A DNA stretch of 64,000 nt from Chloroflexota bacterium (lineage in GTDB: Bacteria; Chloroflexota; Anaerolineae; Anaerolineales; Villigracilaceae). The stretch spans positions 124,001 to 188,000 of the forward strand of contig JACRBI010000040.1 in the NCBI GenBank assembly GCA_016234495.1, given 5' to 3'. A model generated the notes under the pieces. That model saw only the letters and a list, made by a program, of their open reading frames with translations, did not search any database and was not told where the DNA came from. Below, piece by piece: positions 1-64,000 of this stretch (position 1 is its first letter; each line of letters opens with the position of its first letter). A program made the translations under genes and the position numbers.

Positions 1-359
1 AAACCAATAGCGACGATGATAAAGGCGATTGCGATCAATCCGCGCAGGAAGCAGCCCATGCCGCCGCGAAATATTTTTTTGACGGGAGGTTTGGTTACCG
101 GCTTTGAAATCCTTGTTTGCTGCGGCGGGACCTGCCTTGAGGTCGGCTCGTAGGCGGCGCGTGTGACGCGCGTGCCTTCCACGTCAATTTCATTCACGCG
201 GCGCGGCAGGGGCATGTTGTCTTTGTCGAGGGCGGGGCGAATGATTGGAGGTGTCGAACCCTTCGTCGGCGGAGTCGGAGGCGCGGGTTTATATTCGCCC
301 TGAGTCTCCTCCTCAGATTTTATAATTCGGCGTATTCGGTCGTTGTCATCGTCGCTCAT
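1..359 (-). CDS. Membrane protein of unknown function, N-terminal part
   Basis: The frame is open from an ATG at 357-359 to the window edge, so only about 119 N-terminal residues are visible. The first ~95 residues are hydrophilic and rich in Asp, Glu, Pro, Thr and Arg (start MSDDDNDRIRRIIKSEEE), with no signal peptide. They end in a basic, Gly-rich stretch and a hydrophobic run (FLRGLIAIAFIIVAIG), which looks like a first membrane segment with a cytoplasmic tail. A bitopic enzyme such as a class A penicillin-binding protein would fit, but the catalytic part is outside the window and I do not identify it. Confidence 0.6.
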   Translation of the reverse strand, partial: MSDDDNDRIRRIIKSEEETQGEYKPAPPTPPTKGSTPPIIRPALDKDNMPLPRRVNEIDVEGTRVTRAAYEPTSRQVPPQQTRISKPVTKPPVKKIFRGGMGCFLRGLIAIAFIIVAIG

Positions 360-378
360 GGATTTCTCGCAAATCTCC

Positions 379-425
379 AATTACGAATTACCAGTTACGT
401 AATCAGTAATTGGTAATTCGTAATT
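379..425. repeat. Perfect 15-bp inverted repeat, AATTAC type
   Basis: The arms at 379-393 and 411-425 are exact reverse complements (AATTACGAATTACCA and TGGTAATTCGTAATT) around a 17-nt loop. It lies in the 68-bp gap between two minus-strand genes. A T-run follows on the plus strand only, so it is not an obvious terminator for the minus-strand MaoC gene. A related AATTACCAATTAC-type stretch lies inside the coding region at 30841-30900. Confidence 0.8.
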
Positions 426-427
426 TT

Positions 428-877
428 TTACTTCGGCTTGCTCAATACCAGCAGATTCAAGCTTCCGCGCTGACAGGCTTCATCGGTTTGATTTTTTACG
501 GTGACCGCCGCTGTGATCGAGCCGCCGCCGATGCGCGGCAGGGACTTGGTTTCGGTGACGTTCAACTCGGCTGAGATCGTGTCGCCGATGAAGAAGGGTT
601 TGACGAACTTCCACTCGTTGATCTCGCGGAAGGCAAGCACGGTGCCTTCGAGGAATCCCGTCCGCATGATCAGGCCGGTTGCGATGGACAAGCCCAAAAG
701 TCCGTGTGCGATGCGCTGCCCAAATTGAGTTTTACTCGCGAAGGCCGCATCGGTGTGGATTTGGTTGAAGTCGCCTGTCAGCCCGGCGAAGTCGAAAATA
801 TCACCCTCGCTGATCGTGCGCCCGACAGTGGTCACTTTTTGACCGACAAAAAATTCCTCGAAATAAAGTCCAGCCAT
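428..877 (-). CDS. MaoC-like (R)-specific enoyl-CoA hydratase/dehydratase
   Basis: This 149-residue single hot-dog-fold protein probably hydrates a 2-enoyl-CoA or a related acyl thioester in the cytoplasm. The family active-site pattern is visible: Asp36, Asn38 and His41 in GDFNQIH, followed by the IAHGLL segment around residues 56-61. Length is normal for a one-domain MaoC hydratase. AGGAG lies just upstream of the ATG (reading CGAGGAGACTAACAATG). There is no fatty-acid operon beside it, so the natural substrate cannot be told. An (R)-hydroxyacyl-CoA dehydratase in an unlinked pathway is equally possible. Confidence 0.85.
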   Translation of the reverse strand: MAGLYFEEFFVGQKVTTVGRTISEGDIFDFAGLTGDFNQIHTDAAFASKTQFGQRIAHGLLGLSIATGLIMRTGFLEGTVLAFREINEWKFVKPFFIGDTISAELNVTETKSLPRIGGGSITAAVTVKNQTDEACQRGSLNLLVLSKPK

Positions 878-982
878 TGTTAGTCTCCTCGTCTGTGTTA
901 GCGTTTAGCGGTTAGCCATTAGCTTCAAACCTGCAACCTTCAACTTGTCAACTTTCAAACCTTCAAGCCAAATTATACCCGT

Positions 983-1011
983 TTGACCTTCCGCGCTTTC
1001 GCCCGTACAAT
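983..1011 (+). promoter_or_regulatory. Sigma70-type promoter placed for a leaderless mRNA
   Basis: TTGACC (983-988), 17-bp spacer, TACAAT (1006-1011). The ATG at 1019 begins 7 nt after the -10 box, where transcription itself would be expected to start. An in-frame TTG at 983 would have to be transcribed from elsewhere, so this promoter supports the ATG at 1019 as the gene start. Confidence 0.65.
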
Positions 1012-1018
1012 ATGCGCC

Positions 1019-3403
1019 ATGCGCGATTGGTCTTTAAGCTCCGGCGACCCGCTCTACCTTTCTCTGGCGGCGGATGCCCGTCTGTGTAAGCCGGATTACG
1101 TCAACGACCATATCTGGGAGGTGGAACTGGGCGCGGCAGACCCGGAGCGCTCCGCTGTTTTGCTCAACACCACTTTCGGCCTGCGCGCGCGATCCATGCG
1201 CATTTTCCTGCGCTTCACAGAAAACAACACATCCGTCACAGACCCAAACACCTTCGCCGGCAAACCGTCACTGCGGCGGTATTACCCAAACTTCCTGACT
1301 CTCGATTTTGTTCCGCTCGAAGCCCTGAACGTCACGGCCGAATTCTGGGTTCCCGAATCCCACGCCGTCGCGGGGCGGGTCATGCTCACCAACAAAAGCA
1401 ACGCCATCCGCCAGATCAAACTGGAAGTCTGCGCCGCGCTTGCGCCGCTCGACGGTCAATCCATCATCCCGACTCAACAACAACTTGTAAATATTCTGGC
1501 AGGACAAACCGGCGGAATCGCGCCCGTCATCTTTATGACTGGCGGCCCAAAACACGGACCTGGCCCGCACACATCGCTCCTGCTGGACCTGGAGCTTGGT
1601 CCCGGCTCGACCAGGCAGATCACCTTTGCTGAAGCCGCGCTGGATACCGTCGCCGCCTCGTTTGACCTGGCGCGCCGCAGCGCCGCCCGCTCGTGGGAAG
1701 CGGAACGCGCCCGCATCGAAATGCTCGACGCCTCGCAGGTGCTCGACATCCGCACCGGCGACAATGACTGGGACGCCGCGCTCGCCTTCAGCCAACAGGC
1801 CGCGCACGGATTATTCTTCAGCGGCAGCGAGCATTTGCCCGGCCCGTCCTTTGTCAATGCGCGCCACGTGGATAACGGCTTTTCGCGCAAGGGCGACGGC
1901 ACAGATTACGCGCCCTCCTGGAACGGACAAACCCCGTTGGATGCATATTACATCTCCAGCATTTTGCACGGCGCGCCGCAGGTGACGAAGAATCTCATCC
2001 TCAATTTTCTCTCCACTCAAAATGAATATGGCGAAGTGGACAGCAAGCCCGGTCTCGCAGCCCAGCGCGGAAGGATCATCGCCGCGCCGCTGCTCGCCTC
2101 ACTCGCGTGGCAATATTTTCAAACCACCCAAGACGAAGCCTTTCTTGCCGAAGCATTTCCCAAATTAATTAAATTCTTCTGGTCGTGGTTTTCCTCCGCG
2201 CACGACCGCAACCGCGACGGCGCACCGGAATGGGATCACATTCTGCAAAGCGGTTTTGACGACAACCCGCTCTTCGATGTCTGGCATCCGTGGTCGCAGG
2301 GGCTGGATATTTCACTCGTTCACAGCCCTTCGCTGGAAGCCATGTTGTACCGCGAAGCAAATTCCATTGTGAAGATCGCGAAAAAACTTGGCAAGCCCAC
2401 AGAGGAAACCCTGCTTGTTAACTCGCAGGCTGAGACTTTAAAGTCAGCGCTCGCTGCGGGCTGGAATGCAGACCAAAGTTTTTATTCCTACCGTGACCGC
2501 GAAACAGGGCAGGTTTCAACCGGCAAAGTCATCGCAAAGAAAAAAGGCGATGGAAACATGAGACCCAAAGCGGAGTTTGAGTGTGGAGTCCGCCTGTTGG
2601 TGGAGATCCAGACCAAAAGTCCAGCCGCGAAGCGCCCCGAAGTGGAGATCAGTGAATACGTCACCAAATCTAAAGGCGAAGTCGAAACCATTTTTGGGCA
2701 TCAATTCCAATGGCGCAGCGGCGGGCTGGTGGCCACGACTCAAAAATTATTTTCACGCGTCGGCAAGATCAGCGTGACCGGCCTCGATGAAAAAGACAAA
2801 ATTATCGTGAAGCTGATCGACACTACCGGTGAAGACCTCACACTGGCATTGCCGTTGTGGGCGGGCGCTCTTGAAGCAGGGCAGGCGCGTGAGTTGATTC
2901 ACCGCAACCTGCTGATGGCAGACAGATTCGACCGCCCGTTTGGACTGCCGGCGCTGCCGCTTCCACCCGCGCCGGATGCTGATCCTGTCGCGATGAGCAT
3001 TTCCCTCCCGTGGAATCAACTGATCGGCGAAGGCCTGCTCGCGTACGGATTCCGCTCCGAAGCCACGCGCCTGACCGCGCATTTGATGAACGCGGTCATC
3101 CAAAACCTGAAACAGAACCGCGCTTTTTATCAGCGCTATCATGCTGAAAAAGGGACAGGCATCGGCGAACGAAATTCACTGCAGGGCTTCGCGCCGGTCG
3201 GCTTGTTCATGCAGGCGTTGGGCGTAACCATTCTTTCCGCCACAAAGGTAAAACTCGAAGGACGGAATTATTTCCCCTGGCCGGTGACAATTAAATACAA
3301 AGGCCTGACCATCGCACGCGGACTGGAGCAAACCGTTGTCACGTTCGTGAATGGTGAGAGTGCCATCGTAAAAGATGAGACATCCTGTATCGTTGAGATG
3401 TAA
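1019..3403 (+). CDS. GH63-like (alpha/alpha)6 glycoside hydrolase
   Basis: This 794-residue protein has an N-terminal beta-rich half (residues ~1-240) and an (alpha/alpha)6 catalytic part. Its acidic motif EWDHILQSGFDDNPLF (around residues 405-420) and a late GIGERNSLQG motif (around 718) match the general-acid and general-base regions of GH63-type glucosidases and glucosyl/mannosylglycerate hydrolases. An insertion of roughly 160 residues separates the two halves. It is followed by a terminator and then a glucosylglycerate-type gene cluster, so hydrolysis of that compatible solute or a related alpha-glucoside is likely. No signal peptide is seen, which implies a cytoplasmic enzyme. The exact substrate is inferred from neighbours only. 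Confidence 0.75.
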   Translation: MRDWSLSSGDPLYLSLAADARLCKPDYVNDHIWEVELGAADPERSAVLLNTTFGLRARSMRIFLRFTENNTSVTDPNTFAGKPSLRRYYPNFLTLDFVPLEALNVTAEFWVPESHAVAGRVMLTNKSNAIRQIKLEVCAALAPLDGQSIIPTQQQLVNILAGQTGGIAPVIFMTGGPKHGPGPHTSLLLDLELGPGSTRQITFAEAALDTVAASFDLARRSAARSWEAERARIEMLDASQVLDIRTGDNDWDAALAFSQQAAHGLFFSGSEHLPGPSFVNARHVDNGFSRKGDGTDYAPSWNGQTPLDAYYISSILHGAPQVTKNLILNFLSTQNEYGEVDSKPGLAAQRGRIIAAPLLASLAWQYFQTTQDEAFLAEAFPKLIKFFWSWFSSAHDRNRDGAPEWDHILQSGFDDNPLFDVWHPWSQGLDISLVHSPSLEAMLYREANSIVKIAKKLGKPTEETLLVNSQAETLKSALAAGWNADQSFYSYRDRETGQVSTGKVIAKKKGDGNMRPKAEFECGVRLLVEIQTKSPAAKRPEVEISEYVTKSKGEVETIFGHQFQWRSGGLVATTQKLFSRVGKISVTGLDEKDKIIVKLIDTTGEDLTLALPLWAGALEAGQARELIHRNLLMADRFDRPFGLPALPLPPAPDADPVAMSISLPWNQLIGEGLLAYGFRSEATRLTAHLMNAVIQNLKQNRAFYQRYHAEKGTGIGERNSLQGFAPVGLFMQALGVTILSATKVKLEGRNYFPWPVTIKYKGLTIARGLEQTVVTFVNGESAIVKDETSCIVEM

Positions 3404-3414
3404 TTCATGTTCAT

Positions 3415-3455
3415 AAAGTGACGGTCACGCTTAAACGTGACCGTCACTTTTGTTT
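3415..3455 (+). terminator. Rho-independent terminator, GTGACGGTCAC type
   Basis: A perfect 15-bp stem (3415-3429 with 3436-3450) and a 6-nt loop are followed by TTTTGTTTT. It closes the GH63-like gene. The stem core GTGACGGTCAC recurs, with one change, in the terminator at 9708-9747. Confidence 0.9.
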
Positions 3456-3486
3456 TAAGCAGAATTAATCTTTAACCTAAAAAGCA

Positions 3487-3495
3487 TGGTATAAA
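3487..3495 (+). promoter_or_regulatory. Extended -10 element TGGTATAAA
   Basis: CATGGTATAAAAATTT lies 44 bp before the next gene. The same CATGGTATAAAA string precedes the gene at 9820, and TGGTATAAAAAT precedes the one at 10979. No good -35 is visible, which fits an extended -10 promoter. Confidence 0.5.
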
Positions 3496-3538
3496 AATTT
3501 ATGAAATTTTTGAGCGCAGTATTGACCACAAAAACGTG

Positions 3539-5224
3539 ATGACAAAAAAACTTCTCAACCATCTCACCTTTTTATACGGGGAGGAGAAAGCGCCGCAGTT
3601 GTATGAGCGCGCGCAAAAACTGGTGGATGGCTATCGCGCGCAAATTTTTATCAGGAACGGGGAATTGACCGAACACGACTCCATTCTCATCACCTACGGC
3701 GATCAAGTGCGGTCGCAAAATGAAAAGCCGCTGAAAACGCTAAATAAATTCTGCAAAAAATATTTATCAAACATCATCAGCGGAATTCACATTCTGCCTT
3801 TTTACCCGTGGACTTCGGACGACGGTTTTTCGGTTATTGATTATCGTACAGTAGATTCAAACCTGGGGGATTGGGACGATGTCTCGCCCATGCAAAACCA
3901 TTTTCGCTTGATGTTCGACGGCGTCATCAATCACATCTCGGCCCAAAGTGAATGGTTCAAAGGCTTTTTGCGGGATGATCCGCGTTATCGCGATTACTTT
4001 ATTAAAGTGGATGGTTCGCCTGATCTTTCGCAGGTGGTTCGTCCGCGGGCAGTGCCGCTGCTTACACCCTTTCAAACTCCTTTGGGCGAGAAAAAAGTGT
4101 GGACAACATTCAGTGAAGACCAGATCGATCTCAACTTCAAAAACCCCGAAATCCTGCTTGAAATCCTCGATGTTTTGCTCATGTACGCGGAGCGCGGCGC
4201 GACATTCCTCCGCCTCGATGCGATTGCCTACTTGTGGAAGGACATCGGCACGACCTGCATTCACCTGCCGCAGACACATCGCGTCATTCAATTCTTGCGC
4301 GCCGCGCTGATTGAGGCCGCGCCGCATGTTCATATCATCACTGAAACGAACGTTCCGCACGCGGACAATATCTCCTACTTCGGCGATGGCACCAACGAAG
4401 CACAACTCGTCTACAACTTTGCGCTCCCCCCGCTGACCTTGCACACCTTCCACACAGGAAATGTGCGCGTGCTCTCCAACTGGGCAAAGACATTGACCTT
4501 GCCCTCGGACAAAACAACCTTCTTCAATTTCCTCGCCTCGCATGATGGAATTGGACTAAACCCTGCTCGTGGAATTTTATCGGACGCAGAGATCGACTCG
4601 CTGGTGGACAAGACTCTCGAACACGGCGGCTTAATATCGCACAAGCACGATGCGGATGGTTCGCAAACTGCGTATGAAATGAATATCAATTATTTTGACG
4701 CACTCTCCAACCCAAACAGTGATGAGCCGTTGAGTTTGCAGGCAGATCGTTTCATCGCTTCGCAGGCGATCATGCTTTCACTTCTCGGAGTGCCGGGAAT
4801 CTATTTTCACAGTCTTTTTGGCTCGCGCGGCTGGATTGAAGGCGTGAAATTGACTGGCCGCAACCGCACGATCAACCGCGAGAAATGCAACTTTGATAAA
4901 TTGCAAAACGAACTTGCAGATGAAAACTCACTGCGCTCAAAAGTTTTTGTACGGTATTCTCAATTGTTGAAGGCAAGAGGGAATATCCCGGCATTCCATC
5001 CGCATGGCGAGCAAAAGATTTTGGATGTTCATCCGGCAGCATTTGCGGTGGAACGTATTTCGCCAGGTGGAGAATCTCGTGCGTTGTGTTTGCATAATGT
5101 CAGCGCGAAGGAAATCACGTTTGCCACTGGGCATGTGACAGCTATGGATATTTTTACAGATCGGCTTTTACAGGCTTCAACGGTCAAACTTGAACCTTAT
5201 CAAATCTTATGGATGAGACTATGA
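3539..5224 (+). CDS. GH13_18 phosphorylase, probable glucosylglycerate phosphorylase (sucrose phosphorylase family)
   Basis: This 561-residue enzyme probably splits an alpha-glucoside with phosphate to give glucose 1-phosphate. The GH13 residues are in place: nucleophile Asp227 in FLRLDAIAYLW, acid/base Glu269 in ITETNVPH, and transition-state Asp336 in ASHDGIG. The TETNVPH and EAQLVYNFALPPL segments resemble the branch holding glucosylglycerate and glucosylglycerol phosphorylases more than classic sucrose phosphorylase (family knowledge). A GpgS-type gene 2.6 kb downstream supports glucosylglycerate as the substrate. The start is ATG 3539; GTG 3536 is the alternative, and neither has a clear Shine-Dalgarno. 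The stop overlaps the next start by ATGA, which indicates coupling. Confidence 0.8.
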   Translation: MTKKLLNHLTFLYGEEKAPQLYERAQKLVDGYRAQIFIRNGELTEHDSILITYGDQVRSQNEKPLKTLNKFCKKYLSNIISGIHILPFYPWTSDDGFSVIDYRTVDSNLGDWDDVSPMQNHFRLMFDGVINHISAQSEWFKGFLRDDPRYRDYFIKVDGSPDLSQVVRPRAVPLLTPFQTPLGEKKVWTTFSEDQIDLNFKNPEILLEILDVLLMYAERGATFLRLDAIAYLWKDIGTTCIHLPQTHRVIQFLRAALIEAAPHVHIITETNVPHADNISYFGDGTNEAQLVYNFALPPLTLHTFHTGNVRVLSNWAKTLTLPSDKTTFFNFLASHDGIGLNPARGILSDAEIDSLVDKTLEHGGLISHKHDADGSQTAYEMNINYFDALSNPNSDEPLSLQADRFIASQAIMLSLLGVPGIYFHSLFGSRGWIEGVKLTGRNRTINREKCNFDKLQNELADENSLRSKVFVRYSQLLKARGNIPAFHPHGEQKILDVHPAAFAVERISPGGESRALCLHNVSAKEITFATGHVTAMDIFTDRLLQASTVKLEPYQILWMRL

Positions 5225-6555
5225 CACATCACATCGGTTTTATCTCCACCCGCTTGGCAGGAACAGACGGCGTTTCGCTCGAAACGCAAAAATGGGCAAC
5301 GGTGCTCGAGCGGCTCGGGCACAAGTGTTTCTATTTTGCCGGCGAATGTGATCGAAACAGCGACCAATCTCACGTCACGCCTGAGGCGTTTTATCGCCAT
5401 CCCGAAATAGATAAATTAAATCAGCAAGCCTATTCGGGCAGTTGGACGGTGACGAAGGAGGCGCGCAAGGCTCATCCTGAAATTGCCTCGCTGCACAAGG
5501 ATTATTTCTCCAAGTACATTCGTCCGCCGCAAATGACGCGCCGCGTGAATGAATTGAAGGAATATCTCAAAGAGCAGTTGTACGAGTTCGCGCATCGCTT
5601 TGATTTGGAAATTCTCGTCATCGAAAATGCGGTCACGATCCCGCTTAACCTGCCGCTTGGTATTGCGATCACGGAATTCATCGCCGAGACGGGGTTTCCC
5701 ACCATCGCTCATCATCATGATTTTCATTGGGAGCGTCAGCGTTTTCAAGTCAACTGTGTGGGAGATTATCTCGCCGCGGCTTTCCCGCCCAACCTGCCTT
5801 CGATTCGACACGTGGTCATCAATTCGATTCAAGCCCAGCAGATCGCTTCGCGTTGTGGATTGGCGGCTCGCGTGATCCCCAACGTGATGAATTTCGACGC
5901 CCCGCCTCCCGCCTCGGATTCCTACTCCGAAACTGTTCGGAAAGACTTTGGCATTGGCCACGCTGAATATTTTTTCCTGCAGCCCACGCGCGTCATTCAA
6001 CGCAAAGGGATAGAGCACGCTGTTGAACTTGTCCGCAGACTTGAACTGCCTGCAAAATTGGTCATCTCTCACGCTTCCGGTGACGAGGGCACAGGTTACG
6101 AACAACGCGTGCGCGAGTATGCCCGCCTGCTGGATGTGACCGTTCGTTTTGAATCTGATCAGGTGCAGGATGAGCGCGGCCTCACAAAGGACGGCAAAAA
6201 GATTTACACGCTTGGCGATGTGTATCCGCGCGCAGATTTGATTACCTATCCATCCGCCATTGAAGGGTTTGGAAATGCCTTTCTCGAAGCCGTGTATTAC
6301 CGCCGCCCGATTTTTGTAAACAATTATTCGATCTACGAAGTGGATATCAAGCCGAAAGGGTTTCGCGCAGTCTGGTTCGATGGCTTTATTGATGCAGAGA
6401 CGCTCCATGCGGTGCGCCGTGTTTTGCAGAACCCTGCGCTGGCAGAGGAATGGGCGGAGGAAAATTACCAGCTTGCAAAGCGCTATTTTTCATTCACGGT
6501 GCTGGAGCGCCGTTTGCAATCAATTCTTGCAGATTGCCTGGGGCAGCAGGTATGA
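5221..6555 (+). CDS. GT4 glycosyltransferase, MggA/GgS-like candidate
   Basis: This 444-residue GT-B enzyme has an N-terminal acceptor half and a C-terminal nucleotide-sugar half carrying the retaining GT4 signature around EGFGNAFLEA (E-x7-E, near residue 345). The start ATG at 5221 overlaps the upstream stop in ATGA; an in-frame ATG at 5209 is less likely. It sits between a glucosylglycerate-type phosphorylase and a GpgS fusion. It may therefore add a second sugar to glucosylglycerate, as MggA does in mannosylglucosylglycerate producers, or make the glucosylglycerate directly. That role is inferred from context only. Confidence 0.75.
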   Translation: MTHHIGFISTRLAGTDGVSLETQKWATVLERLGHKCFYFAGECDRNSDQSHVTPEAFYRHPEIDKLNQQAYSGSWTVTKEARKAHPEIASLHKDYFSKYIRPPQMTRRVNELKEYLKEQLYEFAHRFDLEILVIENAVTIPLNLPLGIAITEFIAETGFPTIAHHHDFHWERQRFQVNCVGDYLAAAFPPNLPSIRHVVINSIQAQQIASRCGLAARVIPNVMNFDAPPPASDSYSETVRKDFGIGHAEYFFLQPTRVIQRKGIEHAVELVRRLELPAKLVISHASGDEGTGYEQRVREYARLLDVTVRFESDQVQDERGLTKDGKKIYTLGDVYPRADLITYPSAIEGFGNAFLEAVYYRRPIFVNNYSIYEVDIKPKGFRAVWFDGFIDAETLHAVRRVLQNPALAEEWAEENYQLAKRYFSFTVLERRLQSILADCLGQQV

Positions 6556-7772
6556 ACATTGCCATCCTGCATTACTCCGTTCCGCCCATCGTTGGCGGTG
6601 TGGAAAGTGTCATCGCTCATCACGCAAAGTTGATGTCTGCGGACGGACATTCTGTGCGTCTGGTTGCTGCGCGCGGCGAATCGCTGAGTGGCAAAGTCCC
6701 GTTGACAATCATTCCCCTGGCAGATTCGCGCCACGCACGGGTTGCGGAAATGAAAGACCAATTGGATCGCGGCGAAGTGACGCAGGATTTTGAATCCCTG
6801 CGCGATGAACTCGCTGGACAATTACAGGCTGTTTTATCGGGCGTGGATGTGCTGATCGCGCACAATGTCTGTTCTCTGAACAAAAACCTGGCATTAACCG
6901 CCGCGCTGCATCAATTACATGTTGCGCGAACGCAGCGCGTTCCGCGCCTGATTCTCTGGCATCATGACCTGGCGTGGACAACCCCGCGCTATCGGCCCGA
7001 ACTGCACGACGGTCATCCCTGGGATTTGCTGAAAACTGCATGGCCTGAAGCAGTTCAGGTCACGGTATCTGAAGCGCGGCAGGATGAACTCTCCGATTTG
7101 ATGAAGATCAAAAAATCCAAAATTCATGTCATCCCCAACGGCGTGGATGTAGGCAGGTTTCTCAAACTGGAGGAACAGACGCTCGAATACATTCAAAAAT
7201 TAAATCTGTTGCAGGCGAGTCCTTTGTTGCTGCTTCCCGTCCGCATCACGCCGCGCAAGAACATTGAACTGGCATTGCAGGTTTTAGCCGCCTTGCGAAA
7301 CGATTTCCCATCCGCCCAAATGGTTGTGACCGGCCCTCTCGGGCCGCATAACTCTGCGAACCTGCAATACTTTAAAAAGTTAAATCTGATCCGTGATGAG
7401 CTTGGATTAAATTCTTCCGTTCATTTTCTCGCAGAATTGACAAATGAGTACATCCCCGACCCGGTCATTTCAGATTTCTACAAACTTGCAGATGCGCTGC
7501 TCCTTCCCAGTTTTGAAGAAGGATTCGGCATTCCCATTTTGGAGGCGGGGCTTGCAGGCATTCCCGTCTTTTGCTCTGATATTTCCCCGCTAAAAAAACT
7601 TGGGGTTGAATTCGCAAATTATTTTTCACCCGAAGCCGACCCAAATGTTGTGGCTAAAATGATGGCCGGCCACTTTACAAACGATAAACTCTTCGGTTTG
7701 CGCGCATCCGTTCGTGAACATTTCACCTGGGAACGCATCTATGCCGCAAGAATCGCGCCCCTGCTCAAATAA
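6552..7772 (+). CDS. GT4 family glycosyltransferase
   Basis: This 406-residue retaining GT-B transferase opens with a Rossmann-type strand and Gly-rich loop (MNIAILHYSVPPIVGGVE). It carries VIPNGVD mid-protein and the donor-binding EEGFGIPILEAG near residue 320. It starts on the ATGA overlapping the previous stop, so it is the third gene of a translationally coupled set. With no membrane segment it is probably cytoplasmic. It and the upstream GT4 differ clearly in sequence, so they are not a recent duplication. The acceptor is unknown; context points to a sugar-extended compatible solute. Confidence 0.75.
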   Translation: MNIAILHYSVPPIVGGVESVIAHHAKLMSADGHSVRLVAARGESLSGKVPLTIIPLADSRHARVAEMKDQLDRGEVTQDFESLRDELAGQLQAVLSGVDVLIAHNVCSLNKNLALTAALHQLHVARTQRVPRLILWHHDLAWTTPRYRPELHDGHPWDLLKTAWPEAVQVTVSEARQDELSDLMKIKKSKIHVIPNGVDVGRFLKLEEQTLEYIQKLNLLQASPLLLLPVRITPRKNIELALQVLAALRNDFPSAQMVVTGPLGPHNSANLQYFKKLNLIRDELGLNSSVHFLAELTNEYIPDPVISDFYKLADALLLPSFEEGFGIPILEAGLAGIPVFCSDISPLKKLGVEFANYFSPEADPNVVAKMMAGHFTNDKLFGLRASVREHFTWERIYAARIAPLLK

Positions 7773-7849
7773 CCCTCACCCTAGCCCTCTTCCATTTGGG
7801 AGAGGGGACTCCCTTCTCTGTATGTCGGGGAAGGGTTGGGGATGGGGCT
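7771..7849. repeat. Interspersed palindrome, CCCTCACCCTAGCCCTC type
   Basis: The 104-bp gap between the GT4 and GpgS genes is largely filled by an imperfect inverted repeat. The left arm is AACCCTCACCCTAGCCCTC and the right arm is GGGTTGGGGATGGGG, with a second pair of short arms between them. The composition matches the CCCTCACCCCAGCCCTC palindromes common in many bacterial genomes. It begins directly at the stop codon of the upstream gene. Confidence 0.65.
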
Positions 7850-7876
7850 TTGCGTTAAATATTAAAAGGAGCCAAA

Positions 7877-9685
7877 ATGTACCCAATTCCGCAAAACGCC
7901 CTTATTGCGAAAGTTCTTGTGCCTGTCCTGTATGGCTGTGAACAGAAGTCTGCCATCCATGCGGCGCACTCCATTGTGGGGGATGTAAATGTTTTTCTGA
8001 CAGGCTTTATTCATGTCCCCATAGACCAATCGCTCAGTACAGCAGCAGTAGATGCACGAAAATTAAGGCAGACCCTTAAGCAGCTTTACAAGATCAAACG
8101 CGGAGATAAATGGGCGCAGGTTTACGTCTCGCATAACCCCTGGAACGAGCTGGTCGAAATTGTAAAACGCGAAGACATCGATCTGCTCCTGCTCGAATGG
8201 CCCTGTCACTTTAACTCGTTGAATGTGTCGGTTGCTGAAGTTCTTTCACAGCCGCCGTGCAATATCGCCATTGTCAACCAACATATCGGAGTGAAGACCC
8301 GAAACGTATTGATCCCCATCCGCGGCGGACCGTACGCAGAGTTGAGCCTGCGCATTGCCCTGTCGATTCGCAACTCGAACAATGCGCAAATTTCATCCCT
8401 GCATCTTTTCCCGAATAATATCTCTAGCGAGCAGGATCTGGCCTTCAAGGGGATTGATCGTGTCTTGAAAAACCTGCCCGAAATCAGGCGCGAGGAAGTT
8501 GTCACGGATGATCCCGCCGCAGCCATTTTTGATGCCGCCCAAAAATATGATCTGCTGATCATGGGCGCATCTGCGCGGCCTATGAATGAAGTCGCTTCCA
8601 TTGGGATGGTGACCGAGAAGATCATGCGGGAGAGCCGCAATGGCGTGATCGTTGTAAAGACAAAACTGCCATACGAAGTCAACCCTGCCAGCGAAGAAGC
8701 GGGTGGAACCGCCATCTCCGTGCTTGTGGATAAGTGGTTCGCGGAAAACACATTTCATGCAGACGAGTTCAAAGATTTGAATTATTTGCTTTCCCTGAAA
8801 CAAAAACAAAACCTGACCATCAGCCTTGCGCTTCCCGCGCTCAACGAAGAGCAGACCGTTGGCAGGGTCATCCGAACGATCAAGAACGTCCTGATGAAGC
8901 GCGTCCCATTGTTGGACGAAATTGTTTTGATCGACTCGCAATCCGCAGACCGCACTCGCCAGATCGCTGAGAAGATCGGCGTGCCGGTTTACATCCATCA
9001 AAAAATATTGACGCAATATGGCGCGCGCAAAGGAAAAGGAGAGGCATTGTGGAAAAGTCTGTATTGCACTCGCGGAGATGTCATCATTTGGGTTGATACC
9101 GATATTGTGAATATTCATCCGCGCTTTATCTTCGGATTGATCGGCCCGTTTCTTCTCCGTCCTGAAATTGATTTCGTCAAAGGGTTTTACCGCCGCCCTT
9201 TGAAAGTCGGCAACAAACTGCAGGCCGCCAGCGGAGGGCGCGTCACCGAGTTGACCGCGCGCCCGCTGCTCAACTTGTTTTATCCCGAACTCTCCGGCAT
9301 TGTGCAGCCCCTCTCCGGTGAATATGGCGGCAGGCGCAAAGCCCTGGAGCAGCTGCCCTTCTTTTCAGGTTACGGAGTCGAGATCGGCCTGCTGATTGAC
9401 ATGCTCGAAAAGTTTGGTTTAACCTCGATCGCCCAGGTGGACTTGCAGGAGCGCATCCATCACAACCAGCCGCTGGAGGCACTAAGTAAAATGTCCTTTG
9501 CCATCATTCAGGCGGTCATCCGAAAACTTGAGATCAAATACGGGCAGAGTATTTTGGAAAATATCAACAAGACCATGAAGATGATCCGCTACGAACAGGA
9601 GCGCTTCTTCCTTGACATTGACGAGATCGCCGAACGCGAACGCCCGCCCATGATCGAGATTCCGGAATATCAGAATAGGATATAG
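7877..9685 (+). CDS. Tandem universal stress protein fused to GT81 glucosyl-3-phosphoglycerate synthase
   Basis: This 602-residue protein has two Usp-like alpha/beta domains (residues ~8-140 and ~145-275), the second with a MGAS-type nucleotide-loop remnant. A complete GT81 domain follows (~285-590). GpgS hallmarks are visible: the HADEF lead-in, LPALNEEQTVG, the metal-binding VDTD (Asp407, Asp409), a GxxKGF-type region and the acceptor motif HHNQPL. GpgS joins UDP-glucose to 3-phosphoglycerate, the committed step of glucosylglycerate synthesis. AGGAG lies just upstream of ATG 7877. Standalone GpgS is ~300-400 residues, so the Usp half is extra; it may sense ATP or stress (inference). No GpgP phosphatase gene is seen nearby. 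Confidence 0.85.
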   Translation: MYPIPQNALIAKVLVPVLYGCEQKSAIHAAHSIVGDVNVFLTGFIHVPIDQSLSTAAVDARKLRQTLKQLYKIKRGDKWAQVYVSHNPWNELVEIVKREDIDLLLLEWPCHFNSLNVSVAEVLSQPPCNIAIVNQHIGVKTRNVLIPIRGGPYAELSLRIALSIRNSNNAQISSLHLFPNNISSEQDLAFKGIDRVLKNLPEIRREEVVTDDPAAAIFDAAQKYDLLIMGASARPMNEVASIGMVTEKIMRESRNGVIVVKTKLPYEVNPASEEAGGTAISVLVDKWFAENTFHADEFKDLNYLLSLKQKQNLTISLALPALNEEQTVGRVIRTIKNVLMKRVPLLDEIVLIDSQSADRTRQIAEKIGVPVYIHQKILTQYGARKGKGEALWKSLYCTRGDVIIWVDTDIVNIHPRFIFGLIGPFLLRPEIDFVKGFYRRPLKVGNKLQAASGGRVTELTARPLLNLFYPELSGIVQPLSGEYGGRRKALEQLPFFSGYGVEIGLLIDMLEKFGLTSIAQVDLQERIHHNQPLEALSKMSFAIIQAVIRKLEIKYGQSILENINKTMKMIRYEQERFFLDIDEIAERERPPMIEIPEYQNRI

Positions 9686-9707
9686 GAAAACGACAGTACC
9701 TTAGCCA

Positions 9708-9747
9708 GGTGACAGTCACCCGCTTCGCGAAGTGACTGTCACTTTTT
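9708..9747 (+). terminator. Terminator hairpin, GTGACAGTCAC type
   Basis: A 12-bp stem (9708-9719 with 9732-9743, one wobble end pair) has the self-complementary TTCGCGAA in its loop and a following T-run. It ends the glycosyltransferase operon. It shares the GTGAC[AG]GTCAC core with the terminator at 3415-3455. Confidence 0.85.
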
Positions 9748-9778
9748 ACGGAAATTAACCATAATCATTAAAAGTCAT

Positions 9779-9786
9779 GGTATAAA
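9779..9786 (+). promoter_or_regulatory. Extended -10 element GGTATAAA
   Basis: CATGGTATAAAATTTT lies 33 bp before the exchanger gene and repeats the sequence seen at 3485-3500. The stretch before it (TTAAAAGTCATGG) also resembles the one there. No convincing -35 is seen. Confidence 0.5.
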
Positions 9787-9819
9787 ATTTTCAAAAAATT
9801 TCATCACGGGAGTACAAAC

Positions 9820-10914
9820 ATGATAAGCACCATCCTCCTGTTCGTTGCAGGCCTTGTTGTTTTGATCCTGGGCGCGGATCTTCTTGTGCGCGGCGCTTCA
9901 CGTTTGGCTGCTGCGTTTGGCATTTCACCACTTGTCATCGGCTTGACCATAGTTGCAATTGGGACCGCTTCACCTGAGATCGCTGTCTCTGTTCAGGCAG
10001 CCATAAATGGGCAGGGTGACTTGATGCTAGGCAATGTGCTTGGCTCCAATATCTTCAACATTCTTTTTATCCTTGGGATTACATCCGTTGTTGTGCCGAT
10101 CGTGATCGCAGAACAATTAATCCGCAAGGATGCGCCGACCCTGTTGGGCGTATCGCTGCTTACATTTGTACTTGCATTTGATGGCGGCCTCGACGCCGTG
10201 GATGGCGTAATCCTCGCCTTGCTTCTGGCTGTCTACGTCGTCTTTGCGTTGAAACAGAGCCGCTCCGAAAGCAAAAAAGTACAAAAGGAATATGCGGAGG
10301 AATACGCACAGAAGGAACCGAGAACCATGAGGAACTCCATCAGCAACACCGTTTTCATTTTGATCGGGCTGGGTCTGCTTGTGCTTGGCTCGAACTGGCT
10401 GGTGGATTCCGCTGTTCAAATTGCAAAAGCGCTGGGGGTCAGCGAATTGGTGATCGGTCTGACTATCGTGGCGGTGAGCACATCCCTGCCTGAAGTCGCC
10501 ACCTCGGTCATTGCCGCACTCAAAGGAGAAAGTGACATCGCAGTCGGCAACGCGGTAGGAAGCAACATCTTCAACCTGCTTGGTGTGTTGGGAGTCGGAG
10601 CGATTGTTTCTCCCAATGGCATTGTGGTTGCAGAGCATGTGTTGCAGTTTGACATGCCTGTCATGGTCTTTGTGGCGCTCGTGACCCTGCCGATCTTTTA
10701 TATTGACAGTCGAATTTCGCGCATGGAAGGCTGGCTGTTGCTGGCATATTACATCACTTATATGGTCTTTATCATCCTGCGCGCTGCAGATAGTTCAGCG
10801 CTGAATTCAATGAAGTTGTTCGTTGCATTCTTTGTGCCGCTGACTTTTATCGCACTGATCGTGATTGCAGTGCGATCGGCGCACGCCAAAAGGCAGAATT
10901 TAAATGCCACATGA
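9820..10914 (+). CDS. Na+/Ca2+ exchanger family (CaCA, YrbG-like) antiporter
   Basis: This 364-residue membrane protein of about 10-11 helices has the two inverted alpha repeats of the CaCA superfamily. Repeat 1 has AIGTASPEIAVS and GNVLGSNIFN; repeat 2 has VSTSLPEVATS and GNAVGSNIFNLLG. A charged cytoplasmic loop (~residues 145-170, SRSESKKVQKEYAEEYAQKE) divides them. It would exchange Ca2+ for Na+ or H+ across the inner membrane. GGAG precedes ATG 9820, and an extended -10 lies upstream. Its place between osmolyte genes and a NhaD-type carrier suggests a role in salt stress. Confidence 0.85.
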   Translation: MISTILLFVAGLVVLILGADLLVRGASRLAAAFGISPLVIGLTIVAIGTASPEIAVSVQAAINGQGDLMLGNVLGSNIFNILFILGITSVVVPIVIAEQLIRKDAPTLLGVSLLTFVLAFDGGLDAVDGVILALLLAVYVVFALKQSRSESKKVQKEYAEEYAQKEPRTMRNSISNTVFILIGLGLLVLGSNWLVDSAVQIAKALGVSELVIGLTIVAVSTSLPEVATSVIAALKGESDIAVGNAVGSNIFNLLGVLGVGAIVSPNGIVVAEHVLQFDMPVMVFVALVTLPIFYIDSRISRMEGWLLLAYYITYMVFIILRAADSSALNSMKLFVAFFVPLTFIALIVIAVRSAHAKRQNLNAT

Positions 10915-10921
10915 AATTTTG

Positions 10922-10930
10922 TGGTATAAA
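10922..10930 (+). promoter_or_regulatory. Extended -10 element TGGTATAAA
   Basis: TGTGGTATAAAAATC lies 49 bp before the CBS gene start at 10979 and 7 bp after the exchanger stop. It is the third copy of the TGGTATAAAA motif in this island and argues against an in-frame ATG at 10904 as the start. Confidence 0.5.
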
Positions 10931-10978
10931 AATCTTGAAGTAACGATTGGATTATTTTCAAAACCACTTGGAGACCAT

Positions 10979-11440
10979 ATGAATGTAACATCCTGTATGA
11001 AACGGGACGTGGTTTCCGTTCTCGCGAAAACGACCATACGCGAAGCGGCAAATATCTTTGTCAAAAAGCATATCGGCCTGTTGCCTGTTGTTGATGACAC
11101 TGGCAGGCCAATCGGCGTGATTGGGATGCGCGACCTGCTGACTCTTGAACTGCCTGATTTCGTCACTTTCCTGGCAGATGTGGATTTCGTCCACGATTTT
11201 GGCGCAGTGGAAAATACCCACCCCTCGGCAAGAAACCTGAACAAGACCGTCAAGACATTGATGAAACCTGCCATCACTGTTGAGGAGGAATGCGGTCTTC
11301 TGCGTGCTTATGCCTTGATGTTGCAGCACAACCTGCATGACATGCCTGTAATTTCAAATGACGGAAAATTGATGGGCATTACCTCGCGCGTGGATATTGG
11401 CGTTGCCATCCTTTCCACCTGGCCCAAGACAGATAAATGA
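10979..11440 (+). CDS. CBS-domain pair protein
   Basis: This 153-residue cytoplasmic protein consists of two CBS motifs (residues ~4-60 and ~95-150), with MNVTSCMKRDVVSV opening the first and LMKPAITV the second. Such Bateman modules bind adenine nucleotides and gate transporters or enzymes. The start ATG 10979 has GGAG 6 bp upstream; an in-frame ATG at 10904 is upstream of the promoter-like TGGTATAAA. Its stop overlaps the following antiporter start in ATGA, so it probably regulates that carrier. The ligand is not predictable; AMP, ATP or c-di-AMP are all possible. Confidence 0.85.
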   Translation: MNVTSCMKRDVVSVLAKTTIREAANIFVKKHIGLLPVVDDTGRPIGVIGMRDLLTLELPDFVTFLADVDFVHDFGAVENTHPSARNLNKTVKTLMKPAITVEEECGLLRAYALMLQHNLHDMPVISNDGKLMGITSRVDIGVAILSTWPKTDK

Positions 11441-12726
11441 CAATGGCGCCCGCAATCATTTCCGCCATCATCTTCTTCGGCAGCCTGATCCTGATCTTAA
11501 CAGAAAAGCTCAATCGTTCCATCACGGCCATTGCAGGGGCGGCATTGATGGTGGCATTCGGGAAAATATTTGGTTTTTACTCCGAGGAAGCCGCTCTTGA
11601 AGCGGTTGATGCCAACACTCTGGGGCTTCTGCTTGGTATGATGATTCTGGTCGCCATGCTGGAGCCGACCGGCTTCTTTCAATATCTGGCAGTTCTTGCA
11701 GCACGCTCTTCAAAAGGGAAGCCCGTGCGCTTGTTCATTTTGCTGGGCATCATTACCACGATCCTTTCGATGTTTTTAGACAACGTCACCACCGTTGTCT
11801 TAATTGCACCTGTTACCCTCCTCATTTGTGAAATCATGGGCATCAGCGCACTCCCTTTTCTTGTCTCTGAAGCCCTGCTTTCAAACACCGGCGGCGTAGC
11901 TACCCTGGTCGGCGATCCACCCAACGTGTTGATCGGCTCTGCGGCCGGCCTGTCGTTCAACGACTTTTTGATCTACTCGATGCCAATTGTATTGTTCTCG
12001 TGGGCAGGTGCATTATTTTTATTGCGCTATCTCTTTCGCAAGGAATTATCCAAACGGCCCCGCAGTGTTAAAGCCATTATGCGGCTTAACCCTGTGGAGA
12101 CTCTAAATGAACCCCTGGTTGCGCGTCGCATACTTATTGTACTGGGCGGAGCTGTTTTACTCTTCTTTGTCCACCATGCGCTGCATATCAGCCCTTCGTT
12201 GGTTGCATTGAGTGCTGCTGCCATTGCGCTGGTTTGGGTGAAGCCTGATATTCACGATATTCTCAAACGCATTGAATGGAGTGTGCTCATCTTTTTCGGC
12301 GCGCTCTTCGTGATGGTTGGCGGATTGGAACATGCCGGGGTTATGGAGGCAATTGTCGGACTGCTGGAACGGGCTTCCGTTGTTCCCCCGGTCCTGTTTG
12401 GAGTTGGGTTGATCTGGATCGTGGCCGCGCTTTCCGCAGTTGTGGATAATGTCCCAATTACGATAGCTTTAATCCCTGTCATTAAAGGGTTGGGCGAAAC
12501 AGGCATGGATATTGGACCATTGTGGTGGGCGCTGGCTTTTGGGGCCGGCTTTGGCGGGAGCGGTACGATCATTGGCTCAACTGCCAATATCATTGTGACC
12601 ACACTTTCGGAAAAAACACGCACACCGATCACGGCAAAACTCTGGAATAAGCGCGGTCTCCCGGTTATGCTGGTCACCTGCGCGATCGCAAGCATATTGT
12701 ATGTTATCGTGTTTCAATGGATGTAG
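11437..12726 (+). CDS. ArsB/NhaD-family ion antiporter
   Basis: This 429-residue polytopic protein of about 11-12 helices belongs to the ion-transporter superfamily that holds NhaD Na+/H+ antiporters, ArsB and the OCA2 P protein. Family hallmarks include FLDNVTTVVLIAPVT, TGGVATLVGDPPNVLIGSAAG and a second-half VVDNVPITIALIP with GFGGSGTIIGSTANI. It is translationally coupled to the CBS protein (ATGA overlap). An in-frame ATG at 11443 is an alternative start. No arsenic genes are nearby, while ion and osmolyte genes are, so Na+/H+ exchange is the better guess. Confidence 0.8.
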   Translation: MTMAPAIISAIIFFGSLILILTEKLNRSITAIAGAALMVAFGKIFGFYSEEAALEAVDANTLGLLLGMMILVAMLEPTGFFQYLAVLAARSSKGKPVRLFILLGIITTILSMFLDNVTTVVLIAPVTLLICEIMGISALPFLVSEALLSNTGGVATLVGDPPNVLIGSAAGLSFNDFLIYSMPIVLFSWAGALFLLRYLFRKELSKRPRSVKAIMRLNPVETLNEPLVARRILIVLGGAVLLFFVHHALHISPSLVALSAAAIALVWVKPDIHDILKRIEWSVLIFFGALFVMVGGLEHAGVMEAIVGLLERASVVPPVLFGVGLIWIVAALSAVVDNVPITIALIPVIKGLGETGMDIGPLWWALAFGAGFGGSGTIIGSTANIIVTTLSEKTRTPITAKLWNKRGLPVMLVTCAIASILYVIVFQWM

Positions 12727-12776
12727 TGACGTGCAAAATGACAGGAATATGCTCAAAGGTTGAATCCTCCACTGAC

Positions 12777-12843
12777 ATCTGATAATATCGAAACGACGCG
12801 TGTTTGTAGCGCGGTATTCATGTCGCGGCACGATATTTCAGAT
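12777..12843. repeat. Nested inverted-repeat element before the DarA genes
   Basis: The outer arms ATCTGATAATATCG (12777-12790) and CGATATTTCAGAT (12831-12843) pair with one bulge. Inner partial arms around GTAGCGCGG and CGCGGCACG frame the string TATTCATGT. It occupies much of the 177-bp gap between the antiporter and the first c-di-AMP receptor, so it could be part of that gene's 5' leader. No -10 box was convincing here. Confidence 0.7.
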
Positions 12844-12903
12844 AGAAACAGAATCAACTCAAGGTGTGACAGGAAGCGGCTTTTTATCCAAAGGAGAATC
12901 AGC

Positions 12904-13239
12904 ATGGAAAATCCGATCCATTTATTGTTGATGGCGGTCGTTCAAGACCAGGACCTTGACTCAGCCACGCGCGCCGTGCAGGCCATCGGCGCGACGGTGA
13001 CTTATCTTTCCAGCGCGGGCGGATTTTTGGGACGGCGCAACGCGACGCTGCTGATCGGCCTGCCCGCTGATAAAGAAAAGGATGCGCTGCTGGCATTGGA
13101 AAATTCGTGCCGTCAGCGGGTTGAATATTTGACCCTGCCGCTCGAAGGCTCGCCCATGCCGATGCCCGCACCCGTGCCCGTCACCGTGGGCGGCGCAACC
13201 GTGTTCGCTTTGCCTGTTGAGAGGTTTGAGCAAATTTAA
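12904..13239 (+). CDS. darA: Cyclic di-AMP receptor, DarA/PstA (PII-like) family
   Basis: This 111-residue protein matches the DarA plan: a VVQDQDLDSATRAV first strand-helix, the ligand-loop segment around SSAGGFLGRRNATLLIG (residues ~40-56), and the C-terminal VTVGGATVFALPVERFEQI. The start ATG 12904 has AAGGAG 8 bp upstream. DarA trimers bind c-di-AMP, and this messenger controls potassium and osmolyte balance in many bacteria (family knowledge). Its place directly after the antiporter and CBS genes supports such a role here. Partner proteins are unknown. Confidence 0.85.
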   Translation: MENPIHLLLMAVVQDQDLDSATRAVQAIGATVTYLSSAGGFLGRRNATLLIGLPADKEKDALLALENSCRQRVEYLTLPLEGSPMPMPAPVPVTVGGATVFALPVERFEQI

Positions 13240-13243
13240 GATT

Positions 13244-13316
13244 TCACCACAGAGCACACAGAGGGCACAGAGTCTTATTAAAAAATTCTCTGTGGTCTTC
13301 GTGATCTCAGTGGTAA
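13244..13316. repeat. CCACAGAG-type inverted-repeat element
   Basis: ACCACAGAG (13246-13254) pairs perfectly with CTCTGTGGT (13288-13296), and imperfectly with CTCAGTGGT (13306-13314). The left half repeats the unit as CACAGAGGGCACAGAG and the centre is A/T-rich. It fills the gap between the two DarA-like genes. Related elements lie at 18062-18136 and 34313-34386. Confidence 0.8.
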
Positions 13317-13334
13317 AAGATCAGGAGAGTCACC

Positions 13335-13595
13335 ATGAAAATGATCATCATTATTGTCCAGGATCACGACGCCGACACGTTGACGCAGGCATTCACAGCG
13401 GGCGACTTCCGCGTAACCCGCATCGCTTCCACCGGCGGATTTTTGCGCAGCGGGGTCGTGACTCTTTTATTGGGCGTGGAAGATGCGCAGGTGGATGCGG
13501 CCATAAAAGTTGCGCGCACTGCCCTGCCCGCATCGAACAATAAAAAACGCGCCACGTTGTTCGTCGTTCCCATCCATCACTTCGAGCAGATCTAA
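13335..13595 (+). CDS. Short DarA-like c-di-AMP receptor homologue
   Basis: At 86 residues this is shorter than the ~110 of DarA. It keeps the VQDHDADTLTQAF opening, the ASTGGFLRSGVVTLLLGVED ligand-loop region and a C-terminal TLFVVPIHHFEQI, but lacks the middle loop between the two halves. AGGAGAG lies about 8 bp before ATG 13335. It follows the full-length paralogue after a 95-bp repeat-filled gap. It could be a second receptor with altered affinity or a hetero-oligomer partner. Function is inferred from family membership only. Confidence 0.8.
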   Translation: MKMIIIIVQDHDADTLTQAFTAGDFRVTRIASTGGFLRSGVVTLLLGVEDAQVDAAIKVARTALPASNNKKRATLFVVPIHHFEQI

Positions 13596-13596
13596 T

Positions 13597-14811
13597 ATGA
13601 AAAAACAAATCATCCTTGCCTTCACTGCCCTGCTCGCGGGAATGCTCGCGTGCGCCACCCCGGTCAGCGGGACGGAACCCGCCGCCAATGTGGAGACGAT
13701 CGTCGCTTCGACATTCGCCGCCCTCACCGTTCCTGCGCCCGAGATCAGCCCAACGCCTCAACCCGTAACCGTGAGCCTGCTGCCGCATTCGATGTATTTT
13801 CTCAACAACGACGGCGCCGGGCTGGCGCAAGTCTATCGCCTTGAACGGGACGGCAAGGCCGTAACGCAGCTCACATTTGAACCCGCCGCAGTGGATGACT
13901 ACGATGTCTCCATGACTGATGGCAGCGTGGCGTTTGTAACCAACAATCAATTGTTCACCGTCAATGCAGATGGCAGCAGCCGCAGCATGATCGTAGACGG
14001 CGGAGTGCGTGACGAAAATAATTTCTTCCTGAACAACATCACCAGCCCGGTCTGGTCCCCCAACGGGCAGACGATCGCCTTCGGCTACAAAGGTTTGAAT
14101 TTTTACTCGATCGTTTCAGGTCAGTTCAACAATGTGCTCGCAGATCAAGTAGAGGAGCAGGCTGGCTTTTTATTCCCGCGCGAACTGTACCGCCCGGAAA
14201 AATACACAGCCGATGGCACGAAGCTCGTCATCACACTCGGTTATTACGAGGGCGCATCCTCTGCCATCTATTACCCGAACGGCAATGCGCTCGTGCGCAT
14301 GAACGGCGCGGAAGGGGCATTGATCTGCTGCGGCAACACCAACTGGGCCGCCGACGGCTCCGCGTTTTTTGCAGGGTATGACAGCATCGGCATGTTTGGT
14401 CCCGGTCTCTGGCGGGTAGACTCAGCAACGGGCATCGTCACCACCCTCATCAACGGCGACCCGGGCAACGGCACATTTAACTTCGCAGATGCGCCGTACC
14501 TCGCGCCGGACGGTCAGTTGTATTTCTTCTTTACCAGCCTGCCAAATAATAATGAATTTGTCGACCGCGCCCCGTTGCAGCTTGTCCGCTCTGCCGCGGA
14601 TGGCGTGACGAATAGAATCATCCTGCGCCCCGAAACCTACGAAAATATGAACGAGTCACTCTGGGCGCCGGATGCCAGTTTTGTGCTCGCCGCCGTCGCG
14701 CCGATACGGGAAGTCTATCAGGGTGGGCGGCTGGACTTGATCTACACCGATGGACAAAAAGGCGTGGTCTCTCTCCTGCCCTTTGCAATGGATATGAAGT
14801 GGGGACCGTAG
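13597..14811 (+). CDS. Lipoprotein with TolB/WD40-type beta-propeller repeats
   Basis: This 404-residue protein starts one base after the previous stop (ATG 13597). A lipoprotein signal peptide is visible (MKKQIILAFTALLAGMLAC, Cys19 as lipid site), followed by a Thr/Pro-rich linker. The body holds repeated blade-like units such as SPVWSPNGQTIAFGYKG, NTNWAADGSAFFAGYD, APYLAPDGQLYFF and ESLWAPDASFVLA. These resemble the PD40/TolB propeller pattern. It is probably anchored outside the membrane. Its role is unknown; its neighbour relation to the DarA genes may be simple read-through. Confidence 0.7.
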   Translation: MKKQIILAFTALLAGMLACATPVSGTEPAANVETIVASTFAALTVPAPEISPTPQPVTVSLLPHSMYFLNNDGAGLAQVYRLERDGKAVTQLTFEPAAVDDYDVSMTDGSVAFVTNNQLFTVNADGSSRSMIVDGGVRDENNFFLNNITSPVWSPNGQTIAFGYKGLNFYSIVSGQFNNVLADQVEEQAGFLFPRELYRPEKYTADGTKLVITLGYYEGASSAIYYPNGNALVRMNGAEGALICCGNTNWAADGSAFFAGYDSIGMFGPGLWRVDSATGIVTTLINGDPGNGTFNFADAPYLAPDGQLYFFFTSLPNNNEFVDRAPLQLVRSAADGVTNRIILRPETYENMNESLWAPDASFVLAAVAPIREVYQGGRLDLIYTDGQKGVVSLLPFAMDMKWGP

Positions 14812-14829
14812 GGTATTGATTTAAACAAG

Positions 14830-14941
14830 ACTTACGCAAAACCCCAAAAGCAAGCCGCGAATTTCCCCAATTCTCACGAATTATTTAAAAGATTAGCGAA
14901 AATTCGCGCAATTCGTGGCAAAATTTTTTGTACTGCGTAAG
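14830..14941. repeat. GCGAATT-type nested inverted-repeat element
   Basis: The outer arms CTTACGCA (14831-14838) and TGCGTAAG (14934-14941) are perfect complements. Inside them GCCGCGAATT (14854-14863) pairs with AATTCGTGGC (14910-14919) with one mismatch, and further GCGAAAATTCGCG units lie between. It sits between convergent genes. The same inner unit is found at 28973-29039 and around 41846-41895. Confidence 0.8.
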
Positions 14942-15004
14942 CCCAATTAAATTTTCATCTACGAAGGTTGCAAATTTTTCGTGCTTCTTTGTGATCTTCG
15001 TGGA

Positions 15005-15868
15005 TTATTTAAATTCATGCTTGTAGCGCGCGGTCAATACCGGGCAGGTCACCGCTTCTGCGATCTCGGCGGTCACATTCGGCGCATAGAGCTGGCGCAG
15101 GGCATTCGCGCTGTAAGCTGACCCCATGCACAGCAAATCGTAATCTTCCTTTTTGATCTCAGCCAAAATCTCTTCAACAACATTACCCTGACGTGCCGTG
15201 ATGCTCGCGGTCAGGCCGTCGGCGTTTGCGATCTCCAATGCCTGGCGCAAACTTCTCCCCACGGGTGTATCCGTCTGGCTGAGATTCTGCCAGTTCCTGC
15301 TCACGGTGCGCGCGGTGGGGTAATCCAGATCCATCGGCGGGACAATATGCAGCAGGGTGATCTCGGCGCGGCTCTTCATCGCAATTTGCATGGCGATGTG
15401 TTCGGCAGTCACTTCGTAGCCAAGCCCGCCGATGCAGATCAATATTTTTTTCAACGGCAATTTTGATTCAGGCACATAAAAAATCGGCTGTTCGATTTCC
15501 TCCATCAGGTGGCGGATGGAACGGCCGGTCAACATGCGGCGAATCTGCGGGCGTCCCAGCGGACCCGACACCACGATGAAATCATCCTGCCGGGCTTTGC
15601 GCGGAATAACCTCCTCCGCGTTTCCGTTCTGGACCTCGAGGCTGTATTCGACTCCATTTTGTTTGAACAACCCGACAGCGCGTTCGAAGACATCTTCCAA
15701 AGGGTGGTGATCGTCTATCGCAGCCGGGTTAATGTGCTCGGTCACGCCAAGAAGCGCAACTTTTTTATCAAGTGTCGCTGCCAGCCACGCGCCATATTCG
15801 ATCGAAGGCCATGTCCCTTTGAAGCCGTTGGTTGCGATTAATAAGTCAGGTTTCATAAGCAGTCCCAT
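15005..15868 (-). CDS. Tandem universal stress protein
   Basis: This 287-residue protein is made of two Usp domains (residues ~6-140 and ~145-285). The second carries the nucleotide-loop motif region CMGSAYSANALRQLY and ends in the usual CPVLTARY strand. A second ATG at 15856, with GGGA upstream, gives MKPDLLIATNGF and is a likely alternative start. The gene follows the ChrA pair with no gap (stop at 15869). Usp proteins of this type bind ATP and act under stress (family knowledge). The same two-Usp arrangement forms the N-terminal half of the GpgS fusion at 7877-9685. Confidence 0.85.
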   Translation of the reverse strand: MGLLMKPDLLIATNGFKGTWPSIEYGAWLAATLDKKVALLGVTEHINPAAIDDHHPLEDVFERAVGLFKQNGVEYSLEVQNGNAEEVIPRKARQDDFIVVSGPLGRPQIRRMLTGRSIRHLMEEIEQPIFYVPESKLPLKKILICIGGLGYEVTAEHIAMQIAMKSRAEITLLHIVPPMDLDYPTARTVSRNWQNLSQTDTPVGRSLRQALEIANADGLTASITARQGNVVEEILAEIKKEDYDLLCMGSAYSANALRQLYAPNVTAEIAEAVTCPVLTARYKHEFK

Positions 15869-16405
15869 TTATCGAAATAAGAATACGCCCAAAATTCCCG
15901 CGCCGAGCAATACCAGCGGAGAAGGAACATCGAACCACAATGCCAGCGCGCTCAGACCGGCGATGAATAATGTGCGCCTGTCGATTTTTTTTGTCTGCCC
16001 AACATGGAAAAGCTCCCAGGCCACCATGATGATAAGCGCGGCAATTGCGGGACTCATCCCGCTTACAAACCCCTTTAACCAATCTTCCTGTTGAAATTGC
16101 TGAAGGATCGATGCGACCGCAAGCATCATCACAGTGGGCGGCAGGACCGCACCCAGCAGGGCGGTGAACACACCGGGTATTCCGCCGGCTGCGTAGCCGA
16201 CAAACATTGCAAGTTTGAGCGCCTCGCTGCCCGGCAGGACGTTTGAAAAACCCACCGCTTCCACGAAGCGTTCCTCGGTCATGATGGTTCCGACTGCCTC
16301 TTTGTAAAGCAGGCCGACGGAAGCCGGGCCGGACGGGGAAAGTAAATTCACCTTCAGGAACATCCACAACAAACTAAGCCAGACAGAAAATTTTGATCGA
16401 TTCAT
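15869..16405 (-). CDS. Chromate transporter ChrA, second short-chain subunit
   Basis: This 178-residue membrane protein is a single CHR domain with about 5-6 helices and the family motifs SPSGPASVGLLYKEAVG and VLPGSEALKLAMFVGYAAGGIPG. Its ATG overlaps the stop of its paralogue upstream (ATGA). Short-chain ChrA proteins usually work as pairs with opposite topology to export chromate or a related anion (family knowledge). Two in-frame, intact copies argue that this is a functional two-gene transporter rather than a broken long-chain ChrA. Confidence 0.85.
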   Translation of the reverse strand: MNRSKFSVWLSLLWMFLKVNLLSPSGPASVGLLYKEAVGTIMTEERFVEAVGFSNVLPGSEALKLAMFVGYAAGGIPGVFTALLGAVLPPTVMMLAVASILQQFQQEDWLKGFVSGMSPAIAALIIMVAWELFHVGQTKKIDRRTLFIAGLSALALWFDVPSPLVLLGAGILGVFLFR

Positions 16406-16968
16406 GACGAAAGAAGAATGATCCCAAGCATCCCCGCAATGATAACGACCAGCCGCTCAGGAACTTTGAATCCCATGGCGATCAAGCTGGTCAGGCCGAT
16501 GGCCCAACCCATCCAGCCGGTTTCCCCGCCTTTTTCAAATATCTTCCAGGCGGTGAAGAGCATCAAGACCGAAATGGCCGGCGCGAGACCCTCAACGAAA
16601 TGTCCCACCCAGGCTTCGCGGCGCAGACGGTGCAGGATCATGGTCACGCCGAGGATGATGAGCGTGGGCGGCAGGATCGAAGCCAGCAACGCCACCAATC
16701 CGCCGGGGATTCCGCCCGCGGCATAGCCGATATACATTGCAAGTTGAAGCGCATCACTGCCGGGCAGCACCGAGGAAAGTCCCACGGCTTGAATGAACTG
16801 GTCTTCGGTGACGAATCTGCCTATCGCTTCGTGATAGAGCAGGCCGACGGAAGCCGGACCGGATGTGCTGAGCAGGTTGACTTTGATGAAAGTCCAGAAG
16901 AGTTCGGGGAGGATATTCACAGGCGGATGGAGTTGTAAAAAAGTAAAATGTTGGCACAAGTCTATCAT
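16402..16968 (-). CDS. Chromate transporter ChrA, first short-chain subunit
   Basis: This 188-residue CHR-domain membrane protein is closely parallel to its downstream partner (STSGPASVGLLYHEAIG; VLPGSDALQLAMYIGYAAGGIPG), so the pair came from duplication. No Shine-Dalgarno is clear at ATG 16968. A GTG 48 bp inside, giving VNILPELFWTF, aligns better with the start of the partner. Predicted function is proton-linked chromate or oxyanion export, done jointly with the following gene. The tandem Usp gene appears to be the third member of the operon. Confidence 0.85.
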   Translation of the reverse strand: MIDLCQHFTFLQLHPPVNILPELFWTFIKVNLLSTSGPASVGLLYHEAIGRFVTEDQFIQAVGLSSVLPGSDALQLAMYIGYAAGGIPGGLVALLASILPPTLIILGVTMILHRLRREAWVGHFVEGLAPAISVLMLFTAWKIFEKGGETGWMGWAIGLTSLIAMGFKVPERLVVIIAGMLGIILLSS

Positions 16969-17016
16969 GGTCTGACGGAGGTCAATAAAGCTGTATCTTC
17001 AGTTTGATCTATAGTT

Positions 17017-17145
17017 GCAGCAAAGTCGCTTGACAAAAATCTTTTTAGTACACGGATTGCATGGACACCACGGAAAGCGCAGAAAAAAATCCGTCCATTC
17101 CGTGAGTTCCGTGTACAAAGAATACGCTCTTCCTGACTTTGCTAC
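17017..17145. repeat. Compound nested inverted repeat before sdhC
   Basis: The outer arms GCAAAGTC (17020-17027) and GACTTTGC (17135-17142) enclose perfect inner arms GTACACGGA (17048-17056) and TCCGTGTAC (17108-17116). Several further CACGGAA/TTCCGTG units lie inside. A TTGACA at 17030-17035 falls in the left half. The element is part of the 275-bp gap before sdhC and could lie upstream of or within its leader. Confidence 0.75.
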
Positions 17146-17243
17146 AGCCATGCCGTTTAAGCGTGCATTCCTCGCAAGGCTGAATTAATTCGATTAGAAT
17201 TACGCGGCTTCAACAAGCGATTATCATTTTCAAGGAGGCATGG

Positions 17244-17618
17244 ATGGGCTTAACAAGAAACGTAGGGTTGATGACAGCCCTGCGATACAAGGGACAAGGT
17301 CCGTTCCTGACCTATATCCTGCATCGCATCGGCGGGCTGGGGATGGCGGTCTTTATTTCAGTGCATTTGCTGGCATCATTTATCAGCGGACCCGGCGGAC
17401 GGCTGGTGAACAACATTTATCAAAGCTGGATCTTCCAGATATTTATTTTCTTCTGCGTGCTTTTCCATGCCATCAACGGCTTGCGCATCACCATCCTGGA
17501 CTTGTTCCCCAAATTAATACCGTATCACCGCCAGGCCATCACCATCGAGTGGGTGGTCTTCGCGGCTGTTTACGGCTTCGCGGTCTTCACCATCATCCGC
17601 ACCGGATTGGGAGGCTGA
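17244..17618 (+). CDS. sdhC: Succinate dehydrogenase cytochrome b subunit SdhC
   Basis: This 124-residue protein has three membrane helices. The early HRIGGLGMAVFISVHLL region carries a likely haem/quinone-site histidine. The second helix continues as VLFHAINGLRITILD, a typical SdhC feature with another candidate haem ligand. A strong AAGGAGG precedes the start; ATG 17244 is in frame with the protein, while ATG 17240 is not. It anchors the succinate dehydrogenase complex in the membrane and passes electrons to quinone. The downstream sdhD begins one base after its stop. Confidence 0.9.
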   Translation: MGLTRNVGLMTALRYKGQGPFLTYILHRIGGLGMAVFISVHLLASFISGPGGRLVNNIYQSWIFQIFIFFCVLFHAINGLRITILDLFPKLIPYHRQAITIEWVVFAAVYGFAVFTIIRTGLGG

Positions 17619-17619
17619 C

Positions 17620-18054
17620 ATGGCGGCGAAATCAAGAAACCTGTCCATTGCCAAACGCGGACTGATGAGTTTTGAAACCATCATGTGGGTCTTCACGCGT
17701 CTCTCCGCGCTGGGAATGTACGCGCTGATTCTCTTTGGCATTATCGGCGCTTTGGTGATGGGAGTGCGCAACAACATGAACTTTGCAGACGTGATGCGCT
17801 GGGGCTTCATGCCCAACGTCACGCACGTTGAAGACACAGACCTGGCGGATACAACTCCGTGGGCATCGCCGCTGTGGAAGTTAACAGCCAGCGCGCTGCT
17901 CATCATTGCGGTGGGACATGGCGTTCACGGCCTGGTTGTCATCGCAGACGATTACATCGCCACTGCGAAAGGCCGCCAGGTCGTGCGTATTTTCAGCGGC
18001 ATCATGATCCTTTCGATGATCGGCATCGGCTTGTATCTTATCTGGACTTCATAA
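17620..18054 (+). CDS. sdhD: Succinate dehydrogenase membrane anchor SdhD
   Basis: This 144-residue protein has three predicted membrane helices. A periplasm-side insert of about 30 residues (NVTHVEDTDLADTTPW) lies between the first two. The second helix contains GHGVHGLVVIADDY, with histidines suited to haem binding and the Asp-Tyr pair typical of the SdhD quinone site. One base separates it from sdhC, so the two are co-translated. An inverted-repeat element occupies the gap before sdhA. Confidence 0.88.
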   Translation: MAAKSRNLSIAKRGLMSFETIMWVFTRLSALGMYALILFGIIGALVMGVRNNMNFADVMRWGFMPNVTHVEDTDLADTTPWASPLWKLTASALLIIAVGHGVHGLVVIADDYIATAKGRQVVRIFSGIMILSMIGIGLYLIWTS

Positions 18055-18061
18055 AATTTTT

Positions 18062-18136
18062 CCACCACAGAGTCCACAAAGAGCACTGAGGAAAAATAAT
18101 TAAAAACCTCTGTGAACTCTGCGTTCTCAGTGGTAA
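18062..18136. repeat. CCACAGAG-type inverted-repeat element between sdhD and sdhA
   Basis: CACAGAG (18066-18072) pairs with CTCTGTG (18108-18114), and CACTGAG (18084-18090) pairs with CTCAGTG (18126-18132). The order is therefore A-B-A'-B', an interleaved arrangement. The outer ACCACAGAG/CTCAGTGGT pairing with one mismatch gives an alternative nested hairpin. It lies within the presumed sdh transcript. Confidence 0.8.
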
Positions 18137-18164
18137 AAATGTTTAAAGCAATTTAGGAGTTTTC

Positions 18165-19958
18165 ATGGCAAAAGTTCATCAATTTGATGTGGTCGTTGTC
18201 GGCGCGGGCGGAGCGGGACTCATGGCCGGCTTGTACGCATCGAAGACGGCAAAGACAGCAATTATCAGCAAGCTATATCCCACGCGCTCGCACACCGGTG
18301 CGGCACAGGGCGGCATCTCTGCCGCGCTTGGTAACTACGAAGAAGACAAGCCCGAATGGCACATGTACGACACTGTAAAAGGTTCGGATTATCTCGGCGA
18401 TCAGGATGCGATCGAATTCATGTGCAACGAAGCCATTAACGCCGTCCTCGAACTGGAGCATATGGGGCTGCCGTTTGATCGGACTCCTGAAGGACGCATC
18501 TCGCAGCGACCGTTTGGCGGGCACACCAACAATGAAACCGGCAAACCCGTCAGAAGAGCCGCCCACGCCGCAGACCGCACAGGTCACATGATCCTGCAAA
18601 CCCTGTACCAGCAGTGCATCAAAAACAAGGTTAACTTCTTCGACGAATATCAGGTGCTGGACTTCATCATGGTCAATGGAAAGGCTGCGGGTGTTGTGGC
18701 TGTTGAGCTTGCCACCGGCGAATTGCACACCATCCACGCGAAATCTGTCATCTTTGCCACCGGCGGACATGGCCGCATTTTCGAGGTTACATCCAATGCC
18801 TACGCCTACACTGGCGACGGCGCGGCGATCCTTTTGCGTCACGGCATTCCGCTTGAAGATATGGAATTCTTCCAGTTTCACCCCACAGGAATTTACAAGC
18901 TCGGCATCCTCATCACGGAAGGCGTGCGCGGCGAAGGCGGCGTGCTGATCAACGGCAAGGGCGAGCGTTTCATGCCGAAGTATGCGCCCGGTGTGAAAGA
19001 CCTGGCTTCACGCGATGTCGTCTCGCGCGCGATCTATACTGAAATTAAAGAAGGCCGCGGCGTGGACGGGAAAAATTATGTCTATCTCGATATCCGCCCG
19101 GAGACGGTCAACAAATATGCGGCGGAAGACGGCCGCACCAACCCGGACGGATCCAAATACAACCTGACGGCTGATCAGGTCTTAAAGAAACTGCCGGACA
19201 TTGTTGATTTTTGCCGCGTCTACCTCGGCGTTGACCCTGTGACTCAGATGATGCCCATCCAACCGACGGCGCATTACACGATGGGCGGAATCCCGACCAA
19301 TAAGTTTGGCGAAGTTATTATTGACGATAAAAACACAGTCCTGCCCGGGCTGTTTGCAGCGGGCGAGTGCGCGTGCGTCTCCGTGCATGGCGGCAATCGT
19401 CTCGGCACAAACTCATTGCTGGATCTGGTCGTCTTCGGCAAACATGCAGGGCTGAGAGCCGCGGAGTACGCGAAGACTGCCGAGTTTGAGAAACTGCCCG
19501 GGGTCGCCGAAGCAGGTTCAAGGTTAGAGTTTGATGCGTTGCGAAATGGATCAGGTAAAGAGAACGTCTTCGATCTATCCGCAGAGTTAAAGAACGTCAT
19601 GTTCAGCGATGTCGGCATTTATCGCAATGAAAAGGATATGCAGGGCGCGATCGAAAAAGTGCGTGAGTTGAAACATCGTTATAAAAATATCAAGGTCGGC
19701 GACACCGGGAAAATATTTAATACTGAATTGTTGAATGCCTGGGAACTTGGCAACCTGCTAGATATTGCCGAGGTCGTGGCGGTCAGCGCTGTTAACCGCA
19801 AGGAAAGCCGCGGCGGCCACTCGCGTGAAGATTATCCCGAGCGCGACGATTCAAATTGGCTCAAGCATACATTGGTCTGGAACAGGAACGGCAAGTTGGA
19901 AATTGGATACAAGCCGGTGGTCATCACCAAACATCAACCCAAGGCGCGAATTTATTAG
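18165..19958 (+). CDS. sdhA: Succinate dehydrogenase flavoprotein subunit SdhA
   Basis: This 597-residue FAD subunit oxidises succinate to fumarate. It opens with the dinucleotide fold [18 protein letters not shown]. The FAD-linking histidine sits in the [15 protein letters not shown] block near residue 45. Substrate and FAD contacts appear as [26 protein letters not shown] and [18 protein letters not shown]. Length is normal for SdhA. TTTAGGAG lies upstream of ATG 18165. The gene is third in a sdhCDAB operon; a short repeat-bearing gap separates it from sdhB. Confidence 0.95.
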
Positions 19959-19960
19959 AG

Positions 19961-20032
19961 GTGTCAAAAGTTTCAAGTGTCGAAGTATCGTGACACCTTT
20001 GACGCTTTCACACTTCGACACTTTTTGCAGGA
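19961..20032. repeat. AAGTGTCGAAGT inverted repeat between sdhA and sdhB
   Basis: AAGTGTCGAAGT and ACTTCGACACTT are perfect 12-bp complementary arms. A second, partly overlapping pair (AGGTGTCAAA with TTTGACGCTT) surrounds or interleaves with them. It lies inside the operon, so it probably forms an RNA hairpin that sets the relative level or stability of sdhB mRNA rather than a full stop. There is a short T-run after it. Confidence 0.7.
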
Positions 20033-20039
20033 GATTTTT

Positions 20040-20747
20040 ATGGAAATAACAGTAAAGATATTTAGATACAACCCTGAGAAAGACACGCGCGGAAGTTATG
20101 TGACCTACAAAGTGGATGCCGACGAGAACGATCGCATTCTGGATGTGCTGGAAGTGATCAAAGGGAAGGTGGATGGCACGCTGGCGTTCCGCCGTTCGTG
20201 CGCGCATGGCGTCTGCGGTTCGGATGCGATGCGCATCAATGGGCGCAACATGCTGGCGTGCAAAACCCTCATCCGCGATGTGGGGACGAATATCACAGTC
20301 GAGCCGGTGCTGGGATTAAAGATTCAAAAAGATTTGATCGTGGACATGGAACCGTTCTTCGACAACTACAGGAAGATGCTTCCGTATCTGATCAACGATT
20401 CTCCGCTGCCCGCCGATGGACGCGAGCGATTGCAAAGCCCGGAAGACCGCGCGCGCTTCGATGAATCAACCAAGTGTATTTTGTGCGCTGCCTGCACCAC
20501 ATCCTGTCCATCGTACTGGGCGAACGGTGAATATTACGGCCCCGCGGCCATCGTCACCGCACACCGCTTCATCTTCGACAGCCGCGACGAAGGCGCCGCG
20601 GAACGCCTGCACATCCTGAGCGAGACCGACGGCACGGTGCGCTGTCACACGGCATACAACTGCACCGAAGCCTGTCCGCGTGAGATTCAGATCACGAAAG
20701 CCATCGGCGAAGTAAAAATGGCAATGGTGACGGGCAAGTTAGATTGA
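20040..20747 (+). CDS. sdhB: Succinate dehydrogenase iron-sulfur subunit SdhB
   Basis: This 235-residue subunit carries three Fe-S clusters between SdhA and the membrane. The [2Fe-2S] cysteines sit in CAHGVCGSD and the following MLAC. The [4Fe-4S]/[3Fe-4S] ligands sit in CILCAACTTSC and in CHTAYNCTEACP. ATG 20040 has GGAG about 9 bp upstream and gives the standard MEITVKIFRYNPE opening. Its four-gene neighbourhood is complete, which implies a working complex II. Confidence 0.95.
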   Translation: MEITVKIFRYNPEKDTRGSYVTYKVDADENDRILDVLEVIKGKVDGTLAFRRSCAHGVCGSDAMRINGRNMLACKTLIRDVGTNITVEPVLGLKIQKDLIVDMEPFFDNYRKMLPYLINDSPLPADGRERLQSPEDRARFDESTKCILCAACTTSCPSYWANGEYYGPAAIVTAHRFIFDSRDEGAAERLHILSETDGTVRCHTAYNCTEACPREIQITKAIGEVKMAMVTGKLD

Positions 20748-20762
20748 GTTTGAATGACAGCG

Positions 20763-20803
20763 GGCAGAAAGCGGAAGGCAGTAGGCAGTCTTCCGCTTTC
20801 TGC
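20763..20803. repeat. 14-bp inverted repeat, GCAGAAAGCGGAAG type
   Basis: GCAGAAAGCGGAAG (20765-20778) and CTTCCGCTTTCTGC (20790-20803) are perfect complements with an 11-nt loop. More CTTTCCGCC units follow up to 20830. It may act as the sdh operon terminator, though the T-run is poor. Confidence 0.75.
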
Positions 20804-20836
20804 TTTCCGCCATCTACTTTCCGCCTTCTGTTTGGG

Positions 20837-20845
20837 TGCTATAAT
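20837..20845 (+). promoter_or_regulatory. Extended -10 promoter TGCTATAAT
   Basis: A perfect TATAAT with the TGn extension lies 63 bp before the small Lys/Glu-rich gene. The -35 region is poor, as expected for an extended -10 promoter. Confidence 0.6.
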
Positions 20846-20908
20846 GACAGAAACATCTTCGTGAAGTTTCCCCATTTACCAGGAATTTAATTCCAGAAGG
20901 ATAAACCG

Positions 20909-21058
20909 ATGCCAGCAGTGAATTATCAATACGAGAAGCGCAAAAAAGAACTTGAAAAGAAAAAGAAGAAAGCCGAAAAAGAACGCCAAAAAGAGATCAA
21001 GAAAAACAGCAACAAGCCAAAAGAGACTCCGCCTCCGCCCGTCGCCCCGGAAAAATAA
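20909..21058 (+). CDS. Small Lys/Glu-rich protein (49 aa)
   Basis: This 49-residue frame opens MPAVNYQYEKRKKELEKKKK and continues as an almost uninterrupted Lys/Glu/Arg helix before a Pro-rich tail (ETPPPPVAPEK). It has its own extended -10 promoter, AAGG 8 bp before the ATG and a strong terminator 20 bp after the stop, which makes it a convincing single-gene unit. The charged helix could bind nucleic acid or a ribosomal partner, but no family is recognised. Confidence 0.7.
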   Translation: MPAVNYQYEKRKKELEKKKKKAEKERQKEIKKNSNKPKETPPPPVAPEK

Positions 21059-21077
21059 GACCGATTTGCCATCATCG

Positions 21078-21116
21078 CATCCCGCAGATTTTATACCCCT
21101 GCGGGATGTTGCTTTT
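21078..21116 (+). terminator. Rho-independent terminator
   Basis: A 10-bp perfect stem CATCCCGCAG (21078-21087) with CTGCGGGATG (21099-21108) has an 11-nt loop and is followed by TTGCTTTT. It closes the small Lys/Glu-rich gene. Confidence 0.9.
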
Positions 21117-21217
21117 CAAACCAGTAATAAAACGCCTCAAAAATCCCGCTTTTACCTCAAAAAAAAGCCCTGTTAGGAAACTCTAACCTTTTTCCAACGC
21201 CGAGACCCTTGCCTTTT

Positions 21218-21226
21218 TGGTACAAT
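21218..21226 (+). promoter_or_regulatory. Extended -10 promoter TGGTACAAT
   Basis: Only the -10 region is clear (TGG then TACAAT at 21221-21226). It is 22 bp before the clpC start at 21249, leaving room for the ATAGGAGA ribosome site. An in-frame ATG at 21225 overlaps the -10 box and is therefore an unlikely start. Confidence 0.5.
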
Positions 21227-21248
21227 GCCTCAAGAAATAGGAGACAAC

Positions 21249-23732
21249 ATGGCTGGAATGGAACGATTTACACAGCGGGCAAGGCGTGTACTCAGCCTCG
21301 CACATCAAGAGGCCGAGCGCGCCCGCCAAAACAACATCGGAACCGAACACCTGATCCTCGGTCTAATGGACGAAGAAGGCGGAGTCGCAGGCCGTGTGCT
21401 GCGCGACCTCGGCATGACCCCTGAACGTGTCCGCGAAGTCGTTCAACGCGTCTCCGGCGGCACAACCAACTTTGACCCCAACCGCATCGAACTCGCCCCC
21501 GAAACCCAGCAAGTCCTCGAATATGCAATCGAAGAAGCCCGCCGTCTCGGGCATCATTACATCGGCACCGAACACATCCTGCTCGGATTGGTGCGCATCG
21601 AATCGACTGGGATGGAAGTGCTTCGCAGACTCGGCATCACAGCGGAACAGATCCGCCGGCAGACCCGCCGCGTCTTGAACGAATCCGCATCCTCCTCCCC
21701 GACGCCTGCCGGCCCTCAACCGGGCAAAAGCAGCGCTGCGGCAGCGGCACCCAAAACCCCGCTCGTCGACCAACTTGCCACAGATTTAACATCCAAAGCC
21801 GAAGAGAAAAAACTCGACCCCGTCATAGGGCGTCAAATGGAAATCGAGCGCGTCATTCAAATATTGGCGCGCCGCACCAAGAACAACCCCGCGCTCATCG
21901 GCGAACCCGGTGTCGGCAAGACTGCCATCGTGGAAGGACTCGCCCAGCGCATCATCGACGGCGACGTCCCCGCGCCGCTGATGAACAAGCGCGTGCTTCA
22001 ACTTGACGTGGGCTCGCTCGTGGCCGGCACCATGTACCGCGGTCAGTTCGAGGAAAGACTCAAACGGATCATTGATGAGTTAAAAGCCTCAGGCTCGATC
22101 CTGTTCATTGACGAAGTCCACATGCTGGTCGGGGCGGGAGCCGCAGGCTCCTCCGTCGATGCGGCAAATATCCTCAAGCCTGCATTATCGCGCGGCGAAC
22201 TGCAAGTCATCGGCGCGACCACGCTCGATGAATATCGCAAGCACATCGAATCGGACGCCGCGCTCGAACGCCGCTTCCAGCCTGTGCAGGTGGACGAACC
22301 CTCCGAAGAAGAGACCATCCAAATCCTCAAAGGCATTCGCGGCGCATACGAAGAACATCACCATTTGGTGATCTCCGACGAAGCGCTTGAAGCCGCCACG
22401 CATTTATCGTCGCGTTATGTCACCGAAAGATTTTTGCCCGACAAGGCAATCGACCTGATCGATGAATCATCCTCGCGCGTGCGCATGTATAAAAGCCCCG
22501 CCGCCAAACATGCCAAAGACCTCTTTGGTCAGCTAAGGCAGGCGCGCCAGAACCGCACACTCGCGCAGGAAGAAGGCAACTCGGAAGACATCAAGGAATG
22601 GGAAGAGCGCGAGACAGACCTCGGTCAGCAGATCGAACGTTTGCGCACAGGCTGGGACCGCGCCAACAGCCCGGTGGTTTCCGCCGAAGATATAGCCGAA
22701 GTCGTTTCGATGTGGACGGGTGTTCCGCTGATGCAGCTTGCAGAAGCCGAGTCACAGCGCCTGCTTAAGATGGAAGATGAACTTCGCAAAGACATCGTCG
22801 GTCAGGAAGACGCCATCGTAGCCATCTCACGCGCAGTCCGCCGCGCCCGCGCCGGGCTCAAAGACCCGAAGCGCCCGATCGGCTCGTTCATGTTCCTCGG
22901 ACCCACAGGCGTCGGCAAGACTCAATTAACGAAGACCCTCGCCAAGTTCATGTTTGGCAGCGAAGAAGCCGCCATCCAATTGGACATGTCCGAGTTCATG
23001 GAACGGCACACCGCCGCCCGTTTGGTGGGTGCGCCTCCCGGATATGTCGGCTACGAAGATGCGGGTCAACTGACCGAAGCCCTGCGCCGCCGACCCTACT
23101 CGATCGTTGTCTTTGATGAAATTGAAAAGGCGCATCCCGAAGTTCACAACATGCTTTTACAAATCATGGAAGAAGGTCACCTCTCTGACGCGAAGGGACG
23201 CAAGGTGGACTTCCGCAATGCGATCATTGTCATGACCTCGAACATCGGCGCGGACATGATCAAGAATCAGACGTCATTCGGCTTTGCGATGAAACGTGAT
23301 GAAGCCACCGAAGAGCGCCTTTCCTACGATGATATGCGCAAAAAGCTGAACGAATCGCTCAAGCGCGCCTTCCGTCCCGAGTTCATCAACCGCATGGATT
23401 CAGTGGTCATCTTCCGCGCGCTCAACAAGGAAGATATTCAGAAGATCGTCTCGCTCGAATTGGACAAGGTCTCTAAACGGCTCAAGGATCACGAACTGGT
23501 GCTGACAGCCTCTGAAGAAGCTCTTTCCCTGCTCGCCACCCAGGGCTACGACTCCGAATTTGGGGCGCGCCCGCTGCGCCGTGTCATCCAGCAAAAAGTG
23601 GAAGACCCGCTCTCAGACCGCGTGCTGGGCGGTGAATTCGTGAACGGCGATGCGATCTATGTCGATGTCAACGATGACGGCGAGCTGGTTCTCGATAAAG
23701 CCGAGGAAAAACTCTCGGAGCCGAGTTTGTAA
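21249..23732 (+). CDS. clpC: ClpC-type AAA+ protease ATPase
   Basis: This 827-residue unfoldase feeds substrates to ClpP. Two Clp_N repeats span residues ~5-145, followed by a linker. AAA-1 has Walker [10 protein letters not shown] and Walker [12 protein letters not shown] short coiled middle domain (~residues 400-470) is of ClpC rather than ClpB length. AAA-2 has Walker [10 protein letters not shown] and the C-terminal [16 protein letters not shown] sensor-2 region. ATG 21249 is preceded by GGAG. The gene is monocistronic, flanked by terminators, and has no linked mcsA/mcsB or ctsR, so heat-shock control cannot be assigned from this locus. Confidence 0.93.
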
Positions 23733-23738
23733 AGAACG

Positions 23739-23797
23739 TAGGGGCGCGATACCCAGCACCTGCGTTCTGGACAGGTGTATCGTGCCCCTATATTTGT
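23739..23797 (+). terminator. TAGGGGCG-type hairpin, probable clpC terminator
   Basis: TAGGGGCGCGATAC (23739-23752) pairs with GTATCGTGCCCCTA (23777-23790), with one G-T pair. An inner pair CACCTG/CAGGTG makes a second stem, and TATTTGTTT follows. The same TAGGGGCG motif forms a hairpin at 35359-35418. Confidence 0.8.
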
Positions 23798-23803
23798 TTA
23801 ATT

Positions 23804-24850
23804 ATGAGCAAGCAGGAACTTCTAAAGCAAGCTGATTACACCTTCCAGCGCGGGAACCGCGAACTGGCGAAGAAATATTTATCAGACCTGCTGACTCAAT
23901 ATCCCAACGATGAAGCGGCGTGGATGCTGCTTGCGCGCGTGGTGGAGGAAAAAGAGCGCAAGGTCGAATGTTACGAGCGCGCGCTTAAAATCAACCCGAA
24001 CAACAACGAAGCCAAACTCGGAATCCTCCGCCTGCAAAACCCTGATAAGACCCTCCCGCTCCACAGCATTGTTCACAATAATCCAACACAGGCATCCAAA
24101 CCTGTGAAGAATATTCTGCGCAGTGTGGTCATTGCGTCTGTTTTGGTGCTGGTGCTGGGCACGACCACGCTCGTAGTTGCGATGAAGAACCCCGAATCCA
24201 GCGTGAGGCAATTGATCATTCCCGCCACGCCCATCCCCTATGCACAAAACCTGACGGACGATGTGGCGGCCAAAACCCGCGCACAAATCAGCGAAAAGTA
24301 TCCGCAATACGCACCGCTGGTGGATGCGTTGATTGGGTTTGCGCTTAGCAATACAAAAAACGGCATGGAGGGCGCGCCAGAGCGTCCTGGCGCTCCGATT
24401 ATCCCTTCAGGCGGGGCGGGTCTCGAAGCAAAGAACACTCTCGAAAACGCGCTTCCGCAGCCCGGCTCATTGAACACGGTGACACTGACCGAATTGCAGA
24501 TCACTTCCTGGCTTGCCACGGAAATGGAAAACAAGTCCGACCTGCCCCTGCATGATGTGCAGGTTTACCTGCAAAATGGGACGATTCAAATTTGGGGTAT
24601 GGTGGATGGAAGTTCCGACTCAACCTCCGCGCTGATTACTGGGGCGATCAACCTCGAGGCGGGGAATCCCACCTTTGAGATTGCGTCTCTGCAAATCGGT
24701 CAGCAGGCGATACCGGATGTGTTGCTTTCACAGGCGGGGGCGTGGATCAATCAATTGCTGGCTGACAAAATAAATGAGCAGGTGCCCGGGCTGCAGATCA
24801 TGAACATCAATATCAGCAGCGGGTTGATCACGATCTCCGGGATGAGATAG
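23804..24850 (+). CDS. TPR-repeat membrane protein, unknown function
   Basis: This 348-residue protein has a cytoplasmic N-terminal part (residues ~1-90) with TPR-like repeats (ELAKKYLSDLLTQYPNDEAA; CYERALKINPNNNEAKLG). One membrane helix follows (~107-128, ILRSVVIASVLVLVLGTTTL), then an outer domain of ~210 residues without recognised motifs. A palindrome-like 30-bp stretch falls in the linker at 24367-24396. AGGAACT-type purines are weak before the start, so ATG 23804 is chosen because the frame and TPR begin there. It may scaffold an envelope complex; the partner is unknown. Confidence 0.7.
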   Translation: MSKQELLKQADYTFQRGNRELAKKYLSDLLTQYPNDEAAWMLLARVVEEKERKVECYERALKINPNNNEAKLGILRLQNPDKTLPLHSIVHNNPTQASKPVKNILRSVVIASVLVLVLGTTTLVVAMKNPESSVRQLIIPATPIPYAQNLTDDVAAKTRAQISEKYPQYAPLVDALIGFALSNTKNGMEGAPERPGAPIIPSGGAGLEAKNTLENALPQPGSLNTVTLTELQITSWLATEMENKSDLPLHDVQVYLQNGTIQIWGMVDGSSDSTSALITGAINLEAGNPTFEIASLQIGQQAIPDVLLSQAGAWINQLLADKINEQVPGLQIMNINISSGLITISGMR

Positions 24851-24860
24851 ACCTTCCAAA

Positions 24861-24888
24861 AGATCACCGTGATGGTGGTCTTTTTTTA
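24861..24888 (+). terminator. Rho-independent terminator
   Basis: AGATCACC (24861-24868) and GGTGGTCT (24874-24881) form an 8-bp stem with one wobble pair, followed by a seven-base T-run. It lies just after the TPR membrane protein gene. Confidence 0.88.
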
Positions 24889-25025
24889 TTTAATCGCCTG
24901 GGCTGCAAAATCTCCTGACGCGAAGCGTTCGGACTCCGTGAAAGAAAAAGTTTCAAATTGTTATCTTCTCTTAATGAAATTTCCTGTCTTCATGTTGTCA
25001 TACTTGTAACAGAAAAGGAGACTTT

Positions 25026-25580
25026 ATGATGAGCAGCCAGTTTGAAACCGCCACACTTGCCGGGGGATGCTTCTGGTGTTTGGAAGCAGTGTTTGATGAG
25101 ATCAAAGGGATAGAGTCGGTTGAATCAGGTTATTCCAACGGACATGTGATGAATCCATCCTATCGTGACGTGTGCAATGGAAGCACCGGCCACGCCGAGG
25201 TGATCCGCATACAGTTTGACCCGTCTGTAATTTCATTCCGCGACCTGCTGAATGTGTTCTTCGCGATCCACGATCCCACCACGCTGAACTGTCAGGGTGC
25301 AGATGTCGGCGTGCAATATCGCTCGGCAATTTTTTATCATTCCCCGCAGCAGAAAGCTGCCGCCGAGCAAACCATCAGCGAGTTGAATGCCAGGGGAATC
25401 TGGAGCAGCCCCATCGTCACAGAAGTGACCGCTGTCAATAATTACTTCACCGCCGAGGATTATCATCAGGAATATTTTGTCCGCAACCAGAATCAGCCCT
25501 ATTGTCAGGCAGTGGTCGCGCCAAAAGTGACGAAGTTCCGCAAGCATTATCTGGAGTTGTTGAAGAAACAGCCTGTGTAA
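25026..25580 (+). CDS. msrA: Peptide methionine sulfoxide reductase MsrA
   Basis: This 184-residue cytoplasmic enzyme reduces methionine-S-sulfoxide in proteins. The catalytic Cys is in GGCFWC near residue 17. The family motifs GYSNGHVMNPSYRDVCNGSTGHAEV and HDPTTLN follow, with the YHQEYF motif near the end, and Cys158 in QPYCQAV may act in recycling. AAAAGGAG precedes the tandem ATGs at 25026 and 25029; the first is used. It is a single-gene unit with terminators on both sides. Confidence 0.95.
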   Translation: MMSSQFETATLAGGCFWCLEAVFDEIKGIESVESGYSNGHVMNPSYRDVCNGSTGHAEVIRIQFDPSVISFRDLLNVFFAIHDPTTLNCQGADVGVQYRSAIFYHSPQQKAAAEQTISELNARGIWSSPIVTEVTAVNNYFTAEDYHQEYFVRNQNQPYCQAVVAPKVTKFRKHYLELLKKQPV

Positions 25581-25593
25581 ACCAGTTATACTT

Positions 25594-25622
25594 GGGCGGA
25601 CGAAAGATGTCCGCCCTTCTTA
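25594..25622 (+). terminator. Rho-independent terminator
   Basis: GGGCGGAC (25594-25601) and GTCCGCCC (25609-25616) make a perfect 8-bp stem with a 7-nt loop and T-rich tail. It ends msrA and lies only 4 bp before the start of the next gene. A TATACT upstream (25588-25593) might instead make it part of that gene's leader. Confidence 0.8.
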
Positions 25623-25626
25623 TTTT

Positions 25627-26598
25627 ATGAATAGCACTTCCTCTCCTTCTTTTTACATCCGTGAAGTTCCCGTTTATGGCGACGCAATCCTCGCACCAAT
25701 GGACGGCTATTCCGACTGGCCGTTCCGCTCGCTGTGCCGCGAACTTGGTTCGGCGATGAGCTACACCGAATTCATTAAAGTGGAAAAGATACTCAGCCGC
25801 TCCAAACAGCCCGCCAAGCGGATGTATTTCACAGAACCCGAACGCCCGATCACTTTTCAAATCTACGGCGATGACCCGCAGCTCATCCTGCAAGCCGCGT
25901 TGAAAGTTCAGGAAAACAACCCCGATGTGATCGACCTCAACATGGGCTGCCCTGCAAAAACCATCGCAGACCGTGGCGCGGGAGTAGGCATGATGCCAAC
26001 CCCGCTCAAGATCGCGCGCACCTTTCGCAAACTGGTCAAACATTTGCGCGTGCCCGTCACGGGAAAAATCCGCCTCGGCTGGGATAGGAACAAAAACTAC
26101 AAACTCATCGCCCGCATTGTCGAAGAAGAAGGCGGATCGCTGATCGCTGTTCATGGCCGCACAAAGGAACAGCGCTACGCAGGCAATGCCGATTGGGACG
26201 CAATCGCAGAAGTGAAATCCCTCGTCAAGATTCCAGTTATCGGCAGCGGCGATGTGAAAACCGTCGCCGATATTGACCGCATGAAAACGCACACCCATGT
26301 AGATGCAGTCATGATCGGGCGCGGTGCCATTCCCAACCCGTGGATCTTCGCCCGTCTCGACCGCGACCAGGTTCCGCCTGAAATGGTAAAGGAAACCATC
26401 CGCAAACACCTCGTCCGCAGTGTCGAGTTCTACGGCGACGAAGACGGCTCGCGCCTCTTCCGCAAGAACGCCGTCCAATATGTAATGATGCAGCACCTCA
26501 GCCGCGACGAGCGCAAAGAAATTCTTAAGTCGCGTCCGTCCGCAGAGTTTTTGGAGCTGCTTGAAAAGATTTACGACTCGCCGATATTACAGACCTGA
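25627..26598 (+). CDS. dus: tRNA-dihydrouridine synthase
   Basis: This 323-residue FMN enzyme reduces uridines of the tRNA D-loop. The TIM-barrel opening APMDGYSDWPFRSLC and YTEFIKVE are visible. The catalytic cysteine is in DLNMGCPAK (near residue 109). HGRTKEQRYAG is the FMN/substrate motif, and IGSGDVKT with IGRGAIPNPW are the phosphate-binding loops. The usual small-residue run after GCP (KVV..G.G) is replaced by TIADRGAGVGMM, a modest departure. No Shine-Dalgarno precedes the ATG; the start follows the msrA terminator directly. Subfamily (DusA, B or C) cannot be fixed. Confidence 0.92.
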   Translation: MNSTSSPSFYIREVPVYGDAILAPMDGYSDWPFRSLCRELGSAMSYTEFIKVEKILSRSKQPAKRMYFTEPERPITFQIYGDDPQLILQAALKVQENNPDVIDLNMGCPAKTIADRGAGVGMMPTPLKIARTFRKLVKHLRVPVTGKIRLGWDRNKNYKLIARIVEEEGGSLIAVHGRTKEQRYAGNADWDAIAEVKSLVKIPVIGSGDVKTVADIDRMKTHTHVDAVMIGRGAIPNPWIFARLDRDQVPPEMVKETIRKHLVRSVEFYGDEDGSRLFRKNAVQYVMMQHLSRDERKEILKSRPSAEFLELLEKIYDSPILQT

Positions 26599-26622
26599 AG
26601 GTTTTAAGGTCTTGATTCGACT

Positions 26623-26628
26623 TATAAT
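26623..26628 (+). promoter_or_regulatory. -10 box for a probable leaderless mRNA
   Basis: Consensus TATAAT lies 6 nt before the ATG at 26635, so transcription would begin on or next to the start codon. No Shine-Dalgarno is present and the -35 match is weak. Confidence 0.6.
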
Positions 26629-26634
26629 CACACC

Positions 26635-27120
26635 ATGATCCTCGACCTTCCCTATATTCTCGAAACGCGCCGCAACCATGCGCTCGAACACGCCACACTT
26701 CATATGCTGGCCCGCACGCATAAAGGCCACATGGCGGGACATTCCAACCCAACCGGATTTTTCCTGCTCGGAGATTTTTTAACCCCGGATGTTTGGGCTA
26801 ACACAACCGAAGCATTGGAGAGATTGCGTGAAGGTGAAAGCGGATTGGCAATCCACGCGGGATGCGGGACAAACTTCGCAACCACTGCGCTTCTGGCCGG
26901 GACTTTTAGCTGGTCGGTGCTGCGAATGGCAAAATCCACGCTGACGAGACTCCTGCTCCTGCCCATCGCTGTGACAGCCGCCGTCGTTGGTGTGCTGATC
27001 GCCCGTCCGCTTGGGCCTGTTTTGCAGCAGCGCATCACCACCGAAGCGAATCTGGGCTCCATGCAGATCATTGACATCATCCCCGTCCGCAAAGGCGTGC
27101 ATCGGGTGATAACTCGCTAG
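26635..27120 (+). CDS. DUF6391-like membrane protein
   Basis: This 161-residue protein starts with a cytoplasmic segment holding ETRRNHALEHATLHMLART. This His-rich block is conserved in DUF6391-type proteins of cyanobacteria and Chloroflexota (recognised from family knowledge, not confirmed). Gly-rich turns GHSNPTGFF and GCGTNFAT follow, then a hydrophobic region (~95-130) with one or two membrane helices. The HALEH and GH histidines could bind a metal. It appears to be transcribed as a leaderless single unit ahead of holA. Function unknown. Confidence 0.6.
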   Translation: MILDLPYILETRRNHALEHATLHMLARTHKGHMAGHSNPTGFFLLGDFLTPDVWANTTEALERLREGESGLAIHAGCGTNFATTALLAGTFSWSVLRMAKSTLTRLLLLPIAVTAAVVGVLIARPLGPVLQQRITTEANLGSMQIIDIIPVRKGVHRVITR

Positions 27121-27159
27121 TTTCATCCTTCATCTTTCCGCCTTCATCCTTTCCCTTTC

Positions 27160-28128
27160 ATGCCCAATATCTTCATCCTCTACGGCAACGATGAATTTGC
27201 CATCACGCGCAGGCTCAAGGATTTTGAGTCTGATTTTACCGACCCCACCACGGCGGGGATGAACACCGCGCACCTTGAAGCACGCAGCATGAGCGAGGAT
27301 GAATTTAATAATGCCATCAATGCCATGCCGTTCCTCGCGCCGAAACGACTGGTGATTCTCTCCAACCCATCTGCGAAATATAACAATGTTGGCTCACGCA
27401 AAAAATTTGAAGAGTACATCAGCAAAGCGCCTGATTCGGTCAAACTGGTGATGCACGAATTGATCGAGCCAAAAGAAGCTGAAAAGCACTGGCTGATAAA
27501 GTGGGCGGCGAAAAACGAGTCGCTGGTAAAAACACAGGCTTTTATGCTGCCAAAGCAAAGGGACATGGCAGGCTGGATCGTCAATGAGGCAAAGAAGCAG
27601 GATGGAAAGATCGAACCAGCCGCCGCCGCCAAACTTGCCGAAATGGTCGGCGTGGATACCCGTCAGGCGGGGATGGAAATTGCCAAGTTGCTGGCCTATG
27701 TCAATTGGGCAAGACCAGTTCAAGGGTCGGATGTGGAAGCGGTTTGTATCGTCACATCCCAGCAAAGTGTGTTTGATTTTGTCGATGCCTTGTCGCAGGG
27801 CAATGGCAAAGTCGCGCAAAAACTTTTGCACCGCCTGCTGGAAAATGAAGAGGCGTTTTCGTTGTGGGGCATGGTCGTGCGCCAATTCCGGTTGATCCTT
27901 CAGGCGCGCGAAATTTTGGATGGGCGCGGCAACAAGGACGATGTGGCGCGCGCGCTGGGCGTGCATCCGTTTGTGGCCGAGAAAACCAGCGGACAGGCCG
28001 GGCGATTCGCGATTGAATCACTTGAGAATATTTACAGAAAACTGCTGGGGATCGATGAAAGAGTCAAAACAAGCCAGATCACGCTGGACCTGGCTCTGGA
28101 TACGTTGATCGTTGAATTAACAAAATAA
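27160..28128 (+). CDS. holA: DNA polymerase III delta subunit HolA
   Basis: This 322-residue clamp-loader subunit opens the sliding clamp. The N-terminal domain begins MPNIFILYGNDEFAITRRLK, the delta version of a P-loop that cannot bind ATP. The conserved clamp-contact helix appears as PFLAPKRLVIL, and the C-terminal collar domain contains SLWGMVVRQFRLILQAREI and the LGVHPFVAEKT motif typical of HolA. No Shine-Dalgarno is seen; the ATG follows a C/T-rich CATCCTTCATC-type stretch of 39 bp. Confidence 0.92.
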   Translation: MPNIFILYGNDEFAITRRLKDFESDFTDPTTAGMNTAHLEARSMSEDEFNNAINAMPFLAPKRLVILSNPSAKYNNVGSRKKFEEYISKAPDSVKLVMHELIEPKEAEKHWLIKWAAKNESLVKTQAFMLPKQRDMAGWIVNEAKKQDGKIEPAAAAKLAEMVGVDTRQAGMEIAKLLAYVNWARPVQGSDVEAVCIVTSQQSVFDFVDALSQGNGKVAQKLLHRLLENEEAFSLWGMVVRQFRLILQAREILDGRGNKDDVARALGVHPFVAEKTSGQAGRFAIESLENIYRKLLGIDERVKTSQITLDLALDTLIVELTK

Positions 28129-28130
28129 AA

Positions 28131-28442
28131 TTATTTTGCCCACAAATTTTCATCGGGGAACAGGGCGTTGAATTCATCTCCATTCCCTTTGCGTTCCTGC
28201 GTGGCAAGATACACATCCTTCCACATTTTAAAATGCTCTGTTTCGAGGTGGGCATCGCGCGCCGCTGTGTCTTGATAAACTTCCAGCAGGCTGAAATGCG
28301 CGGGGTTGAGGGCGTCCTGAAACATGTCAAAACGGATGACGCCCGGCTCCAAAATTGTCTTCCGTGCATTCTCGAGCGTGGCGGCTTTGTATGCTTCGAT
28401 CGATTCGGGTTTGATGTAATGGTGGACTTGAAAGATGTACAT
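28131..28442 (-). CDS. ABM-domain putative monooxygenase
   Basis: This 103-residue single ABM (antibiotic biosynthesis monooxygenase) fold protein has the signature strands YIFQVHHYIKPESIEAYKAA and FSLLEVYQDTAARDAHLET, followed by HFKMWKD. YgiN/LsrG-type relatives act on quinols or small signalling molecules without cofactor (family knowledge). AGGAGGCT lies about 6 bp before the ATG. It converges on holA with a gap of two bases. The substrate is unknown. Confidence 0.85.
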   Translation of the reverse strand: MYIFQVHHYIKPESIEAYKAATLENARKTILEPGVIRFDMFQDALNPAHFSLLEVYQDTAARDAHLETEHFKMWKDVYLATQERKGNGDEFNALFPDENLWAK

Positions 28443-28521
28443 GGATAGCCTCCTTATGTTTGCGCAACTGACGTTCGGTCAATAGACCGTTGACGATGGA
28501 CTGTTGACGGTGAATAACTGC

Positions 28522-28911
28522 CTAAAACAAGGCTGGTTGCAATGGAATGTCACCTTCGTTCATGCCGCTCCAGCCGAATTTTTTCAGGTCAATTTTGTCT
28601 TTGGCATCGAAGAAGATTCCCTCCGCTTCGAGCAGTTGACGCTGACGCTCGGCTCCTGCGCGTTCGCTGATCTTTCCCTGCGAGTTGACCACTCTCTGCC
28701 ACGGCACATCATCCGGACAGGCTGCCATTGCGCCGCCGACCCAGCGCGGAGCGAAGGCGGCATAGGTTTCCAATTCCACGCCGGCGGGCGGGGAAATCAT
28801 TTTTGCGACCTGCCCATACGATGCCACCTTGCCGGTTGGGATTCTGCGCACGATGGCCCACACCTGTTCATGATAGGCCTGCGGGTTGGGGGGAGAGGCG
28901 AAGGACGGCAT
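28522..28911 (-). CDS. Alkyltransferase-like protein (ATL), copy 1
   Basis: This 129-residue protein has the fold of the C-terminal domain of O6-alkylguanine-DNA alkyltransferase (IPTGKVASYGQVAKM helix-turn-helix entry). The reactive Cys of PCHR is replaced by Trp in DVPWQRVVNSQGKIS. This marks an ATL, which flags alkylated guanine for nucleotide-excision repair rather than repairing it. AAGGAG is just before ATG 28911. A close paralogue lies 182 bp upstream on the same strand. Confidence 0.88.
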   Translation of the reverse strand: MPSFASPPNPQAYHEQVWAIVRRIPTGKVASYGQVAKMISPPAGVELETYAAFAPRWVGGAMAACPDDVPWQRVVNSQGKISERAGAERQRQLLEAEGIFFDAKDKIDLKKFGWSGMNEGDIPLQPALF

Positions 28912-28972
28912 GGCAATCTCCTTGTTTACAAAAACAGCTCTACTGTTTTTAACGGAAAAGTACAAAACCTTA

Positions 28973-29039
28973 GCCGCGAATTTTGCCAATCTGCGCGGAT
29001 TTTCAAATCAATTTCGCGAGAATTCGTGTAATTCGCGGC
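28973..29039. repeat. GCGAATT-type inverted repeat between the two ATL genes
   Basis: GCCGCGAATT (28973-28982) and AATTCGCGGC (29030-29039) are perfect 10-bp arms. Between them lie further GCGCGGATTTT and TTTCGCGAGAATTCG units. Just beyond, at 29054-29088, a second hairpin pairs GTGGTTC/GAACCAC and TCCCG/CGGGA. The family recurs at 14854-14919 and 41846-41895. Confidence 0.8.
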
Positions 29040-29093
29040 AAAAAAATTCTCTCGTGGTTCCAATCCCGCCAGAAACGGGAGAACCACAAAAAC

Positions 29094-29459
29094 TTATTTG
29101 AGTTTTCCATTCCAGGCATATTTTTTCAAGTCAATACGTCCGCGCGGATTGAAGGCTACGCCTTCGTCTTGCAATAGAAGGCGCTGCCTGCGCGCAGCGA
29201 CACCGTCCCGTTCGCTGATCTCGCCTTTCGAATTGACCACGCGCTGCCACGGCACATCGTTCGGGCTGGCTGATACAGCGTTGCTGACCCAAAGCGCGCC
29301 AAATTCCGTGTATGTGTCGGCATCCACACCGGCAGGCGGCGGAAGCATTTTTGCGATCTGCCCAAAGGATGCAATTTTCCCGCGCGGAATCTGGCGGACA
29401 ATTTCCCAGACCTCGGCATAAAAGGTTTCAGGATCGGGCGGGGATGCAAGTTGCGGCAT
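29094..29459 (-). CDS. Alkyltransferase-like protein (ATL), copy 2
   Basis: This 121-residue paralogue of the downstream ATL has the same key segments: QIPRGKIASFGQIAKMLPPP and DVPWQRVVNSKGEISERDG. Trp again sits where the acceptor Cys would be. AAGGAAAA precedes ATG 29459. The two copies agree over most of their length but differ in about a third of positions, so the duplication is not recent. The inverted repeats between them make coordinated mRNA processing possible (inference). Confidence 0.88.
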   Translation of the reverse strand: MPQLASPPDPETFYAEVWEIVRQIPRGKIASFGQIAKMLPPPAGVDADTYTEFGALWVSNAVSASPNDVPWQRVVNSKGEISERDGVAARRQRLLLQDEGVAFNPRGRIDLKKYAWNGKLK

Positions 29460-29474
29460 GAGATTTTCCTTGTT

Positions 29475-31043
29475 TCAACGAGATGATATATAACGATAAT
29501 ACAACGATTGGCGGACATTGGCAATAAAATTCTTTGAAAGTTTATCATCCATGAATGCGAGAGTTTTGATTTCATCCGCGATCAACGAGTTCGGATGCTC
29601 CAACTCGGGCGCAGTTCCCTGCGCAAGATGAGTCAGCGGCTCGGAGCTTGATTGCGCAGGCGGACTGTCACTCGTCATATATTGATATGTCCGATCAATG
29701 GAGCGGTTGATCTCGTACAACGGAGTCAATGAGCCAAAGAGGAGTAAAACATAAAGCGTAAAACGCAAAATGCGGGATGATGTGGGTTGGAAAATAACCT
29801 CGCCCGTCATCATCATCAAACAGAACATCGGCGCGATGGAGGCGCGCATGACGAAGTCGTTTCCGCTGCCAAGTTGGATGAATGGCAGGATGAAGAGCAG
29901 AGCGCCGGTCACGATCCAGCGCGGGTCACGCCACCTGACAACTGCCAGCAAAACCCAGAGGACTCCGCCCTCGAGCAGGAAGAATGCGAGGAAGTCCTTG
30001 ACTGCCAGCGGGTGAAATCCGCGCTGTTGTGCTGCTGTGTTGGAGGAAAAGAAAAAATAGGAAAGAAGAAAGATGATGCTTGCTGCGGCGAGCAGGTCAA
30101 AGCGGAGGTGTTTGAACGGGGATTTAAAGTCAGTCTGTTTGATCAAATCAACCAGCAAATAAGGGAGTAATCCAACCGATGCGAGCGGGGCGAAGAAGAA
30201 ACACAGCGACCAGAGGAAAATCTTCATGTCATTGCGAGGGCGCTCTTCGCCCGAAGCAATCACACTTCGAACCGGGGATTGCTTCGTCGGAGAGAGCACC
30301 CTCCTCGCATTGACATTGTTCTCCAGAATAAGGGCGATGCACAGCCACGCAGGGACAGCCTGATTGAAGACCCAGAATAGTTGCGTGGTAAAGGACGAGT
30401 ATTGCAAAGCTCCAGACCAGACTTCCAGGTGTTGCACCGGCGGCCAGAGAGTTGGGTAATCTTTGGCAAAGAGCAGTACGCCAAGCGAGTCCATGCCGCT
30501 GAAGAGGATAATCAAAAATGTATATTGAATGGTTCGCAGAGGTGCGGTCGCAGCGCCTTTACCGAGATGCAACACAACAAGAAAAACACCAAACCATGTC
30601 CACAGAAAGAGGAGGAAGTTCGCAGCTTCCCAGCCGAATACTTTCCCCACAAGCGCGGAGGGCAGCCAATAACCGACGTAGTACACCAGCATTTTGATCG
30701 GTCCTGTGTCAGGCGAGGAGTAAATCACAGGCCAGTTGTATGTGATGAGGTCACGCAGGACGGCGTTGCGCCAGTGGTGGTCCCAGTTTTGGAAGGCGTA
30801 TCCGCCGACACCGGAGAAGAAAACCCAAAGGCCGGTAATCAATAAACAGTAGACAGTGGTCAGTGAGAAAAAGTTGGGTAATTGGTAGTTGGTAATTGGG
30901 TTGGCGTTTTTTAGAAGCTGCCAGAGTGCGAAAAGAAGGATGATGACGATGGGAATGGCAACAGACAAACGAAGCCAGCCCAGGCAGAAAATGATGAATG
31001 GCAGGGTGAGGTAGAGGATGGAGATGCGGTGAAGGTTTTTCAT
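29475..31043 (-). CDS. Polytopic membrane protein (GT-C-like), carrying in-frame repeat sequences
   Basis: This 522-residue protein has about 11-12 predicted membrane helices. No domain is recognised with certainty. Length, topology and the similar neighbour suggest a GT-C glycosyltransferase or related membrane enzyme, though no clear DE motif is seen in the first loop. Two stretches look like inserted genome repeats. NPITNYQLPNFFSLTTVYCL is encoded by 30841-30900. The loop VLSPTKQSPVRSVIASGEER is encoded by the palindrome at 30227-30315. The frame stays open through both. Function unknown. Confidence 0.65.
   Translation of the reverse strand: MKNLHRISILYLTLPFIIFCLGWLRLSVAIPIVIILLFALWQLLKNANPITNYQLPNFFSLTTVYCLLITGLWVFFSGVGGYAFQNWDHHWRNAVLRDLITYNWPVIYSSPDTGPIKMLVYYVGYWLPSALVGKVFGWEAANFLLFLWTWFGVFLVVLHLGKGAATAPLRTIQYTFLIILFSGMDSLGVLLFAKDYPTLWPPVQHLEVWSGALQYSSFTTQLFWVFNQAVPAWLCIALILENNVNARRVLSPTKQSPVRSVIASGEERPRNDMKIFLWSLCFFFAPLASVGLLPYLLVDLIKQTDFKSPFKHLRFDLLAAASIIFLLSYFFFSSNTAAQQRGFHPLAVKDFLAFFLLEGGVLWVLLAVVRWRDPRWIVTGALLFILPFIQLGSGNDFVMRASIAPMFCLMMMTGEVIFQPTSSRILRFTLYVLLLFGSLTPLYEINRSIDRTYQYMTSDSPPAQSSSEPLTHLAQGTAPELEHPNSLIADEIKTLAFMDDKLSKNFIANVRQSLYYRYISSR
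30227..30315. repeat. Interspersed palindrome inside a coding region (TGTCATTGCGAGG type)
   Basis: The left arm at 30227-30261 (TGTCATTGCGAGG, GCTCTTC, CGAAGCAATC) mirrors the right arm at 30277-30315 (GATTGCTTCG, GAGAGC, CCTCGCATTGACA) with few mismatches. The pattern is that of the GCGAGGAGCGAAGCGACGAA-like palindromes widespread between genes of many bacteria. Here it is wholly inside the 522-residue gene and read through in frame as about 30 residues. Confidence 0.85.
30841..30900. repeat. AATTACCAATTAC/CAGTAGACAGTGG-type repeat inside a coding region
   Basis: Low-complexity units (CAGTAGACAGTGGTCAGTG, then TAATTGGTAGTTGGTAATTG) are of the same style as intergenic elements at 379-425 and 33341-33393. 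They lie within the 522-residue membrane-protein gene and remain in frame. Confidence 0.55.
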
Positions 31044-31085
31044 AAAATGACCGTGGACAGCGGGCGATGGACGATGGTTTGCGGT

Positions 31086-32579
31086 CTATTGCCCATCGTC
31101 CAATTCATAAATGACATAATCATCTTTCTGGATTGTAGCGAAATAATTTTCGTTCAAGAACGCGCGCAGTTCGGGAAACTCGCGCGAAGTGTCTGCGCCT
31201 GAAACCCAGGGCTTGTCTATGGCGGTGACTTCAATCACAAAACGCGGAGGGTTGGCCTGCAAGTCGTTCATAAAATCTGCGCGCAGAGATTGAATGTATG
31301 GAGTTGAAACATGATGATAAAAATAAAAGTCGAAGACGTAGGGCGTGGCGATGCGCGCGCGGGTTTCAAGCATGGCGAGCAATGCGCCGCCCGTCCAGTC
31401 CAATGGCTGAACGGTGTCACCCTCCGTCAAATTTTTTTCAAGGAAGCGCGCAATCTCTTTTGCGCGGTCGGTGGAGGTGGCTATGGATTTGCCTTCGAGC
31501 TGGCGTATGAATGTGGTCGAGGGACGAACAAGGGAAAAGAAAAGGATGAAAGATGAAAGATGAAGGATGAATGGTTTAATGGTTGAAGGTTGCGTGTTCA
31601 ACACGAGAGATGCCAGCAGGATGATGAAGTAAATAAACGGGATGTAGTGATATGGGAAGAACTGGCCCGAGAAGGCAGGGTAGATGGCGTAACACAAAGC
31701 GAGACTTACGAGCAGATATGCTTTTTTATTTTGATTGAAATAGAGTCCGGCGCCTGCGGGAATTAACCACAATGCGCTTCCGCCCAGACGCCAGAACTGA
31801 TTCAGCGCAAATGACATTTTCTCCACCCCGGCATTGACCTCCATCAGCCCGTTGATCTGCGAATACAGCGGCCAATAATTCATGGCGATGCTGACGAAGG
31901 GAGTCAACGCGCCTGTAAATCCGAGCCAGATGAGCATGGCAATGACCGGCAGCATAAATCCTGCGGCGGCGGGGAGAATGCTTATCGCGGCGGATTTTAG
32001 CAGAGTCAGCTTGAGGCGCTGGCGAATGTCTGCGATGTCAAAGAGCAGGAATGGGATGAGACCGATCGCGGCGTGGGGCTTGATGACTGCCGATAGACCG
32101 AAGAGCAGCCCGAGTGTGAATCGATGTTTGGGAGTCAGAGAGTCGCGCATTCCCACAAAAAGGGCAGACGCAAGGAAGATGAGCAAAAGATATTCGCGCT
32201 GCAACGACATGGACGGGCCGCCCTGTAAATATTTCAGGCTGAAGAGGATTGCGGCGGCGAGGGCGGGCGTTTTGCCGAAACCGCGCATTGCAAAAAAGGT
32301 GATGACACCCAGCGCGGACAGAATGGCAAGGTCGAGGATGCGGATGCGGAAATCGTTGAAGCCGCCCAGCAGGCCGAGGGCGGTATAGGCGGCGAAACTG
32401 CCCGGCATTTGAAAGTCAAAAATGTCGCGGTAGGGGATGCGGCCTTCGCTGCGCATGAGGAAGGCTTCATAAAAGAGCGGAGCTTCGTCGTGCGTGATGG
32501 GCCATTGCAGTGAGAATGCGGCTTGAACCAGCAGGAATGCGGCGAGAAGCGCTAAAAGAAAATTTTGGATACGGGGCAT
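31086..32579 (-). CDS. GT-C family (PMT/ArnT-like) membrane glycosyltransferase
   Basis: This 497-residue protein has an N-terminal membrane helix followed by the loop motif ITHDEAPLFYEAF. Its Asp-Glu pair (near residue 30) is the usual catalytic signature of GT39/GT83-type transferases that use lipid-linked sugars. About 10-11 helices and a C-terminal outer domain (~360-497) follow. The acceptor is unknown. Its start overlaps the ASCH gene's stop (TAATG), so the two are coupled. The stretch around residues 325-350 (STIKPFILHLSSFILFFS) is encoded by CATCCTTCATCTTTCATCC-type repeat DNA at 31530-31595. Confidence 0.75.
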   Translation of the reverse strand: MPRIQNFLLALLAAFLLVQAAFSLQWPITHDEAPLFYEAFLMRSEGRIPYRDIFDFQMPGSFAAYTALGLLGGFNDFRIRILDLAILSALGVITFFAMRGFGKTPALAAAILFSLKYLQGGPSMSLQREYLLLIFLASALFVGMRDSLTPKHRFTLGLLFGLSAVIKPHAAIGLIPFLLFDIADIRQRLKLTLLKSAAISILPAAAGFMLPVIAMLIWLGFTGALTPFVSIAMNYWPLYSQINGLMEVNAGVEKMSFALNQFWRLGGSALWLIPAGAGLYFNQNKKAYLLVSLALCYAIYPAFSGQFFPYHYIPFIYFIILLASLVLNTQPSTIKPFILHLSSFILFFSLVRPSTTFIRQLEGKSIATSTDRAKEIARFLEKNLTEGDTVQPLDWTGGALLAMLETRARIATPYVFDFYFYHHVSTPYIQSLRADFMNDLQANPPRFVIEVTAIDKPWVSGADTSREFPELRAFLNENYFATIQKDDYVIYELDDGQ

Positions 32580-33046
32580 TATTTGTAGATGACGCGAAAG
32601 CGCTCACAGACCAGCGGCATCTCTTCGCTGAATGTTTTTCCGATTTTCGGAAGGACGCGTGCGAAAAAAGTCTTGTGCGACCTGCGCCAATACGCGAGCG
32701 AGAGATCTCCTTCGCCTTCGGAACGCGCAAATTCTTCGTCGACGGCATTGAAGCGGCAGATGAAAACCTCGGTCGTTTCGATGATGCAAATGGGCTGGTC
32801 TTTTCCGTTAAGGATGATCGAGATCAGTCCGGGCTGGGGGATGAGCGCGCCTTCCGCTTCCCAACTCCACAAGGCGGAACTCGTGCCTGTTTTGATGCCC
32901 TTCACGACAAGCCGACCGAGTTCATCTGCCAATTGAAGGTTGTCTCCGAATCTTTCAAGGATGTATGGCTTGCCGTAATAAGGCGAGAGCGGCGAAAGTC
33001 CCGTGAGGAAATGATTCCAATATTCGGCAGCTACCTGTTCGATCAT
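32579..33046 (-). CDS. ASCH-domain protein
   Basis: This 155-residue protein has ASCH hallmarks: GIKTGTSSALWSWEAEG, the beta-barrel strand ISIILNGKDQPICIIETTEV, and the EGEGDLSLAYWRRSHKTFF segment. ASCH proteins bind RNA and some hydrolyse N4-acetylcytidine (family knowledge). The start at 33046 is one base after the previous stop. A longer TTG-started form (33082) would overlap the upstream gene by 35 bp. It is joined by a 1-nt overlap to the GT-C gene downstream. Confidence 0.8.
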   Translation of the reverse strand: MIEQVAAEYWNHFLTGLSPLSPYYGKPYILERFGDNLQLADELGRLVVKGIKTGTSSALWSWEAEGALIPQPGLISIILNGKDQPICIIETTEVFICRFNAVDEEFARSEGEGDLSLAYWRRSHKTFFARVLPKIGKTFSEEMPLVCERFRVIYK

Positions 33047-33047
33047 G

Positions 33048-33329
33048 TTAGATGAATTCTCCGCCGGTAATTTGTTTTTCAACCAGCTCTCGGCTGGCTG
33101 AAAACTTCAAGTCCACTTCGATGCGTTGAAAACACTTGCCGTTTCCCATTAAACCCTTGCGGGCATAAAACACGTCGCCGCCGTCTTCGTATTCGATGCT
33201 TAGGTCATTGTCCAGATCCACACGGCCTTCGATGGTCTCCCCGCAGCGGCGGCATTTGACGGAGAAGATGTAGTAGCGTTTTTCCGGTTTGGCAGAGACG
33301 CCGCCGAAGAGTTTTTGAAGGAGGTTCAT
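33048..33329 (-). CDS. Small conserved protein with CxxC motif
   Basis: This 93-residue protein has one CRRC pair (residues ~26-29) and a later GKC at ~65, which may bind zinc as a minimal ribbon. The sequence reads as a compact beta-rich domain (YYIFSVKCRRCGETIEGRVD, SIEYEDGGDVFYARKGLMG). AAGGAG lies just before ATG 33329. It is the first gene of a three-gene run with the ASCH protein and the GT-C enzyme. I do not recognise a named family. Confidence 0.65.
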   Translation of the reverse strand: MNLLQKLFGGVSAKPEKRYYIFSVKCRRCGETIEGRVDLDNDLSIEYEDGGDVFYARKGLMGNGKCFQRIEVDLKFSASRELVEKQITGGEFI

Positions 33330-33340
33330 GCTTGTCCTTT

Positions 33341-33393
33341 GACCATAGACGATAGACCGTGGACGGTGGTTTACTGTCTATCGTCCACCGTCC
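33341..33393. repeat. Interleaved inverted repeat, GACGATAGAC type
   Basis: GACGATAGAC (33348-33357) pairs perfectly with GTCTATCGTC (33376-33385). GGACGGTGG (33361-33369) pairs perfectly with CCACCGTCC (33385-33393). The order is A-B-A'-B', so both stems can form together only as a pseudoknot; otherwise they are alternatives. It lies between the small CxxC gene and surE. A similar arrangement is at 37851-37892. Confidence 0.8.
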
Positions 33394-33397
33394 AATT

Positions 33398-34162
33398 TTA
33401 AAACTTCCACTTCTTCAAAACGTCCATTGCCTTGTAGTGAGTGAGGTCCAATTGCAGGGGAGTGATGGAAACATAGCCTGCGCGTAATGCGCCGAAGTCG
33501 GTGCCGGGTTCATCCACACCGGTGGGCGCTTCGCCGCCGATCCAGAAATACGGCTTGCCGCGCGGATCAATGCGTTCGTCGAGCGCGTCGCGATAAACAC
33601 GCAGTCCCTGACGCGTGACCATGTACCCTTTGAGTTCAACTTCCTTGAGATACGGCACATTGACATTCACGACCACGCCATCGAGCATTCCATCCGCGAT
33701 CACATTTTCAGCAATGCGGCGCGCGATTTTGGCGGAGGTGGAATAGTCCAACATGCCTTTGAATCCTTCGGGCGAATCGAGCGAGACCGCGATACCCTTC
33801 ACCCCGGCAATGACCGCTTCCATCGCGGCGGTGACTGTCCCTGAATAGGTGACATCATGCCCGAGGTTGGCGTTGGGATTAATGCCAGAAACCACGAGAT
33901 CAATCTGGTCTTCGATCAGACCCAGCAGGGGCAGGGCTACGCAGTCTGACGGAGCGCCGTCGGAGGCGAATGCGCTCGTTCCGTCTGCAAGCAGCACTTC
34001 CTTCACCCGCAGCGGACGTTCCATCGTCTTCACATGTCCCGAAGCCGACCAGTTCTTGTCCGGCGCGAAGACGGTCACTTTGCCGAGTTTGCGCATTTCC
34101 TGCGCGAGAGCCAGAAGTCCGGGCGCCTGCACGCCGTCGTCGTTGGTTACAAGGATGTGCAT
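33398..34162 (-). CDS. surE: 5'-nucleotidase SurE
   Basis: This 254-residue metal-dependent nucleoside monophosphate phosphatase has the invariant start MHILVTNDDG with the two metal-binding Asp (residues 8 and 9). The SASGH segment holds Ser42. VSGINPNANLGHDVTYSGTVTAAMEA carries the Asn ligand and substrate loop. It is of normal length. The 5' leader is long: a TATAAT-like TTATAAT lies about 50 bp upstream, with an AAATC-rich low-complexity stretch between. Confidence 0.95.
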   Translation of the reverse strand: MHILVTNDDGVQAPGLLALAQEMRKLGKVTVFAPDKNWSASGHVKTMERPLRVKEVLLADGTSAFASDGAPSDCVALPLLGLIEDQIDLVVSGINPNANLGHDVTYSGTVTAAMEAVIAGVKGIAVSLDSPEGFKGMLDYSTSAKIARRIAENVIADGMLDGVVVNVNVPYLKEVELKGYMVTRQGLRVYRDALDERIDPRGKPYFWIGGEAPTGVDEPGTDFGALRAGYVSITPLQLDLTHYKAMDVLKKWKF

Positions 34163-34289
34163 GATTCTGATTTCCGATTTTGGATTTGAGATTTTGGGTT
34201 TGCGATTGGAATTATAACGCGATATATCATTGCTTTACCCTATACAAATAAAAACGCCCTGCGTAACCGCAAGGCGCTCTCAACCTTAG

Positions 34290-34414
34290 AGACTGTTTTC
34301 TTAAAGGCTTTTTCACCACAGAGATCACAAAGGTCACGGAGAAAAACCTTTTAAAAAACTCTGTGGACTCCGTGTTCTCCGTGGTCAATGCTCTTGTTTA
34401 TGCGTTTAAGAAAC
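34290..34414. repeat. CCACAGAG-type compound element with outer arms
   Basis: The outer arms TTTTCTTAAA (near 34296) and TTTAAGAAAC (near 34405) enclose the CCACAGAG unit. ACCACAGAG (34315-34323) pairs with CTCTGTGG (34359-34366), and CACGGAG (34335-34341) with CTCCGTG (34368-34374 or 34377-34383). This is again an A-B-A'-B' order. A small hairpin GCGTAACCGCAAGGCGCTC lies just before (34260-34280). It fills the 258-bp gap before surE. Confidence 0.8.
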
Positions 34415-34420
34415 ACTTTC

Positions 34421-35335
34421 TTAGATTGTTCTCAACACCACCCCGTTTTGTGACGGGTCGTAGACCAGCAGGCCGGCTTCTGTCTGGTTGGAGGGTATCC
34501 CCGCATCATCAATTCGTTTGACAACTTCATTCAATGCCTGCTGGTTGGCAAAATCAACCGTGAAGTAGCGCAAGCCGACCGCGTCAGACGGCGGGGGTGG
34601 GGCATTTTCTCCCTGCCAGGCATTCAGCCCCAAGTGGTGGTGATATCCGCCGGCGGAGATGAACGCCGCCTTGAACGTGGATGAATTTCCCATCACGTCA
34701 AAGCCGATGATGCCGTGATAAAAGTCCACGGCTTCCTGCACATTGCGCACATGCAAGTGGACGTGACCAACTCGCGTTTCGGGCGGAATGGGATCATCCA
34801 ATTTATCATTTTCCTTGAGGTGGCTGAACAGGGCTTTGACATCCAGCGGCTCGCGGCCGTCGCTCAATGTGCCGTCGGCGCGGCGGGTGACAAAGTCATT
34901 GTTCTCGATGACGAAGGTTCCGTCCTCCGGCGACTCACAGTACAGTTCAATGCCATTGCCTTCGGGGTCGTCGAGGTAGGTGGTCTTGGTCATGATGTGA
35001 TCGGTCGGGTAATTGCGATATTTCAACACAGACAAACGCCCCAGCGCCCGCGCCAGTTCGCGGCGGCTGGGGAAGAGGACGGCAAAATGATAAAGCCCTG
35101 TCACGCCGCGGTATTTTTTCATGTTCGGTTCTTCGGTGAGCAGGAGCAAATCTGCGCCGCCTGCGCCCATGCCCGCTTTATTTCCTTCGCGCCAGTGGAG
35201 TTTGAATCCGAGCGCCTGCTGGTAGAACGCAATCTGATTCTCCAGGCTGGCAACTGTCAACGAGACCTGACCAAGCAACGTGGCGGGATGAATCGAAAAA
35301 TCCGTTTTCGCGGGGGAGTTTGTTTGTGTGTCCAT
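34421..35335 (-). CDS. VOC-family extradiol dioxygenase/glyoxalase, CatE-like
   Basis: This 304-residue protein has two paired VOC modules (residues ~15-135 and ~165-300). Metal-ligand type residues appear in LGQVSLTVASLENQIAFY (His replaced by Gln or located elsewhere), TGLYHFAVLFPSRREL, GIELYCESPED and VGHVHLHVRNVQEAVDFYHG, with the later YHHHLGLN. Bacillus CatE, a catechol 2,3-dioxygenase, has the same two-module design. The first module's unclear metal site makes dioxygenase activity uncertain. No other catechol gene is nearby. Confidence 0.8.
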   Translation of the reverse strand: MDTQTNSPAKTDFSIHPATLLGQVSLTVASLENQIAFYQQALGFKLHWREGNKAGMGAGGADLLLLTEEPNMKKYRGVTGLYHFAVLFPSRRELARALGRLSVLKYRNYPTDHIMTKTTYLDDPEGNGIELYCESPEDGTFVIENNDFVTRRADGTLSDGREPLDVKALFSHLKENDKLDDPIPPETRVGHVHLHVRNVQEAVDFYHGIIGFDVMGNSSTFKAAFISAGGYHHHLGLNAWQGENAPPPPSDAVGLRYFTVDFANQQALNEVVKRIDDAGIPSNQTEAGLLVYDPSQNGVVLRTI

Positions 35336-35358
35336 GTGTACCTCTAATCAAATTTTCT

Positions 35359-35418
35359 GTAGGGGCGACCCTTCAACATTAATCAATTTGCATTACTTTC
35401 AGAAACGGGTCGCCCTAC
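35359..35418. repeat. TAGGGGCG-type inverted repeat
   Basis: GTAGGGGCGACCC (35359-35371) and GGGTCGCCCTAC (35407-35418) pair with a single bulge around a 35-nt A/T-rich loop. It lies between the reductase stop and the VOC gene start, both on the minus strand. It shares TAGGGGCG with the clpC terminator hairpin. Confidence 0.8.
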
Positions 35419-35429
35419 TACATTTTACA

Positions 35430-36071
35430 TTATCCAAGGATTTTTAATGCGCTGCCCCAGTTGGTTCCAAGTATGCCTTGCAAAACGATGTGCAGCAGCT
35501 GCATGGATTCGATCTGACGCGCGCGGTGCAGCGGACCGGCGTCAATGGCGCGCATTCCGCCATCGGTCACCAACTGCGAAACGATACCTTTCGCATCCGC
35601 ATCGTCGCCGGCGATAAAGACATCGAGCGGCTGACCAGCCACCAGTCCCGAAAGAAGCGTGCCTGCATAGGTGGTGTTGAAAGCCTTGACCACTTTCGCG
35701 CCGGAGGCAATCGCCTTCGCCAAATCTTCCGCAGACGATGAATCAGGCGCGGTGGCAAGCCCATCGTAGGTGGCGTTCAACGGGTTGGCAATATCCACGA
35801 CGACTTTGCCGGCAAGTTTCGTACCAAGCTGTTTTGCGATTTCAATGTTCGTACCATACCAGACGGCCAGCACCACTACATCGCCCAGTTCCGCATCCAA
35901 ACTCGCAGCGGAAACTTTTGCGCCGTTTTTTGCAGCAGCTTTCACGTCTGCCGCAGCCTTCTCAGCTGTTTCGGGATTCGCATCGACGAAGGTGACCGAG
36001 TGACCGCCAGCGACTGCGCGGGTTCCGATGCCGCGTCCCATATTTCCTGCTCCGATAATTGTTATGTTCAT
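35430..36071 (-). CDS. NADP-binding reductase, F420-dependent NADP reductase family
   Basis: This 213-residue Rossmann protein begins MNITIIGAGNMGRGIGTRAV (GxGxxG, NADP-type). It continues with the family segments VVLAVWYGTN, VVVDIANPLN and VVKAFNTTYAGTL. The C-terminal helix carries ARQIESMQLLHIVLQ. The family couples F420 or another small substrate to NADP(H), but many members act on unknown substrates. CTCAAGGAGAG precedes the ATG. It is divergent from a TetR regulator with palindromes between, so it is probably that regulator's target. Confidence 0.85.
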   Translation of the reverse strand: MNITIIGAGNMGRGIGTRAVAGGHSVTFVDANPETAEKAAADVKAAAKNGAKVSAASLDAELGDVVVLAVWYGTNIEIAKQLGTKLAGKVVVDIANPLNATYDGLATAPDSSSAEDLAKAIASGAKVVKAFNTTYAGTLLSGLVAGQPLDVFIAGDDADAKGIVSQLVTDGGMRAIDAGPLHRARQIESMQLLHIVLQGILGTNWGSALKILG

Positions 36072-36107
36072 ATTGACTCTCCTTGAGTTGTTTGATAATA
36101 TACACCC

Positions 36108-36121
36108 GTTGTTTACACAAC
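36108..36121. promoter_or_regulatory. Candidate TetR operator 1
   Basis: GTTGTTTACACAAC is a perfect 5-bp inverted repeat with a 4-bp centre, lying between the divergent reductase and regulator genes. TATATT just beside it (36095-36105, minus-strand sense) could be the reductase -10 box, so a bound repressor would block it. Confidence 0.5.
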
Positions 36122-36176
36122 AGATGTTGTTAATTTACCAATTCACCCTCTGAAAGTCAACCAACAAAGAATTGGA

Positions 36177-36196
36177 TTTGTTGACTAAGCAACAAA
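36177..36196. promoter_or_regulatory. Candidate TetR operator 2
   Basis: TTTGTTGACTAAGCAACAAA has perfect 7-bp arms with a 6-bp centre. It abuts the AAGGAG of the tetR gene, so binding there would suit autoregulation. It shares GTTG/CAAC with operator 1. Confidence 0.55.
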
Positions 36197-36205
36197 GGAG
36201 ACAAT

Positions 36206-36772
36206 GTGTTGCCCAACCCCGACGAAAAACTTGACCCGCGCGTCAGACGTACCCGCGGCCTGATCCTGCAATCCTTTGAGAGTTTGCTCGCTGAAAAAAA
36301 CTTCGAAGCCATCTCCGTGCAGGATGTGACCGCCAAAGCACAAATTAATCGCGCCACCTTTTACGCGCACTTTCAAGATAAATACTCCCTGCTCGATCAT
36401 TCCATCAATAAAATGTTCATGCAGGAAATTGAAAAACGCACGCTGAATGTTTGCAGTTACAGCGCCGACAACCTGCGGAATCTGATTCTGGCAGTTTGCG
36501 ATTTTCTTTCGCGCCTGCATACCGACTGCGCCCAGCCGCATCAGCAATTTGAATCACTGGTGGAGACGACCATTAAAAAGCAGGTATTTGATTTACTTTC
36601 CTACTGGCTGAGAAAATCAAAAGTCCCAACTGAAATTCCCGCCACAGTGGCAACGTGGGCAATCTACGGGCTGGCATCGCATTACAGCCATATGAAAAAA
36701 CGCCCCGTTCTCGAAAAATTCGTGGACGAAGCGTTTCCGCTGGTGGCGGTCAATTTGGAACAGTTTGCTTAA
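36206..36772 (+). CDS. TetR-family transcriptional regulator
   Basis: This 188-residue repressor has an N-terminal helix-turn-helix (residues ~14-60: VRRTRGLILQSFESLL, then ISVQDVTAKAQINRATFYAHF and DKYSLLDH). The YAHFQDK segment is a TetR hallmark. The C-terminal ligand-binding half is variable and names no inducer. The start is GTG 36206 with AAGGAG 5 bp before it; the ATG at 36204 is out of frame. It is divergent from the NADP-binding reductase, its likely target. Confidence 0.88.
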   Translation: MLPNPDEKLDPRVRRTRGLILQSFESLLAEKNFEAISVQDVTAKAQINRATFYAHFQDKYSLLDHSINKMFMQEIEKRTLNVCSYSADNLRNLILAVCDFLSRLHTDCAQPHQQFESLVETTIKKQVFDLLSYWLRKSKVPTEIPATVATWAIYGLASHYSHMKKRPVLEKFVDEAFPLVAVNLEQFA

Positions 36773-36800
36773 CTCCATGCAGCGCAACGTGAACGTTGCG

Positions 36801-37817
36801 TTACGATGGGTCAACGCCATAAGCCATGGCAAGGTAATAGCACATGTAATCGCCGAAGATGACCAGCGTCCACAAATGGGCAATCAGGGATTCGCCGCGG
36901 GCGTCAATCACATCGGTGTTCAAGCCTTCGAGCATGAAAGCCTGGCGCATCGAGTCTGATTGCTGGCAGCTGCGCGGATTGTCAGACGGGGCGCGCAGGA
37001 AGAGGGTCATGGTGTGGGCGTTGAGCGTTTCGCCGGGGTTGAGCACGGCAGCCAGCGCGCTGTGAACCGCTTCGGGAATAACCTCGAAATTTGCGCCCGC
37101 TTTGGCTAGTTGATTGACCTGCATCTTCCAGCGCCGCGCAACGGGGGCGAGCTTTTCGGTCCCGACAAATGTGACCCAGCGCCCAACGAGTTGACCGGCA
37201 TAACGCTTGGCGGGGTTCTTCGCCGCGATCACGTCGGCGGTGATGTGCTGCTGCGAGCGCTTCATCATGGCGATGGCTTCGGTCACATCCTTTGACGGGT
37301 CGGGGATGAAGCCGAGGCGGGAAAATAATGCGAGAAGCAATCCATAGGCATATCCGATGGCGGCGCTGGGGCTGCCGGCATAATCATATTTCCAAGCGGG
37401 GATATTTTTTGCGGCGGCGCGTTTTTCCAAATCACCGCCGCTGGAAATGACGAGAATGCTGCAATCATTTTTTACGGCGGCTTCGAAGGAGTCCAGTACT
37501 TCTTCGGTGTTGCCGGAGTGCGAAATGCAAATGACCAGGGTTTGTCTGCCATTTGCATAGGACGGCAGTCCGTAGCCGCGGTGCAATGTGACGGGGAGTC
37601 GAATGTTCGAGGAAACAGAGGCAGCCACCAGTTCGGCGGCGACCGCTGAATCTCCCATCGCAGCGATGAGGATGTTTTGGATTTCCGCAAAATTCGGCAG
37701 CGTTTGATTCTGTCCCAATTCCCATGCGCTTTGTAGTTGATCGGGAAGCGCGTCAATTTGAGCGAGCAGGTTTTGGGTGTCTATTTTTTTGAAGAGGTCG
37801 AGGTCGTCTAGGTTCAT
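36801..37817 (-). CDS. Bifunctional phosphoglucose/phosphomannose isomerase (SIS family)
   Basis: This 338-residue SIS-fold enzyme interconverts glucose 6-phosphate, mannose 6-phosphate and fructose 6-phosphate. The first SIS half has MGDSAVAAELVA and the sugar-phosphate loop CISHSGNTEEVL (near residue 98). The second has FVGTEKLAPVARRWKMQVN. The usual catalytic PExNHNE block appears here as VIPEAVHSALAAV: Glu and His are kept but the following Asn is Ser. An interleaved repeat lies upstream at 37851-37892. It may supply precursors for the glycan genes. Confidence 0.85.
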   Translation of the reverse strand: MNLDDLDLFKKIDTQNLLAQIDALPDQLQSAWELGQNQTLPNFAEIQNILIAAMGDSAVAAELVAASVSSNIRLPVTLHRGYGLPSYANGRQTLVICISHSGNTEEVLDSFEAAVKNDCSILVISSGGDLEKRAAAKNIPAWKYDYAGSPSAAIGYAYGLLLALFSRLGFIPDPSKDVTEAIAMMKRSQQHITADVIAAKNPAKRYAGQLVGRWVTFVGTEKLAPVARRWKMQVNQLAKAGANFEVIPEAVHSALAAVLNPGETLNAHTMTLFLRAPSDNPRSCQQSDSMRQAFMLEGLNTDVIDARGESLIAHLWTLVIFGDYMCYYLAMAYGVDPS

Positions 37818-37850
37818 GGAGTTTGGGAAGGGAGAGGGGTTGTGAAAGTT

Positions 37851-37892
37851 GACAGCGGACGATAGACCACAGCCATCGTCCGCCGTCTGTGG
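37851..37892. repeat. Interleaved inverted repeat, GCGGACGAT type
   Basis: GACAGCGGACGAT (37851-37863) pairs with ATCGTCCGCCGTC (37875-37887) with one mismatch, and CCACAG (37867-37872) pairs with CTGTGG (37887-37892). The order A-B-A'-B' matches that at 33348-33393. It lies between PGI/PMI and the S10 peptidase gene. Confidence 0.75.
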
Positions 37893-37898
37893 CCGTTT

Positions 37899-39380
37899 TT
37901 AACTTGCGTCCTTGATGAATTTCGTCAAATCCTTCTTCATTTCTTTGAGCGAAGGCATGTGGACGTACATCATGTGGCCGGCTTCGTAATACGCCATGCG
38001 GATATTTTTTCGCAGGGATTCATCGAGGCCGAGATGATCGAAGGTGTATTCGGTGGCTGAGTAGGGCGTGCCGAGGTCGAAGTAGCCGTTGGCGACGAAG
38101 ACCTTGAGGTATTTATTAAAGGTCATGGAACTGCGCAAAATTTCAGTGACACTGACATATTGATTCTGGAAATATTCATACGACCAGTTCATCCACACTT
38201 TATTGCTGAGGATTTCGTAGGGCAGGTCGGTTTCGAATTTCAGTTCGGCACGGATGTAATCATTGAACGCGGCTGTGTATGGGCCGGAGACCTGGCTGAA
38301 GAGCGGGTCGTACTCGTAGCTTTCGGTGACTCCGCTGCGGTCTATGCCGGTGTAGCGGCTGTCCAATCGCCCGACGGTTTTTCCACGCTCGCGCAAAAGT
38401 TCCTTGAAGTAATGCCGGTCAAGGATGCGCAGGTTCGAGCGTTGGATGAATTCCTGCGAGATGCCGGTATAGCGCGAAAGTTTTTCAACGACGCTGGCGC
38501 GTTCCTCGGGCGTGAGCGCCGCGCCTTTGAGCAGCGCGGAGGCATATTCGCCTTTTGCAAATTCCCCGGCTTCCTTGAGCACGGTTTGCAGGGGCGCTTT
38601 GAAATTCAACTTGCCGTGATACCAGGCGGTGGCGGCGAAGGCGGGCAGGAAGAGGATGTAAGGCAGGTCGTTGTTGAGGTTGAAATCAATGGTGGTGAAA
38701 TCAAGCACAGCGGAGATGAGCATGAGTCCATTCAGCAACATGCCGTGACGATCCTGCAAATAGCCGGAAAGACCCGCGGCGCGCGTGGTTCCGTAGGATT
38801 CGCCGGCCAGGAATTTCGGTGAAAGCCAGCGGTGGTAACGCGTGGTGTACAGGCGGATGAAGTCGCCGACGGAGGCGATGTCTTTTGAAAAGGTATGCCA
38901 CTCGGCAGATTTTTCACCATCGACCGGGCGGCTGAAGCCGGTGCTCATCGGGTCGATGAAGACCAGGTCGGTTTCATCGAGGATGGAATATTGGTTATCG
39001 GTCAACTTGAACGGGGGCGGAGGCATTTCGCCATCGTCGGTGAGGACTACTCGGCGCGGTCCGAGCACACCGAGATGCAGCCAGACAGACGAGGAGCCGG
39101 GTCCGCCGTTGAAGGAGAATGTGACAGGGCGTTTGGATTTATCCTTCACGCCGTCCTTGGTGTAGGCGGTGAAGAAGATCTGCGCGCGCGGCTTGTCGGC
39201 CTCGCCTTCCTTTTCCGAGACTTCCTCTTTCATCACCATTGTGCCGGTGGTGGCTGTGTACTTGACGACTTTGCCGCCAATGCGCACCGAGTGCTTGCTT
39301 TCGACCAAGTTGTCTTTTGGTGTGGTTTTTTCTTCCTTCTTTTCTTCTTTCTTTTCTTCGGGTTTCTTGGGTTCTGGCAT
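37899..39380 (-). CDS. Peptidase S10 (serine carboxypeptidase-like)
   Basis: This 493-residue alpha/beta-hydrolase has an S10 triad. The Ser is in GESYGTTRAAGLSGYL, the Asp in VANGYFDLGTPY, and the His in YEAGHMMY. The oxyanion region is FNGGPGSSSVWLHLG. The N-terminus is unusual: about 25 Lys/Glu/Pro residues (MPEPKKPEEKKEEKKEEK) with no signal peptide. AGGAG about 10 bp upstream supports this start, so the enzyme seems cytoplasmic, unlike typical vacuolar or secreted S10 enzymes. Substrates are unknown. Confidence 0.87.
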   Translation of the reverse strand: MPEPKKPEEKKEEKKEEKTTPKDNLVESKHSVRIGGKVVKYTATTGTMVMKEEVSEKEGEADKPRAQIFFTAYTKDGVKDKSKRPVTFSFNGGPGSSSVWLHLGVLGPRRVVLTDDGEMPPPPFKLTDNQYSILDETDLVFIDPMSTGFSRPVDGEKSAEWHTFSKDIASVGDFIRLYTTRYHRWLSPKFLAGESYGTTRAAGLSGYLQDRHGMLLNGLMLISAVLDFTTIDFNLNNDLPYILFLPAFAATAWYHGKLNFKAPLQTVLKEAGEFAKGEYASALLKGAALTPEERASVVEKLSRYTGISQEFIQRSNLRILDRHYFKELLRERGKTVGRLDSRYTGIDRSGVTESYEYDPLFSQVSGPYTAAFNDYIRAELKFETDLPYEILSNKVWMNWSYEYFQNQYVSVTEILRSSMTFNKYLKVFVANGYFDLGTPYSATEYTFDHLGLDESLRKNIRMAYYEAGHMMYVHMPSLKEMKKDLTKFIKDAS

Positions 39381-39393
39381 GGTAATTACACTC

Positions 39394-40218
39394 CTATTTG
39401 TGTTGATTGATCAGCGCATAAATTTCTTTTTTATTCCAGCCGCTTTGTGCGGACAGTTCTACAGAAATTTCCTTTGCAGATTTTTCTTTTTTCACTTCTT
39501 TTTTAATGGCTTTTAGTAATTCCTCTTCCGTCCATCGTTCACGGTCTGCGGTCTTCATCCCCTCAATCACCAAAGTAAATTCTCCGCGCGGGTCTTTGGA
39601 TTTGAAGTACGAAACCGCACCGCTGACTTGTCCGCGCCAGTATTCTTCGTAGAGTTTGGTCATTTCGCGGGCAACGCAGATTTGACGGTCACCCAGCGTG
39701 GCCAGGATGTCTTCGAGCGAGTCCACGATGCGGTGGGGGGATTCTAAAAAGACGAGGGTGTAAGTCAGGTTGGAAACCTGACCTACGGCTTTGCGGCGGT
39801 CACTTGTTTTGCTGGGAAGATAGCCAAGGTAGAGGAATGAATCTGTGGGCAGGCCGGAGACTGTCAAAGCGGCGATGGGTGCCGAGGGACCGGGAACAGG
39901 CCGAACGTCGAAGCCGGATGCGAGGGCGGCTTTCACCAGTTCGTAGCCGGGGTCGTTGATCGCCGGCGTGCCCGCATCCGACACCAAAGCCACATCACCC
40001 GTTGAAAGTTTTTCGAGGATGAGATCGAGCTTGTTTAGTTTGTTGTGTTCAAAATAACTTGTGAGTTGGGATTTGATTTCGAAGTGCTTGAGCAATGAGC
40101 CGGTATGGCGCGTGTCTTCGGCGGCGATCAGGACTGCTTCACGCAAAATGCGCAGGGCGCGGGGCGAAATGTCTTCGAGATTTCCGATCGGCGTGGCGAC
40201 GAGGTAAAGAATTCCCAT
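39394..40218 (-). CDS. rsmI: 16S rRNA (cytidine1402-2'-O)-methyltransferase RsmI
   Basis: This 274-residue SAM-dependent enzyme has the full set of RsmI motifs: MGILYLVATPIGNLEDIS, AAEDTRHTGSLL, DAGTPAINDPGYELV, PVPGPSAPIAALTVSGLPT and FLESPHRIVDSLEDI. A short palindrome (39760-39786) encodes GQVSNLTY within it. The start ATG 40218 lies 6 nt after a TAAAAT box, without a Shine-Dalgarno, so the mRNA may be leaderless. It methylates helix 44 of 16S rRNA and affects decoding (family knowledge). Confidence 0.93.
   Translation of the reverse strand: MGILYLVATPIGNLEDISPRALRILREAVLIAAEDTRHTGSLLKHFEIKSQLTSYFEHNKLNKLDLILEKLSTGDVALVSDAGTPAINDPGYELVKAALASGFDVRPVPGPSAPIAALTVSGLPTDSFLYLGYLPSKTSDRRKAVGQVSNLTYTLVFLESPHRIVDSLEDILATLGDRQICVAREMTKLYEEYWRGQVSGAVSYFKSKDPRGEFTLVIEGMKTADRERWTEEELLKAIKKEVKKEKSAKEISVELSAQSGWNKKEIYALINQHK
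39760..39786. repeat. Short palindrome inside rsmI (GTAGGTCAGGTT type)
   Basis: GTAAGTCAGGTT and AACCTGACCTAC pair around a 3-nt centre. In the gene this encodes GQVSNLTY. Unlike a simple insertion it does not lengthen the protein: by eye, the stretch from RRK to FLES aligns gap-free with E. coli RsmI from memory. Confidence 0.7.
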
Positions 40219-40224
40219 TGAGTT

Positions 40225-40232
40225 ATTTTATC
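40225..40232 (-). promoter_or_regulatory. Extended -10 TGATAAAAT before rsmI
   Basis: On the minus strand TGATAAAAT ends 6 nt before the rsmI ATG (gap 40219-40224). The extended TGn is present and the -35 is weak. This fits a leaderless start. Confidence 0.5.
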
Positions 40233-40252
40233 ACCCCGCTTCGGGCGAAAGG

Positions 40253-41707
40253 TCAGCAGCCTTTTAGTTTCACCACAAAAATGGTGCAGCCCGCTCCCTG
40301 CGGCGGCGCGGCGATGCAGCATTGATTGGTCGAGTCGAAGGTATCGCCGGTCGAGCATTTATTCAAGTCTGATTCAGGGATGACGGGCGGCACGCACACT
40401 TTCAGGTCATAGACCAGAAACGACGGGCCGGAGCAGGATAGCACCCTTCTTCCGTTGCTGACGGCTTCTGAAATACAGGTTGCCTGTGGATCGGTTAATT
40501 CAAAGGTCGCATCATCGGGGATGGTGACCGTTGTATAAGGGCGCTTCCTGATGCAGGCAAAGTTGGTCACTCTTACAAAAGGCTCGGCGATGGTTATCTC
40601 TTCGGCGCAGAAAGGGGCAAAGGCCGTTGTGGGAACCACTTCCAAAGTTGGGGTAACAGCCTGCATGGGGACAGTGGTTGTTGCCTGCACGGTTACAGTT
40701 TCCAACACAGGGGCAGAAGTAGGCGTGGGCGGCAGTTCAATTACAAGCAGTTGATTGCGCAGCAGGAAGAAACCCACGACGATGATCGTCAGCACAATGG
40801 CTGCCACCAGCAAACCCATTCGTCCGCGGGGCTGTTGGGCATCAGGCAGGTTCAGGGCGGAAGTGGTCTTTAAACCAATATTCCCCTCGACACCGAACGC
40901 AGCAAGATTCAGCGCCCTTGCCAGCTCAAGCGCCGTGGAGTAGCGCCTGGTTTTATCCTTGGCCAGCGCGTTCTTGATTATGAAATCCACTTCGGGCGGC
41001 AGGTCTGGGTTGGATTTTAGAATTTCGGGAATGGGCTCAATAATATGCTTGACCACCACCCCCATGGGCGTATCGGAATGGAATGGCTGTTGACCGCTCA
41101 ACATCTGGTAAACGATCACGCCTAAACTGTAGATGTCACTCAAACTGTCAGCTTCGCTCCCCTTGGCCTGTTCCGGGCTCATGTACGCCGGCGAACCGAC
41201 AATCCCGGTCCCGCCTGCGCTGGTAGTTGACTCTGTCAAATTGGCAACGCCAAAATCTGAAATGAACGGGTCGCCATTCCCGTCGAAGAGAATATTATCC
41301 GGCTTCAGGTCGCGGTGGACAACGCCCTTCTTGTGGGCATAGGCGAGTCCCAGCGCGACTTTTTCAATGACACGCGCGGTATCTTGCAGGGAAATTTTTC
41401 CTTTGGTGTGAATCCAACCGGCCAGCGAGCCGCCGGTCATGTAGCGCATGACAAAATATGGCTGCCCGTTTTCCTCGCCGACATCGTACACAGGCGCGAT
41501 CGCCGGGTGTTCCAGCCCTGCCACGATCTTAAACTCGCGTTCAAAGCGTGAACGGAAATGCGGATCGTGCAGCACCTCGCGTGGCAAAACCTTGACCGCC
41601 ACCTCGCGGTCAAAACTGGGGTCATATGCCTGATACACCACAGCCATCCCGCCGTGGCCAAGCACATCCTTGATCTGATAGCGTCCAATCTTTTCTGGAA
41701 TTGCCAT
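40253..41707 (-). CDS. PknB-type serine/threonine kinase with Cys-rich outer domain
   Basis: This 484-residue bitopic kinase has a complete catalytic domain at residues ~8-265. The G-loop is LGHGGMAVVY, Lys in VAVKVL, HRDLKPDN, DFG and APE-like SPEQAKG. After a linker it has one membrane helix (~300-322, LLVAAIVLTIIVVGFFLL). The outer ~150 residues hold about ten cysteines (NFACIRKRP, ATCISEA, LSCSGPS, LKVCVPP, NKCSTG, QCCIAA, AGCTIF), which suggests disulfides. This differs from the PASTA repeats of many PknB proteins. A leaderless-type promoter precedes it. Confidence 0.9.
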   Translation of the reverse strand: MAIPEKIGRYQIKDVLGHGGMAVVYQAYDPSFDREVAVKVLPREVLHDPHFRSRFEREFKIVAGLEHPAIAPVYDVGEENGQPYFVMRYMTGGSLAGWIHTKGKISLQDTARVIEKVALGLAYAHKKGVVHRDLKPDNILFDGNGDPFISDFGVANLTESTTSAGGTGIVGSPAYMSPEQAKGSEADSLSDIYSLGVIVYQMLSGQQPFHSDTPMGVVVKHIIEPIPEILKSNPDLPPEVDFIIKNALAKDKTRRYSTALELARALNLAAFGVEGNIGLKTTSALNLPDAQQPRGRMGLLVAAIVLTIIVVGFFLLRNQLLVIELPPTPTSAPVLETVTVQATTTVPMQAVTPTLEVVPTTAFAPFCAEEITIAEPFVRVTNFACIRKRPYTTVTIPDDATFELTDPQATCISEAVSNGRRVLSCSGPSFLVYDLKVCVPPVIPESDLNKCSTGDTFDSTNQCCIAAPPQGAGCTIFVVKLKGC

Positions 41708-41714
41708 GCGCGCA

Positions 41715-41744
41715 AGTATAAACCAGATGGAGATGATGGCGCAA
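41715..41744 (-). promoter_or_regulatory. Sigma70-type promoter for a leaderless kinase mRNA
   Basis: Minus-strand TTGCGC (41739-41744), 18-bp spacer, TATACT (41715-41720), then 7 nt to the ATG at 41707. No Shine-Dalgarno is present. Confidence 0.6.
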
Positions 41745-41975
41745 GAAAATAAGAATTTGGCTCACATGTAGACTCTGTGCAATAAGATAAGCCCTTTTAA
41801 CGCGAACACTTGCGCCGAGCGCCAGCGCGGTGTTACGCAAATTGGGCGAATTATGCATTTTGTCGCGAAATTCGCTACATTCGAAAAATTCGCGGTTAGG
41901 TTTTGCTCTTTTAAAAAACCGGGTATTTAACCTGCACACTCTTTACATATGAGCCTAGAATTTTCCCGCTTAAAA

Positions 41976-42016
41976 TAAAAATCCTCCCCCGTCATGAAAG
42001 ATCAAACGGGGAGAGG
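41976..42016 (-). terminator. Terminator of the PucC/MerR operon
   Basis: On the minus strand CCTCTCCCCGT pairs with ACGGGGGAGG around a loop, followed by a T-rich ATTTTTATTTT. It ends the operon whose last gene stops at 42036. Confidence 0.85.
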
Positions 42017-42035
42017 AAAGTTGAATTCTTCGGTA

Positions 42036-42728
42036 TTACTCAGCCGAATCAGATTTGCCCGAGGTCGCCATCATAAAGCCAATGTACATCAAAATCGCGC
42101 CGACAAGTTCACTGAGATAGAGCATGTCCGCCAGGCCTGCCTTGAGCAAACTACCGCCCACAGCCGGTGACAATGCCCCGGCCGCGATCAGGATGTTGCC
42201 GAACATGCGGTTTGCCAGAATCCTTTTGCGCCAAAAGAGGAAGGCTGAATAAATCGCGCCGCCGACCAGCGTCAGCGTGCCGTAGATATTAAGCAAAATC
42301 GTCAGGAAAATGGTCAAACCGCCGCGGGTCAGGAAATCTTTATACTGCTCCGAAGCGGGATGGGTGACATCATAATTTCCGCTGAGTGATGGCGCTGAAA
42401 AAACAAGGAACAGCGCCAGCGCAGAAACAACAACCAAAACCCAGGTGGTGATTTTCGCCGAATTGCCTTTGCGAATGAGCAGATGAACCGACCCCTGCCC
42501 GAGCCAGGCGGCAGTCAACATTGCGCCGGTGACGTACCAAACTTTCAAAACAAAAACATTGAAGGTCAGGCCAAGGATGACTTCGCTGAGCGTGCCAAGT
42601 CCGTAAAACAGCAGGCCGACCGCCCAAAGCAGCAGGTGAGTCCCGCCGCGCTGACGGTAACGACTGTAAACAGAAAAAACAAATGCAAAGGTGACGATGG
42701 TGGAAAGATACGGAAGGTAGGTCATCAA
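42036..42728 (-). CDS. Seven-helix-like membrane protein of unknown family
   Basis: This 230-residue protein has about seven predicted helices, with small polar turns between. It opens with MMTYLPYLSTIVTFAFVFSV and ends with a short charged tail. Two ATGs in a row (42728 and 42725) are possible starts. It has no lysine suited to bind retinal in the last helix (GLADMLYLSELVGAILMYIGF), so it is not a rhodopsin. It ends a four-gene operon after a MerR regulator and a single-helix peptide. A sensor or transporter subunit would fit, but there is no direct evidence. Confidence 0.7.
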   Translation of the reverse strand: MMTYLPYLSTIVTFAFVFSVYSRYRQRGGTHLLLWAVGLLFYGLGTLSEVILGLTFNVFVLKVWYVTGAMLTAAWLGQGSVHLLIRKGNSAKITTWVLVVVSALALFLVFSAPSLSGNYDVTHPASEQYKDFLTRGGLTIFLTILLNIYGTLTLVGGAIYSAFLFWRKRILANRMFGNILIAAGALSPAVGGSLLKAGLADMLYLSELVGAILMYIGFMMATSGKSDSAE

Positions 42729-42746
42729 ATCTCCAGTTTGAAAGAA

Positions 42747-42896
42747 TTACGCCGAAGGAGTTGCCCCGATCAGCGATAGCGCAATAATGACGATCACAGC
42801 CAGCAAGACCAGCAGCAGCACGGTCAGAAAAACAGGCACAAGTTTCTCGGTCACAACCGAAGGGGAAAAACGTTTGGAACGACGAAGCTCAGACAT
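42747..42896 (-). CDS. Single-helix small membrane protein (49 aa)
   Basis: This 49-residue frame has a basic start (MSELRRSKRFSPSVVTEKLV) and one hydrophobic helix (residues ~20-44, VFLTVLLLVLLAVIVIIALSL). AAGGTGG lies 7 bp before the ATG. It is spaced 24 bp after the MerR gene and 18 bp before the membrane-protein gene, both on the same strand, so it is likely co-translated with them. It resembles small accessory subunits of membrane complexes. No family is recognised. Confidence 0.75.
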   Translation of the reverse strand: MSELRRSKRFSPSVVTEKLVPVFLTVLLLVLLAVIVIIALSLIGATPSA

Positions 42897-42920
42897 GAAC
42901 AACCACCTTTGAGGCAAAAC

Positions 42921-43541
42921 TTAATGATTCGCCTTTTCCATCGACTCATACGTCTGCAAAAGACTGATCAAAATATCATCGGTGAAAGTGTGCATCTTAT
43001 GGAACATGTCTGCTGTCTGCCCCGAAGGAACATTGGCATTGCCGTAGACCGTGATGACCGACTCGATCAGCGTGTTCCGGAAAAACAAAAACGCGCGCGC
43101 CGCATCCACATAGCTCAAACTGTAACGGTGCGCGCGAGACGCGTATTCATAGCCGATGGCATACGCTTCGCTCTCGGCTTCGACTCCGTTTGTTGCAAGA
43201 TAGGTCATCAGCCCATGAAAGAGCGAACGCGAACTCATGCGGTATTGCGCGCGCGCATCATCGTCCAATTTTTGGTACCAGGCTTCGGCCTGCAAACGTC
43301 CCTCTGAAATTTGCATACGGACATTCTTGATCACTTCCTGCATCATGTGCTCGGTTTGAATCTCCGGCGACTTGACATTCGCCTCAGCCCACAGAGCGAT
43401 CTCGCTGACCTTATATCGGCGGTGCCCGCCCTGCGTTTTATGCGTGGGCAGCACGCCTTTATCCGACCACAAGCGCACAGTGCCGGGATGCACGCCCAAA
43501 ATTTTTGCCGCGTCACTCAAAGAAAGCCATTCGTCTGTCAT
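42921..43541 (-). CDS. MerR-type regulator with RsbRD-like sensor domain
   Basis: This 206-residue protein has an N-terminal MerR-type helix-turn-helix (WLSLSDAAKILGVHPGTVRLW, then GGHRRYKVSEIALW). A helical C-terminal domain (~75-200) resembles the RsbRD N-terminal sensor domain (AYAIGYEYASRAHR; VDAARAFLFFRNTLIESV). There is no cobalamin-binding motif, so it is not CarH-like. It follows the PucC-like gene by two bases and probably controls its own operon. The signal is unknown. Confidence 0.82.
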   Translation of the reverse strand: MTDEWLSLSDAAKILGVHPGTVRLWSDKGVLPTHKTQGGHRRYKVSEIALWAEANVKSPEIQTEHMMQEVIKNVRMQISEGRLQAEAWYQKLDDDARAQYRMSSRSLFHGLMTYLATNGVEAESEAYAIGYEYASRAHRYSLSYVDAARAFLFFRNTLIESVITVYGNANVPSGQTADMFHKMHTFTDDILISLLQTYESMEKANH

Positions 43542-43543
43542 AT

Positions 43544-44848
43544 TTATTCCGCCGCCAAAGCAACCTTCTCAACAAAAGAAGGTTCTTCAACGCCTTTCTT
43601 AAATTTTTGGATGTCGAGCCTCGTGAGCATGATCGCCGCCACAAGCAGCATCAACGCTTCGAGAGTGAACACGACGAGGTAACCGCTCAATGCCGTACCT
43701 GTGGCCTGATTCACCACATCGCGCATTACCCCGCCGAGAATTGATCCTGTCAGCCGCGAGAGGGCATTCGAGAATCCCCACGCGCCGATATACAAACCGA
43801 CCATGCCCGGCATGGTAAAGTCGAACATCAGCGATAGATTTGCAACGGTGGATAGCCCTGTGCCAAGGCCGAGCAACATCACACCGCTGTAAAAGATATT
43901 TGTAGAGCGCATCAAGCCGCTGACCACGATCACAACAAAGCCGGCAAGCGCGCCGATATTGCCAAATTGAGCGACGGTCTTCTTTGCAACGCGCCCTTCA
44001 AGTACGCCAGCGATAAGAATTGCAACCAGTACGAACGTGCCCCAAATGGATGTGATGCGCGTCGTTTGAGTGACGGTCATGTTGAAGGCTTCGGCGCCGA
44101 AGGGCTCGAGCAAGACATCCTGCCCCAAAATTGCAGCGAGCAATAGAAGTAGATATATAAAAAAAGTCCGCGCGGTGGGGTTGGCTGTAATGGCCGCGCT
44201 CATTTGTTTGATTGAATAATTTTTTGAGTGTGAGTTTAAGTTGGAGGTTCCCGGGCTTTGCTCCAGCTTGATGAGGCCGAGCAGGCCCAGGGTCAAGGCG
44301 GAAGCGGCTACATATCCAAATGCGCGGATCAAAGCTGCGGGCGTGTACGGGTCCACCATGCGGCTGAGTCCAATGGCAGTCGCAATGATGGATACGATCA
44401 TCATGAACCACATGGTCGCGATCGTTTTGCCGCGTTCATTCTCGCCTGAAAGTTCAGAGGCAAGCGAAAGATAGGAAACTGCGGAGAGGTTGTAGCCCAT
44501 GCCCCACAAACCAAAAGCGAAGATGCCTGCCAGTAAACCGAGCGGGAAATTTTTCGCCATGAGAAATGCAACCTGCGGCGATACGATGACGCCCAGCACG
44601 CAAAGGATCAAGCCTGCGAGGATATAGGGAGTGCGGCGCAGCCCAAGCACGGGGTGGCGGTCGGAGTATGATCCGATGAAAACTTGTATGGGAGAAAAGA
44701 GATAGGGAAGCGAGGCGAGAACCGCAACGAGAGTCGCCGAAAGGGAAAGCTCTTTGATCATGACGCGGTTGAGCGTGCTGTTGATCGGCACGAGGGTCAT
44801 CGCAACTGCGACATGGATCAGTCCGAGTTGAAGGCGTTTTAGGAACAT
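43544..44848 (-). CDS. PucC-family MFS transporter
   Basis: This 434-residue protein of twelve predicted helices belongs to the PUCC/BCD branch of the major facilitator superfamily. Marks are VPINSTLNRVMIKELSLSATLVAVLASLPYL and the loop GSYSDRHPVLGLRRTPYI (each in place near residues 20-75). In phototrophs PucC/LhaA help assemble light-harvesting or photosystem proteins. Here there are no bch, puf or csm genes nearby, so a carrier with another substrate is likely. ATG 44848 has AAAGGA about 5 bp upstream; a longer TTG-started form is less likely. Confidence 0.8.
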   Translation of the reverse strand: MFLKRLQLGLIHVAVAMTLVPINSTLNRVMIKELSLSATLVAVLASLPYLFSPIQVFIGSYSDRHPVLGLRRTPYILAGLILCVLGVIVSPQVAFLMAKNFPLGLLAGIFAFGLWGMGYNLSAVSYLSLASELSGENERGKTIATMWFMMIVSIIATAIGLSRMVDPYTPAALIRAFGYVAASALTLGLLGLIKLEQSPGTSNLNSHSKNYSIKQMSAAITANPTARTFFIYLLLLLAAILGQDVLLEPFGAEAFNMTVTQTTRITSIWGTFVLVAILIAGVLEGRVAKKTVAQFGNIGALAGFVVIVVSGLMRSTNIFYSGVMLLGLGTGLSTVANLSLMFDFTMPGMVGLYIGAWGFSNALSRLTGSILGGVMRDVVNQATGTALSGYLVVFTLEALMLLVAAIMLTRLDIQKFKKGVEEPSFVEKVALAAE

Positions 44849-44883
44849 GTTTTCCTTTGGCAAATAAACATTAAACAAAGGAA

Positions 44884-44949
44884 GGGCGCTTGTGAACGCC
44901 CTCGCCTCTATTTTTTGATGTATTTTACTTTTTAGGGCTGAATGGTCAA
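44884..44949 (-). promoter_or_regulatory. Promoter and leader hairpin of the PucC operon
   Basis: On the minus strand TTGACC (44944-44949), 16-bp spacer, TAAAAT (44922-44927). Transcription would start near 44915. The leader then contains GGGCG-TTCACAAG-CGCCC (44884-44901), a hairpin followed by TTCCTTTGTTT. It may act as an attenuator, or as the end of the upstream glycosyltransferase transcript. Confidence 0.65.
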
Positions 44950-44992
44950 TGTAGATTTGCCTAGAATTTTACTAGGAGTTTATGAGAGAGGA

Positions 44993-46099
44993 TCAAAGCG
45001 ATTGGCGGTAAACAGCCAAGGTCTGCTCGTTTATCTTTTTATCGCTAAACCGCTGCACAATGAAATCGCGGCCTGCTGCTCCCATTTTGCGGCGCAGAGG
45101 TTTATCTTTTATCAAGGCAGCCAGGGCATTTGCCAGCGCCTGCGGATCTTTGGGCGGCACAAGCAAACCGTTGACGCCGTCCTGTACCACGTCCCGGCAG
45201 CCCGCCACATCTGTTGCTACGATCGGGCGGCCACTTGCGGCAGCTTCCAATAAGACGGTCGGGATACCCTCGCCCAAACTGGGCAATGTGACGATGTGGC
45301 TGGCTGCAAACACGGAGCGCATGTCGGCCCGCCATCCCCACCATTCCACAATTCCTTCGCGCACCCATTGACTCAGCATGTCAACATCAATACTGGCAGG
45401 GTTGCCGGGGTCTGGCTCGCCGACCAGCACAATCCGCGCATCGGTTTCTTTTTGCAGCAAACGCGCGGCCTCTACGAGGGTGCCCACGCCTTTATCCCAC
45501 AACATGCGGGATGCGAGCAAAACAACCGGTCTCTCGTCCATTTCGGGCAGTGGCTGGTAATAGTCAGTATCAACTCCCACGCCTTCGATCAAGTGTGTCC
45601 GTTCCTGCGCGACAAGTTTTTCAGCCAAAAAATATTGCCGATCCTCCGAATTCTCAAAAAAGGTTTGCCCGGATCGCATCACAAAACGATAAAGCGGTTT
45701 AACCAACAGGCGTAGAAAGCGCGCGCGGATATCCTTGCCGAGAAAAACATAACCACGCCCGGTGATGGAGCGCACCACCGCTGGGACATGTCCCGTCAGT
45801 GCAGCAAGCGAGCCATACAACACAGGCTTAATCGTATGCAAATGAATCAAGCCGGGCTTTTCCTGTCGAAATATCTGCACCAGCGACCAGACCGCTTTTG
45901 CCTCTGTAAACGGGTTGATACCCTGCCGCCCAACTTCCCAAGGCAGCCAGCGAAATCCTTCGGCTTGTATCTCCGCTGCGAAACGGCCGGATGGGGAAAC
46001 CAGCACGACCTCGAATCCCTGTCCGCGCAAAAAGCGCGCCAGCGGAAGCCGAAAGCGGTAGATGTACCAGTCTGTGTTGGCGATAATTAAAACTTTCAA
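44993..46099 (-). CDS. GT4 glycosyltransferase, last gene of the glycan locus
   Basis: This 368-residue GT-B enzyme has the acceptor-half opening MKVLIIANTDWYIYRFRLPL. The segment IHLHTIKPVLYGSLAA and the donor-half motif LGEGIPTVLLEAAASG (E-x7-E variant) resemble PglA/WbpX-like sugar transferases of O-antigen or capsule loci. It starts 4 bp inside the previous gene's end (ATGA-type overlap). It probably adds one sugar to a lipid-linked glycan on the cytoplasmic side. The sugar cannot be predicted. Confidence 0.82.
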   Translation of the reverse strand: MKVLIIANTDWYIYRFRLPLARFLRGQGFEVVLVSPSGRFAAEIQAEGFRWLPWEVGRQGINPFTEAKAVWSLVQIFRQEKPGLIHLHTIKPVLYGSLAALTGHVPAVVRSITGRGYVFLGKDIRARFLRLLVKPLYRFVMRSGQTFFENSEDRQYFLAEKLVAQERTHLIEGVGVDTDYYQPLPEMDERPVVLLASRMLWDKGVGTLVEAARLLQKETDARIVLVGEPDPGNPASIDVDMLSQWVREGIVEWWGWRADMRSVFAASHIVTLPSLGEGIPTVLLEAAASGRPIVATDVAGCRDVVQDGVNGLLVPPKDPQALANALAALIKDKPLRRKMGAAGRDFIVQRFSDKKINEQTLAVYRQSL

Positions 46100-47259
46100 C
46101 TCGTCTTTTTTCCGACATGCAAATATTTATACACTTCCAAAACACGCCTAGTCATCAAGTCAACATCATAGCTGGAAAATGCCTGTTCGCGAGATGCAGC
46201 TCCGAGCGAGGTCATGGATTCGGGGTCAGAAAGGATGCGCGATAATCCCCCCACAACCGAATCAAGATCATCTACAGGAACAACAAATCCATGCACACCA
46301 TTTTCAACCATAAACCGATGATCGCCGACATCTGTTACAACACAGGGTTTTCCAGCTGCCTGCGCCTCCATGACTGACAGGGTGCGACCGCCTTCATAGC
46401 GGGATGGCAGGACAAATACGTCGCTGGCAGCCAGCAAATTGGGGATGTCCGGCCGCGTTCCCCAAAAAAAAACCTCATGCTGTAAATTCAGTGAGTCTAC
46501 AAGAGCTTCCAAGTTTTTGCGGTCCGGGCCATCACCCACCAGCCAAAGCCGGAAAAAAATCCCATTCTCCTTAAGGCAAGCCGCGGCGCGGATCAGAAGC
46601 TCGAGGTTTTTCTGTACAGTCAATCGGGCTACGCTGCAAATCACCGGTATATTTTTAGGCACACCTGATTGTTCGCGCAAATTCTGCACATCGCTGAGAA
46701 TTTGCAGGCGGAAGGGTTGAAGGTCAATTCCATTCTCAATTAAAACCGCCTTTTTAGAAGGAACAAGGCTTCGCTTTATTGCATCTTCAAAAGTGAGTCT
46801 TCCAATATAAATAACCCTATCTGTCGCCAATCGGTTTAGTACGCTTTCCATCGCGGCATATAACTTATTGATAATTACTTTTAATGGGGTCTCACGCCAA
46901 TAAAAATATGATGGCAAATGGATCGTATAAACCACAGGAATACCCAATAACTTGATTAGAAGTCTGCCAAGAAACCCCGCACGCGCATCATGAATATGCA
47001 CCAAGTCTGGAAGGCATTTATGTAAAACATGCCGTAAATCCCATAGAGCATGCAAATCGGCATATCCGCTGACTCGCCAAGAGATCACATCAACGCCCAA
47101 CGATTGAAGACGGCCTAGAAATTCAGGGAGGGCTGGCGAGAGAAGTGTAATGCGATATTGCGTGCGCGCCGCTGCAAGCAGATACAACAAATGCTGCTCA
47201 ATTCCGCCTGTTGCCAGAGGTAGAGCGGAAAGAATCAATAGGTGCGGCTTCTTTTCCAA
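46096..47259 (-). CDS. GT4 glycosyltransferase
   Basis: This 387-residue GT-B transferase opens KPHLLILSALPLATGGIEQHL. It has VHIHDARAGFLGRLL mid-domain and the donor motif SRYEGGRTLSVMEAQAAGKP in the C-terminal half. It overlaps its downstream neighbour by 4 bp and its upstream neighbour by 25 bp, so translation is tightly coupled. The role is cytoplasmic addition of a sugar to a growing surface glycan. Confidence 0.82.
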   Translation of the reverse strand: MEKKPHLLILSALPLATGGIEQHLLYLLAAARTQYRITLLSPALPEFLGRLQSLGVDVISWRVSGYADLHALWDLRHVLHKCLPDLVHIHDARAGFLGRLLIKLLGIPVVYTIHLPSYFYWRETPLKVIINKLYAAMESVLNRLATDRVIYIGRLTFEDAIKRSLVPSKKAVLIENGIDLQPFRLQILSDVQNLREQSGVPKNIPVICSVARLTVQKNLELLIRAAACLKENGIFFRLWLVGDGPDRKNLEALVDSLNLQHEVFFWGTRPDIPNLLAASDVFVLPSRYEGGRTLSVMEAQAAGKPCVVTDVGDHRFMVENGVHGFVVPVDDLDSVVGGLSRILSDPESMTSLGAASREQAFSSYDVDLMTRRVLEVYKYLHVGKKTS

Positions 47260-48200
47260 AAGGGCCTCTCAAGCCGAAAAGGGTTTCCGTGAATATTTTC
47301 GGCCATTCTCCACCCCAGTTTACCAAACAAGGAAAATGACAAAATCAGCCAAAACGCGCGTCGTTTAGGAAAAGGTGTTTGCTTCCAACATTCCGCCAGA
47401 TGATGCAGAGCCTGGCTGGTTTCGCCTGCCCAAAAACAATAAGACGCTGCGTAAAGATAAGCATTGCTTAAAGCTCGAATTTTATTCATGCGCACAGATT
47501 CTGGCAAGCGGGGGTGGAACAGCAACTGGTTGACCATCATTATTAATTCCTTCGCGAACCCGCTCAGCGCGCGCCCGGTCTTTGCCTGCTGATGGATCCT
47601 CAGTGCCGTCATAATTTTTGGCTCATACTCGAATGTGTAAATCATTCCTAATCTCAACCAAAGATCATAATCCATTACATAATGGAATTCCTCATTCAAG
47701 AAGCCGGCATATTCCACAGCCTCTTTACGAACGAAGACGGAAGGCTGGGGAATGTAATCCTCACTGCCAAGAAAAAGCGCAGGATAATCATAAGCCCGCA
47801 CTCCGTACTCGCCGATCTTTTTCCCCGTTTGGTCAATAAAATCACAATTGCCATAAACGCCGTCGATGCGGGAATGGTCTTGCAATCTTTCCACTGCGCG
47901 GCTCACCGCATTGGGCGCGAGCAAATCATCAGCGTTAACCCAGCCCAAGATTTCCCCACGAGCCAGCTTCCAGCCTTTATTAACCGCCTGCGCCTGTCCA
48001 TTATCAGGCTCTGAGATCCAGGTGAAACGCCCTCCATAAGAGCGCAATATCTCCAGCGTTCCATCTTGTGAACCGCCATCAATGACCAGATATTCAATGT
48101 AGGAATAATCCTGTGACAAAACCGACTCAATGGTCGCGCGAATAAATTGAGCTTGATTCAGCGAAGGTGTCACAATGGAGACGAGAGGCTGTCCGGTCAT
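47235..48200 (-). CDS. GT2 glycosyltransferase
   Basis: This 321-residue GT-A enzyme has the GT2 opening PLVSIVTPSLNQAQFIRATI. The metal-binding region is DGGSQDGTLE with VNADDLLAPNAV (the DxD equivalent). Family features FHYVMDYDLWLRLG follow. A C-terminal part of ~100 residues contains helices and may lie along the membrane. The domain is very similar to the GT2 half of the 752-residue fusion at 61019-63277 (GGSQDGT and FALDWDLLMR equivalents). The start overlaps the upstream GT4 by 4 bp. Confidence 0.85.
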   Translation of the reverse strand: MTGQPLVSIVTPSLNQAQFIRATIESVLSQDYSYIEYLVIDGGSQDGTLEILRSYGGRFTWISEPDNGQAQAVNKGWKLARGEILGWVNADDLLAPNAVSRAVERLQDHSRIDGVYGNCDFIDQTGKKIGEYGVRAYDYPALFLGSEDYIPQPSVFVRKEAVEYAGFLNEEFHYVMDYDLWLRLGMIYTFEYEPKIMTALRIHQQAKTGRALSGFAKELIMMVNQLLFHPRLPESVRMNKIRALSNAYLYAASYCFWAGETSQALHHLAECWKQTPFPKRRAFWLILSFSLFGKLGWRMAENIHGNPFRLERPFWKRSRTY

Positions 48201-49297
48201 TTCCGACCTTGAGCCTGCTGCGCTTTCAACAGACTTTGTTCCATCTGACGTGTGTGCTGTGCCCAGCTAAGTAGTTTTTCATATCTTTCCTTCAATGCCC
48301 GCCCACGCTGACGAGATTCCTCGATGTTTAGCAGTGCTTCAGAAATAGCATCAGCCAGAGCTACTGCATCGCCGGCTGGGACAAGCCAGCCGCTAATGCC
48401 ATCTTCGATCTGTTCCGATAATCCACCTGTGAGCGTAGCAATGACCGGTAAACCAAACGCGGCCGCAATGGGAATCACTCCAGATTGCGACGCGCTGGTG
48501 TAAGGCAGTACCACGACATCGCTTTGCAGAAAAAAATCTCCAATTTCCTCTCCAGATACCCAGCGGTTAACCATCTTCACGTTTGAAGATCGCGCCAACT
48601 TTTTCCTGTACGCCTGTATATTCCCTTCCCCCACAATTACCAGTCGGCATAAAATATTTTTTTTCACCCGCTCATATGCGTCTAAAAGGATTTCCAAGCC
48701 TTTGTACCTAACAATGCGTCCAAAAAAAAGCAGGGTGGGAAAATCACGCTCCCTCCCTCTTAATGGCATCGTTCTCGTATCACTGAGCGGGCCAAGTGGG
48801 GCCACATCGATAATTTTAGAAGAAACTCCGCGTTGAACAAGGGCTGGTTTGAGAGCTTCACTCATAACTACGCAGCGAGTTGCCAAATGAATGGATCTGT
48901 TTTCCAACTTCTCGTAAAACCAGCCAGGAATATCCGGATGCGGGCGCGGGTCATGCACATATACAACAGAGGGAATATCGCATAATGTCTTTTGGATTAA
49001 CGCGTTCCACGGATGGAACATTGGAAAGAGCAGTATATCAGGTTGTATTTGTCGAATTCGTTCAACAATTTTTTGTGTCTTGAAAGGAATTATGAGTGAA
49101 AAAAAAGCCCCAACCATATTCTGATACGTATCGAATTTATGGAATTTAACAGCAGTCCCATTCCAACCATCAAGATTTTCCGCATGTTGCGAGAGAAATG
49201 CAAAAGTCTCGTGCGCGCCATTTAAATGCCGCGCCAACTCCAAAGCGATCTTTTCACCCGCACCGCGGCGGCCGAGGTATATGACTGCGATTTTCAT
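48197..49297 (-). CDS. GT4 glycosyltransferase
   Basis: This 366-residue GT-B enzyme opens MKIAVIYLGRRGAGEKIALE. It has VVYVHDPRPHPDIPGWFYE in the acceptor half and LPYTSASQSGVIPIAAAFG in the donor half, where SQSG replaces the more usual EGFG. ATG 49297 is 3 bp after the previous stop; a longer form starting at 49327 would overlap that gene. It is one of four consecutive glycosyltransferases at the 3' end of the locus. Confidence 0.82.
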   Translation of the reverse strand: MKIAVIYLGRRGAGEKIALELARHLNGAHETFAFLSQHAENLDGWNGTAVKFHKFDTYQNMVGAFFSLIIPFKTQKIVERIRQIQPDILLFPMFHPWNALIQKTLCDIPSVVYVHDPRPHPDIPGWFYEKLENRSIHLATRCVVMSEALKPALVQRGVSSKIIDVAPLGPLSDTRTMPLRGRERDFPTLLFFGRIVRYKGLEILLDAYERVKKNILCRLVIVGEGNIQAYRKKLARSSNVKMVNRWVSGEEIGDFFLQSDVVVLPYTSASQSGVIPIAAAFGLPVIATLTGGLSEQIEDGISGWLVPAGDAVALADAISEALLNIEESRQRGRALKERYEKLLSWAQHTRQMEQSLLKAQQAQGRK

Positions 49298-49299
49298 AT

Positions 49300-50544
49300 T
49301 TACGGGGAGACCTGTCGGCGCGACCATGTTAAAGCGGATTCGATTTCAGGAGTCAGCGCATCAATGACCAATTCCGAAGCGTTAGGTCTGAGGTGTATGC
49401 CATCATAAAAACCGTCCTCACCGAGGTTATTCACCAGTTCGTATTCAGAGAGGTCGCGAAAGAAAACATTGGGATATGAATCAGCGAGTGAAACGAGATG
49501 TGTCCGATATAAGTCTGCGCAATACTCATATCCAGGGGAACTGCTGTCATGTAAAGCATTGTAATAATCCTTGTGCATCGGACTTTCGTACAACACAACA
49601 GCGATGTTACTTTTTTTAGCGCTGGCAAGTATTGATTCGAACACTTCCATAGCAGCCCAATTAACCTCATCACATTGATCAAGATTCGCAATTTCGTCAA
49701 TCATAATTTTCAACAACTTTTCGTATCCTTCATGTGTAATGGGTTTCCGAACTCCACAGCCATTCTTCTCAAACGTCCATCCCCTAAATCTGCCCTCGAG
49801 ATTTGTAAGAGTTGAAATAAAGACCGAGTCGGAAATTGATTGCAAGCCAAAAACATCCTGCAGAGAGCTGATTATTACTAAAACAGCCATGTTTGGTGGC
49901 ATGTAAGGAAGCAGGGCTAAAGGTTGTAAATCCACGTTATAGGTCTGGTTCTTATAAAAGCTTCCCTGACCTACTTCGATGATCAATACGTGCGGGGTTA
50001 TATCAGAATAATTTATTATATGTTTGAGTTCTATAGAGTAATCTATTACATTTCCGCCTTCTACCGACATATTGAAGGCGCTAACATTAAAGTTGTTTTT
50101 TATATATTGTGGAGCCAAAGTGAAGGCGCGTGAAGACCCCAGAACTATGATTGCCGGACTAGTTTCGAGCTCCTTATATAATTCCATTTTTATCGTGCGG
50201 GCACTTGGAGTAATGGATGGAAAACGAGTACTGGAAAAACGAGCATGTGGGTTTACACACAATGCCAACGTCAGCGCAATTAGCATAATCCATGAAAACC
50301 CGTCCCGCCAAAAGCCGATTTTTGGGGGTTGTTGGTTATCCATCCGCGATGGCTTTGATGACCCAGACCAAACAATGCCAAGAAAGATCAGCAGGCATAT
50401 TGCCAGGAATAACTGGTGGAATACACCAGTAAAAACGGTATACGCCCGGAAATTGGCGTCTTTAAAAAAATATAACCTGAAGACAAGGCTGTACAAGATT
50501 ATTGCAAAAGCAGTGAACAACAGATAAACAGATTTCTTCTTCAT
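49300..50544 (-). CDS. Membrane-anchored SGNH-hydrolase-like protein
   Basis: This 414-residue protein has a few N-terminal membrane helices (residues ~5-95), then an outer domain with SGNH signatures. Block I is IIVLGSSRAFTLAP (Ser nucleophile) and block V is DGIHLRPNASELV (Asp and His). AlgX/AlgJ/DltD-type relatives transfer or remove O-acetyl groups on exported polysaccharides with an MBOAT partner. Such an MBOAT gene lies at 59594-60997 in this locus. ATG 50556 would add four residues and is also possible. Confidence 0.75.
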   Translation of the reverse strand: MKKKSVYLLFTAFAIILYSLVFRLYFFKDANFRAYTVFTGVFHQLFLAICLLIFLGIVWSGSSKPSRMDNQQPPKIGFWRDGFSWIMLIALTLALCVNPHARFSSTRFPSITPSARTIKMELYKELETSPAIIVLGSSRAFTLAPQYIKNNFNVSAFNMSVEGGNVIDYSIELKHIINYSDITPHVLIIEVGQGSFYKNQTYNVDLQPLALLPYMPPNMAVLVIISSLQDVFGLQSISDSVFISTLTNLEGRFRGWTFEKNGCGVRKPITHEGYEKLLKIMIDEIANLDQCDEVNWAAMEVFESILASAKKSNIAVVLYESPMHKDYYNALHDSSSPGYEYCADLYRTHLVSLADSYPNVFFRDLSEYELVNNLGEDGFYDGIHLRPNASELVIDALTPEIESALTWSRRQVSP

Positions 50545-50560
50545 AATTCTACACAATCTA

Positions 50561-51580
50561 TTAAATCAATCCATCCCGTAACACAAACCTTAATGCAAGT
50601 GAGAAAACATAACTGATCAATATGACAATGAAAATGGCAATCCATCTAGCCAGCAAGTCTGGGGCAGGAATGCCCCCGTCAATTTTGAATAGAACAGGTA
50701 GGATCACCGGAAACAAAGGGGTTTTAACAAATCGATGCAGGGTATATAGCCCAAAAGAGTGATCCGACATGAACCTTACAACCCTGTTCGCCATGATCTT
50801 CGGATTCAAAGCAAAGGTCATGACAATAGCACTTTGTGTAACCAGTGAAAGCCTTGTGTAAGCCGGATATCCGGAAATGGCGTTTCTGTAAAAAGCCCAT
50901 TCAATAACAATAAAAGATATTGTCAAAAAAATTAATAGCGCAGCTATTTTCATGCGATTCCTGCTTACCCAGTCATTATGACGCGCAATAAGTATGGCAA
51001 TAAAGGGGTAAGGCAAAAAATTCAAAGGATTCCAATGAAGGCTTATTTTTGGGATTGAAAAATAGACCGCAATCAAGGGAATGATAAATATTAAAGCGCA
51101 ACTTATGAGCAGAAACGCGACAACCAGCGGTGTGCCGGCTCTTACAAACCTATAACCGATCAACTGGGTGATGATCAGGCTGACCATAAAGTAATATAAG
51201 GTATACCCTCCGGTAAAGATAAACGGCACAACCTGCTGCCATTTTTTAGGAAATATGCCCAATAGCTCTTCATACCCTCCAAAGAACAAATGCGAGAGAA
51301 CCACCCAAAAAACAAGCAGCATAAAATACCTGTGCAAAACGATCTTAAGCGCTGTCATATCAGGGTTTCTTGACAAAAACAGGAAATTTGAGGTCAGCAT
51401 AAAAAGTGGGACAGCCAATAATAATATTTGAAAACTGAAGAGGTCCGCAGCGGAAAACAAATGTGTTTGAAAGTTCTCCTTGTCTCCGATAACAGTAAAG
51501 CCGCCACCGCCAGAATGCCAGGCAACCACAAAGACAGACATTAAAGCCTTAATATAGTCAAGCCCATTCAATCTTTTCAT
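50561..51580 (-). CDS. Acyltransferase-3 family (OafA-like) membrane protein
   Basis: This 339-residue protein has about 10 membrane helices. The acyltransferase-3 opening is RLNGLDYIKALMSVFVVAWHSG, with the conserved His in AWHSG (residue ~22). RFYxLF-type loops follow. Such enzymes move acyl groups from cytoplasmic acyl-CoA to glycans outside. ATG 51580 has AGGGA 8 bp upstream; a longer form to 51643 has no such site. It begins the group that decorates the glycan with acyl groups. Confidence 0.82.
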   Translation of the reverse strand: MKRLNGLDYIKALMSVFVVAWHSGGGGFTVIGDKENFQTHLFSAADLFSFQILLLAVPLFMLTSNFLFLSRNPDMTALKIVLHRYFMLLVFWVVLSHLFFGGYEELLGIFPKKWQQVVPFIFTGGYTLYYFMVSLIITQLIGYRFVRAGTPLVVAFLLISCALIFIIPLIAVYFSIPKISLHWNPLNFLPYPFIAILIARHNDWVSRNRMKIAALLIFLTISFIVIEWAFYRNAISGYPAYTRLSLVTQSAIVMTFALNPKIMANRVVRFMSDHSFGLYTLHRFVKTPLFPVILPVLFKIDGGIPAPDLLARWIAIFIVILISYVFSLALRFVLRDGLI

Positions 51581-51659
51581 GATTCTTCCCTGCAGCAACA
51601 GTAAAAGGTCATAAACGTGTCCCTTTTTACAAAGCCAAAACAATTTAATTTATACCCAT

Positions 51660-51714
51660 CTCGGTCACACATGTGCGCCTTTTTACCCTGTGGGAAGCGC
51701 AACGCGTGACCGGG
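51660..51714. repeat. CGGTCAC inverted repeat
   Basis: CGGTCAC (51662-51668) and GTGACCG (51706-51712) are perfect arms, with inner GTGCGC/GCGC pairing. It lies between the acyltransferase gene and the upstream GT2 gene on the minus strand. The T-rich CCTTTTTACCC in the loop is not a terminator tail. Confidence 0.6.
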
Positions 51715-51718
51715 GGTG

Positions 51719-52891
51719 TTATATATTTCGTAGAAATTTTCCAGCGCTGCCAAGGCTCATTAACCCAATGACAAAACTTGAAAAGAATACATGCATTCCA
51801 ATAATTACCAATGTCAATGTTGGAATAATCAGTCGGAGGGTCACTTCATACCGCAAAGGACCAAAGTCAACCTGAACCCACTGACTGAGGGAGGTGAGGA
51901 AAGGTATCAACCCCAGAAACATGCATAAAAGCCCTAGAAAAATTCCAAAATTTAGAAAAGACCCTCCTGTTAAAGCGGTTACGAAGTTCGAAGCAGGCAA
52001 TATCCCCACCTGGGCAGAATAAAAGCGGGCGATCATCCAAAAGGTCAAGAGCTGCACGCCCGTGATCAACAACAAGCTGGATACCAAGAGGGTGTGGACA
52101 TCCAAAGTGATGGGGCCGATCTGGAAAGGCTGGAACATGGTTACGCCAACGCCTAAAACTCCACACAGAAAGAGGATAAAACCCGGATATAGAAAAACCC
52201 AATTGGGGCTGACCGCCAGCATAAAGGTCAAGTGACGCCATCCATCCTGCCACGTTCGCAAATGGGGTTTGCGGGACCTTCCATCAGGATAATAAACGAT
52301 TGGCACCTCTTCGATAGACAGTCCAAACTTTCCGGCCTTTGCCACCATTTCGGTTGCGAACTCCATGCCGGAGGTTTGTAGATTTAACGATATGATCGCG
52401 TCCTTGCTAAAGCCGCGCAGACCGCAATGAAAATCACTTACATGTGTGCTGAAGAGGATATTTCCAATCCGCGTCAGAACGGGGTTTCCCAGCCAGCGAT
52501 GGAGCGGCGGCATGGCATCAGGAAGGATAGTGCCTTTTAGCCGGGAACCCATCACCAGGTCGATCCCCGAGCGCAGTTTATCCACAATTGGTTTGATATG
52601 ACTCCAGTCGTAACTATCGTCCGCATCTGCCATGATCACAAACTTGCCATATGAATGGTTGATACCAGCCCGTAACGCGGATCCATAGCCTTTATCCTGA
52701 ACAGACAGCACGCGGGCGAAGCCCTTTTCTGCTGCGTCCTGCGAGCCATCGCTGCTGCCATTGTCAGCCACCAATATTTCGTAATCTGACACCCCGGCTT
52801 CACGAGCGCCCTCGCGCGCCTTTTGAATGCAGACACCCAAAGTTTCTGCTTCATTCAAGCAGGGCATTAATAACGTAAATTCAACAGGCAC
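51719..52891 (-). CDS. GT2 glycosyltransferase with membrane domain (DPM1/GtrB-like)
   Basis: This 390-residue protein has a GT-A catalytic domain (residues ~1-230) with LLMPCLNEAETLG, ADNGSSDGSQD and MADADDSYDWSHI (DxD). Four membrane helices follow. The domain architecture is that of polyprenyl-phosphate mannose/glucose synthases. It probably charges a lipid carrier with a sugar, which the GT-C enzymes of the same locus then use. No Shine-Dalgarno is obvious, but the ATG is at the natural family start. Confidence 0.87.
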   Translation of the reverse strand: MPVEFTLLMPCLNEAETLGVCIQKAREGAREAGVSDYEILVADNGSSDGSQDAAEKGFARVLSVQDKGYGSALRAGINHSYGKFVIMADADDSYDWSHIKPIVDKLRSGIDLVMGSRLKGTILPDAMPPLHRWLGNPVLTRIGNILFSTHVSDFHCGLRGFSKDAIISLNLQTSGMEFATEMVAKAGKFGLSIEEVPIVYYPDGRSRKPHLRTWQDGWRHLTFMLAVSPNWVFLYPGFILFLCGVLGVGVTMFQPFQIGPITLDVHTLLVSSLLLITGVQLLTFWMIARFYSAQVGILPASNFVTALTGGSFLNFGIFLGLLCMFLGLIPFLTSLSQWVQVDFGPLRYEVTLRLIIPTLTLVIIGMHVFFSSFVIGLMSLGSAGKFLRNI

Positions 52892-52923
52892 GGTTATCTC
52901 CTATGCTCAACTTAACGAATAAT

Positions 52924-54645
52924 TTATTGTTTTGGGGCAAATAAAATATAACAGCTGACAAATTGTCCTTCATCCATACAAACCCCGTTATAACTCTCAA
53001 CCAGACCGCCAAAGTACTCCTGGGCAGCAGTGTCTATTCCCTTGCGGTACACCAAAAGCATATTCACCGGGGAATAAGCTGCCAATGGAATATCCGGTGG
53101 AATGGATGCGAGAGGGCAAACAACATATCCATCAATCATGGAGAGCCTTCGGATCGTGGTATCTTTCAACGGATACACAACAACAACAGGCAGACGCTTA
53201 TCAAAATTATCACTTAGTCTTGTTAAATATTTGGTCTCATTTTCGAAGCGCTCGTCCCCCGTATAATAGAATTTCTCTCCTGTCAGTTGGGCGTAACTGA
53301 TCTGAAACCGCCAGACAGCCGCTACCAACAAAAAAGAGACCGCAGTGATCGTAGTAAGAATCGAAATAAACCTCATCCTCCGGGTCTTCGCGTTTAATTT
53401 TGAGATCATATAAACAACGCCCAAGGTGGTAAATGGGAAAATGGCTGAATAATAGCGTAATTCCATCACTGGCACCCAACCACCCCCAAAGCGATGAAGT
53501 TCCATGCCGATCGAAATATAAGCCAGTAAAAAAAATACAAAAATTACCGTGACCAGCCCTGTCAGTGTAAAAAAACCAGAGCGGTCATTTTCCGCCGCTG
53601 ATGCCTGTTCCGTTTTTGCTGATGGAAAAGTCTCCCGCACAAAAAATGCAAAGGCTGCCAGCACAATAAGAGAAATAACCCATGACACTCCATAAACATT
53701 TGAGATGATGGGCGGCGTTTCTATCCATGAACCAGCAATATCAAAAGACGGATTGATCACCCCAAAGGTGAAGATCGGAAACGGTATCGTGCGGAGCAAA
53801 TGCTCCCAATGCAGCGCCGAAGCTTCCGGCAAACGAGCCGCAGCATTCCCATACAAATCAAGGTAACCCATGACCTGCCCGGTAGCCTGCCAATTCAGAT
53901 ACATCATCCCAAAAATGAACAAAGCGCTAATTGCGGTGCTTACGATAATCGCCTGAAAGTAGAAACGCAATTTCTTTTTGAGCAGCCCAAACAGAAACAA
54001 GGCAACCGGAAGGATAATCAGCATGGGCCAGTACAAATATCGCAAAGTTGCGGCGAACCCTTCCAATACTCCCATCAAGATGCCGAGTGGTAGAATTTTT
54101 TTCGGATCATTCGACGCCGCAATCTGCACACCAACTATGACGCTCGCCATAAACAGTGCCAATGATAAGGTCTCAGATGTATGAGCTGTAAAAGCGCCGG
54201 CCATTAACGGGCTGGGGATCAATATCCATAAGAGCCATAAATACATTTCACCCCAAAAGGTAATTTGATCGCGATATAAGCCAAGGATCCAAAACCAGGC
54301 TAGAAAAAATATTGTTGCAGAAATAATTTCGATTACAAGGTCAACAGTTCCTGGCGATTTTAGTATGTCGATCCCCAACGAAAATAACAACGCCATTCCC
54401 GGCGGAAAACGCGAACTATATACAGTCTTTATGGCGCTGACGTCACCTGGCTGGCTTGATTTGATGGTTAAGCCAGCCCCCTCATTAAACGAAACAGCCT
54501 GAGCAAGCGAATATCCTTCATCGGGATTAACCCGTCCATGATATACCATGTACCATATGTAACTGACAATCGAGATGAAAAGCAAAAGGAATCGGATGGC
54601 GTTTTTATGACTACCAAATTTCGAGGGAGTTTTGAGATTTTCCAT
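52924..54645 (-). CDS. GT-C (GT39/GT83-like) membrane glycosyltransferase
   Basis: This 573-residue protein has about 11-12 helices and an outer C-terminal domain. The first outer loop has VNPDEGYSLAQAVS, the GT-C catalytic Asp-Glu in place. It probably uses lipid-phosphate sugar made by the neighbouring DPM1-like enzyme. ATG 54645 is 2 bp after the upstream methyltransferase stop, and longer starts would overlap it. The acceptor is unknown. Confidence 0.78.
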   Translation of the reverse strand: MENLKTPSKFGSHKNAIRFLLLFISIVSYIWYMVYHGRVNPDEGYSLAQAVSFNEGAGLTIKSSQPGDVSAIKTVYSSRFPPGMALLFSLGIDILKSPGTVDLVIEIISATIFFLAWFWILGLYRDQITFWGEMYLWLLWILIPSPLMAGAFTAHTSETLSLALFMASVIVGVQIAASNDPKKILPLGILMGVLEGFAATLRYLYWPMLIILPVALFLFGLLKKKLRFYFQAIIVSTAISALFIFGMMYLNWQATGQVMGYLDLYGNAAARLPEASALHWEHLLRTIPFPIFTFGVINPSFDIAGSWIETPPIISNVYGVSWVISLIVLAAFAFFVRETFPSAKTEQASAAENDRSGFFTLTGLVTVIFVFFLLAYISIGMELHRFGGGWVPVMELRYYSAIFPFTTLGVVYMISKLNAKTRRMRFISILTTITAVSFLLVAAVWRFQISYAQLTGEKFYYTGDERFENETKYLTRLSDNFDKRLPVVVVYPLKDTTIRRLSMIDGYVVCPLASIPPDIPLAAYSPVNMLLVYRKGIDTAAQEYFGGLVESYNGVCMDEGQFVSCYILFAPKQ

Positions 54646-54647
54646 TC

Positions 54648-55424
54648 TTAATTTCCGCGTCTTGCACTTGCAAAAAATCCGCTCGCCCAGCGCGCAAGTG
54701 GCGAATGACACCATATCCAGTCTGCCCATAACATTAAATACATGGGCCAGTCTGGCCCGTTGGGTAGAACAAACAGGGCGGGGATCAATGTCAAGTCAAT
54801 AAAGCCAACATGCACGGTCTCAAAACCTGAAGATTGCAATTGACCAAGCAGTTCTAGCGGATCTAACTCGCGTTCATCGGGGCTGTGAAAACGGTCGTAA
54901 TTACGCCCGAGTATGATCCTGCCTATCGAGCGCAAAACACCGCGCCGGTTCGGATCCTGGCTATAAAACAAGCCACCGGGTATTAAATGTTTACTCACGC
55001 TCTCCAGCAAACCCGGCACATCAACAGGCGGCACATGATGAAGAATGGCAAGGCAGACAATCACATCATAAGTATCAGACCATTCAAGATCTTCAAGAGG
55101 CATACAGTGAAAGCTAACGTTTTCAACCCCCAGCCTCCGGGCAGTCTGATTGGCTGAGGCAATCGCTTCGGGTGAAAGATCTAAACCAATAACCTGCTCG
55201 GCATACCGAGCCAGCAATAACTCAAATTGCCCATCGCCGCAGCCTAAAGACAGCACCCGCCCAAGTTGTTGTGTGCCAGCCTGATTCAGAAGGGAAAAAA
55301 GTTCCCTCTCCAGCCGCAACCTCCAACCAACCTGATTGTAATGGCGGCCTTCATAGTAGCTTGAAAAAAAAGCCGCCTCATTTTGATGAAGTGTCTTACG
55401 CGCCTTCGTTTCCGTATCTTTCAT
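54648..55424 (-). CDS. SAM-dependent methyltransferase
   Basis: This 258-residue class I methyltransferase has motif I VLSLGCGDGQFELLL, motif II VIGLDLSPEA and motif post-I LAILHHVPPVD. The C-terminal third has hydrophobic stretches and no fixed substrate motif. Start ATG 55424 follows the previous stop by one base. It probably methylates a sugar of the glycan or a glycolipid. Similar GT-associated methyltransferases cap polysaccharides, but this is inference. Confidence 0.85.
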   Translation of the reverse strand: MKDTETKARKTLHQNEAAFFSSYYEGRHYNQVGWRLRLERELFSLLNQAGTQQLGRVLSLGCGDGQFELLLARYAEQVIGLDLSPEAIASANQTARRLGVENVSFHCMPLEDLEWSDTYDVIVCLAILHHVPPVDVPGLLESVSKHLIPGGLFYSQDPNRRGVLRSIGRIILGRNYDRFHSPDERELDPLELLGQLQSSGFETVHVGFIDLTLIPALFVLPNGPDWPMYLMLWADWIWCHSPLARWASGFFASARRGN

Positions 55425-55425
55425 T

Positions 55426-55992
55426 CTACGATTCCCGCCCCGCAAAATACGGTTTTTCAAAGACAAACAAGTTGTTTAACCCAAATTGGAATTTCCTGCC
55501 TGCAAGAGGCTTAAATCCCTCCCGCATAAAAATTTTCGGAAGTTCATCCGGCATGAAGCCGTGGTGTTCTTCCAAAGACATGCCGTCTACAAGGCGGAGG
55601 ATCACCAGCACATCAAGAATCTTATCCACCATCAAGGATGGCACCGTTATAACAACGCGACCGCCCGGACGCAACAGCCGGAAGGATTCTTTTGCGACAA
55701 CAGATTTATTTTGCATATGTTCGATCGTGGCAAGCAGCACAACCGCATCAAACGAATCGTCAGGAAACGGCAGCTGGCCATCGAGGATTAATTTCAACAA
55801 TTCATGAGAGCCTTGAGTGCCTTCCCTTTCAAGAAGCGGATCTATCCCAACGCTTGGCGAAATCTTTTTCGCAAGGTACTCAAAGAATTCCCCTTGATGG
55901 CAACCGATGTCCAATACGCGGGAATTCCGAACGATCCATCGTGAAGCCACACTCATCCGCCATGCCTGAATTAAATAATCTCCGATACGCAC
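55426..55992 (-). CDS. SAM-dependent methyltransferase (short)
   Basis: This 188-residue class I methyltransferase has motif I VLDIGCHQGEFFEYL and the ATIEHM post-I segment, followed by RLLRPGGRVVITVPS. It is very compact. With the gene after it, separated by one base, it makes a methyltransferase pair. The substrate is not predictable; glycan O-methylation is likely by context. Confidence 0.85.
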   Translation of the reverse strand: MRIGDYLIQAWRMSVASRWIVRNSRVLDIGCHQGEFFEYLAKKISPSVGIDPLLEREGTQGSHELLKLILDGQLPFPDDSFDAVVLLATIEHMQNKSVVAKESFRLLRPGGRVVITVPSLMVDKILDVLVILRLVDGMSLEEHHGFMPDELPKIFMREGFKPLAGRKFQFGLNNLFVFEKPYFAGRES

Positions 55993-56071
55993 GTCATTAT
56001 CCTTTTAATAAAATATTTCTAGCGACTGTCACAAACTTGCTGGAAGGAATCTGTTAACGCACATTCGAAAT

Positions 56072-57748
56072 CTATTGCGGTTTGCAGTAGTTGGTAGTTA
56101 CGGGAATTTCAGGAGCGATCAAATAAAAACGGACAGGAACTCCCTCCAGCACAGCCACCACGCCTGTATCCGTCAAATAGCCGTCTTCCAGGGCGAGCCG
56201 ATCCATACGGGATGCGATGCTGTTGGCGAATGGCCGCTCTAGTTTATACTCGCCAACCAGCGATGGTTCGACAAGCATTAAGATCCCCCCCACTGAGTAA
56301 GCCTTTTGAAGCCCACAAGCTGCAGCCCTATCCAGTTCTGCTTCCGAAAAATCAGTTTTTTTGGGATCCAGTCCAAATTGATATGTATGGAACGCAACTG
56401 CACCTGAATATAACGGTATCCCCATATCCAGGCGGGCAACTGAAGTTATGGCATCAGCCCCCCCTCCCACGGAGATAAAACCCGAAAAATATGTTGCTGT
56501 ATTTATAGCCAGCTTATCGTTCAACTTTAATATTGTTTCTTCCAAAATCCCCCGATCAGTGGAACTGACTTCATTTACAGATTTTGACAAAACCGTCAAA
56601 TTCCAGGCCGAGAGGATAATCGCAACTAAAGTAAAAGCCATCAGAGCGCGTGTACCCGAAGGTCTTTCTGTAATAAAGATCAGGGGAATGAAGCCGATCC
56701 CTGCCAGGCTAATTTCTGACACAATTGAGCTGTTTGAACCAGACACGATAAGCGGTACCAGCGGAAGGAATACGAGTCCTGCTGTCAATAAAAAGTATTT
56801 CCATGAAAAACTTCTCAAAACCAAAGCAGTCGCCAAAATGATCCCAAGCAAATAAAGCGTCTCAGCACCGGCCCAATCCTTGAAATAAGTTAGATACGCC
56901 GAAATGGTAACTGAAAAGGAGGAAGCGCCAACAATCGTGGTATTGACTACATAATAATTGTAAAAATAAGAGAAGTGCGTCACAAACCAGGGAATAAATA
57001 TAAGCGTGACAATAAATGCCGCCAGTCCCAGCCCGCGCAGGGTGGACGGCAAATGCCCCTTACGCCACGCAATAGAAACTGCATACCCAACCAGCATTAT
57101 GATCGTCAAGGATGCCTGCACGCTAATCATTGGGCGGTGCAATAACGCCAACCCTGCCACGAGCCCGAACAGGATGCTTTTTTTATAGGTTATGGAATTT
57201 TCCGCCCAATCTAAAGTAACAACCCAGAGAAGCAGACCAAACGACGCCGTTGACAGGTCCATGCGTTGATCCAGGACCCCCCCCCAAAGGGTTCGAAAAG
57301 GCACGGTAGAAATGTAAAGAAGCGGGCCGAGTAATGCCAGGGTTATTGAATCTGTTTTACGGCGCAGGTAATTGAACAATGCCGCAAGTGCGATCAAATG
57401 AATGGGAATAAAATAAACATACAGGACAGTTCGAACTAACGGCAATACAGGGGACAGAAGGGCTATCACAATCATATATAAAACAGCAGTTGGGCTGGTT
57501 ATAAAACCACGTGGCAAACTGCCCCATCCGCGAGCTTGATATTCCAAAAGTATTTTCTCGGCAGCCGATTGATAGGCAAGCGAATCATAAAATGGTATTA
57601 TGTTGCCATACCATTTATTTCCCAGCAACATCCAAGTCAGCCCGAGAGCAACCAGCGCCAAATAAAAAAGAATCGGAATAATCCGCTTCCATTTTCCAGG
57701 TTTATTTAAACTTTGCGGGGTCTTGTTTATCTCAGAAGTTGCCTGCAT
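56072..57748 (-). CDS. Polytopic membrane glycosyltransferase-like protein
   Basis: This 558-residue protein has about 12 helices and an outer C-terminal domain (~440-558). The outer loop after the first helix has NIIPFYDSLAYQSAAEKI, where Asp could serve as the GT-C base; a full DE pair is missing. RDR-type GT-C motifs are not certain. ATG 57748 with AGAG upstream avoids overlap with the preceding GT2 gene. It is most likely a GT-C transferase or a flippase-like enzyme for this locus. Confidence 0.65.
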   Translation of the reverse strand: MQATSEINKTPQSLNKPGKWKRIIPILFYLALVALGLTWMLLGNKWYGNIIPFYDSLAYQSAAEKILLEYQARGWGSLPRGFITSPTAVLYMIVIALLSPVLPLVRTVLYVYFIPIHLIALAALFNYLRRKTDSITLALLGPLLYISTVPFRTLWGGVLDQRMDLSTASFGLLLWVVTLDWAENSITYKKSILFGLVAGLALLHRPMISVQASLTIIMLVGYAVSIAWRKGHLPSTLRGLGLAAFIVTLIFIPWFVTHFSYFYNYYVVNTTIVGASSFSVTISAYLTYFKDWAGAETLYLLGIILATALVLRSFSWKYFLLTAGLVFLPLVPLIVSGSNSSIVSEISLAGIGFIPLIFITERPSGTRALMAFTLVAIILSAWNLTVLSKSVNEVSSTDRGILEETILKLNDKLAINTATYFSGFISVGGGADAITSVARLDMGIPLYSGAVAFHTYQFGLDPKKTDFSEAELDRAAACGLQKAYSVGGILMLVEPSLVGEYKLERPFANSIASRMDRLALEDGYLTDTGVVAVLEGVPVRFYLIAPEIPVTTNYCKPQ

Positions 57749-57782
57749 CCTATATCTCTTTTCCTGGATCGAATAACCCGTG

Positions 57783-58517
57783 CTATTTTCGTTTAAGCAT
57801 ATCTGCGGCGATAAAATCAACATACCCGCGGATGGTTCGCATAATTCGCATCTTGCTGGAGCCTTTGCGCAAACCAATCCGAAGCACCATTGGAACCTCT
57901 GAAATACTGATTCCAAGCCGCTGCATTTTAACCAGCGCCTCAACCATGCAAACAAATCCGGGCTGTTCGATTAGTTTGCCTTTATAGGAATCGATCGCTT
58001 TTCGAAGAGCATCAGCATTGTAGGCGCGATAAAAGGAACTATAGGTCTTCACGCCTTGAATGGGAAACACAAGCACGAGCAGGTAATTTGCGCCCCAACT
58101 AAGCAGCCTGCGCCAAAAGTTTGTCCCTTCAACGCTGCCACCTTTGGCATAGCAGGAGGCCAGTACCAGATCATCGCCTTTTGCCATCTTTTTCAACATC
58201 TCAGGCAAAATTGCAAGGTCGCTGGTGTTATCTGCTTCAAGCGTAACGATCACATCCGAAGGCTGGGCGATCTTTAGCGCGGCATCAAAACCGGTGCGAA
58301 AAACCGCTCCCACACCTTGATTAATGGAATGGCTTACAACTCCCACAGGCATACGACCTGTAAAAGAAAGAACAACATCCTCGGTTTTATCGCGGCTGCC
58401 ATCATTGACCACGATCACGCGATACTCCCGGGAACCATATCCCAATGACAGAATATTCTCCAACAACTGGCCAATATTTTCCTCTTCATTGTAAGCAGGA
58501 ACAACAAAAATTAACAA
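57783..58517 (-). CDS. GT2 glycosyltransferase (polyprenyl-phosphate sugar synthase-like)
   Basis: This ~244-residue GT-A enzyme has IFVVPAYNEEENIGQLLENIL, VNDGSRDKTEDVV and TLEADNTSDL (DxD equivalent), all typical of DPM1-like GT2. AGAGGA lies 5 bp before a TTG at 58517, a plausible start. An ATG at 58562 would overlap the upstream epimerase by about 30 bp. It has no membrane segment, unlike the GT2 at 51719-52891. Confidence 0.8.
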   Translation of the reverse strand: MLIFVVPAYNEEENIGQLLENILSLGYGSREYRVIVVNDGSRDKTEDVVLSFTGRMPVGVVSHSINQGVGAVFRTGFDAALKIAQPSDVIVTLEADNTSDLAILPEMLKKMAKGDDLVLASCYAKGGSVEGTNFWRRLLSWGANYLLVLVFPIQGVKTYSSFYRAYNADALRKAIDSYKGKLIEQPGFVCMVEALVKMQRLGISISEVPMVLRIGLRKGSSKMRIMRTIRGYVDFIAADMLKRK

Positions 58518-58530
58518 ATTTTCCTCTTTA

Positions 58531-59511
58531 TTATAGTTTTTCTTCAGCACGCTGCCATGCAATGGTTTTTGTCAACCCTTCTTCCAGGCTGACCTTCCAA
58601 TTAAACCCAAGAAGATTCTGCGCCTTGGAAATATCCGGCACTCGGCGCATAACATCTTCATAAGGCTTACCGGTAAAGCTTGCGTATGGGGTGAATTTCA
58701 AAAGGGGTTCGCTGTCCCCGCGGATCAATTTGTGAAGCAGATTCGCCAAGTCCAGGATGGTGATCTCGTGCGTGCTGCCCAAATTGAATATCTCGCCATT
58801 GGCGCGCTCGTTTTCAACGATACGGATAATACCATCCACGTGATCGCTGACATAGGTGAAACTACGTGTCTGCGAACCGTCACCATGGATTTCCATTGGC
58901 TGGCCTCTCAGGATGGCGCCGATGAAAACAGATTGCGGCCCTCCCCACCAGGTCAGGTTTTGATGCGGGCCATATCCGCCAAAAAAGCGCATCACAGACA
59001 CGGGGATGCCATAGGCATCTTGATAGGCAAAGGCAAGATGTTCATCGAACAGCTTTGACACCGCATAGCTCCAGCGACTGACTGTGCTTGGGCCAATTAC
59101 AAGGTCGCTTTCCTCACTGAACGGCAGATTTGGATTCTTGCCATATACATCAGACGTGGAGGCAAGCACCACTTTCGTCTGCCGGCTTTTGGCTGCCTCG
59201 AGAATATTCTTTGTGCCTTCGTTATTGATGAGCAGGGTATCGGTTGCCTTTCCATAACGGGGGATCTTATATGCCGCCAAATGGACAATGACGTCCGCGT
59301 CCGCGCAGATCGTATTGATGGCATCCGCGTTTCTCACATCTTCCTTGATGAATTCAAAGCTTTTTGCTTTTTGGCAATCTTCAAGGTTCTTCAGGCTCCC
59401 CATGGAAAGGTTGTCCACACCAGCGACTTGATATCCCCGTTCCAGCAATCCTTCGCACAGATTAGACCCAATAAAACCAGCTGCGCCGGTTACCGCTATT
59501 TTTTTGATCAT
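58531..59511 (-). CDS. NAD-dependent sugar epimerase/dehydratase
   Basis: This 326-residue extended short-chain dehydrogenase has the Rossmann opening IAVTGAAGFIGSNLCEGL, SDVYGKNP and the catalytic YAVSK (Tyr-x3-Lys near residue 150). It has GDGSQTRSFTYVSD in the substrate half. It would be a UDP-glucose 4-epimerase or UDP-glucuronate decarboxylase/epimerase supplying nucleotide sugars to the locus. ATG 59511 is chosen because it aligns with the family start; a longer frame exists upstream. Confidence 0.87.
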   Translation of the reverse strand: MIKKIAVTGAAGFIGSNLCEGLLERGYQVAGVDNLSMGSLKNLEDCQKAKSFEFIKEDVRNADAINTICADADVIVHLAAYKIPRYGKATDTLLINNEGTKNILEAAKSRQTKVVLASTSDVYGKNPNLPFSEESDLVIGPSTVSRWSYAVSKLFDEHLAFAYQDAYGIPVSVMRFFGGYGPHQNLTWWGGPQSVFIGAILRGQPMEIHGDGSQTRSFTYVSDHVDGIIRIVENERANGEIFNLGSTHEITILDLANLLHKLIRGDSEPLLKFTPYASFTGKPYEDVMRRVPDISKAQNLLGFNWKVSLEEGLTKTIAWQRAEEKL

Positions 59512-59593
59512 AATAATTGTATTCTCCTGGGAGTCGATTATTTTCCGATTATACAAGAATATTCGCCAAATGCATCAGAGGATGTGTTTATAA

Positions 59594-60997
59594 TTAAAAC
59601 TGAACATACAGGAACTGAACATCTTTTTGCAGAAAGAGCAGGCTGACTGCCGCCAGAATCCCCCATAAGACGGCTATCCAAGCGCCACGGTTATTATTTT
59701 CTTCCACCAACGATGCGGCTTCGGCCAGGCCTGAGAGGGAAAATGGTACAGCGAAGATCAAGGCCAAGGTGGCAGGATCCAGGCCAAGGGTTCGCAAAGA
59801 AGCGCTTGTTCCGAATCCGCCAAAGCCAAATAATTGCAGGAAAAGATGTTTCAGGTATGCAAGGTTCGGACTCATGAAGAGCGCCCAGCCCAACATTAAA
59901 TTAAAGAGAAATAAAAGGCGGCTGGCAGATACAGGCAAGGGATGGTTGAATCGCTTCCACCAGATATTCAAATTAAGCAACAAGCCATGATACACACCCC
60001 ATAATATGAAACCCCAGCCTGCGCCATGCCACAATCCGACCAGAGACATGGTGATCAGGTTGGATGCGAACTGCGCCTGCTCACGGCGTTCCTGTCCCCA
60101 GCCGCGAAGAAAGTTTCTGCTAATCGGGAAAAATAAATAATTGCGAAACCATGTAGAAAGTGATATATGCCAGCGATTCCAAAAATCGGCGGGGTCAACA
60201 GCGAGATAGGGGTTGTTAAAATTAGAGGGCAGGCTGACACCAAAAAACATGCCGATCCCAAGCGCCATATCCGTATATCCAGAAAAATCAAAATACAACT
60301 GCATGGCATATGCAAGAACAAGATACCAGGCTGGCAGAAAGCCGCTGAAGCCTTGAATGGAATTGAAATCGCTGGCCAACAAAGTGCCGAAGCTATCTGC
60401 GATCAGGGATTTTTTTGCCAACCCCATGCTTATGAAGATCAAGCCCGCATATGCGCGCTGTTGGTCGAGTCTCTGCGGCAGTGACCTTAGTTGGCTGGCA
60501 GTTTCTTTGAAATTGCTGAGGGGTCCGGCGCTGATCTGGGGAAAAAAAGCTGAGAATACTGCAAATAATAAAACGTCATGTTCTGCTTCATAACGGCCAC
60601 TACGGACATCCAACAGATAGCCAATATGTTTGAAAACAAAAAAGGATATTCCCAATGGAAGCGCCAGTTTTAGGAGATTTGCGCTCCAAGCCAGACCGAG
60701 AGTCTGATTCAGCCAATTAATATTTTCGACCCCAAAGTTCCAATACTTAAAAGCTCCAAGAGCAACAAGGTTCACCGCAACCCCCCAGCCTGCCCAACCG
60801 CGCCGTGCCGAAAGATAAGTGGCAAGGGAAAGACCAAGCAACAATGGCAGGAATTGCCAACCCGCAAATGCATAAAAGATTAAACTGATCATCAACAAGA
60901 AAACCAGTTTACCGCGAGGCTTCCTGACCAGTTTGTAATAAATAAAAATACTTAACGGGAAATATAAAAGAAGAAATGCATGGCTGGCAAGAGGCAT
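59594..60997 (-). CDS. MBOAT-family O-acyltransferase (AlgI-like)
   Basis: This 467-residue membrane protein has about 11 helices. MBOAT marks are WNRWHISLSTWFRNYLFFP, with the invariant His of SLVGLWHGAGWGFILWG. AlgI/PatA-type proteins move acetyl groups across the membrane for polysaccharide O-acetylation, usually with an SGNH partner; such a gene lies at 49300-50544. It ends about 80 bp after the epimerase start on the minus strand, so it may begin its own sub-operon. Confidence 0.88.
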   Translation of the reverse strand: MPLASHAFLLLYFPLSIFIYYKLVRKPRGKLVFLLMISLIFYAFAGWQFLPLLLGLSLATYLSARRGWAGWGVAVNLVALGAFKYWNFGVENINWLNQTLGLAWSANLLKLALPLGISFFVFKHIGYLLDVRSGRYEAEHDVLLFAVFSAFFPQISAGPLSNFKETASQLRSLPQRLDQQRAYAGLIFISMGLAKKSLIADSFGTLLASDFNSIQGFSGFLPAWYLVLAYAMQLYFDFSGYTDMALGIGMFFGVSLPSNFNNPYLAVDPADFWNRWHISLSTWFRNYLFFPISRNFLRGWGQERREQAQFASNLITMSLVGLWHGAGWGFILWGVYHGLLLNLNIWWKRFNHPLPVSASRLLFLFNLMLGWALFMSPNLAYLKHLFLQLFGFGGFGTSASLRTLGLDPATLALIFAVPFSLSGLAEAASLVEENNNRGAWIAVLWGILAAVSLLFLQKDVQFLYVQF

Positions 60998-61018
60998 TGA
61001 TAATTACCTTGTTGTGTC

Positions 61019-63277
61019 TCAGGCTTTATACAATCCCAAACGATAAAGCTTGTGATACAGCACCGAGCGCTGTAGATACGCTCTGAGGTTTCTATTGATT
61101 TCCGCGTCAGTGACTTCGCGGCCAATGTAATGCGTGCGAATGCGTTCCATTTCTTTGAGGCCGATCTCGTTGATATGCGCAGACGTTTTCTGGGTTTCAT
61201 GCACCCGAAACGCAGCGAGGAATCTCGGAACGCGGTGAATGACAGCCCCGCTTTGCTGAAAGCGCATGAGCAGATCCCAATCCAGCGCGAACTTGTAGGA
61301 TTCATCCAACTTTCCGCCGGACTTTTCCCAGATCCGCCGTCGCCAAAACAAGGTTTCCTGCGGCACATAATCAGCCCAATATAATACTTGAGGGTCGTGC
61401 GGCGGCATGACCCAGCGGCCGATCTCGCGATCCTGTTCATCAATGATGACGCGATGGCTGTAAACTGCATCTACCTCCGGGTGCTGCTGAAAATATTGCG
61501 CTACATGATGAAGAGCGCCCGTTAATAGAATATCATCGGAATTAAGGTAGGCCATGATCTCGCCGTTCGTGTGAGCAAACCCCAGATTGATGGCATGTGC
61601 CTGCCCACCGTCACGGCGGGACTCGAAATGTTTGAGTTCCTTCCGATAACTCTTGAGAATTTCCAGCGTGTTGTCTGTCGATTTTCCATCCTGAATCACA
61701 AATTGCAGGTTTGGGTAATTTTGGTCGAGAACACTTCGTATCGTCCGTTCAATAAAGCGCGCCTGATTATAAGAAGGTGTAACGATCGAAATTCCCGGCG
61801 CGTCACTTAAAGTAGGCAGCGTTTTGTATTCCTGCGGAACCACAAGCGGCTTGGGAGGGTGCTGTTCCAGAACGCCGATTTTGGGCAGGAAAATACGGCG
61901 CACATCGCGGATACGTGTAAAAATGGCGGGTATAAATGGGATGTAGCGCAGAGGGCCGTTGACCAGCCAGAAGAAAAGGGAATGGCGGAAACTCTGAATC
62001 ACTTTCTCTTTCTCCTGGATTACTTTTTCCCTTTCCTGGATTGTCTTCTCCCTTTCCTGGATTGTCTTCTCCCTTTCCTGGATTGTCTTCTCCCTTTCCT
62101 GGATTACGCTCTCTCCTTCAGCAAGTTTTATCTGAAGCCAGTTCTGCAATTTGATCATTTGTTTTTGGAGCTTGATAATCTCACGATTTTGCGAAACAAT
62201 CATTTGCTCTTTTGCAACAACCGACCCTACAAGGGTCTTATTCTCCGTATTTATTGCCTGAAGAACCTTTTCCTTTTCATCGGCCACATTCAACAAATTA
62301 ATAACGGTGACTTGTGCATTTTGCCTCCCCCAATCAGCTACCCGTGTATCTAAAACAAGCTCCTTATATTTCAGGTTTTTTTCGACAATCTTGATTAATG
62401 GCCTTTCGCCAAAACCCTTGTTTAATCCCAGCCCGTTTAACTGATTTTCACATTCCTGTTCAAGATCAGCAAACCAACTCTCGGTCTGGTACTCCTTCCA
62501 AACATTCATGGGGTGCTTTACTATGAGCTTACAGCATTTAACCAAATTTTCGCGGGTATCAAGCCCGCCCAACTCCAACAATTGCTTAATATATTTTTGG
62601 GGATCAAAAAGCAGGTCTTCATATGCGAGCGAGAAATCAGCACAATGTTTTCCCATGAGGTAACTCAACTTCCACAGGTAATAGTAGCGCTGATAAGGGT
62701 GACGGATAAGCGGGGAAGCTAAAAAGGGGAATTGTCGAATTAGATCCCGCGACCAGGTCGTAATTCGATAGGGGTCGCTGTCAATATCCTGGTCGATGTT
62801 TCCAGGGAATCCTTGAATTGTGGAAATCCATTGATCGCGCGGCGAACGGTGCAAATGAACAAGAATTGCTGCGGGGAAGTTTGATCTGATCCACGGAAGC
62901 CTGAAGTCGATCCGATTTTCCTGAAGCACAACCGTTTTATTCTGCGGGGGGTATGAAATGAGATAGTTAAAATAATCTTTCATTCCCTGATGCTGGTCAT
63001 TTGCCTCTAAAAATAAACGATGCACCCCAAATTCACTTTTATGAAACCGCCTTAATTGCTCAACATTTGGGTATTGATCGAAATAAGATTCCACAAAAAA
63101 ATGTCTGGTTTGCGGTGGAATTTCCAGCTTGATTAGCTCTGGCAGCTGCTCGTGCAGGGGCTCATAATACGCATGCGCGCCCGCCGCATTGCGGAAGATA
63201 TTCCATAAGAGTGTTGATCCTGAGCGGAATCTTGCGGTGATAAAAATCGGCTTATTCAAAGAGGCATATCCTACCAA
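61019..63277 (-). CDS. Sulfotransferase - coiled coil - GT2 fusion protein
   Basis: This 752-residue protein has three parts. A sulfotransferase domain (~1-300) has the PAPS 5'-phosphosulfate loop FITARFRSGSTLLWNIF and 3'-phosphate segment LHRSPRDQW. A coiled coil (~340-445) ends in five IQEREK(T/V) heptads encoded by 21-bp repeats. A GT2 domain (~490-720) has ISIVTPSYNQARFIERTI, QDGKSTDNTLE, LNSDDILLTG and FALDWDLLMR. It probably both sulfates and extends a surface glycan. Such a fusion is unusual. The start overlaps the upstream sulfotransferase stop by 7 bp. Confidence 0.85.
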   Translation of the reverse strand: MVGYASLNKPIFITARFRSGSTLLWNIFRNAAGAHAYYEPLHEQLPELIKLEIPPQTRHFFVESYFDQYPNVEQLRRFHKSEFGVHRLFLEANDQHQGMKDYFNYLISYPPQNKTVVLQENRIDFRLPWIRSNFPAAILVHLHRSPRDQWISTIQGFPGNIDQDIDSDPYRITTWSRDLIRQFPFLASPLIRHPYQRYYYLWKLSYLMGKHCADFSLAYEDLLFDPQKYIKQLLELGGLDTRENLVKCCKLIVKHPMNVWKEYQTESWFADLEQECENQLNGLGLNKGFGERPLIKIVEKNLKYKELVLDTRVADWGRQNAQVTVINLLNVADEKEKVLQAINTENKTLVGSVVAKEQMIVSQNREIIKLQKQMIKLQNWLQIKLAEGESVIQEREKTIQEREKTIQEREKTIQEREKVIQEKEKVIQSFRHSLFFWLVNGPLRYIPFIPAIFTRIRDVRRIFLPKIGVLEQHPPKPLVVPQEYKTLPTLSDAPGISIVTPSYNQARFIERTIRSVLDQNYPNLQFVIQDGKSTDNTLEILKSYRKELKHFESRRDGGQAHAINLGFAHTNGEIMAYLNSDDILLTGALHHVAQYFQQHPEVDAVYSHRVIIDEQDREIGRWVMPPHDPQVLYWADYVPQETLFWRRRIWEKSGGKLDESYKFALDWDLLMRFQQSGAVIHRVPRFLAAFRVHETQKTSAHINEIGLKEMERIRTHYIGREVTDAEINRNLRAYLQRSVLYHKLYRLGLYKA
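62010..62114. repeat. 21-bp tandem repeat encoding coiled-coil heptads
   Basis: Five units of 21 bp (core CTTTCCTGGATTGTCTTCTCC on the plus strand) run from 62010 to 62114. Three units, 62031-62051, 62052-62072 and 62073-62093, are identical, and the flanking two are diverged. Each unit encodes one seven-residue IQEREKT heptad. Copy-number change would add or remove whole heptads without shifting frame. Confidence 0.9.
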
Positions 63278-64000
63278 TGGAGGTCTTTCTCATAACCAGT
63301 ATCAATCAAGACCTGACCATATTTTTTTTTAAATTCTTCCTTAACCCTGTCCGTAAAGTGATTTTTCCAATCGCCAACGATCCCTTTTCGATAATGGGAA
63401 GTGACATCTTCTTCCCCACGCTTGCGGCCGCTGGCAGATTCGAATTGATTGCCAGAAATGATGTCGTGCAATTTCTCATGCCCGACATTAATTTCGCAGA
63501 AGTTTATCATTTTCTCAAACTCGGAGAATGGGTCTTTGATCAACTCCTCGTATTTGAAGCGCAGCACATTAATATCACCCAGCCATGAGGTCTGTATCTT
63601 GGCCAGTTGTACTCTGTCTTTTATTAAATAGATAAGCCCATCTTCTTCGCTCGTGTGATTCAGGGTATCACGAAAGTTCTTCATTCCTTCATGCACAAGA
63701 GTATGGCTGATTTTCTCGCTGAAGTAAAGCGATACCATGGTATCCCGCAAATCGCGAATCACAAAGAAGCATTTGTAGGGAAGTTTCCTGACGCCGAACT
63801 GCCACCAATTACCGACCACACGGCGCGGATAATGGATCAACTCACTTAGGTAAGTTTTAGGGGCAATCCTGTTATAAACGAGGTGTTCGAAATATTCACG
63901 ATCTGTATAAACTGTTCCATAGATCCCGCCCGGCAGGACAGGTTCAACTCGCATTTGCTGATTATTGGGATCCATAAAAACCTGATAACGTGTTGTCCTG
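63271..64000 (-). CDS. Sulfotransferase, C-terminal part
   Basis: The frame is open to the right edge, so the N-terminal PAPS loop lies beyond the window. The visible ~240 residues hold the 3'-phosphate motif CFFVIRDLRDTMVSLYFS and the C-terminal RKGIVGDWKNHFTDRV, a hallmark of the sulfotransfer_1 family. The ATG at 63975 is internal because the open frame continues through TTRYQVF before it. With the downstream fusion (7-bp overlap) it forms a two-sulfotransferase unit. The sulfate acceptor is probably the locus glycan. Confidence 0.85.
   Translation of the reverse strand, partial: RTTRYQVFMDPNNQQMRVEPVLPGGIYGTVYTDREYFEHLVYNRIAPKTYLSELIHYPRRVVGNWWQFGVRKLPYKCFFVIRDLRDTMVSLYFSEKISHTLVHEGMKNFRDTLNHTSEEDGLIYLIKDRVQLAKIQTSWLGDINVLRFKYEELIKDPFSEFEKMINFCEINVGHEKLHDIISGNQFESASGRKRGEEDVTSHYRKGIVGDWKNHFTDRVKEEFKKKYGQVLIDTGYEKDLHW

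Follow-up and report, generated by a model that had tools for sequence, protein, structure and literature searches.

A gene in a Chloroflexota genome encodes, on the combined reading of profiles, alignments and structure models, a glucosyl-3-phosphoglycerate synthase (GpgS), the predicted enzyme of the committed step of glucosylglycerate synthesis, with an N-terminal module of two universal stress protein (Usp) domains in tandem. We lean towards the reading that this module, which is related to the tails of transporters, regulates and adjusts compatible-solute synthesis. The gene lies in a stretch of 64,000 nucleotides, here called the window, on which all positions without a locus label are given.

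Domains of the fusion gene

The fusion gene is a single open frame of 602 codons at 7877–9685 on the + strand, as are all window features below, with its ATG at 7877 and its stop at 9683–9685. The likely ribosome-binding site, AGGAG at 7867–7871, lies five bases ahead of the ATG. Models and alignment place Usp domain 1 at about residues 11–135 (7907–8281), and Pfam Usp and models place Usp domain 2 at about residues 140–263 (8294–8665). A linker of residues 264–285 (8666–8731; models and alignment) leads to the GT81 GpgS domain and its C-terminal segment, residues 286–602 (8732–9682; NCBIfam model NF010496 and fold). Both VDTD and HHNQPL are present in the translation, with D-T-D aligned at residues 407–409 (9095–9103) and HHNQPL at residues 528–533 (9458–9475). 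The first-pass annotation had described one frame with two Usp-like domains, a complete GT81 domain with these motifs intact, and a good ribosome site, all of which is borne out. It had also drawn the Usp span at residues 8–275; the two domains are there, and the Usp part ends near residue 263.

Model NF010496 scores 376.8 bits on residues 284–596 (cut-off 262), placing the enzyme half in the GpgS family. Pfam Usp scores 46.3 bits on residues 142–261 (cut-off 24), and Usp1, taken alone as the first ~140 residues, reaches 15.1 bits, under the same cut-off. An AlphaFold2 model of the window protein from 62 sequences (mean pLDDT 85.1) contains two consecutive Usp folds, and so does a model of the N-terminal part only from 35 sequences (mean pLDDT 85.2). 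In these models, both halves of the N-terminal part have strands and helices in the order typical of Usp, and they match tandem Usps in fold comparison. A second copy of the full fusion protein is absent from the window's own genome.

The window protein has all ten of the GT81 active-site positions checked (DxD, Lys, Arg/Thr, Glu, His, Asn), and 127 of the 130 aligned homologues keep the full set. The other three, which were retained in all counts, are L135, L136 and L148, the last lacking some catalytic residues. L135, a second copy in genome G288, and L136, in G191, align as fusions, but most catalytic residues are missing from their GT81 half; these paralogues are possible inactive partners or regulators. 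On the choice between UDP-glucose and GDP-mannose as donor, the closest solved relative by sequence is an MpgS, and the phosphorylase next to the gene speaks for glucosylglycerate.

The alignment has 130 rows, comprising the window protein and 129 of the 150 loci with a frame. These 129 exclude L001 (the window's own entry), L095, whose frame runs on into a long C-terminal extension, identical copies, and the open-ended frames L023, L065, L140, L146 and L147. Alignment A2 holds 53 of 78 preselected sequences, and A1 and A3 were drawn from one limited set of loci.

Occurrence of the fusion

Homologues were searched for in 400 Chloroflexota genomes, own included, at E 1e-20. The window protein was matched in 118 of them, and Usp2-region sequence stands in the same frame in all 118, as checked by eye. 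The GpgS model scores above its cut-off in 116 of the 400 genomes, all of which fall within the 118 when the two tables are compared by eye. Thus homologues lacking the N-terminal part, which had been named as a finding that would undo the fusion, were sought and none appeared among the 116 GpgS-positive genomes, each having Usp in the same frame. Counting weaker matches to the GpgS model, 119 genomes are reached, one of them through a short glycosyltransferase (G344) without Usp, far under the cut-off. Some matches begin only at residue 102–119; the first Usp is nevertheless present in all three that were fetched (L143, L144 and L151).

The same annotation had considered a sequencing error joining two genes near position 8690. 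A total of 129 other, non-identical homologues carry Usp and GT81 within one frame, and in the two halves of the Usp module, at the junction and in the enzyme alike, substitutions relative to five relatives are mostly at third codon positions. Because of these two observations a frame error at this junction is excluded, and with the 118 same-frame genomes a sequencing or assembly artefact is ruled out; we give such an artefact practically no chance. In Chloroflexota, then, GpgS normally occurs fused, and the window gene is no oddity.

GpgS had been said to be normally standalone. This stands for what was met outside Chloroflexota and fails within the phylum, where fusion is the rule. Three actinobacterial records match the GT81 part only, one being annotated as a 909-base gene. 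Among solved proteins, the seven GpgS/MpgS sequences of this type align with the window protein only from residue 286 on. The spread beyond Chloroflexota was followed by tblastn against a plasmid collection, in which 32 records matched: 3 are the GT81-only GpgS, 20 match the Usp part only, and 9 are distant glycosyltransferases. The 20 comprise permeases, a chloride channel, stress proteins, two unannotated records and one formate/nitrite transporter. None of the 32 spans Usp and GT81 together.

Membrane parts ahead of the Usp module were considered for unusually long frames and rejected, as no membrane-like stretch precedes the chosen start in 16 such loci picked by eye. We found no description of a Usp–GpgS fusion in the literature covered, with subscription journals and domain databases outside its scope; the architecture may already figure in an automatic domain listing.

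Putative ligand pocket of the Usp module

The ATP-binding Usp motif, G-2X-G-9X-G-(S/T), is absent from both Usp halves of the window protein, where Usp1 reads EWPCHFNSLN and Usp2 has a degenerate GASA-9x-GM. The exact motif occurs in 3 of 130 fusions and a relaxed form in 6. In the 15 transporter tails described below, the exact motif is found in Usp1 of 7 (8 if the spacing may be 8–10) and in Usp2 of none. In the homologue alignment, two pocket loops of Usp2 stand out, the R149-G-G-P loop (8321–8332) and a second loop from G230 to G243 (8564–8605). R149 is kept in 129 of 130 fusions, G150 in 130, G151 in 123, G230 in 130 and G243 in 127. Of the 15 transporter tails, 12 have A at the R149 position and one has R. 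R64 of Usp1 is found in 130/130 fusions and 11/15 tails. With the ATP motif missing and the pocket residues near-invariant, ligand sensing is plausible and plain ATP sensing less so. As for the nucleotide- or stress-sensing role first proposed for this domain, its regulatory side fits the transporter-tail kinship and plain ATP sensing does not carry over, the motif being absent.

From these conserved residues we infer that Usp2 may hold an anionic ligand. The ligand would be small and probably anionic, and the Usp module would bind it in the Usp2 cleft formed by the R-G-G loop, G230 and G243; candidates are, for example, a nucleotide held without the triphosphate grip, or a phosphorylated metabolite. 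Such binding would set the activity or the assembly of the GT81 enzyme, and osmolyte synthesis would thereby follow a signal of the kind acting on solute transporters.

Alternatively, Usp2 could sense ATP or the energy state in the classical way and gate GpgS according to the ATP level. The Usp-like lobe of KCC1 is described as binding ATP/ADP though the bacterial motif is missing from its sequence, two lysines, in the first strand and a loop, holding the ATP phosphate, and KCC2 arginines could act likewise (PMC8280820). The tails and the few fusions that keep the exact motif in Usp1 point the same way. We nevertheless find this sensor improbable, given what both window halves have in place of the motif.

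For KdpD, it is described that Usp binds c-di-AMP via a retained glycine with the rest of the ATP motif absent, and that (A/G/C)XSXSX2N(Y/F) is the KdpD-type c-di-AMP motif (PMC8214093). The first loops of the window protein read PVLYGCEQKS and PIRGGPYAEL and do not match it, so that c-di-AMP binding through the KdpD motif was rejected. The cyclase family is present in 20 of 21 genomes, own included; as 11 of 14 control genomes have it too, it says little on c-di-AMP.

Usp domains often pair, which would suit a tandem that is structural, i.e., one that serves to dimerise or stabilise the enzyme or to dock it, perhaps onto the GT4 neighbours or a transporter, and that senses nothing. GpgS of M. 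tuberculosis is described as a dimer and as acting in that form (PMC2581804), again in keeping with such a role, as are the loss of the ATP motif from both halves and the faster evolution of the Usp half, in which the mean frequency of the top residue is 0.46–0.49 (0.49 in Usp2) versus 0.78 in the enzyme. A scaffold, however, would need none of R149, G150, G230 and G243, near-invariant residues that sit where other Usps have ligand-holding loops. A purely structural tandem is the main rival, in our view less likely than a module that regulates compatible-solute synthesis.

Kinship with transporter tails

The tblastn search against plasmids gave the first pointer, to haloarchaeal amino-acid permeases and a Nostoc chloride channel (ClC). 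A profile made from 130 GpgS Usp halves was scored against transporter tails and free Usps; the tails had been fetched since earlier searches matched them and are not a random permease sample. Whole tails are matched as one unit, with 173.7 bits for a Haladaptatus permease, 138.7 bits for L182, a permease from Chloroflexota, and 130.7 bits for the Nostoc ClC. Twelve more permease-type tails score 120.2–174.7 bits. Of the tails scored, L199 was typed as a permease by eye and L190 is unannotated. One-piece alignments were thus obtained with 14 permease tails (120–175 bits) and one ClC tail, as befits a shared transporter-tail module. A free tandem Usp of the window's own genome (L175) scores 72.2 bits, split into two pieces, and a Chloroflexota permease with a tandem Usp (L184) is matched weakly, at 52.7 bits.

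Other arrangements were seen along the way. In the own genome, a protein of the Na/H-exchanger type carries Usp sequence at its C-terminus (L174:853–2859, +); this part is distant, at 29.3 bits to the profile. At L200:2642–5902 (+), Pfam finds a permease part, Usp, Usp and DUF389 in this order, and the second gene of locus L057 has a tandem Usp followed by a hydrophobic part that is DUF389-like by eye.

In fold, VIA-align ranks tails of cation-chloride cotransporters on top: KCC3 (7ain) gives Z 18.7 at 3.4 Å over 236 residues, and C. elegans KCC-1 (6vwa) gives Z 18.7 at 3.5 Å over 247 residues. Whole-tail cotransporter rows span Z 14.4–18.7 and free tandem Usps span Z 14.3–16.8, a lead of only ~2 Z units for the former. 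Foldseek orders free tandem Usps first, e.g., Rv2623 (E 1.5e-10), with the first cotransporter at rank 18 (2.6e-8). The sequence profile against the PDB is likewise best for Rv2623 (2.6e-20), no cotransporter being better than E 0.5 (3g40). From the profile, Foldseek and VIA-align results, the permease and ClC kinship rests on sequence and the cotransporter likeness on fold only. The Usp tandem is therefore related, by sequence comparison, to tails of amino-acid permeases and ClC, and in fold its model is similar both to the tails of cation-chloride cotransporters and to free tandem Usps.

Free modules beside trehalose enzymes

A search with the Usp alignment matched 76 of 121 genomes, returning free copies of the GpgS-module type as well as permease tails. 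In one Chloroflexota family, f31 (L204–L213), nine genomes have a free module, with copies 65–100% alike that retain the R-G-G loop. In all nine the free module lies directly upstream of a gene of the GT20 trehalose-phosphate-synthase type, and in none of the nine (70–96% complete) does GpgS score over the cut-off. Pfam GT20 matches the L204 member of this type at 352.8 bits, and the OtsA model does so at 304 bits, under its cut-off of 564.85; among PDB entries the protein is closest to a trehalose-phosphate synthase. The stop of the module and the start of GT20 overlap there (GTGA).

A free tandem Usp in one further genome (L214:240–2382, −) overlaps the start of a TreT-like gene, which scores 203 bits to 6zj4 and 178.2 bits to NF041139 (cut-off 775). 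A sensor histidine kinase gene lies upstream of this tandem Usp. In L196 and L197 the free module is followed by another GT4. No osmolyte enzyme adjoins the free module in L202, L203 and L215. The neighbours in L202 and L203 include a protein that bears a weak resemblance to methanethiol oxidase (106 bits, cut-off 650) and, by eye, ABC-transporter-like genes.

In a tree of modules, 102 GpgS-fused modules, 13 free modules of f31 and two contig-end pieces form one clade (support 0.932). The two pieces, leaves L147 and L162 labelled SOLO, are probably parts of GpgS fusions. The 13 free modules group together (0.981) and are placed with five GpgS modules of f31 (0.982). GpgS modules had been thinned from 142 to 103 for this tree, and the leaf L057 is the second gene of its locus, leaving 102. 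The clades fit a history in which the module was fused once and later released to trehalose synthases, with the root set on the Nostoc ClC tail by our choice and one deep node at a support of 0.45.

Gene neighbourhood and predicted product

Directly upstream of the fusion lies a GT4 glycosyltransferase gene (6552–7772), identified by profile and found in this position in 67 of 78 loci in the neighbour table; all neighbour counts refer to these 78 loci of at least 12.5 kb. It is preceded by a second GT4 (5209–6555) that resembles mannosylglucosylglycerate synthase, at 214 bits to NF041101 under a cut-off of 640, and for which sequence comparison with the PDB at E 0.001 gave no relative. This second type occurs in 35 of 78 loci after 6 of 41 matches below 100 bits were dropped, these six being probably the other GT4. 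Further upstream are a GH13 phosphorylase (3536–5224) and a glycoside hydrolase related to mannosylglycerate hydrolase (983–3403; PF22422, 63.6 bits, cut-off 27). A GH13 phosphorylase is near the fusion in 40 of 78 loci, in 29 of these 40 upstream on the same strand.

The window phosphorylase has TETN at residue 269 and the loop-A Glu (..AYE..); among homologues covering the positions, TETN is kept in 54 of 54 and YE in 53 of 53. These features, (T/S)ETN and the loop-A Glu, are described as marks of glucosylglycerate phosphorylase (PMC7178133), and glucosylglycerate phosphorylases are described in GH13_18 (PMC11009771). The neighbouring phosphorylase with TETN thus argues for glucosylglycerate, which, as predicted from the gene cluster, is most likely the pathway product, perhaps extended with mannose. 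For the second-step phosphatase, the best that TIGR02463 reached in the own genome was 11.6 bits; this genome has four genes of the histidine-phosphatase family, none of them assigned to the step. Directly downstream of the fusion (9820–12726, +) are Na/Ca-exchanger, CBS-domain and ArsB/NhaD-like transporter genes; across loci, CBS and transporter occur in 7 of 78 and the exchanger in 6 of 78.

Discussion

The reading that the module regulates compatible-solute synthesis draws on the same-frame Usp in 118/118 genomes joined to GT81 sites intact in 127/130, on the one-unit matches to permease and ClC tails, the fold of KCC tails and the conserved Usp2 pocket, and on the separate module beside GT20 (9/9) and a TreT-like gene together with the glucosylglycerate cluster. 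Against it count the ATP motif missing in both halves, the lower conservation of the Usp half than of the enzyme, the fold lead of ~2 Z with Foldseek and the PDB profile favouring Rv2623, the weak matches of L184 and L174, and the free modules of L202, L203 and L215 without an osmolyte enzyme.

The role of Usp domains is largely open. In the present case such a module is linked to enzymes with easily measured activity (GpgS and the trehalose-phosphate synthase type), either within one protein or through adjacent and partly overlapping genes, so that its signal and effect become directly testable. A soluble metabolic enzyme is also linked to permease and ClC tails by sequence and to cotransporter tails by fold. 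This kinship suggests that osmolyte synthesis and solute transport may be under shared control by a related signal.

More tentatively, the module might be a general regulator of compatible solutes in Chloroflexota. A tandem Usp related to transporter tails would have been joined once to GpgS, its ATP site turning into an R-G-G anion-binding loop, and would later have been released in one family as a separate, translationally coupled subunit to trehalose synthases of the GT20 and the unrelated TreT-like GT4 types. If so, one kind of sensor would couple osmolyte transport and synthesis.

Several known systems can be compared. GpgS of mycobacteria and MpgS of Rubrobacter xylanophilus have the catalytic domain, active-site residues and fold in common with the window protein; the GT81 half matches R. 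xylanophilus MpgS (3o3p) at Z 36.5 and 2.3 Å over 305 residues, and mycobacterial GpgS at Z 33.4–35.2. The known enzymes are free and have 326–387 residues, whereas the window enzyme is preceded by the tandem Usp. The bifunctional MpgS–MpgP of Dehalococcoides (mgsD) is also a fusion in a similar pathway and of the same phylum, but joins a synthase to a phosphatase instead of a Usp module.

The Usp of KdpD, like that of the fusion, sits on another domain and lacks the ATP motif (Z 9.9 in fold comparison), and the first glycine of the motif, which is described as kept in KdpD (PMC8214093), corresponds to G230. KdpD, however, has a single Usp on a histidine kinase, and its c-di-AMP motif is not seen in the fusion. 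The free tandem Usps Rv2623, A. fulgidus 3loq and TTHA0350 share the two Usp folds (Z 14.3–16.8), with no enzyme attached. The regulatory domains of KCC, NKCC and MaCCC (3g40) contain two Usp-like folds in a similar arrangement, with Z 18.7 over 236–247 residues, but belong to membrane transporters, are ~10–12% identical to the fusion and give no significant sequence match (3g40, E 0.5). The C-terminal tandem Usp of permeases and ClC is the same two-domain module in the same order as in the fusion; there it is the tail of a membrane protein, with A at the R149 position in 12/15 and the exact Usp1 ATP motif in 7/15.
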